NCBI GenBank assembly: GCA_937875605.1
Contig: CALLXZ010000375.1
Span: 1 to 5,800, forward strand
Length of the DNA stretch: 5,800 nucleotides
Reading direction: 5' to 3'
Origin: an uncultured Moheibacter sp.
GTDB taxonomy: Bacteria > Bacteroidota > Bacteroidia > Flavobacteriales > Weeksellaceae
Part shown: piece after piece, positions 1-5,800 of the stretch
How positions within the stretch are numbered: position 1 is the stretch's first letter
Layout: every line of letters starts with the position of its first letter
The notes under the pieces: generated by a model
What the model was told of the DNA's origin: nothing
The model's input: only the letters and a program-made list of their open reading frames with translations
The model's database searches: none
Program-made: the position numbers and the translations under genes

Positions 1-856
1 CTGAAGCCGTTTTTCCCAAAACATAATCTGCAACTGCGACCAAAGTATATTCTTCTCCGAACATTTCTCCATCTTCTGAAATAATCGCCAGACGATCCAC
101 ATCAGGATCAACAACGATTCCGAAATCGGCTTTTTCTTCCACTACTTTTTTCGAAATATCGGTCAAATGTTCTTTTAACGGTTCGGGATTATGTGGGAAA
201 TGTCCTGTCGGTTCACAATACATTTTCACATATTCCACTCCTAATTTATCTAAAAGTGGCGGAATGGAAATTCCACCTGTAGAATTCACAGCATCAATTA
301 CTACTTTGAATTTCTTTTCGGCAATGGCTTCTGCGTTGACCAATGGCAATGCTAAAATTTGGTCAATGTGGATTTGAATGGCATCATCAAAAATTTCATA
401 TTGTCCTAAATCATCGACTTCCGCAAAATCAAATTCATCTGCTTCTGCAATTCTCAAAATTTCGGCCCCATCATCTCCGGAGACAAATTCGCCTTTGGCA
501 TTTAATAATTTCAAAGCATTCCACTGTTTTGGATTATGGCTTGCTGTTAAAATAATTCCGCCATCTGCTTTAAAATAGGGAACCATTACCTCTACCGTTG
601 GCGTGGTAGAAAGCCTTAAATCCACTACGTCAATTCCCAATCCTTGTAAGGTTGAACTTACCAATTGGGAAATCATACCACCGGAAATTCGTGCATCGCG
701 TCCGATGATTACTTTCCATTTTTCTTTTGCTGAATTGGTTTTGAGCCATGTTCCGTAAGCTGCAGCAAATTTTACTGTGTCTATGGGCGTTAAATTATCG
801 TTGATTTTCCCGCCGATGGTTCCGCGGATGCCTGATATGGATTTGATTAGTGACAT
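1..856 (-). CDS. glmM: Phosphoglucosamine mutase (phosphohexomutase family), 3' end cut by window edge
   Basis: Alpha-D-phosphohexomutase. The likely reaction is glucosamine-6-phosphate to glucosamine-1-phosphate in the cytoplasm, feeding UDP-GlcNAc for peptidoglycan and lipid A. The reading frame starts at the ATG at 856 and stays open to base 1, giving 285 codons; the family is usually about 450-460 residues, so domains 1 and 2 and the start of domain 3 are present. Visible motifs are the N-terminal SGIRGTIGG (residues 8-16), the active-site phosphoserine loop TASHNP with Ser106, and the metal-binding DPDVDR at 250-255 with Asp250, 252 and 254. The sugar-specificity loop and phosphate-binding domain 4 lie outside the window, so phosphomannomutase or phosphoglucomutase activity cannot be excluded. 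The glmM call rests on overall resemblance to the single-copy mutase annotated this way in Bacteroidota. It is transcribed divergently from the GlsB-family gene. The family assignment is near certain; the substrate is moderately sure. Confidence 0.85.
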   Translation of the reverse strand, partial: MSLIKSISGIRGTIGGKINDNLTPIDTVKFAAAYGTWLKTNSAKEKWKVIIGRDARISGGMISQLVSSTLQGLGIDVVDLRLSTTPTVEVMVPYFKADGGIILTASHNPKQWNALKLLNAKGEFVSGDDGAEILRIAEADEFDFAEVDDLGQYEIFDDAIQIHIDQILALPLVNAEAIAEKKFKVVIDAVNSTGGISIPPLLDKLGVEYVKMYCEPTGHFPHNPEPLKEHLTDISKKVVEEKADFGIVVDPDVDRLAIISEDGEMFGEEYTLVAVADYVLGKTAS

Positions 857-876
857 TTCGTATTAAAATTTGGTTG

Positions 877-884
877 CAAAATTA
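877..884 (-). promoter_or_regulatory. Candidate -7 box for glmM
   Basis: Read on the minus strand, this is TAATTTTG, an exact match to the Bacteroidota TAnnTTTG -7 consensus, 20 bases upstream of the glmM start codon. That would give a short leader of roughly a dozen bases. No TTG or TTTG is seen at 17-23 bases further upstream, so the -33 element is missing or degenerate and the call is tentative. Confidence 0.3.
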
Positions 885-917
885 CATTATTTGAGTGAAT
901 TATGTTGAAAGTTAGAA

Positions 918-951
918 TTTGCAGTTGATTTAAAATTAATTATTAAATTTG
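918..951 (+). promoter_or_regulatory. Candidate promoter of the GlsB-family gene
   Basis: TTTG at 918-921 and TAAATTTG at 944-951 match the Bacteroidota -33 (TTTG) and -7 (TAnnTTTG) elements, with a 22-base spacer inside the accepted 17-23 range. Transcription would start near 958, leaving a leader of about 18 bases before the ATG at 976. The region is very AT-rich, so chance matches are a real risk. Confidence 0.4.
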
Positions 952-975
952 ATTAAATTAAAATCTTAAAAATTT

Positions 976-1293
976 ATGGACACAACATCTGTACTTATTT
1001 TCGGCGCCATAGACGGCGTATGGAGTTTTCTGGTTTATTTGGTATTTGGTCTGATTGCGGCTGGAATTGCAAAAGCCATCGTTCCGGGAAAAGATCCGGG
1101 CGGATTCATCATTACAGCAATTATCGGTATTGTAGGTGCTTACTTGGGACACAACATGCGGACTTGGATAGGACTTGACAGCGACCACGAATTAAATTTT
1201 TTGAGTATTTCTGATTGGATTTTCACCATCGGAGGTGCAATCATTTTATTGTTTATCTGGAAATTTATTTCAAAACTTTTTACTAAAGGATAA
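976..1293 (+). CDS. GlsB/YeaQ/YmgE family stress-response membrane protein
   Basis: A 105-residue, very hydrophobic inner-membrane protein of the family also called transglycosylase-associated protein. Three membrane segments are visible at about residues 16-36, 44-60 and 80-98. The family hallmark PGKDPGGF (residues 37-44) joins the first two, and the second is the glycine-rich segment running into YLGH. The tail is short and basic. The start is well supported: an in-frame TAA lies only 9 bases upstream at 967-969, and no other ATG precedes the hydrophobic core. The protein is longer than the approximately 80-residue E. coli YeaQ because of an extra N-terminal stretch of about 14 residues and a longer polar loop at 62-79 (with DSDHE). 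The family is linked to general stress responses, but no biochemical activity is established, so none is assigned. It is monocistronic, between a divergent promoter region and a strong terminator. Confidence 0.92.
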   Translation: MDTTSVLIFGAIDGVWSFLVYLVFGLIAAGIAKAIVPGKDPGGFIITAIIGIVGAYLGHNMRTWIGLDSDHELNFLSISDWIFTIGGAIILLFIWKFISKLFTKG

Positions 1294-1312
1294 GAATTCA
1301 TTTATTCTAAAA

Positions 1313-1357
1313 ATAAAAATCCGATCACTGAGGTTCTCGAAGTGATCGGATTTTTAT
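1313..1357. terminator. Bidirectional intrinsic terminator between the GlsB-family gene and lpdA
   Basis: A perfect 17-bp inverted repeat, with arms 1313-1329 and 1341-1357, surrounds an 11-base loop. The core is CCGATCACT / AGTGATCGG, and the outer part of each arm is A-rich on the left and T-rich on the right, so a T run follows the core stem on both strands. It starts 20 bases after the GlsB-family stop codon and 18 bases beyond the lpdA stop, as expected for a shared terminator of convergent genes. Confidence 0.93.
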
Positions 1358-1374
1358 ATGGTATTTTATTATTT

Positions 1375-2775
1375 CTAAGAATGAATTGATCTTTTTCCTG
1401 TTGCATCCAAAGCGGCCTCTTTCATGGCTTCTGCAAATGTTGGATGTGCATGGCTCATGCGTGCAATGTCTTCAGCAGATGCTCTGTATTCCATTGCCAC
1501 AACGGCTTCCGCAATCAAATCAGCGGCACGTGCACCGATAATGTGAATTCCCAATATCTCATCAGTTTTTTCATCGGAATACATTCTTACAAATCCATCT
1601 AAATCCATACTGGCTCTGGCTCTACCCAATGCTCGGAAAAGAAACGAACCGGTTTTATAAGCTACTCCGGCTTCTTTTAATTGTTCTTCCGTTTTACCTA
1701 CTCCGGCAACTTCCGGCCAAGTATAAACCACTCCTGGAATTAAATTATAATCAATATGCGGTTTTTGTCCCGCTAGTTGTTCTGCTACCAACACGCCTTC
1801 CTCTTCTGCTTTGTGCGCTAACATGGCTCCTGCCACGACATCTCCGATTGCATAAACATTGGAAACATTGGTTTGAAGATGTGAATTGGTTTTGATGCGA
1901 CCGCGTTCATCTGTTTCAATTCCGGCATTTTCCAACCCCAATCCATCTGTATAAGGACTTCTACCTACCGAAACCAATACATAATCTCCTTCGAAAGTTA
2001 ATTGTTCTCCTTTTTTATCTTCGGCTTTCACCGTTACGTTTGATCCGTTATTGGTTACTTCTGTTACTTTGGTAGATGTATGGAATTTCATTCCTTGCTT
2101 TTTCAAAACTTTGGTTAATTCTTTTGACAAAGTACCGTCCATTCCCGGAATGATTCGGTCTAAATACTCTACAACCGTAACTTCCGAACCTAAACGTAAA
2201 TAAACGGAACCCAATTCCAATCCAATTACTCCCCCGCCAATTACTACTAAATGTTTGGGAATTTCTTTTAATTCCAAGGCTTCGGTAGAAGTGATAATTC
2301 GTTCTTTATCCGTTTTTGCAAAAGGTAATTCGGTTGAATAAGAACCGGTTGCGATGATTATATGTTTGGATTCGATTTCTTCGGTCGAACCATCTTCTTT
2401 CGTTACAACTAAATGGGTAGCATCTTTGAAAGATCCTGCTCCATTAAAAACGGTAATTGTATTTTTCCCCATCAAATACTCAATTCCTTTGACATTTGCA
2501 TCCACCACTTCTCTTTTTCGCTGAATCATTTGTCCGAAATTCACCTTTGGTGCTTCTATATCGATTCCATGCGCGCTAAAATTATGAACTGCATTATGAT
2601 AATGTTCGGATGAATCCAACAACGCTTTAGATGGAATACAACCTACATTTAAACAGGTTCCTCCTAAATTTGATTTTTCAATAATGGCGGTTTTAAATCC
2701 TAATTGTGCACTACGAATTGCCGCTACATATCCTCCGGGTCCCGCTCCTATGACGGTAACATCAAATGAATTCAT
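1375..2775 (-). CDS. lpdA: Dihydrolipoyl dehydrogenase (E3)
   Basis: FAD-dependent E3 enzyme that reoxidises dihydrolipoamide with NAD+ for the pyruvate, 2-oxoglutarate or branched-chain 2-oxoacid dehydrogenase complexes and the glycine cleavage system, in the cytoplasm. The 466 residues match the usual family length. In order: FAD-binding GAGPGG (10-15); the redox disulfide CLNVGC with Cys41 and Cys46; the ATG motif after the first domain (142-144); NAD-binding GGGVIG (180-185) followed by Glu187; the second FAD motif AIGDV (309-313); and the C-terminal dimer interface with HAHPTFAEA, whose His444 and Glu449 form the catalytic dyad of the partner subunit. The disulfide spacing and HPT motif separate it from glutathione and mercuric reductases. 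It stands alone with its own promoter and terminator, with no E1 or E2 gene adjacent, so it may serve several complexes. The start codon sits just before the FAD fold, with the normal short N-terminus. The stop codon is TAG. Confidence 0.97.
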   Translation of the reverse strand: MNSFDVTVIGAGPGGYVAAIRSAQLGFKTAIIEKSNLGGTCLNVGCIPSKALLDSSEHYHNAVHNFSAHGIDIEAPKVNFGQMIQRKREVVDANVKGIEYLMGKNTITVFNGAGSFKDATHLVVTKEDGSTEEIESKHIIIATGSYSTELPFAKTDKERIITSTEALELKEIPKHLVVIGGGVIGLELGSVYLRLGSEVTVVEYLDRIIPGMDGTLSKELTKVLKKQGMKFHTSTKVTEVTNNGSNVTVKAEDKKGEQLTFEGDYVLVSVGRSPYTDGLGLENAGIETDERGRIKTNSHLQTNVSNVYAIGDVVAGAMLAHKAEEEGVLVAEQLAGQKPHIDYNLIPGVVYTWPEVAGVGKTEEQLKEAGVAYKTGSFLFRALGRARASMDLDGFVRMYSDEKTDEILGIHIIGARAADLIAEAVVAMEYRASAEDIARMSHAHPTFAEAMKEAALDATGKRSIHS

Positions 2776-2803
2776 ATAATAATTTTTGGTTGAAATTGAA
2801 TTA

Positions 2804-2831
2804 CAAAATTAACAATTAAATATGAGTTCAA
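2804..2831 (-). promoter_or_regulatory. Candidate lpdA promoter
   Basis: On the minus strand, TTG (2831-2829), a 17-base spacer and TAATTTTG (2811-2804) fit the flavobacterial TTG-N17-23-TAnnTTTG arrangement. The -7 box lies 28 bases upstream of the ATG at 2775, giving a leader of about 20 bases. The same octamer stands before glmM. The same 137-base gap must also hold the promoter of the lipoprotein gene on the other strand, but no good TAnnTTTG match is visible for it. Confidence 0.45.
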
Positions 2832-2912
2832 TTGAATCAATTCGATAAAAATTGCAATGAAGACGCAACCTTTTCGTTATGATTTCATCTATGGTATAGA
2901 AAATTAAAAAAA

Positions 2913-3626
2913 ATGTTGAGAGAAATTAAAAAAATTAAAAATTTAAGCAAGTTAGGCGTTATGATGTTAGCAAGTTTTTCTATAACTTCTTGTTTAAATA
3001 ATGATGATGATAATGGGGTTGTAGTTCCTGAGAATGCAGGCTATATTTTGTTTACTAATGTTTCTCCCGGTTCTACGGGTTTGAGATTGTATGCAAATAA
3101 TGAAGTGTTTAATAATAACCCTTTGAATTATAACCAATTCTTTAATTATGCTCCCGTTGAAATCGGAAGCAAAACTTTAACAGTTCGTTCTGGCAATTCT
3201 TCTACTGATTTAGATACGATAAGTCTGAATGTGGAATTAAATAAATTATACAGTGTTTTTGCCGTAAATACGCCTGAAAACATTGAATTATTGGCGTATT
3301 CAGATAATCCAACTGCACCTTCCAGCCAGTTGAAAACGAAAATCCGTTTTATTCAGCTTTCACATAATACTCCTTCTGTAAAATTGGCAATTGAAGGAAT
3401 AGAAGGTGATTTGGGAACTTTTAATTTCAGAAATGCTTCTTCCTTTATGGAAATTGACCGAGTAAATAATAAAAAATTGTACTTGATAAATTCTGAGACC
3501 CAAGACACCATTTTTTCAAAAAATGTTTCGTTTAGCGGTGGTTCAGCTTATTCCGTTTTCAGTGAGGGAATTTTTGGTTCTGATGATGAAGACCTTGATT
3601 TGGACATTCAATATTTACAATACTAA
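2913..3626 (+). CDS. DUF4397-like surface lipoprotein with two similar halves
   Basis: A 237-residue putative lipoprotein. The N-terminus has a lysine-rich region (residues 3-13), a hydrophobic segment (14-24) and a lipobox ITSC with the lipidated Cys27, so signal peptidase II processing is expected. Mature residues 2-7 are LNNDDD. Acid-rich residues just after the cysteine act as a surface-export signal in Bacteroidota, so an outer-leaflet location is likely but inferred. The rest is beta-rich and resembles DUF4397 proteins. Two halves align: 44-130 opens with YILFTNVSP and 144-237 with IRFIQLSHNTP, and both carry DTI followed by YSVF (113-116 and 213-216). The C-terminus is acidic (SDDEDLDLD), then aromatic. 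No catalytic motif is seen and the function is unknown. The ATG is the first in frame after a TGA at 2880-2882. There is no Shine-Dalgarno site; the start follows an A-rich tract. Confidence 0.85.
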   Translation: MLREIKKIKNLSKLGVMMLASFSITSCLNNDDDNGVVVPENAGYILFTNVSPGSTGLRLYANNEVFNNNPLNYNQFFNYAPVEIGSKTLTVRSGNSSTDLDTISLNVELNKLYSVFAVNTPENIELLAYSDNPTAPSSQLKTKIRFIQLSHNTPSVKLAIEGIEGDLGTFNFRNASSFMEIDRVNNKKLYLINSETQDTIFSKNVSFSGGSAYSVFSEGIFGSDDEDLDLDIQYLQY

Positions 3627-3651
3627 ATTCCAATCATTACATTTATTTACA

Positions 3652-3686
3652 AAAATCCCTGTAAAATTGAGGTTTACAGGGATTTT
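3652..3686. terminator. Bidirectional intrinsic terminator between the lipoprotein and oxoamine synthase genes
   Basis: A perfect 14-bp inverted repeat, AAAATCCCTGTAAA (3652-3665) and TTTACAGGGATTTT (3673-3686), with a 7-base loop. The A-rich and T-rich outer ends give a T run after the stem on either strand. It lies 25 bases after the lipoprotein stop and 23 bases beyond the stop of the convergent oxoamine synthase gene. Confidence 0.92.
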
Positions 3687-3709
3687 ATGTTGATTAATCT
3701 TTGTTTTTT

Positions 3710-4969
3710 TTAGTACTGAACATAATCTACATCCATTTGTTCGGCAGCCTTTTTATAATAACCTGAATCCAGTTTTTCACGAATGGAGTCAAAAGCATTC
3801 AACGTAAACTCAATGTCCTCATCTGTGTGAGCAGCCGTAGGAATGATTCGGAAAATGATCGTTCCTTTCGGAATTACCGGATAGACCACCACCGAAACAA
3901 AAACACCGTGATTTTCTCTAAGGTCTTTAGCCATAATCGTTGCTTCAATCGGACTTCCTTCTAAGATGATTGGTGTTACCGGAGTATTAGTCAAACCTAA
4001 ATTATAATTTCTTGCACGTAGACCAGCTTGGATTTTTTCAACATTTTCCCATAATTTATTTTTTAATTCGGGTCTTGTTTTCAATAATTCCAATCGTTTC
4101 AAACCACCAATGGTCATAGGCATACAAAGTGATTTTGCAAAGATTTGCGAACGTAAATTGTACTGTAAATAACGGATAACCGACTTGTCTCCGGCAAAAA
4201 ATCCACCAAAACCAGCCATTGATTTAGCAAATGTAGAAAAATAAACATCTATCTGATCTTGACAGCCTTGCTCCTCTCCTGCTCCTGCTCCTGTTTTACC
4301 CAAAGTTCCAAATCCATGTGCATCGTCCACTAAAAGACGAAAATTGAATTCTTTTTTCAAATCACAAATTTCTTTTAGCTTTCCTTGTTCCGCCATCATC
4401 CCGAAAACACCTTCCGTAATGACAAGAATCCCGCCACCGGTTTGTTCGGTAATTTTTGTTGCACGAGCTAAATTCTTTTTCAAACTGTCCATATCGTTAT
4501 GAATGAACGTAAATCGTTTCCCGAAATGTAAACGTACACCATCCACTATACAGGCATGACACTCTTGGTCATAAACGATTACATCATTTTTAGACACCAA
4601 AGCATCGATAGCCGAAACCATCCCGGGATAGCCAAAGTTTAACAAATAAGCAGATTCTTTTCCTACGAATTCAGCCAACTCACTCTCCAATTGTTGATGA
4701 TACGTCGTTTGTCCAGTCATAGCACGAGCTCCCATAGGCGCAGCCATTCCATATTTGGCAGCAGCATCGGCATCGGCTTTTCGTACTTCGGGATGGTTAG
4801 CTAATCCCAAATAATTATTTAAACTCCAAACCACTACATCTTTCCCTTTGAATTTCATGCGAGGTCCCATTTCTCCTTCCAATTCAGGGAAGATAAAATA
4901 TCCTTCTCCATAATCAGCAAATTGTCCCAAAGGACCGGGATTCTTTTTAATTCTTTCAAATATATCCAT
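3710..4969 (-). CDS. Alpha-oxoamine synthase family PLP enzyme; candidate cysteate C-acyltransferase (capnine synthesis) or serine palmitoyltransferase
   Basis: PLP enzyme that condenses an amino acid with an acyl thioester and releases CO2, the chemistry of AONS (BioF), KBL and serine palmitoyltransferase. The 419 residues are close to bacterial serine palmitoyltransferases and a little longer than BioF or KBL (about 385-400). Motifs in order: NNYLGL (51-56); a glycine-rich segment at 80-86 (GARAMTG); the PLP-stacking His138 in DQECHACIVDG; DDAHGFG (215-221) with Asp215 and His218; the Schiff-base Lys249 in STFAKS before GFGGFFAG; and Arg374 in FRIIPTAAHT, which holds the substrate carboxylate. 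No biotin or threonine-degradation gene is nearby. The upstream neighbour is a CBS/cysteine synthase-type enzyme, which favours cysteate as the amino acid and 3-ketocapnine as the product. That substrate is inferred; serine (sphingolipid synthesis) is the main alternative. The start at 4969 has an in-frame TAG 27 bases upstream. No convincing -7 box is seen before it. Confidence 0.93.
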   Translation of the reverse strand: MDIFERIKKNPGPLGQFADYGEGYFIFPELEGEMGPRMKFKGKDVVVWSLNNYLGLANHPEVRKADADAAAKYGMAAPMGARAMTGQTTYHQQLESELAEFVGKESAYLLNFGYPGMVSAIDALVSKNDVIVYDQECHACIVDGVRLHFGKRFTFIHNDMDSLKKNLARATKITEQTGGGILVITEGVFGMMAEQGKLKEICDLKKEFNFRLLVDDAHGFGTLGKTGAGAGEEQGCQDQIDVYFSTFAKSMAGFGGFFAGDKSVIRYLQYNLRSQIFAKSLCMPMTIGGLKRLELLKTRPELKNKLWENVEKIQAGLRARNYNLGLTNTPVTPIILEGSPIEATIMAKDLRENHGVFVSVVVYPVIPKGTIIFRIIPTAAHTDEDIEFTLNAFDSIREKLDSGYYKKAAEQMDVDYVQY

Positions 4970-5003
4970 GATCGTATTTTGTATTAAGTAAGTCTAACTA
5001 AGT

Positions 5004-5037
5004 AAAATGCTCCACAATTTAAAATTGGGAGCATTTT
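5004..5037 (-). terminator. Hairpin with T run between the two PLP-enzyme genes
   Basis: AAAATGCTCC (5004-5013) pairs perfectly with GGAGCATTTT (5028-5037). After one unpaired A at 5014, the inner bases CAA and TTG can extend the stem, leaving a small AT-rich loop. On the minus strand the stem ends in TTTT, so it is a plausible intrinsic terminator for the CBS-like gene, starting 29 bases after its stop. It ends 34 bases before the start of the oxoamine synthase gene, so it could instead give partial read-through within an operon or mark separate transcription. Confidence 0.75.
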
Positions 5038-5066
5038 GATTATTTCAAATTAATATAATTTTCATT

Positions 5067-5800
5067 TTATTTCACGTATTGGACAGTCGCATTGGACTCC
5101 AATCCATTCAAACGGCTATTTGTAAATCCTTGTTCTTCCATCCATTCATCACTAAATACTTTCGTGATATAACGGGAACCATGATCCGGAAAAATTAAAA
5201 CAACAAAATCGTCTTTCGAAAATTCACCTGCCAATTGTTTATAAGCCTGAACAACTGCTCCACTTGTATATCCGCTCATGATTCCTTCTTTCAAAGCAAT
5301 TTCACGTGTCGTATAAGCACTCTCCTCATCCGTAACTTTCACAAATTTATCGATGAGATCAAAATCGGTTGCTTCCGGAACTAAATTCTTTCCTAAACCT
5401 TCTATTCTGTACGGATAAATTTCATTTTTATCAACTTCTCCCGTTTCGTGGTATTTCTTCAGAATTGAACCATAGGCATCTACGCCTATGATTTTTATGG
5501 AGGGATTTTGTTCTTTCAGATATTTCGCCGAACCTGAAAGCGTTCCGCCAGTACCACAGCACGCAATCAGATGTGTGATCCTCCCTTGTGTCTGCTTCCA
5601 AATCTCTGGCCCGGTAGTTAAATAATGGGCTTCAATATTTTTTAAATTAAAATACTGATTGATGTAGATTGAATTGGGTGTTTCTTCCGCAATTCTTTTG
5701 GCAACTTCATAATAAGATTTAGGATCGTCAGCCGGTACATTTGCCGGACAAATAAAAACTTTGGCACCCAATGCTTTTAAATAAGCAATTTTTTCGCCTT
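5067..5800 (-). CDS. CBS/cysteine synthase-type PLP enzyme, 5' end cut by window edge; candidate cysteate synthase
   Basis: Fold-type II PLP enzyme of the beta-replacement group (cysteine synthase, cystathionine beta-synthase). The C-terminal 243 residues are visible and the frame stays open to base 5800. A TTG at 5771 is an ordinary internal leucine, since upstream codons continue the fold ([14 protein letters not shown]). Motifs: the PLP-phosphate loop GTGGTLSG (bases 5532-5555), [19 protein letters not shown], the SGYTSGA segment near the cofactor ring, and [18 protein letters not shown]. The last, with [12 protein letters not shown], resembles the catalytic core of cystathionine beta-synthase more than CysK. 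No Bateman (CBS) regulatory domains follow; the protein ends about 25 residues after the core. The PLP lysine and substrate-binding asparagine loop lie beyond the edge. Because the next gene is an alpha-oxoamine synthase, a cysteate synthase role (for example O-phosphoserine plus sulfite) is proposed by inference. Cystathionine or cysteine synthesis remain possible. Confidence 0.92.

Follow-up and report, generated by a model that had tools for sequence, protein, structure and literature searches.

Two adjacent genes of a Moheibacter-like bacterium, capA and capB, are predicted to encode enzymes that make cysteate and condense it with fatty-acyl-ACP to 3-ketocapnine, which would likely be the first steps of capnine-type sulfonolipid synthesis. 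We assign this reading a probability of about 0.93, the bases shown for it being family membership, a diagnostic active-site lysine, clade placement and a conserved neighbourhood. CapA, CapB and the reductase CapC are all published, and the pair is of an ordinary known kind, i.e., one more example in a Moheibacter-like bacterium. Given that the sulfonolipids of Bacteroidota have been linked to gliding, to inflammation and to the development of choanoflagellates (PMC11211663), the two genes make Moheibacter-like bacteria predicted producers of such lipids.

The window, i.e., the whole stretch of DNA analysed, is an entire contig of 5,800 bases (G000:C375) from a Moheibacter-like Weeksellaceae MAG of 574 contigs and 2.45 Mb, which is 82% complete. 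capB, the gene of a predicted cysteate fatty-acyl transferase (CFAT/SulA), occupies positions 3710-4969 of the minus strand and is complete, with an ATG start and 419 aa. capA, the gene of a predicted cysteate synthase, lies at 5067-5798 of the minus strand and is open at its 5' end. Because the window is a complete contig, the contig boundary truncates capA: the fragment holds the C-terminal 243 aa, i.e., the C-terminal two thirds, and the N-terminal third, including the PLP lysine, lies beyond that boundary. A TTG at position 5771 is internal to capA, inside the gene. The capA stop and the capB start codon are separated by a gap of 97 bases. The original prediction had placed two PLP enzymes head to tail on the minus strand, and the list of open reading frames agrees with it, as do the Pfam matches, which are Aminotran_1_2 for the capB product (110 bits, cut-off 19.7) and PALP for the capA product (161 bits, cut-off 35).

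The other window genes encode a truncated phosphoglucomutase/phosphomannomutase-family protein, a small Transgly_assoc protein, a dihydrolipoyl dehydrogenase and a DUF4397 protein. The same neighbours are present in unchanged order in loci L021-L023. Among the remaining 77 named loci, with flanks of at most 6 kb and some shorter, only L082 shares a window neighbour, namely the dehydrogenase. The DUF4397 gene (2913-3626, plus strand) is convergent with capB, and the N-terminus of its product looks lipoprotein-like by eye. This gene adjoins capB in L021-L023 too, at 48-61% identity, whereas none of the 77 further named loci showed it.

The oxoamine synthase is CapB, a predicted cysteate fatty-acyl transferase. 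When searched against PDB sequences, it obtains its best match with 28eh (named 'Cysteate-C-fatty acyltransferase'), at 621 bits, and its second with 7u7h, the A. finegoldii SulA, at 585 bits. The best serine palmitoyltransferase (SPT) in this search, 3a2b, scores 240 bits. Identity is 95% to the CapB of Moheibacter lacus and 94% to that of M. sediminis. A maximum likelihood tree was built from 56 rows, which we picked from the loci at hand: the window, three PDB chains, 30 CapB-like sequences from fetched loci, ten SPTs above the NCBIfam cut-off, ten other oxoamine synthases, and E. coli KBL and BioF, whose branches are long. The window CapB falls inside a 33-row CapB/SulA clade with a support of 100/99, together with 7u7h and 28eh and apart from SPT, KBL and BioF.

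The 56-row alignment also locates the active-site lysines. Lys249 (codon 4223..4225, minus strand) matches Lys251 of SulA, which is its PLP-binding residue (PMC9304779), and Lys279 (codon 4133..4135, minus strand) matches SulA Lys281, a position held by alanine in serine palmitoyltransferases. The Lys281 column is lysine in 33 of the 33 CapB-clade rows, alanine in 21 of the 21 SPT-side rows, asparagine in E. coli KBL and threonine in BioF. Lys281 of SulA has been proposed as a mark that may tell cysteate from serine enzymes (PMC9304779). Ten active-site positions were compared, and the window CapB equals SulA at all of them, including the Lys281 equivalent; the PLP-site residues Asn53, His140, Asp217, His220, Thr248, Lys251 and Arg376 of SulA are all identical.

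The best named NCBIfam matches of CapB would point elsewhere, i.e., to a serine palmitoyltransferase or another oxoamine synthase, making sphingoid bases or 2-amino-3-ketobutyrate: they are glycine C-acetyltransferase with 287 bits and SPT with 282 bits. Both scores are far below cut-off (640 for SPT), and these names come out best because NCBIfam has no CapB model. Against them stand 28eh and 7u7h, with more than twice the SPT score, the 100/99 clade and Lys279, and we consider such an identity extremely improbable. For SPT, KBL and BioF by name, the bit scores, the tree and the Lys281 column rule the assignment out. The claim that the oxoamine synthase belongs with the cysteate acyltransferases was thus upheld, as the PDB scores and the tree group it with SulA/CFAT and not with BioF, KBL or SPT.

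In comparison with the known CapB/CFAT/SulA enzymes (A. finegoldii alfi_1224, i.e., 7u7h, and 28eh), among which F. johnsoniae Fjoh_2419 is counted by citation, the window CapB aligns over its full length without large gaps. Sequence divergence is the sole difference, and the activity here is predicted. The Sphingobacterium SPT (3a2b) has the family, the PLP residues and the reaction type in common with the window CapB, but differs in its score of only 240 bits, in the alanine at the Lys281 position and in its placement in a sister clade.

The upstream enzyme is the C-terminal part of CapA, a predicted cysteate synthase. On NCBIfam model NF053679 (CysteaSynCapA, cysteate synthase) it obtains 405 bits, covering positions 104-329 of 329, versus 243 bits on cystathionine beta-synthase (CBS) and 187 bits on the best cysteine synthase model. 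The NF053679 cut-off of 600 bits is a naming threshold and no biochemical feature, and is out of a fragment's reach. The full-length M. lacus orthologue scores 578 bits, which is 22 under this cut-off, and for the window's family the best full-length matches score 534-595 bits, and are therefore left unnamed by the model. The nearest solved chain, PDB 9k2p, scores 333 bits; its deposition names it no more closely than as a PLP-dependent protein.

In a 36-row CapA tree, from which the nearest assayed CapA was left out and in which L166 and L176 were flagged as long branches, the fragment clusters with CapA rows, among them those of M. lacus and M. sediminis, and stands away from CysK, CysM and the CBS-like rows. 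It belongs to an 11-row set within the CapA rows with a support of 97/96; the 23-row CapA clade has a support of 94/91, beneath the starred level. The genome's own CBS homologue (L011, on contig C347, likewise cut at a contig end) sits in the CBS-like clade and comprises a PALP and two CBS stretches, against PALP only in the full-length M. lacus CapA. The CapA model gives this homologue 329.5 bits and the CBS model 327.8. Since these scores are nearly equal, the CapA model alone separates CapA from the CBS homologue weakly, and the distinction is owed chiefly to the tree and the domain content.

An ordinary cystathionine beta-synthase or cysteine synthase, standing beside a cysteate acyltransferase by chance, would share the fold family, and the 22 bits by which the full-length orthologue falls below the CapA cut-off are in its favor, as is the 53-58% identity of the CBS-like rows to M. 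lacus CapA. However, the fragment's model scores (405 versus 243 and 187 bits), its position in the CapA clade with the own two-CBS-domain homologue in the CBS-like clade, and the adjacency to capB maintained in the family all argue for CapA, making this alternative very unlikely. A CBS or CysK identity was rejected on model scores and tree. The original prediction had described the upstream enzyme as CBS-like, within a cysteate-making role; model scores, PDB search and tree group it with CapA, and not with CBS or CysK.

The window capA shares its best model and its clade with the CapA references (Capnocytophaga ochracea C7M8J5 by citation, NF053679 and 9k2p), and its full-length orthologue is likewise without CBS domains. 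The differences are the absent N-terminal third and the 22 bits by which the full-length orthologue stays below the naming cut-off. In orthologue L022, an STKDR motif, which by its resemblance to CysK-type enzymes would hold the PLP lysine, stands at the expected place. The missing 5' part of capA was sought in the own genome with the CapA model (E 1e-3), which returned two loci only, the window and C347, neither covering the N-terminal part. The contigs of capA (window end, 5800) and of the own CBS homologue break at near-equal coding positions, 104 and 105 of the model, and their ends align with an 8-base offset, with 97 of 150 bases identical. The matching break points are perhaps an assembly effect of paralogous sequence.

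By analogy with assayed relatives, CapA would replace the phosphate of O-phosphoserine with sulfite in a PLP-dependent beta-replacement, yielding cysteate. CapB would then form a PLP-cysteate aldimine and condense it with acyl-ACP to 3-ketocapnine, with loss of CO2. A short-chain reductase encoded elsewhere in the genome, followed by an N-acyltransferase, would finish the lipid. The CapA-type reaction, from phosphoserine and sulfite to cysteate, is reported in PMC10191378 and PMC11211663, and the CapB-type reaction, from cysteate and acyl-ACP to 3-ketocapnine, CO2 and ACP, in PMC9304779. The proposed pairing of a cysteate synthase with an acyl-condensing enzyme is supported by family scores, trees and conserved neighbourhood, with activity predicted. 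The proposal that cysteate arises from activated serine and sulfite is supported as well and can be made more precise, the activated serine being O-phosphoserine according to these reports.

As originally remarked, the window carries no 3-ketocapnine reductase of the short-chain dehydrogenase/reductase (SDR) type: Pfam matched no SDR among the six window proteins scanned. CapC, a 3-dehydrocapnine reductase, was reported from Ornithobacterium rhinotracheale (PMC11211663). In relatives, an SDR gene lies between capA and capB in G022, G027 and G032, a Cupin_8 gene and an SDR gene lie between them in G033, and an SDR gene is beside capB in G030. These linked SDRs (L174:4935-5777, L175:5503-6375, L176:5413-6270, L166:8265-9131 and L186:5464-6318) are, by position, likely of the CapC type, i.e., 3-ketocapnine reductases. 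Only these five of 40 relatives have an SDR of the linked type at 44% identity or more. They match CapC by position only, and none of that type was found in the window's genus; the best match in the own genome, which is 82% complete, reaches 94.5 bits, below the level of the linked type. Two Cupin_8 proteins, L166:7402-8265 and L245:2314-3156, are 49% identical to each other; the former is within a capA-cupin-SDR-capB row and the latter is beside an SDR and a VOC gene. They are possible tailoring oxygenases of sulfonolipids.

The own genome has nine SDR-model matches, of which the seven strong ones (L012-L018) were scanned against NCBIfam. Only the SDR on contig C158 (L016:1252-2046, 265 aa) has 3-ketodihydrosphingosine reductase (KdsR) as its best model, with 228 bits against a cut-off of 400, and it is therefore a candidate unlinked reductase for the pathway. 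In C. gleum and A. finegoldii, too, the reductases found to be active are reported as unlinked to cfat and cys (PMC11211663).

With regard to gene order, capA immediately precedes capB on the same strand, with its end at most about 170 bases away, in 78 of the best 80 of 172 named loci, which are not independent because they are mostly from Chryseobacterium and its kin. The two loci without capA beside capB, L068 and L095, are both from Bergeyella zoohelcum, and two counted among the 78 (L024 and L077) hold only a piece of capA where the locus ends. Relatives with CapB were compared as well, a pair on the same strand with a gap of at most 5 kb counting as adjacent. The own genome has an adjacent pair, as do 4 of 5 genomes in the genus, 15 of 18 in the family and 3 of 11 in the order. 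G003, the remaining genome of the genus, was scored non-adjacent, yet has a piece of capA beside capB at a contig end. One genome of this set, G017 (80% complete), has a CapA of 554 bits and no CapB match. Another, G013, has a second, diverged CapB (L156:6252-7487) in addition to a linked pair; it is 61% identical to the window's, retains the Lys281 equivalent and has no neighbouring capA.

The search was also extended to 296 genomes sampled from the phylum, with CapB counted at E of at most 1e-100 and CapA searched at E 1e-140 and counted from 500 bits. CapB is present in 107 genomes besides the own one, 36 of which have a CapA of at least 500 bits. Every genome of the sample with a CapA at that level also has CapB. 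Of the 36 genomes with both, 18 have the two genes adjacent: all 6 from the window's family, 11 of the 12 from other genera of family f3, the single one from elsewhere, and none of the 17 from genus g22. Linkage of capA and capB is patchy, although common within the window's family and close to it, and in the phylum sample CapB has a wider distribution than CapA as scored here. Conservation of the adjacency, proposed as a check on the pathway reading, thus holds for the window's family and for nearly all sampled genomes of the other f3 genera, but not for genus g22. The CapA and CapB references of C. ochracea in PMC12927429 have consecutive accessions (ACU93374.1 and ACU93375.1), from which we infer that the adjacency was probably visible before.

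Folding of the 97-base gap gives a hairpin with a U-run after it (5004..5037, minus strand), with z = -3.67 and none of 200 shuffles as stable, which looks like a terminator or attenuator between capA and capB. The gaps of L021, L022, L023, L053 and L090 also fold to a hairpin and U-run, with z from -2.56 to -4.78, so that all six loci folded, the window included, have one. The stem sequences are unrelated between Chryseobacterium and Cloacibacterium. A consensus terminator scan did not list the hairpin at 5004-5037. Because of this terminator- or attenuator-like element, capA and capB are not taken as one transcript.

Hence, the genes may be as named and still form two transcription units that merely stay neighbours, with a terminator between them. 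The recurrence of the hairpin with differing stems suggests as much, as does the separation of capA and capB in genus g22. On the other hand, the short same-strand gap is retained across the family, an attenuator would yield the same hairpin, the capB ORF of L166 overlaps the SDR gene upstream, and the three genes of L176 are only 17-40 bases apart. We regard separate units as a real possibility, at rather less than even odds.

The wider comparison, including the question of the cysteate source, is more useful than the pair itself. Of the 108 genomes with CapB in the phylum sample, 71 have neither a CapA of at least 500 bits nor TIGR03844, a count which, like all counts of absent CapA given here, is an upper bound because the CapA beside capB in G032 scores 474, under the 500-bit limit. 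The archaeal-type cysteate synthase (TIGR03844) was rejected as the cysteate source of genomes without CapA, since it occurs in 5 of the 296 genomes, all of family f43 and none with CapB.

A two-domain protein of VOC/glyoxalase fold, of about 350 aa, is found in 40 of the 296 genomes, all 40 of them among the 108 with CapB. The hypergeometric probability of this co-occurrence is 1e-20, and 7e-9 without the dominant family f37, relatedness being ignored in both. Only 2 of the 40 carriers have a CapA of at least 500 bits (38 do not), and 33 CapB genomes have neither the VOC protein nor such a CapA. Examples of the protein include L189:7061-8110, L188:3562-4704, L248:5181-6224, L249:7115-8152, L153:5707-6765 and L155:9794-10849. 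Its gene is the last of an SDR-CapB-VOC row in G101 and G195, is beside or near capB in G037 and G025, and is more than 100 kb from capB in other carriers, e.g., G102 and G228.

Alignment of 21 sequences of the VOC protein gives 38 invariant columns. The PDB sequence search returned no credible relatives (best E 0.87), and three examples scanned against NCBIfam had no match over cut-off. None was found in the window's own genome. A literature search for VOC/glyoxalase together with sulfonolipid, judged by titles and abstract openings, yielded no such link. The presence of CapB with the Lys281 equivalent across several families lacking CapA as scored points to the VOC protein as a testable new pathway gene. 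These results suggest, tentatively and with a probability that falls just short of even, that capA-capB is one of several sulfonolipid gene architectures and that the VOC protein is an undescribed sulfonolipid enzyme, serving either tailoring or an alternative cysteate supply where CapA is unused.

A further arrangement is seen in three genomes of other families, in which a fatty-acyl-AMP ligase, an acyl carrier domain and a CapB domain are fused into proteins of 1108-1126 aa (L153:2226-5573, L154:7574-10897 and L155:5472-8849). A VOC gene is near such fusion genes in G291, G256 and G216. The CapB domains of the fusions are 44-48% identical to the window CapB, and all three keep the Lys281 equivalent.
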